The notes under the pieces: generated by a model
What the model was told of the DNA's origin: nothing
The model's input: the letters and a program-made list of their open reading frames with translations, nothing else
Databases searched by the model: none
Assembly (NCBI GenBank): GCA_031296345.1
Contig: JARLFW010000021.1
Span: 1 to 9,855 of the forward strand
Direction of reading: 5' to 3'
Length of the DNA stretch: 9,855 nucleotides
Source of the DNA: Nitrosotalea sp.
GTDB lineage: Archaea > Thermoproteota > Nitrososphaeria > Nitrososphaerales > Nitrosopumilaceae
Part shown: positions 1 through 9,855 of the stretch, in pieces
Layout of the letters: each line of letters starts with the position of its first letter
Position numbering within the stretch: the first letter of the stretch is position 1
Made by a program: the position numbers and the translations under genes

Positions 1-840
1 ACCTGATTTGTATTGTTTTCGTAGCTCGGCACCAACTTTTACTATTATTTCTGCATCTTGCCTGCTCAAGCCATTGGTTTTTTTGATCAAAAGATCTATC
101 TCTTTTTCATCAATCTTTGAACCCACACTCATATAGTCAAAGTTTAACCAGACACTCATTCTTCTTCTCATTGCAGCGTTTATTGGTTTAGTACCTGCAA
201 ATTCAGAAGATACAGGATTCATACTGATTATCAAAAAAGAATCTTTATGACGCTGAATTATTTCATTGTCTTTTTCTGTCAAAACCATGTGGCCTCGTTG
301 ATCCAAAATAGGATTAAGTCTTGTAGCAATATCTTGTTTCATCATATTTGCTTCATCTAGATACAATATTCCGCCATATTTGCTCCAAGATGTTATCAGT
401 CCATCAATCCAATTTTCTTTTCCTAGACCAACATATCTTCCGAAAAGATCAAAAACTGATGTTTGTAGACCACAGTTTATTTCCCATATTGGAAGACCCG
501 CAAGCTCTGCTACTAGGTACACAATGTGGGTTTTTCCAGTACCACTTGGTCCGATAAGTGCACATTGTTTAAAAAAAGATAAAGCTCTTGCGATTCTTTC
601 TACATATTTTTCGCCGTTATCAAGATATGGAGGCGTATCTCGGGGTATGAGTGCAGATATTTCAGGTGAGAAGGAAAACTTTTCTGGGTCAAGGTATTTT
701 TTTATATCATAATTTTTAGATAGAGCATGAGTACTTTTTTTTAAAGTGGTGACGTGTATATTCAGAGTAAAATTCTCATCATGGACTTTAGAATTTATGA
801 CTTCTTTCATCCTTTGATCAGGCGGATTTTTGATACTCAT
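1..840 (-). CDS. AAA+ ATPase, CbbQ/NorQ/MoxR (AAA_5) type, C-terminus beyond window
   Basis: This is a 280-residue partial protein; it starts at the ATG at 840 and runs off the left edge without a stop. The reading frame shows a complete AAA+ core: Walker A GPSGTGKT at residues 97-104, a GRYVGLG stretch near 134-140, Walker B ILYLDEAN at 158-165, sensor 1 SMNP at 206-209, and a likely arginine finger in MRRRM at 224-228. The order and spacing match the CbbQ/NirQ/NorQ/GvpN branch of MoxR ATPases. Members of that family act as chaperones that insert metals or remodel a target enzyme, usually with a VWA-domain partner encoded next door; any partner would lie left of the window. An unusual N-terminal extension of about 80 residues precedes the core. 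A GAGGTAAT stretch about 8-15 bases before the ATG resembles the archaeal ribosome-binding site. The family call is firm; the client is unknown. Confidence 0.85.
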   Translation of the reverse strand, partial: MSIKNPPDQRMKEVINSKVHDENFTLNIHVTTLKKSTHALSKNYDIKKYLDPEKFSFSPEISALIPRDTPPYLDNGEKYVERIARALSFFKQCALIGPSGTGKTHIVYLVAELAGLPIWEINCGLQTSVFDLFGRYVGLGKENWIDGLITSWSKYGGILYLDEANMMKQDIATRLNPILDQRGHMVLTEKDNEIIQRHKDSFLIISMNPVSSEFAGTKPINAAMRRRMSVWLNFDYMSVGSKIDEKEIDLLIKKTNGLSRQDAEIIVKVGAELRKQYKSG

Positions 841-870
841 GTACTTGGATTACCTCAAGCGCACTAAAAC

Positions 871-881
871 ACATGACATGT
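871..881. promoter_or_regulatory. Operator-like palindrome between divergent genes
   Basis: ACATGACATGT is a perfect inverted repeat with 5-base arms around one central base. It lies in the 92-base region between the divergent AAA+ ATPase gene (start 840) and the small protein gene (start 933). Its position would suit a shared operator, but so short a palindrome can arise by chance. Confidence 0.2.
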
Positions 882-932
882 ATCATTAAACTACAGACAG
901 GTGGTTAAGTTTGATAACATTTTCTCATAGGT

Positions 933-1439
933 ATGAATCTAAAAATAGAGATAAACTCTACATCATTCTCAAAATTAAAAAATGAGTCAAGTTTTGTTAA
1001 ATACAATATAGAGGCATCACTAGACGAAGTAGAAAACAGAGATTCTGGAGTGGTTCTAAAATACAGGCTTGTTCTCTTGTCAAATCCAACAAACTCCAAA
1101 ATAACCATAGAAGGTGTGGCTACACTTTATGGAGACCAGACAGAAATATCAAAGCAACTAGGTCCAGATGAGAAAAACATTCCAGTAATTTTAAATTTAA
1201 TATATCAGGAAATATTTCCACTGTTTTTCATCATGTCAAAGAGTATGCAAATACCATGTCCAGCTTATAGACTCTCACAAATGTCATATGCTCCACAGAC
1301 TGAAAAGATTGTGTCTGAATCATTACAAGAATCAAACAATATCAATGCGGTGGGATTTTCTAGTCAAAGTGAATTGCATGAGCAAGTCGAGATAATATCG
1401 CCCCTAGACCAAGGGCAGATCATTGAACAACAAATGTAA
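933..1439 (+). CDS. Small protein of unknown function, possible SecB-like fold
   Basis: This 168-residue protein has no signal peptide or membrane segment and is probably cytoplasmic. Residues 1-75 are rich in alternating hydrophobic positions typical of beta strands (for example VVLKYRLVLLS at 40-50 and KITIEGVATLYG at 56-67). A helix follows (VILNLIYQEIFPLFFIMSK, 85-103), then a loop IPCPAY at 107-112 and a polar tail of about 50 residues that looks disordered. The order of beta strands, a long helix, then a Pro-rich loop resembles SecB and archaeal SecB-like chaperones, in which the helix is followed by a PPLNL-type loop. This is a topology-level resemblance only, so I leave the product unnamed. 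The ATG at 933 has no clear Shine-Dalgarno; an AT-rich TTAAGTTT about 24 bases upstream could be a TATA box for a leaderless transcript. Confidence 0.7.
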   Translation: MNLKIEINSTSFSKLKNESSFVKYNIEASLDEVENRDSGVVLKYRLVLLSNPTNSKITIEGVATLYGDQTEISKQLGPDEKNIPVILNLIYQEIFPLFFIMSKSMQIPCPAYRLSQMSYAPQTEKIVSESLQESNNINAVGFSSQSELHEQVEIISPLDQGQIIEQQM

Positions 1440-1472
1440 GTATACAACAGATGCAAACATATCAATAAATGA

Positions 1473-1561
1473 TTTTTTAGAGAAAAATAGCCATGGTTCT
1501 AATACCAAACTTTTTTCATTTTGAAAACCCCCTATGGTAAATTTATATAAATTATAAAAAA
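1473..1561. terminator. T-rich bidirectional termination region between convergent genes
   Basis: The 127 bases between the convergent stops at 1439 and 1567 hold T-runs at 1473-1478 and 1511-1516 that could terminate the plus-strand gene. An A-run at 1556-1561, read as U-run on the minus strand, could terminate the pilin-like gene. Archaeal intrinsic termination relies mainly on such runs. A perfect AT-only palindrome of 14 bases sits at 1540-1553. No coding potential is seen here. Confidence 0.35.
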
Positions 1562-1566
1562 GCAGT

Positions 1567-2769
1567 TTATCCTTTTTGTATCTCTACTAAAATCATTGGC
1601 GTCGGAGTAGATGCCAAGATGGGAGCACCTGATGGGTATGTGGCAGGTAATGAATTATAGACAAAGTTTGCAGAATAAGCAGTTCCAAATCCTTTTGGGC
1701 CCATAGCATTCACATATCCAAGTACAGGCGGGATTGCATCTACAGAATTTGCTCTAAAAGCGGGCATAGTTGCAGTACCACAAGCCCATGCTTGCCAATA
1801 GAGTCCTTTAGTTAAGGTGATAGGTGTTCCAAATATCAGAGTTTTTACTCCTGGAGTAGTAGTTGTAAATGTGCCAACATCACTACCTGGAACTAGTGTT
1901 TGTGGATACACATTTCCGCTATCTCGATAAATTCCTACATGACATGTGGTAGGATTTGCAGCTACTACTATTTCTGCTTGGATTTTATCAATAGTTATTG
2001 TATGAGGAACAATCCAAGGAGTTGCACCCAATTTTGAGGCGGTTGAAATTATCGTACTAGAGTTAGTAGGAATTATTGCATTACCATACCAAGATAATGT
2101 TGAGCCTCTCATGAAATAATCTACTGGCTCTGACGGATTAAATCCAATAGTTTTCCAGTTGGAACCGTCACTAATCATCTTGACAATCTGATCTTGATGA
2201 GTAAGATTCATTGAGCCAGAAGGAGAGTAATATCCATCAATTGTTTGTGAAGACGTGGTAAGGATTTTTACAATATTTCCTGCAGAAACTGTGCCATCGC
2301 GTATAGTGAAAGTTTTACCAACATGCCCAACAGCGGTGGGTAAAGTTGCAGCCCTTGTAGCCAAGGTAGTGTTGAAATTGACAGTGTCTTCAGTGTATGC
2401 CAAAGTATGATCAGCAGAATAAATATTATATGCTTCAGTATTTCCCAAAGTACTTGCAGAAGTTAGAACAACATTTTGTGAAGCGGTGTTAAATAAATAT
2501 CCATTTTGTAGTGATGCTTGAAAATTTACTGTGTAACCGCTAGTTCCACTGATTCCATAATTCCACATGAAAAATGTCTCATCCCCATTATTCAAAAGCG
2601 GATAGAAAGATGGATTGGGGCCTGAAATTAAGGTGGCCTTTCCAAAACCTGTTACATTTGTAACTAGCATATTTGGAATAATATTTGAGAGAGAACCGCC
2701 ATTTGTCATATTATTTGTGACTCCAAAAAGCAGAGTGGTGTTAAAATTGGTAGGACCCGAACTTGGCAA
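1567..2769 (-). CDS. C-terminal part of a frameshifted pilin-like surface protein, with phage tail-fibre-like modules
   Basis: The frame is open from 2850 to 1567, but the first usable start is a TTG at 2769, giving 400 residues. The 27 codons upstream (2850-2770) also look like coding sequence, so I read this as the downstream part of the pilin-like gene that ends at 2811. Residues 1-105 look like an extracellular beta domain rich in N-x-S/T sequons. Residues 138-208 carry a pattern familiar from phage tail-fibre proteins: ATLPTA, then GKTFTIRDG, then QTIDGYY, then SDGSNWKTIG. Residues 216-400 resemble a tail-fibre receptor-binding sandwich: PHTITIDKI at 255-263, HVGIYRDSGNVYP at 277-289, GVKTLIF at 307-313 and KGLYWQAW at 321-328. 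There is no membrane segment here; anchoring would come from the upstream part. The module calls are from recalled family patterns and need a profile search. The true gene is probably one 560-residue protein with one base lost near 2826. Confidence 0.7.
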   Translation of the reverse strand: MPSSGPTNFNTTLLFGVTNNMTNGGSLSNIIPNMLVTNVTGFGKATLISGPNPSFYPLLNNGDETFFMWNYGISGTSGYTVNFQASLQNGYLFNTASQNVVLTSASTLGNTEAYNIYSADHTLAYTEDTVNFNTTLATRAATLPTAVGHVGKTFTIRDGTVSAGNIVKILTTSSQTIDGYYSPSGSMNLTHQDQIVKMISDGSNWKTIGFNPSEPVDYFMRGSTLSWYGNAIIPTNSSTIISTASKLGATPWIVPHTITIDKIQAEIVVAANPTTCHVGIYRDSGNVYPQTLVPGSDVGTFTTTTPGVKTLIFGTPITLTKGLYWQAWACGTATMPAFRANSVDAIPPVLGYVNAMGPKGFGTAYSANFVYNSLPATYPSGAPILASTPTPMILVEIQKG

Positions 2770-2810
2770 TGAAAATAATTGTAAATATACTGGAGATTGA
2801 CTTGCAGAGT

Positions 2811-2850
2811 TTACAAAGAACTCCTTACGTTTCCACGCATTGTAACTAGT
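2811..2850 (-). other. Apparent -1 frameshift joining the two pilin-like ORFs
   Basis: Transcribed right to left, the upstream frame reads ...CGT GGA AAC GTA AGG AGT and stops at 2811. Re-reading one A after GTA (positions 2826-2824 as AAG) gives RGNV-KEFFVN and joins the 400-residue frame, which has no stop between 2850 and 1567. Adding one A to the GTAAGGAG stretch would restore a single gene. No canonical X XXY YYZ slippery heptamer lies in register, so an indel (mutation or assembly error) is likelier than programmed frameshifting. Confidence 0.65.
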
Positions 2851-3242
2851 TTAAGGTCGTATCCTTGAGTGGATTTTGCATAAAGCGGAATACTTTGGCC
2901 TATTTTGGTAAGAGAATTTCCAGGATACACAACTTGATTAATATCATATTTTGATGTGCCCCAGGTGATATCTGTTTTATTCTGTACCCACAATCTGTTG
3001 ATAGTTATTGGAATATTTCCAGAATTTTGAACCGTGATATTGAATTTATTATTATCAACTGTTACTTTGGTAACTGAAAATTGTTCATGGTTTGTATCTG
3101 CATCAGATTGGCTTTTTGTTACAAATGCATCAGTAAAATTATTTATTAAATTCATATCATATGTAACAAAGGTTACCGCAGTTGTGAAAATTATTACAAA
3201 AAAAACAGCCCCGACTACAGTGCTTATACCCCTTCTATTCAT
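2811..3242 (-). CDS. Archaeal type IV pilin-like N-terminal module, frameshifted end
   Basis: I place the start at the ATG at 3242, giving 143 residues beginning MNRRGISTVVGAVFFVIIF; a GTG at 3266 and an ATG at 3251 are alternatives. The short basic stretch followed by RRG|ISTVVG and one hydrophobic segment is a class III signal peptide, cut after the glycine by an archaeal prepilin peptidase, leaving the hydrophobic helix for assembly into a filament or anchoring in the membrane. A beta-rich extracellular domain follows (FNITVQNSGNIPITINRLWV), ending in LKLVTMRGNV. The equivalent point in the neighbouring pilin-like protein (LVSTRGSIF) runs straight on into more protein. Here the frame goes into RSSL and stops, while the -1 frame continues KEFFVNSASQSP. 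The short C-terminus is therefore likely an artefact of a frameshift and not the real end of the gene. Confidence 0.75.
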   Translation of the reverse strand: MNRRGISTVVGAVFFVIIFTTAVTFVTYDMNLINNFTDAFVTKSQSDADTNHEQFSVTKVTVDNNKFNITVQNSGNIPITINRLWVQNKTDITWGTSKYDINQVVYPGNSLTKIGQSIPLYAKSTQGYDLKLVTMRGNVRSSL

Positions 3243-3292
3243 GATTTCCATCCCCAGAGGAATCACAAATCAATTCACAACAAGCAAGAGAA

Positions 3293-3306
3293 TTATCTAA
3301 AGATAA
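3293..3306. promoter_or_regulatory. Operator-like palindrome in the promoter of the third pilin-like gene
   Basis: TTATCTAAAGATAA has perfect 6-base arms around AA. It lies just downstream, in the minus-strand sense, of a TATA-like TTATATGG at 3318-3325, close to where transcription would be expected to begin (about 3295). A regulator bound here could block the start site. Its role is inferred from position only. Confidence 0.25.
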
Positions 3307-3421
3307 TACTGTGAATACCATATAACAAAAATAGTTTTAATCTTCGATAAAGGATTCTGGATGTCACATAAAATAATTACAAGGACAATCACTTTATAAT
3401 TTTAAACAATGAAAAGACAGG

Positions 3422-4867
3422 TCAATTGTGGAAATTTGTAAAGGTACAAGTAGTTACTCCTTTAGGCACTGTTACAGTCACTTTAGTCGCATTTGGTTGA
3501 GAATAAGTGTTATCACATGTAACACTTTGAAGTGTCCATCCTGGTGCGGGGGTCTCACCTACGGTGTATATCCCTGGGTCTACAAAGAATATCCCCGACT
3601 GACCTGATCCTGGATTTCCAAGTTGGATGGATGTTGTAATTTGAATTTCAGAACTTGTGGTATGACGTTCAGCATAGAAAAAATCAAATGGATAAACATT
3701 TCCTCGAGTGATTCCAAGTGTACTAGCTTGGGCATCCAAATTTATTGTTCCAGGAGCTCCTGCATGTACTCCTCCCAGATCCAATGCAAGTTTTTTGTTG
3801 ATGAAAACCCAAACATCGTCATCTCCCCAAAAATTAAAAGTCTCTCCGCCTTGATATGTAAATGAGCTATGGACCTCGTATGTAAAACCAAAATTATGCC
3901 ATTTCCCTTGTGCATCCTGGCCACTGTTGCCAAATAATTGATTGTCAATTGGAAAGAACGACATGTTACTGTATTTCCATGTTTGCGGAGTAGTTCCTTG
4001 TTCAATTAGTGTTATGTTCAATTGTTTATGGGCATTAATAGTAGAATTATCATGAAACCACTGGTTAAACCATCTATATCCGTTGTTAAAAGCAGATGTA
4101 GTTTGATTGTTGTATACCGGTGTACTGTCAGAACCAAGAGTGGGCATGACAATTCCAGGAATTACTCCAAATGGACAGTAGCCACATACTTTTTCAAAAT
4201 CCGGATCTGCGTAATGAGGAGCTGCCGAACCATTAAAATCGTGGATAGTGCCACTTAGGACCATATTACCATTTTTATCAAGATTTACAGTATTAGTATT
4301 ACCAGAAGTACTTACCGAAAAAGTACCTAGATCGCCATAATAAGAGAAATTACCATCAGCCTGTCTTGCTAATTTTTTGATTATCAACTGCCCATCTGCT
4401 GGGGTTCCTAGATGATGTGTGAATATGGAACCGCGAGTACTGACTAAGGAGATATCAATTGGGTCTCCTGCCCAATTATAACTTACAAGTTTGGAAAAAG
4501 TTTTACCAGGTGGAACTGACGTTGGTAGTATTCGTAAATCTATGGAATGAATTCCTTTAATTTCAATTTCGTTAACATTGAGACCATCGATGCCAGTATT
4601 TATGAAAGTAATATTGAGTTGTTTTTGTGCAGTATTATACCATTCATGCTGTGGGACGATTGCTTCTTTAATTTTATTGATGTTTGTAGAATAAGTATTA
4701 TCTAAAAGTTTTTCATTGTTGTTAAGATTATCTTTAGCCCATGAAACACCAATGACCCCAATTAATGAAATTCCCACAAGTAAAATTGCTCCACTAACTA
4801 CAGTCGATACTCCTTTTTTGTAATGATTGAAAAATCTAAATTGAGCATTTGTGTTCCACCTTCTCAT
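3422..4867 (-). CDS. Pilin-type signal protein with fibro-slime (PA14-like) adhesin domain
   Basis: I choose the ATG at 4867 (481 residues); an in-frame TTG at 4900 would add 11. Residues 17-43 form a class III signal peptide, KKG|VSTVVSG plus a hydrophobic helix, implying prepilin peptidase processing and incorporation in a pilus or membrane anchoring. Residues 55-150 match the neighbouring 148-aa pilin: YSTNINK, EWYNTAQ, LNITFINTG, then LVSTRGSIF. Residues about 204-412 are a fibro-slime domain: SGTIHDFN, PDFEKVCGYC, PGIVMPTLGSD, FNFWGDDDVWVFINKKLALD at 344-363, DLGGVHAGAPG, and PFDFFYAERHTTSSE at 393-407. The GDDDVW aspartates match the calcium-binding pair of PA14 lectin-like domains. Residues 425-481 (PGIYTVGETPAPGW, SVTCDN, TTCTFTN) look like the second half of a SpaA/Cna-B-type domain with cysteines at 451 and 474. 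Many N-x-S/T sequons suggest surface glycosylation. Its likely role is a surface or pilus-tip adhesin. Confidence 0.85.
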   Translation of the reverse strand: MRRWNTNAQFRFFNHYKKGVSTVVSGAILLVGISLIGVIGVSWAKDNLNNNEKLLDNTYSTNINKIKEAIVPQHEWYNTAQKQLNITFINTGIDGLNVNEIEIKGIHSIDLRILPTSVPPGKTFSKLVSYNWAGDPIDISLVSTRGSIFTHHLGTPADGQLIIKKLARQADGNFSYYGDLGTFSVSTSGNTNTVNLDKNGNMVLSGTIHDFNGSAAPHYADPDFEKVCGYCPFGVIPGIVMPTLGSDSTPVYNNQTTSAFNNGYRWFNQWFHDNSTINAHKQLNITLIEQGTTPQTWKYSNMSFFPIDNQLFGNSGQDAQGKWHNFGFTYEVHSSFTYQGGETFNFWGDDDVWVFINKKLALDLGGVHAGAPGTINLDAQASTLGITRGNVYPFDFFYAERHTTSSEIQITTSIQLGNPGSGQSGIFFVDPGIYTVGETPAPGWTLQSVTCDNTYSQPNATKVTVTVPKGVTTCTFTNFHN

Positions 4868-4919
4868 ATGTTTACTATGAGTAATTATCCCAAAGAACAA
4901 TAATTAACAAGTGTGAGTA

Positions 4920-4930
4920 TCACAATGTGA
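4920..4930. promoter_or_regulatory. Operator-like palindrome TCACAATGTGA
   Basis: This is a perfect inverted repeat with 5-base arms around one base. In the minus-strand sense it lies just after the TATA box at 4935-4942 and before the expected transcription start near 4912 of the fibro-slime pilin gene, a typical repressor position in archaea. A related TTACAAATGTGA occurs at 6784-6795 upstream of the TrmB-like gene. Confidence 0.3.
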
Positions 4931-4934
4931 CATA

Positions 4935-4942
4935 ATTTTATA
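4935..4942 (-). promoter_or_regulatory. TATA box of the fibro-slime pilin-like gene
   Basis: On the minus strand this reads TATAAAAT, a good archaeal TATA box. Transcription would begin about 26 bases downstream near 4912, leaving a leader of about 45 bases to the ATG at 4867. That leader has no clear Shine-Dalgarno close to the start. Confidence 0.45.
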
Positions 4943-4979
4943 TTAGAAATATAATTTCAGTTATTTTTCCAACTTGTAC

Positions 4980-5426
4980 TCATGGTGATATATTAGTGGT
5001 AATAACCGAACCTTTTGCAGTAGTTATAATAATGCTCAAAGGAATGTTACTTGTCCATCCATAAAGAATTTTTGTCGAATTTGTTTTCTGTGGGAGAATA
5101 TTCCCGTTTGCAATAGGAATATCAATAGTCTTTGTTGAATTTGTTATTTTGATATCAGTGACAGATATGCCCGTGGAGCCAACGTTATACAGCGTCACAT
5201 TGATGAATTTTGAAGGGGTATTGCCAAACCATGCATTTTCAACAACTAGTTGCTCAGAAAACTTGTTGATATCAGTGGAATAAAGCGCAGTTGTGATGGA
5301 TTTGGAGACTGAAAAATTGCTGTTTGACCACATGACTACTGCTGAGCCAAGAATCACAGTGGCTACAAGAAGTACCATTCCAGTAACTATCGAACTTATG
5401 GCTCTATGCCTAGAAAAATTCCTCAT
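4980..5426 (-). CDS. Minimal archaeal type IV pilin-like protein
   Basis: This 148-residue protein starts MRNFSRHRAISSIVTG at the ATG at 5426. HRA|ISSIVTG followed by a hydrophobic helix to about residue 33 is a class III signal peptide with alanine in place of the more usual glycine before the cut. The remainder is a small beta-rich domain: YSTDINK at 49-55, NAWFGNT at 64-70, FINVTLYNVG at 74-83, SVTDIKI at 88-94 and IITTAKGSVITT at 133-144. These blocks recur in order in residues 58-150 of the adjacent 481-aa protein, so the two are paralogues. This one ends where the larger protein moves on into its adhesin domain. It is therefore a candidate main filament subunit for the locus, with the other two as adhesive minor subunits; that division of labour is inference. 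A TTTTTAAA at 5495-5502 read on the minus strand could be its TATA box, with a leader of about 46 bases. Confidence 0.8.
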   Translation of the reverse strand: MRNFSRHRAISSIVTGMVLLVATVILGSAVVMWSNSNFSVSKSITTALYSTDINKFSEQLVVENAWFGNTPSKFINVTLYNVGSTGISVTDIKITNSTKTIDIPIANGNILPQKTNSTKILYGWTSNIPLSIIITTAKGSVITTNISP

Positions 5427-5598
5427 TCTTGAATTTTTGGTCTTTTAGTGACTAATATTGATAGATATGTCTTGTCTAAAACTAACTAGTTTACTTTAAA
5501 AACTGCCCAGATTCCTCATAAAGACATTTTTTAAAATTTAACACGTACACCGTTCAAACAATACCCAGTGTAATTTACAAATACACACATATCTTTTT

Positions 5599-5610
5599 CA
5601 TATAAAAAAC
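5599..5610 (+). promoter_or_regulatory. TATA box upstream of the two-gene hypothetical operon
   Basis: CATATAAAAAAC contains a strong TATAAAAA core at 5601-5608, centred about 21 bases before the ATG at 5625. That is slightly close for a leaderless start but still the best promoter in the region. A small inverted repeat CCAAATTTTTGG (5610-5621) lies between box and start codon. Confidence 0.45.
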
Positions 5611-5624
5611 CAAATTTTTGGCAT

Positions 5625-6113
5625 ATGTCTGCACCAGACAATACAAATCCAGACGAGTTGGCATCATCAGTAAAGGCAATGGATGATCTTGTAGAGGAAG
5701 CCATCCAGATTTATGAATTAGATAATGAAAAAACCAACTTGACAGATGAATTATACAATTCTTTAAGAACAATAACTAACTATCTAGGATTTTCAATGGA
5801 TGTTGATCCAAGATTTTTGAACTTGTCACAAGATACCAGAATAATTCTCATGCCATCTCTTGATTTACTTATTATAAAATCTAATTTTAAATCAGAGCAG
5901 AAAAGATTGGACCAACTTAGTTTAGATGAAATATCAAATATTCTAAAATTAGTGATTCCAAATATGATAAACATGGCAAGAGCAGACAGGGTTTTAAAGA
6001 ATCAAAAAATTGCATTTGTGCGTGAAGCTACAAACAGACTAAAACGACTTCCAGGTTCCAGCACAGAAGACATGATTGTAAATGATACTGCATTACATGT
6101 GGAAGGAGTATAG
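5625..6113 (+). CDS. Unrecognised acidic helical protein, first gene of a two-gene operon
   Basis: This 162-residue protein begins MSAPDNTNPDELASSVKAMD. I do not recognise it. The sequence is predicted largely helical and acidic at the N-terminus (VKAMDDLVEEAIQIYELDNE), with a hydrophobic patch (RIILMPSLDLLIIKS, 73-87) too polar-flanked for a membrane helix. A later helical stretch holds VIPNMINMARADRVLKNQK. There is no signal peptide, Cys/His metal cluster or nucleotide-binding motif. The next gene begins 20 bases after the stop on the same strand, so the two are probably co-transcribed and may act together. It is divergent from the pilin gene at 5426. It is probably a lineage-restricted archaeal protein. 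The start is supported by the upstream TATA box and absence of another nearby ATG. Confidence 0.7.
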   Translation: MSAPDNTNPDELASSVKAMDDLVEEAIQIYELDNEKTNLTDELYNSLRTITNYLGFSMDVDPRFLNLSQDTRIILMPSLDLLIIKSNFKSEQKRLDQLSLDEISNILKLVIPNMINMARADRVLKNQKIAFVREATNRLKRLPGSSTEDMIVNDTALHVEGV

Positions 6114-6133
6114 TAGAATTGAAAGAGGAGATT

Positions 6134-6655
6134 ATGCAATTTCACTCAATGGAAGATCTTCAATCGCACCTTGAAAATCAATTAAAGATTCTAAAGAAAA
6201 AATCTGAAGAATATTCTGAGGCAATAGGAGAGAAGATTCGGTTCGAAAATACAACAAATGATTCTGCCGAAATTGCAGAACTAAAAGAAAAACTTGAAGG
6301 TTCTACAGATCCAAAAAAGAAAAAATTAGTAAAGAAAAAAGATCAAGGAGCTAACTGGCACGATTTGGGCCCGATTTCATTTTATGATGGGATAGGAACA
6401 AAGGGCGAGCTTGAGATTTATTTCAAGGCGTTGGAAAAAGCAAAATCAAATATAGAAAAAATAGAGAAGATCAAAGATGCCATAGATAACCTGATTTCCA
6501 AGGGCGTCAAGAGGGAACTTGGATGTATTGCATTGCTAAATCATGACATGTCGCTTCAGGTCTGCTTTGTAAAGACTGGAAAACCAAAGACCAAATTCTC
6601 ATACAAGTCAATCTTTACCATACCAAGTGAGATTATTCATGAAATTAAAATTTGA
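6134..6655 (+). CDS. Unrecognised protein with coiled-coil N-terminal half, second gene of operon
   Basis: I choose the ATG at 6134 (173 residues) because GAGGAG at 6125-6130 lies just before it; a TTG at 6119 would add five residues. The N-terminal half is charged and heptad-like (LQSHLENQLKILKKKSEEY), consistent with a coiled coil. A very basic linker follows (DPKKKKLVKKKDQG, near residues 58-72), then a more ordered region starting ANWHDLGPISFYDGIG. A second helical stretch (ALEKAKSNIEKIEKIKDAID) precedes a C-terminal beta-like segment, ELGCIALLNHDMSLQVCFVK, ending in FTIPSEIIHEIKI. I recognise no family. The lysine-rich linker could contact nucleic acid or an acidic partner such as the protein encoded just upstream; this is speculation from charge. 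No signal peptide or membrane helix is present. Confidence 0.7.
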   Translation: MQFHSMEDLQSHLENQLKILKKKSEEYSEAIGEKIRFENTTNDSAEIAELKEKLEGSTDPKKKKLVKKKDQGANWHDLGPISFYDGIGTKGELEIYFKALEKAKSNIEKIEKIKDAIDNLISKGVKRELGCIALLNHDMSLQVCFVKTGKPKTKFSYKSIFTIPSEIIHEIKI

Positions 6656-6783
6656 TACAAGTACTATAGTCAAATCACATTCAACAATGCCCAAATAATG
6701 CAAATTTCATAAAGCATGGCTTGAATCAGAGTAGATCATAAATATTAGAAGAACAGGATTCTCAAAAATCTTGGATATATGAA

Positions 6784-6806
6784 TTACAAATGTGACGCAG
6801 TGTGAC
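6784..6806. promoter_or_regulatory. TGTGAC direct repeat upstream of the TrmB-like gene
   Basis: TGTGAC occurs at 6791-6796 and again at 6801-6806, ten bases apart (one helical turn). The first copy also forms the imperfect inverted repeat TTACAAATGTGA. The repeats end about 18 bases before a TATA-like CTTATAG at 6825-6831, a place where archaeal activators or the autoregulator could bind. The rest of the 237-base gap 6656-6892 shows nothing coding. Confidence 0.3.
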
Positions 6807-6892
6807 ATAATTAGGCACATACGACTTATAGTAATCAAAAATGAGATACAGTTATTGAAATCAAAAACTTCTCGATTTGAGGGGAGAAGGTA

Positions 6893-7765
6893 ATGGATCC
6901 ACGTTTAGAAATGAAAAATGACGAACTTCCATTATCAATCTTTGATGCAGATTCTAGTTCTGCAGTATACGAACAAAAGGTAACATGCGACAAACTAAAA
7001 AATGAACTTGCCAAATTTGGACTCACATCAAACCAAAGTAAGGTCTACATCTATTTGGGCAAATATGGATCAAAGACTGCACCCGAAGTGTGCAAGGCAT
7101 TAAAGATGCCAAGAACTGAAACATATCACCTTCTAACCACTTTACAAAACAAAGGACTAGTATCAGCAACATTTCAGCACCCTACTAGATTCTCAGCAGA
7201 GTCATTAAACAAAGCAATATGGGTTCTTGTTAACGCAGAAAAAGAACGAGTCAGCACTTTAGAAGGTCAAGAAACTGAGATCAAGAAACTGTGGGATTCC
7301 ATTCCAGAGTTTAATTCGGTTCAAGAAACTAGAGAGGATAAATTCCAAATGCTTGAAGGAGTCAATCAAATAAATAGCAAGATAAAAGAAATGATAAAAA
7401 GTGCAAACAGTGAATTTCTCATACTAGGTTCAGAAAAAGACTTTTTGAAGTTCTACCATGCAAGTCATCTTGAAAACTTTGAAAATTCGAATATTAATTT
7501 TAAATTATTATCATCTATTTCTGAAAATGCATTATACATTTTTGATGACCTGGATAGATCAAAAATTAAGAAGATTCCATCAGGAGTGCATGATAATCTT
7601 TGTTTTATGATAAAAGATGGTAAGGAAATAATACATTTTATCAAAAATGCAAATCAGGCATCACAGCAAATGAATGCAATGTGGACAGATTCAGAAACAT
7701 TGGTTTATTCAATGAAGATGCTTTTTGATTCATTTTGGTCCATATCTAAAAACATACATCTGTAA
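6893..7765 (+). CDS. TrmB-family transcriptional regulator
   Basis: This 290-residue protein starts at the ATG at 6893, preceded by the purine-rich GAGGGGAGAAGG at 6879-6890, which favours this start. Residues about 35-104 form a winged helix-turn-helix of the TrmB type: LAKFGLTSNQSKVYIYLGKY, then TAPEVCKALKMPRTETYHLL with the recognition helix in the second half, then LQNKGLVSA as the start of the wing. A helical linker (109-135) leads to a C-terminal domain with REDKFQMLEGVNQINSKIKE, SEFLILGSEKDFLKF and IFDDLDRSKIKK, consistent with the effector-binding, phospholipase-D-like half of TrmB proteins, which in characterised members binds sugars. The effector here is unknown; Thaumarchaeota carry many TrmB-like regulators outside sugar metabolism. 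Its own promoter region contains TGTGAC repeats that could be its operator. It converges with the KaiC-like gene, stops two bases apart. Confidence 0.85.
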   Translation: MDPRLEMKNDELPLSIFDADSSSAVYEQKVTCDKLKNELAKFGLTSNQSKVYIYLGKYGSKTAPEVCKALKMPRTETYHLLTTLQNKGLVSATFQHPTRFSAESLNKAIWVLVNAEKERVSTLEGQETEIKKLWDSIPEFNSVQETREDKFQMLEGVNQINSKIKEMIKSANSEFLILGSEKDFLKFYHASHLENFENSNINFKLLSSISENALYIFDDLDRSKIKKIPSGVHDNLCFMIKDGKEIIHFIKNANQASQQMNAMWTDSETLVYSMKMLFDSFWSISKNIHL

Positions 7766-7767
7766 AT

Positions 7768-8508
7768 CTACGACATGATTCTAGGATACATTATCTGAAT
7801 TCCCATCTCGTTTAATTGTATAGGGAAGATCTGTTCACTGTGTTTTGAGCCGCGCATCTTGAGAACTTGGATGGTTCGCTCCATCGAGTATTCTTTTCGT
7901 ACATGGCTGAGTAATATTACGCCTGATGAAACATACCATTCAACAGGTGACTTTTCAGATGCGTCTACTTCTGAAATCAGTATAGACATACAGTGTTGAT
8001 CTTCTAGGGCATAAACTAGTCCTTGGAGACCCTGTCGGATATAGAAATTATTCACATATTGCATGGCAAGAACTGTTAGTGAGTCCACAACAATACGTTT
8101 TGCACCTATTCTTTTGATACTGCTAAGTACAAGTTGTGTCAAATGCATGAAAGGAAGCGGTTCTCCTTGGTAAAGAGATTCATCTAATGCAATAAAGCCC
8201 TCTTTTTTCTTGAAAGGTCTTGCATCTATAATGATCATCTGTCCTTCATCTATCAATTTTTGAATGTCCCACCCAAGTGACTTGAAGTCATTTTTTATTT
8301 CAGTTGGACTTTGCGAGAGAGTTACAAATATCCCAGGTTCATCAAAATCTTTTGCGCCAGAATATAGAAATTGCATTCCAAATGTAGTCTTTCCACTGCC
8401 AGGTGGTCCAGATAATGCGATTGTCTTTCCTTGTTCAAATCCTCCCGACAATATAGAGTCAAATCCTGGAATTCCAGTCCTAACCTTAATTACATCATCA
8501 TCCATCAT
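7768..8508 (-). CDS. Single-domain KaiC/RadA-like ATPase with altered catalytic glutamates
   Basis: I choose the ATG at 8508 (246 residues) because a TATA box lies 23 bases upstream and the family's TGIPGFDSILSGGF opening follows directly; a GTG at 8601 would add 31 unconvincing residues. Walker A is GPPGSGKT at 34-41, Walker B is KRIVVDS at 137-143, and LKMRGSKHS at 216-224 is the KaiC arginine-finger-region motif. The whole sequence aligns with one KaiC CI-type domain, including FVTLSQSPTEIKND followed by SLGWD and KLIDEG. In KaiC the two residues after FVTF are the catalytic glutamate pair; here they are S65 and Q66. The protein may bind ATP with little or altered hydrolysis, acting as a nucleotide-dependent switch. 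Archaeal single-domain KaiC-like proteins are mostly uncharacterised and are often tied to signalling or to regulation of motility, so a link to the pilin locus is possible but unproven. Confidence 0.85.
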   Translation of the reverse strand: MMDDDVIKVRTGIPGFDSILSGGFEQGKTIALSGPPGSGKTTFGMQFLYSGAKDFDEPGIFVTLSQSPTEIKNDFKSLGWDIQKLIDEGQMIIIDARPFKKKEGFIALDESLYQGEPLPFMHLTQLVLSSIKRIGAKRIVVDSLTVLAMQYVNNFYIRQGLQGLVYALEDQHCMSILISEVDASEKSPVEWYVSSGVILLSHVRKEYSMERTIQVLKMRGSKHSEQIFPIQLNEMGIQIMYPRIMS

Positions 8509-8526
8509 ATGAAAATCTTGAAAATT

Positions 8527-8536
8527 GTATTTAAAG
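8527..8536 (-). promoter_or_regulatory. TATA box of the KaiC-like gene (leaderless)
   Basis: On the minus strand this reads CTTTAAATAC, centred about 23 bases before the ATG at 8508. That spacing places transcription start at or next to the start codon, implying a leaderless mRNA and supporting this start over the GTG at 8601. Confidence 0.5.
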
Positions 8537-8613
8537 AAGAGGAAGATTTTGCAAGTAACAGAATGTAACATGTAAAAATGACTAGATATGAAAAACCACA
8601 CTATACTCGATAA

Positions 8614-8625
8614 CTATTTTTAAAA
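8614..8625 (+). promoter_or_regulatory. TATA box of purK (leaderless)
   Basis: CTATTTTTAAAA is centred about 23 bases before the ATG at 8642, so purK mRNA probably starts at the start codon without a Shine-Dalgarno. It lies back to back with the KaiC-like gene's TATA box, 78 bases away on the other strand. Confidence 0.45.
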
Positions 8626-8641
8626 CAGACTATGAAACAGC

Positions 8642-9796
8642 ATGGTGACCAAAGTATTAGGAATAATAGGCGGCGGACAGCTTGGTATGATGCTAACTGA
8701 AGCAGCAAAAAATATGCCACACTACATCTCAGATGTAATAGTCCTTGATCCAGTAGAGAGTTGTCCAGCCTCCAGAGTAGGAGCAAAACAAATTGTGGCA
8801 GATTTCAAAGACAAGAACGCCATTGTGGAATTATCCCTTGAATCAGATATCATAACTTATGAAATTGAATCTGGCAATAGCGAAGTATTAGAATCATTAC
8901 ATGGCGAAGTCTCAATCAATCCGTCTCCTACCACTCTTAGAACAATTCAGGACAAATATCTCCAAAAACAATTCTTGAGTCAAAACAACATACCTGTTGC
9001 AGAGTTCAAGTCAGTTGAATCATTAGAGGATCTCAAGAAAAAGATAATAGATTTTCAATATCCCGTACTACTAAAGGCAAGACGTGACGCATATGATGGA
9101 AGGGGAAACTTTAGAATCGAAGATCACTCACAAATAGAAACTGGATATCAGCGTTTTCTTGGGCGACAGACCATGATAGAAAAATTCGTAGATTTTAAGA
9201 TGGAAGTATCAGTAATAGCATCAAGAAACATTCATGGTGAGATTGCCACTTATCCGCTTGTGGAAAACATTCACAAAGATAACATACTTGAATTTACAAT
9301 TGCTCCTGCACGAGTCAATGATAAAATTGCTTTAGATGCGGACAAAATTGCAAAAAAAACAATGGAAGTACTACATGGTGCAGGCGTATTTGGAATTGAG
9401 ATGTTTGTAACTAAAGACGATAAAGTATTGGTAAATGAAATTGCCCCACGAGTGCACAATTCGGGGCACCACACTCTACAATCAACTGAAACATCACAAT
9501 TTGAACAACATTTGAGAGCAATACTTGGATTGCCACTTGGAAGTACTAGATTAAAACACAATACAGTCATGTGTAATATTTTAGGACCAAAAGATTTCTC
9601 TGGCAGATACAAGCCAATCACACTTGAACAAAAAGAAGGAGTATATCTGAAGATGTATCATAAAGACGAGGCCAAACCTCAGAGAAAGTTAGGCCACTTT
9701 AATGTCGTAGATGAAAAGGATACAAAAAATATCGAACTTTTGATAAAAAGGGCTCAAGAAATAAGAAACACTATCAAGTTCGTTCCTCAAAATTAA
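8642..9796 (+). CDS. purK: N5-carboxyaminoimidazole ribonucleotide synthase
   Basis: This 384-residue protein has the usual PurK length. PurK converts aminoimidazole ribonucleotide, ATP and bicarbonate to N5-carboxyaminoimidazole ribonucleotide in cytoplasmic de novo purine synthesis; PurE then rearranges the product. The ATP-grasp architecture is clear: GIIGGGQLGMM at 7-17 (N-terminal Rossmann part with the PurK signature), PVLLKARRDAYDGRGN at 141-156 (ATP-binding lysine and glycine loop), MIEKFVDFKMEVSVI at 178-192, and VNEIAPRVHNSGHHT at 264-278 (metal-binding Glu/Asn and substrate loop). Two positions differ from the pattern I know best: the loop usually reads GGYDGKG (here DAYDGRG), and GHWT reads GHHT. 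Both substitutions look tolerable. No purE is visible in the window. A T5 run at 9800-9804, just after the stop, may terminate transcription. The ATG at 8642 is supported by the TATA box upstream. Confidence 0.95.
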   Translation: MVTKVLGIIGGGQLGMMLTEAAKNMPHYISDVIVLDPVESCPASRVGAKQIVADFKDKNAIVELSLESDIITYEIESGNSEVLESLHGEVSINPSPTTLRTIQDKYLQKQFLSQNNIPVAEFKSVESLEDLKKKIIDFQYPVLLKARRDAYDGRGNFRIEDHSQIETGYQRFLGRQTMIEKFVDFKMEVSVIASRNIHGEIATYPLVENIHKDNILEFTIAPARVNDKIALDADKIAKKTMEVLHGAGVFGIEMFVTKDDKVLVNEIAPRVHNSGHHTLQSTETSQFEQHLRAILGLPLGSTRLKHNTVMCNILGPKDFSGRYKPITLEQKEGVYLKMYHKDEAKPQRKLGHFNVVDEKDTKNIELLIKRAQEIRNTIKFVPQN

Positions 9797-9855
9797 GACT
9801 TTTTAGATAAAGCGAAAATTCCGCCTGCGCCATATGCAACTGCAATCATTATTCT
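9793..9855 (-). CDS. C-terminal end of a possible convergent gene (partial)
   Basis: Reading inward from the right edge on the minus strand gives 20 open codons ending RIMIAVAYGAGGIFALSKKS and a TAA at 9795-9793. The Gly/Ala/Ile-rich stretch followed by a KK tail resembles a final membrane helix. It would overlap the purK stop by four bases, tail to tail, in keeping with the tight convergent packing at 7765/7768. With only 20 codons visible this remains tentative. Confidence 0.35.
   Translation of the reverse strand, partial: RIMIAVAYGAGGIFALSKKS

Follow-up and report, generated by a model that had tools for sequence, protein, structure and literature searches.

Within a 9,855-nucleotide stretch of Nitrosotalea DNA (hereafter the window), we identified a gene that is split in the window itself and whole in its relatives, and that probably encodes a pilin-type protein whose two phage-virion-type domains likely serve as an adhesive, pilus-borne tip. 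An earlier sequence-only reading of the window had proposed an archaeal pilin-type surface protein bearing phage-type modules, and profiles, predicted folds and one-frame relatives bear this combination out. That reading did not mention that the head of the protein differs between orthologues at a conserved locus.

Gene architecture and the frame break

On the minus strand of the window, the pilin module forms a separate open frame of 151 aa (2811..3266), assigned from its sequence, its relatives and sub-cut-off NCBIfam matches. It starts with a class III signal peptide and a hydrophobic N-terminal helix (M..NRRG/ISTVVGAVFFVIIFTT; 3171..3251, minus strand; assigned from sequence and conservation). 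The RRG/ISTVVGAVFFVIIFTT motif is of the class III cleavage type and is conserved in orthologues, and by the cleavage rule for class III signal peptides the window pilin is predicted to be cut after RRG. NCBIfam matches to UpsA (E=3.3e-7), ArlF (4.2e-6) and BasA (5e-5) all fall below the curated cut-offs, and a Pfam scan of the pilin module returned nothing useful; membership among the pilins is suggested by the signal peptide, the gene context and these sub-cut-off matches.

The downstream frame (P0001; 1567-2844, minus strand, 425 aa) comprises three parts on the same strand: a stalk formed by an Ig-like beta-sandwich (residues 7-128; 2461..2826), assigned from sequence and a model; module b, a phage tailspike/baseplate adaptor-like domain (residues 137-234; 2143..2436); and module c, a phage virion beta-sandwich of the PHROG 25864 family (residues 246-425; 1570..2109). 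Both modules were assigned by profile and predicted fold. The predicted model is fair (pLDDT 68, pTM 0.46), and the full-length predicted model is poor (55). Every motif string quoted in the sequence-only reading occurs, in the order it gave, in this minus-strand frame ending at 1567; the motifs are real, and the modules start earlier than had been stated, with b at about 2436-2143 and c at about 2109-1570.

In the window, the pilin (2811-3266) and modules b and c occupy different frames, separated by a frame break between pilin and stalk (2811..2844, minus strand) that is recognised from intact copies in relatives. A search of relatives for the proposed pilin plus tail-fibre architecture found it in six single-frame proteins. 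Five of them, P0005-P0008 (561-568 aa) and P0012 (563 aa), stand among the 84 proteins at E<=0.01 and carry pilin, stalk, b and c as a single chain; the sixth is a 564-aa single gene of the same composition in Candidatus Nitrosotalea bavarica (G116), whose neighbours are identical in kind to those in the window. P0003, whose start is late, also spans the pilin/stalk junction. Taken together, the one-frame relatives and the neighbours shared with G116 indicate that the two frames of the window are one gene with a break near 2811-2844.

Comparison of the window with G116 (Nei-Gojobori) yielded dN/dS values of 0.16 (pilin), 0.19 (stalk), 0.11 (module b) and 0.18 (module c). Such low values show that the pilin part and the b-c part alike are, or were until lately, under purifying selection as protein. 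The best fit for the frame break is a mistake of assembly or else a mutation of very recent date, and the window copy may be dead or misassembled. Two separate genes, with a TTG start for the downstream frame, are disfavoured, given that relatives read through and that the downstream part is under purifying selection. A head pilin in another genome (G106; L070, 6243-8805) is also split, its pilin part lying in a short frame and its stalk and head in a long one; its break site differs from that of the window, and assembly errors, decay or phase variation could explain it.

Phage-virion-type modules and their relatives

A phmmer search with the 425-aa frame recovered 25 proteins (P0061-P0085; E 1.1e-11 to 5.7e-3) overlapping mainly module b, and single-sequence Pfam, PHROG and PDB searches with the whole frame gave no convincing or useful match. 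We built a module b profile from 17 rows, namely the window frame and its relatives in alignment A1. It scored 60-90 bits on 25 of 25 of the P0061-P0085 proteins, a set found by the same window search, and 43-50 bits on four proteins from phage records, against 7.8 bits for the best of 640 shuffled sequences. Scores this far above the shuffled control indicate that the quoted motifs are not a product of chance. Two proteins of a viral contig (L004) that were expected to bear module b scored 7.3 and 0.3 bits and are unconfirmed.

The predicted fold of module b fits tailspike, baseplate and T4 gp9 domains; among its best structural matches are T4 gp9, baseplate chains and the N-terminal portion of TSP4. 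These three are presumably adaptor or connector domains, and by these matches module b appears to resemble an adaptor rather than a receptor binder. The description of the pair as receptor-binding modules is accordingly right about their phage-virion type and needs amending for b, whose matches are adaptor-like.

The window copy of module c matches PHROG 25864 at E=2.7e-4, and all 11 rows of alignment A3 match this family at E<=0.1 (best 5.1e-15). Fold and profile matches comprise the cyanophage A4 capsid, the Bxb1 tail-tip and baseplate chains, and the labels on module c relatives are tail fibre, tail protein or tail enzyme, with one capsid chain. By profile and predicted fold, the two lines of evidence by which the sequence-only reading was to be checked, b and c both match phage virion proteins.

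Searching a set of 5.8 billion proteins with the module c profile (7,999 candidates scored, their lengths limited by the query) revealed at least 99 proteins at E<=0.001. Among the matches listed, the few organism-labelled relatives include some from Nitrososphaeria, Andersenbacteria, Syntrophomonadaceae, Falkowbacteria and Patescibacteria bins. The bacteria-labelled relatives among the 99 listed proteins speak against the idea that named relatives of c outside the archaea are all viral, which we reject. Ten c relatives were scanned further: eight match PHROG 25864 at E<=0.001, four of these eight also match a tail or baseplate family, and the other two (P0148 and P0087) have no match. Mtd_N lies above its cut-off in P0166 and P0170, and a search of a plasmid collection for module c gave no match. 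By sequence, several relatives, such as P0095, P0101 and P0118, join a signal-like start to a b-like region and c; they may represent a secreted fibre-like family, perhaps common to different domains of life. Judged from these sequences, module c is common to virions and to secreted-looking cellular proteins, "secreted" being our reading of the N-termini.

Phylogenetic analysis of module c (29 rows: nine pilin, 12 secreted and eight viral) showed that two changes are required to account for the pilin heads, both of them forced by starred branches. Secreted-looking proteins surround eight pilins of the Nitrosotalea type, and P0012 forms a pair with the secreted-looking P0041. A second tree, enlarged by 14 rows from 98 new proteins (four of the 14 bacteria-labelled), retained the two-change count and the nesting; in this tree, not every viral row falls outside the cellular rows any longer. 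The closest relatives of the pilin c domain are non-pilin proteins that look secreted, archaeal and in some cases bacteria-labelled. A direct viral source for the modules is therefore improbable, a view of the direction of transfer that we infer from unrooted trees with long viral branches. The proposal that an archaeal protein acquired viral modules stands as far as virion-type modules on a pilin are concerned; direct capture from a virus by the pilin is disfavoured by the nesting of the pilin heads in the c trees.

In three genomes read, the genes for secreted-looking b-c proteins have non-viral-looking neighbours. Secreted-looking, non-pilin archaeal b-c proteins are encoded in L007, L008, L009 and L010 (G069, G152, G040 and G194, respectively), some with tail-fibre-like repeats, and they look like a reservoir of pilin heads.

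These relatives also lend appreciable weight, though less than an even chance, to the explanation that b and c are surface domains general to cells, from which phages and archaea acquired them independently. Secreted-looking c proteins, some with a b-like region, occur in Andersenbacteria, Falkowbacteria and Syntrophomonadaceae bins; most viral rows stand farther from the archaeal c proteins than the bacteria-labelled ones do; module b is also found ahead of C1q/BclA-like regions; and the form of the trees, unrooted with long viral branches, would accommodate such a history. Against it, three of the four bacteria-labelled proteins tested match phage tail/baseplate PHROGs (the fourth, P0148, matches none), and c is found in the tail genes of phage and viral records, both collections being viral by design.

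The pilin locus and its varied heads

The head pilin belongs to an array of pilins on the minus strand of the window. A small pilin of 148 aa opens the array (4980..5426; sequence and locus comparison) and is followed by a 492-aa pilin with fibro-slime/PA14 and SpaA-like domains (3422..4900; domain profiles), which matches TIGR02148 at 122.6 bits against a cut-off of 45. This pilin, with its fibro-slime (PA14-type) domain and SpaA-like prealbumin fold, is kept in the array across the Nitrosotalea subgroup of the window. Two plus-strand genes, both recognised by locus comparison, flank the array: a conserved 168-aa gene that we used as the locus marker (933..1439) and a conserved gene on the opposite side (5625..6113). 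Next to the marker, a minus-strand AAA ATPase (AAA_5; 1..840; Pfam-type domain match), MoxR-like in our reading, runs past the contig end; it lies toward the side on which relatives have a pilus ATPase cluster.

The marker is present in 20 of 37 Nitrosotalea genomes, with 22 matches. We used 20 of these 22 regions, the other two being the window and a partial G337 match; the G125 region is cut by a contig end, and G250 and G252 each contributed two loci, possibly a sign of mixed bins. A pilin-stalk ORF lies in an array beside the marker in 19 of the 20 regions, and the far-side marker (5625-6113 in the window) is present in 17 of these 19, the contig ending first in the other two. The order small pilin, fibro-slime pilin, head pilin is found in the window and six of the 19 regions, while the other regions show a shorter array and opposite orientation. 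In the gene maps of the 20 marker regions, inspected through marker matches and reading, no viral genes were seen.

Pilus genes accompany the locus in relatives. The assembly ATPase (PF00437) was found in all six genomes tested, and in five of them it lies at most 6 kb from the head pilin; the genome of the window (G000) has its matches on other contigs. The prepilin peptidase (PF01478) was found in five of the six and not in G000, which is 78% complete. Beyond the AAA gene, two genomes read carry a 516-517-aa gene, a pilin, a pilus ATPase and a gene that we label TadC-like. In L108 (219-2782, compare window 1-840), the space from the pilin array to the pilus ATPase cluster is taken up by the AAA ATPase and a conserved gene of 517 aa.

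This neighbourhood bears on whether the protein might instead be a surface adhesin anchored in the membrane, with a pilin-type leader but no polymerisation into a pilus. Such an adhesin would suit a head of about 300 aa, twice the pilin part, and the secreted-looking relatives that carry b-c on an ordinary signal-like start. We nevertheless consider it unlikely, because the head pilin sits in a pilin array, with a pilus ATPase, a TadC-like gene and a further pilin close by in two genomes.

The Ig-like stalk is common to pilins bearing other heads, and beyond it the sequences of pilin-stalk proteins are no longer alike. We clustered 61 protein ends (19 locus ORFs, the window and 41 database proteins; blastp, E 1e-5) into groups named by us, with VSG, GGGF, WGI and GQWD called after sequence strings: VSG (24), GGGF (13), b-c (8), WGI (7), LamG (4), GQWD (3) and headless (2). 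The database proteins are 41 of 53, the remainder being without a pilin start by pattern (P0004, P0034, P0035, P0039-P0041, P0043, P0045, P0046, P0051, P0052 and P0055). Of 34 match rows, we grouped those at the marker locus and left out pilins found at other sites, for example further copies in G095, G106, G125, G139, G152, G250 and G403 and matches in G337 and G400.

At the marker locus, window included (20 copies, 18 genomes), two copies carry a b-c head, five VSG, seven WGI, four LamG and two none. The heads differ by species, with b-c in Ca. N. bavarica, VSG in Ca. N. devanaterra and WGI in N. sinensis. Between G116 (b-c) and four VSG orthologues, identity per 20 residues is 55-100% up to residue 260 and at most 45% beyond, and P0012 (b-c) and P0056 (GGGF) show the same drop after the base. 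Two headless pilin-stalk ORFs (L081 of G250, 1919-2800; L082 of G403, 958-1761) are each followed by an ORF of about 250-260 aa.

The one LamG head tested matches PF13385 at 2.4e-13. A 642-kb phage record has a fibre-like open frame with collagen-like repeats, 1,126 aa or more in length, whose C-terminal end matches the VSG head at 38% identity (E=3e-18); this is the one record found in the phage collection, and a pattern scan of IMG/VR found none. Searches of the phage collection at E 0.01 returned nothing for the GGGF, GQWD and WGI heads. Phage relatives thus exist for two of the head types, b-c and VSG.

The stalk tree (61 rows) revealed that the b-c label needs three changes, all forced by starred branches; a count of this kind cannot tell gains of a head from losses. 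A single b-c clade was rejected (AU p 2.3e-6), with P0012 falling inside the GGGF stalks and P0008 among the VSG stalks. The simplest reading of this pattern is that heads were grafted repeatedly onto the pilin-stalk. Across the class, the pilin-stalk profile matches in 100 of 400 genomes and 22 of 82 genera at E<=1e-10. Many of the matching frames measure 300-1,100 aa, and the weaker matches, commonly with a frame length near 590 aa, may represent another pilin family. Module c occurs in six of the 400 genomes, on pilins in two and on other proteins in four.

The likeness of b-c and VSG heads to virion domains, and the difference of heads between close stalks, would also be expected of a decoy or shield against viruses that occupies the receptors they need. 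We regard this as very improbable: the viral relatives come from viruses of bacteria, of Halorubrum (for module b) or of unknown host, none tied to Nitrosotalea, and pilins of the same locus also bear LamG and fibro-slime domains, which are of an ordinary adhesive kind. Least likely, and rejected, is that b-c is the remnant of an integrated virus beside an unrelated pilin gene, as virion-type modules in a separate frame of the window might suggest, for the orthologues, including the one-frame copy in Ca. N. bavarica, are encoded as single proteins in a conserved part of the chromosome, among pilins, where we saw no viral genes, and both parts are under purifying selection.

Proposed working and known systems

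For a pilin with an adhesive head, the working that we infer covers pilus assembly, tip position, oligomeric state, ligand and biological role. The protein would be exported, and prepilin peptidase would cut its class III signal peptide; the N-terminal helix would pack into a type IV pilus or stay in the membrane. The Ig-like stalk would hold the head away from the cell envelope, module b would act as an adaptor, as in the phage tails it resembles, and module c would hold a surface, a cell or a particle, likely via a sugar or protein ligand. A head swap on the constant base would alter the binding target and leave pilus assembly untouched. The Nitrosotalea head pilin is likely on the cell surface, helping to grip particular surfaces or neighbouring cells.

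More speculatively, ammonia-oxidising archaea might practise an evolutionary "tip exchange" on one pilin gene, with phage-type tips grafted repeatedly onto a constant pilin-stalk and the pilus of each species recognising a different partner; we hold this broader scenario to be possible and still doubtful. If true, it would parallel the way in which phages change host through changed tail tips, and phage-type tips would already have been at work in secreted fibre proteins before grafting. The pilus would then be the cellular counterpart of the phage tail fibre, deciding who sticks to or swaps DNA with whom.

The architecture and the varied heads on one base are established by sequence, and the adhesive pilus-tip function is a prediction. 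The natural set of head variants at one orthologous gene offers a way to ask what archaeal pili recognise, and it points to phage-type tips, shared by virions and cells, as exchangeable adhesion modules.

Domain grafting on pilins is known in bacteria; here it appears, by sequence, in archaea and with phage-virion-type tips. Among phage proteins, tail fibres and tailspikes share modules b and c with the head pilin, as well as a variable C-terminal tip on a conserved base, and S74 domains also occur in tailspikes. Unlike in phage fibres, the Nitrosotalea base is a pilin, and its gene in relatives is chromosomal and close to pilus genes, at a pilin locus rather than among virion genes in the 20 regions. 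The same b-c pair is found in archaeal and bacteria-labelled, secreted-looking proteins (P0011, P0013, P0014, P0101, P0118 and others), in which an ordinary signal-like start replaces the pilin module.

Among archaeal pili, the Ups, Aap and bindosome pilins of Sulfolobus likewise have a class III signal peptide, in the accessible portions of two sources (PMC4858521, PMC7554672), and the NCBIfam similarity of the window pilin to UpsA and BasA is weak. The PMC7554672 portion assigns to ammonia-oxidising archaea four pilus types of unknown function, and neither portion mentions phage-type C-terminal heads for Sulfolobus or ammonia-oxidiser pili. A literature search, mainly outside subscription journals, found no report naming an archaeal pilin with phage-tail heads.

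The closest kind of system is the bacterial modular pilin (Streptococcus sanguinis PilB/PilC, PMC8179133), in which a foreign C-terminal domain is grafted on a pilin. The accessible portion of that paper counts >1,200 proteins in 264 architectures, including lectin, PA14 and S74 peptidase modules; lectin and PA14 modules are present as in Nitrosotalea, and a probable tip adhesin is described. Its subject is bacteria, with "archaea" occurring 0 times in the main text, and a 2023 review (PMC10191384) ties the cut-and-paste strategy to bacterial species in its accessible portion. The S74 modules on bacterial pilins, a domain type shared with phages, imply that a phage-type pilin graft may not be unique.

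For exchangeable pilin ends, the closest parallel is the PilV shufflon of IncI plasmids, which, as far as the accessible portion of the source describes it (PMC9045228), likewise sets alternative C-terminal adhesin heads on a constant pilin N-terminus, a recombinase inverting the cassettes within one cell. A shufflon was rejected for the window, where 1440-5640 holds no direct or inverted repeats of at least 20 bases and the listed ORFs include no extra head ORF or spare cassette; unlike the PilV heads, those of Nitrosotalea differ between species. The Nitrosotalea grafts include phage-virion-type b-c and VSG heads, and they vary at one orthologous archaeal locus.
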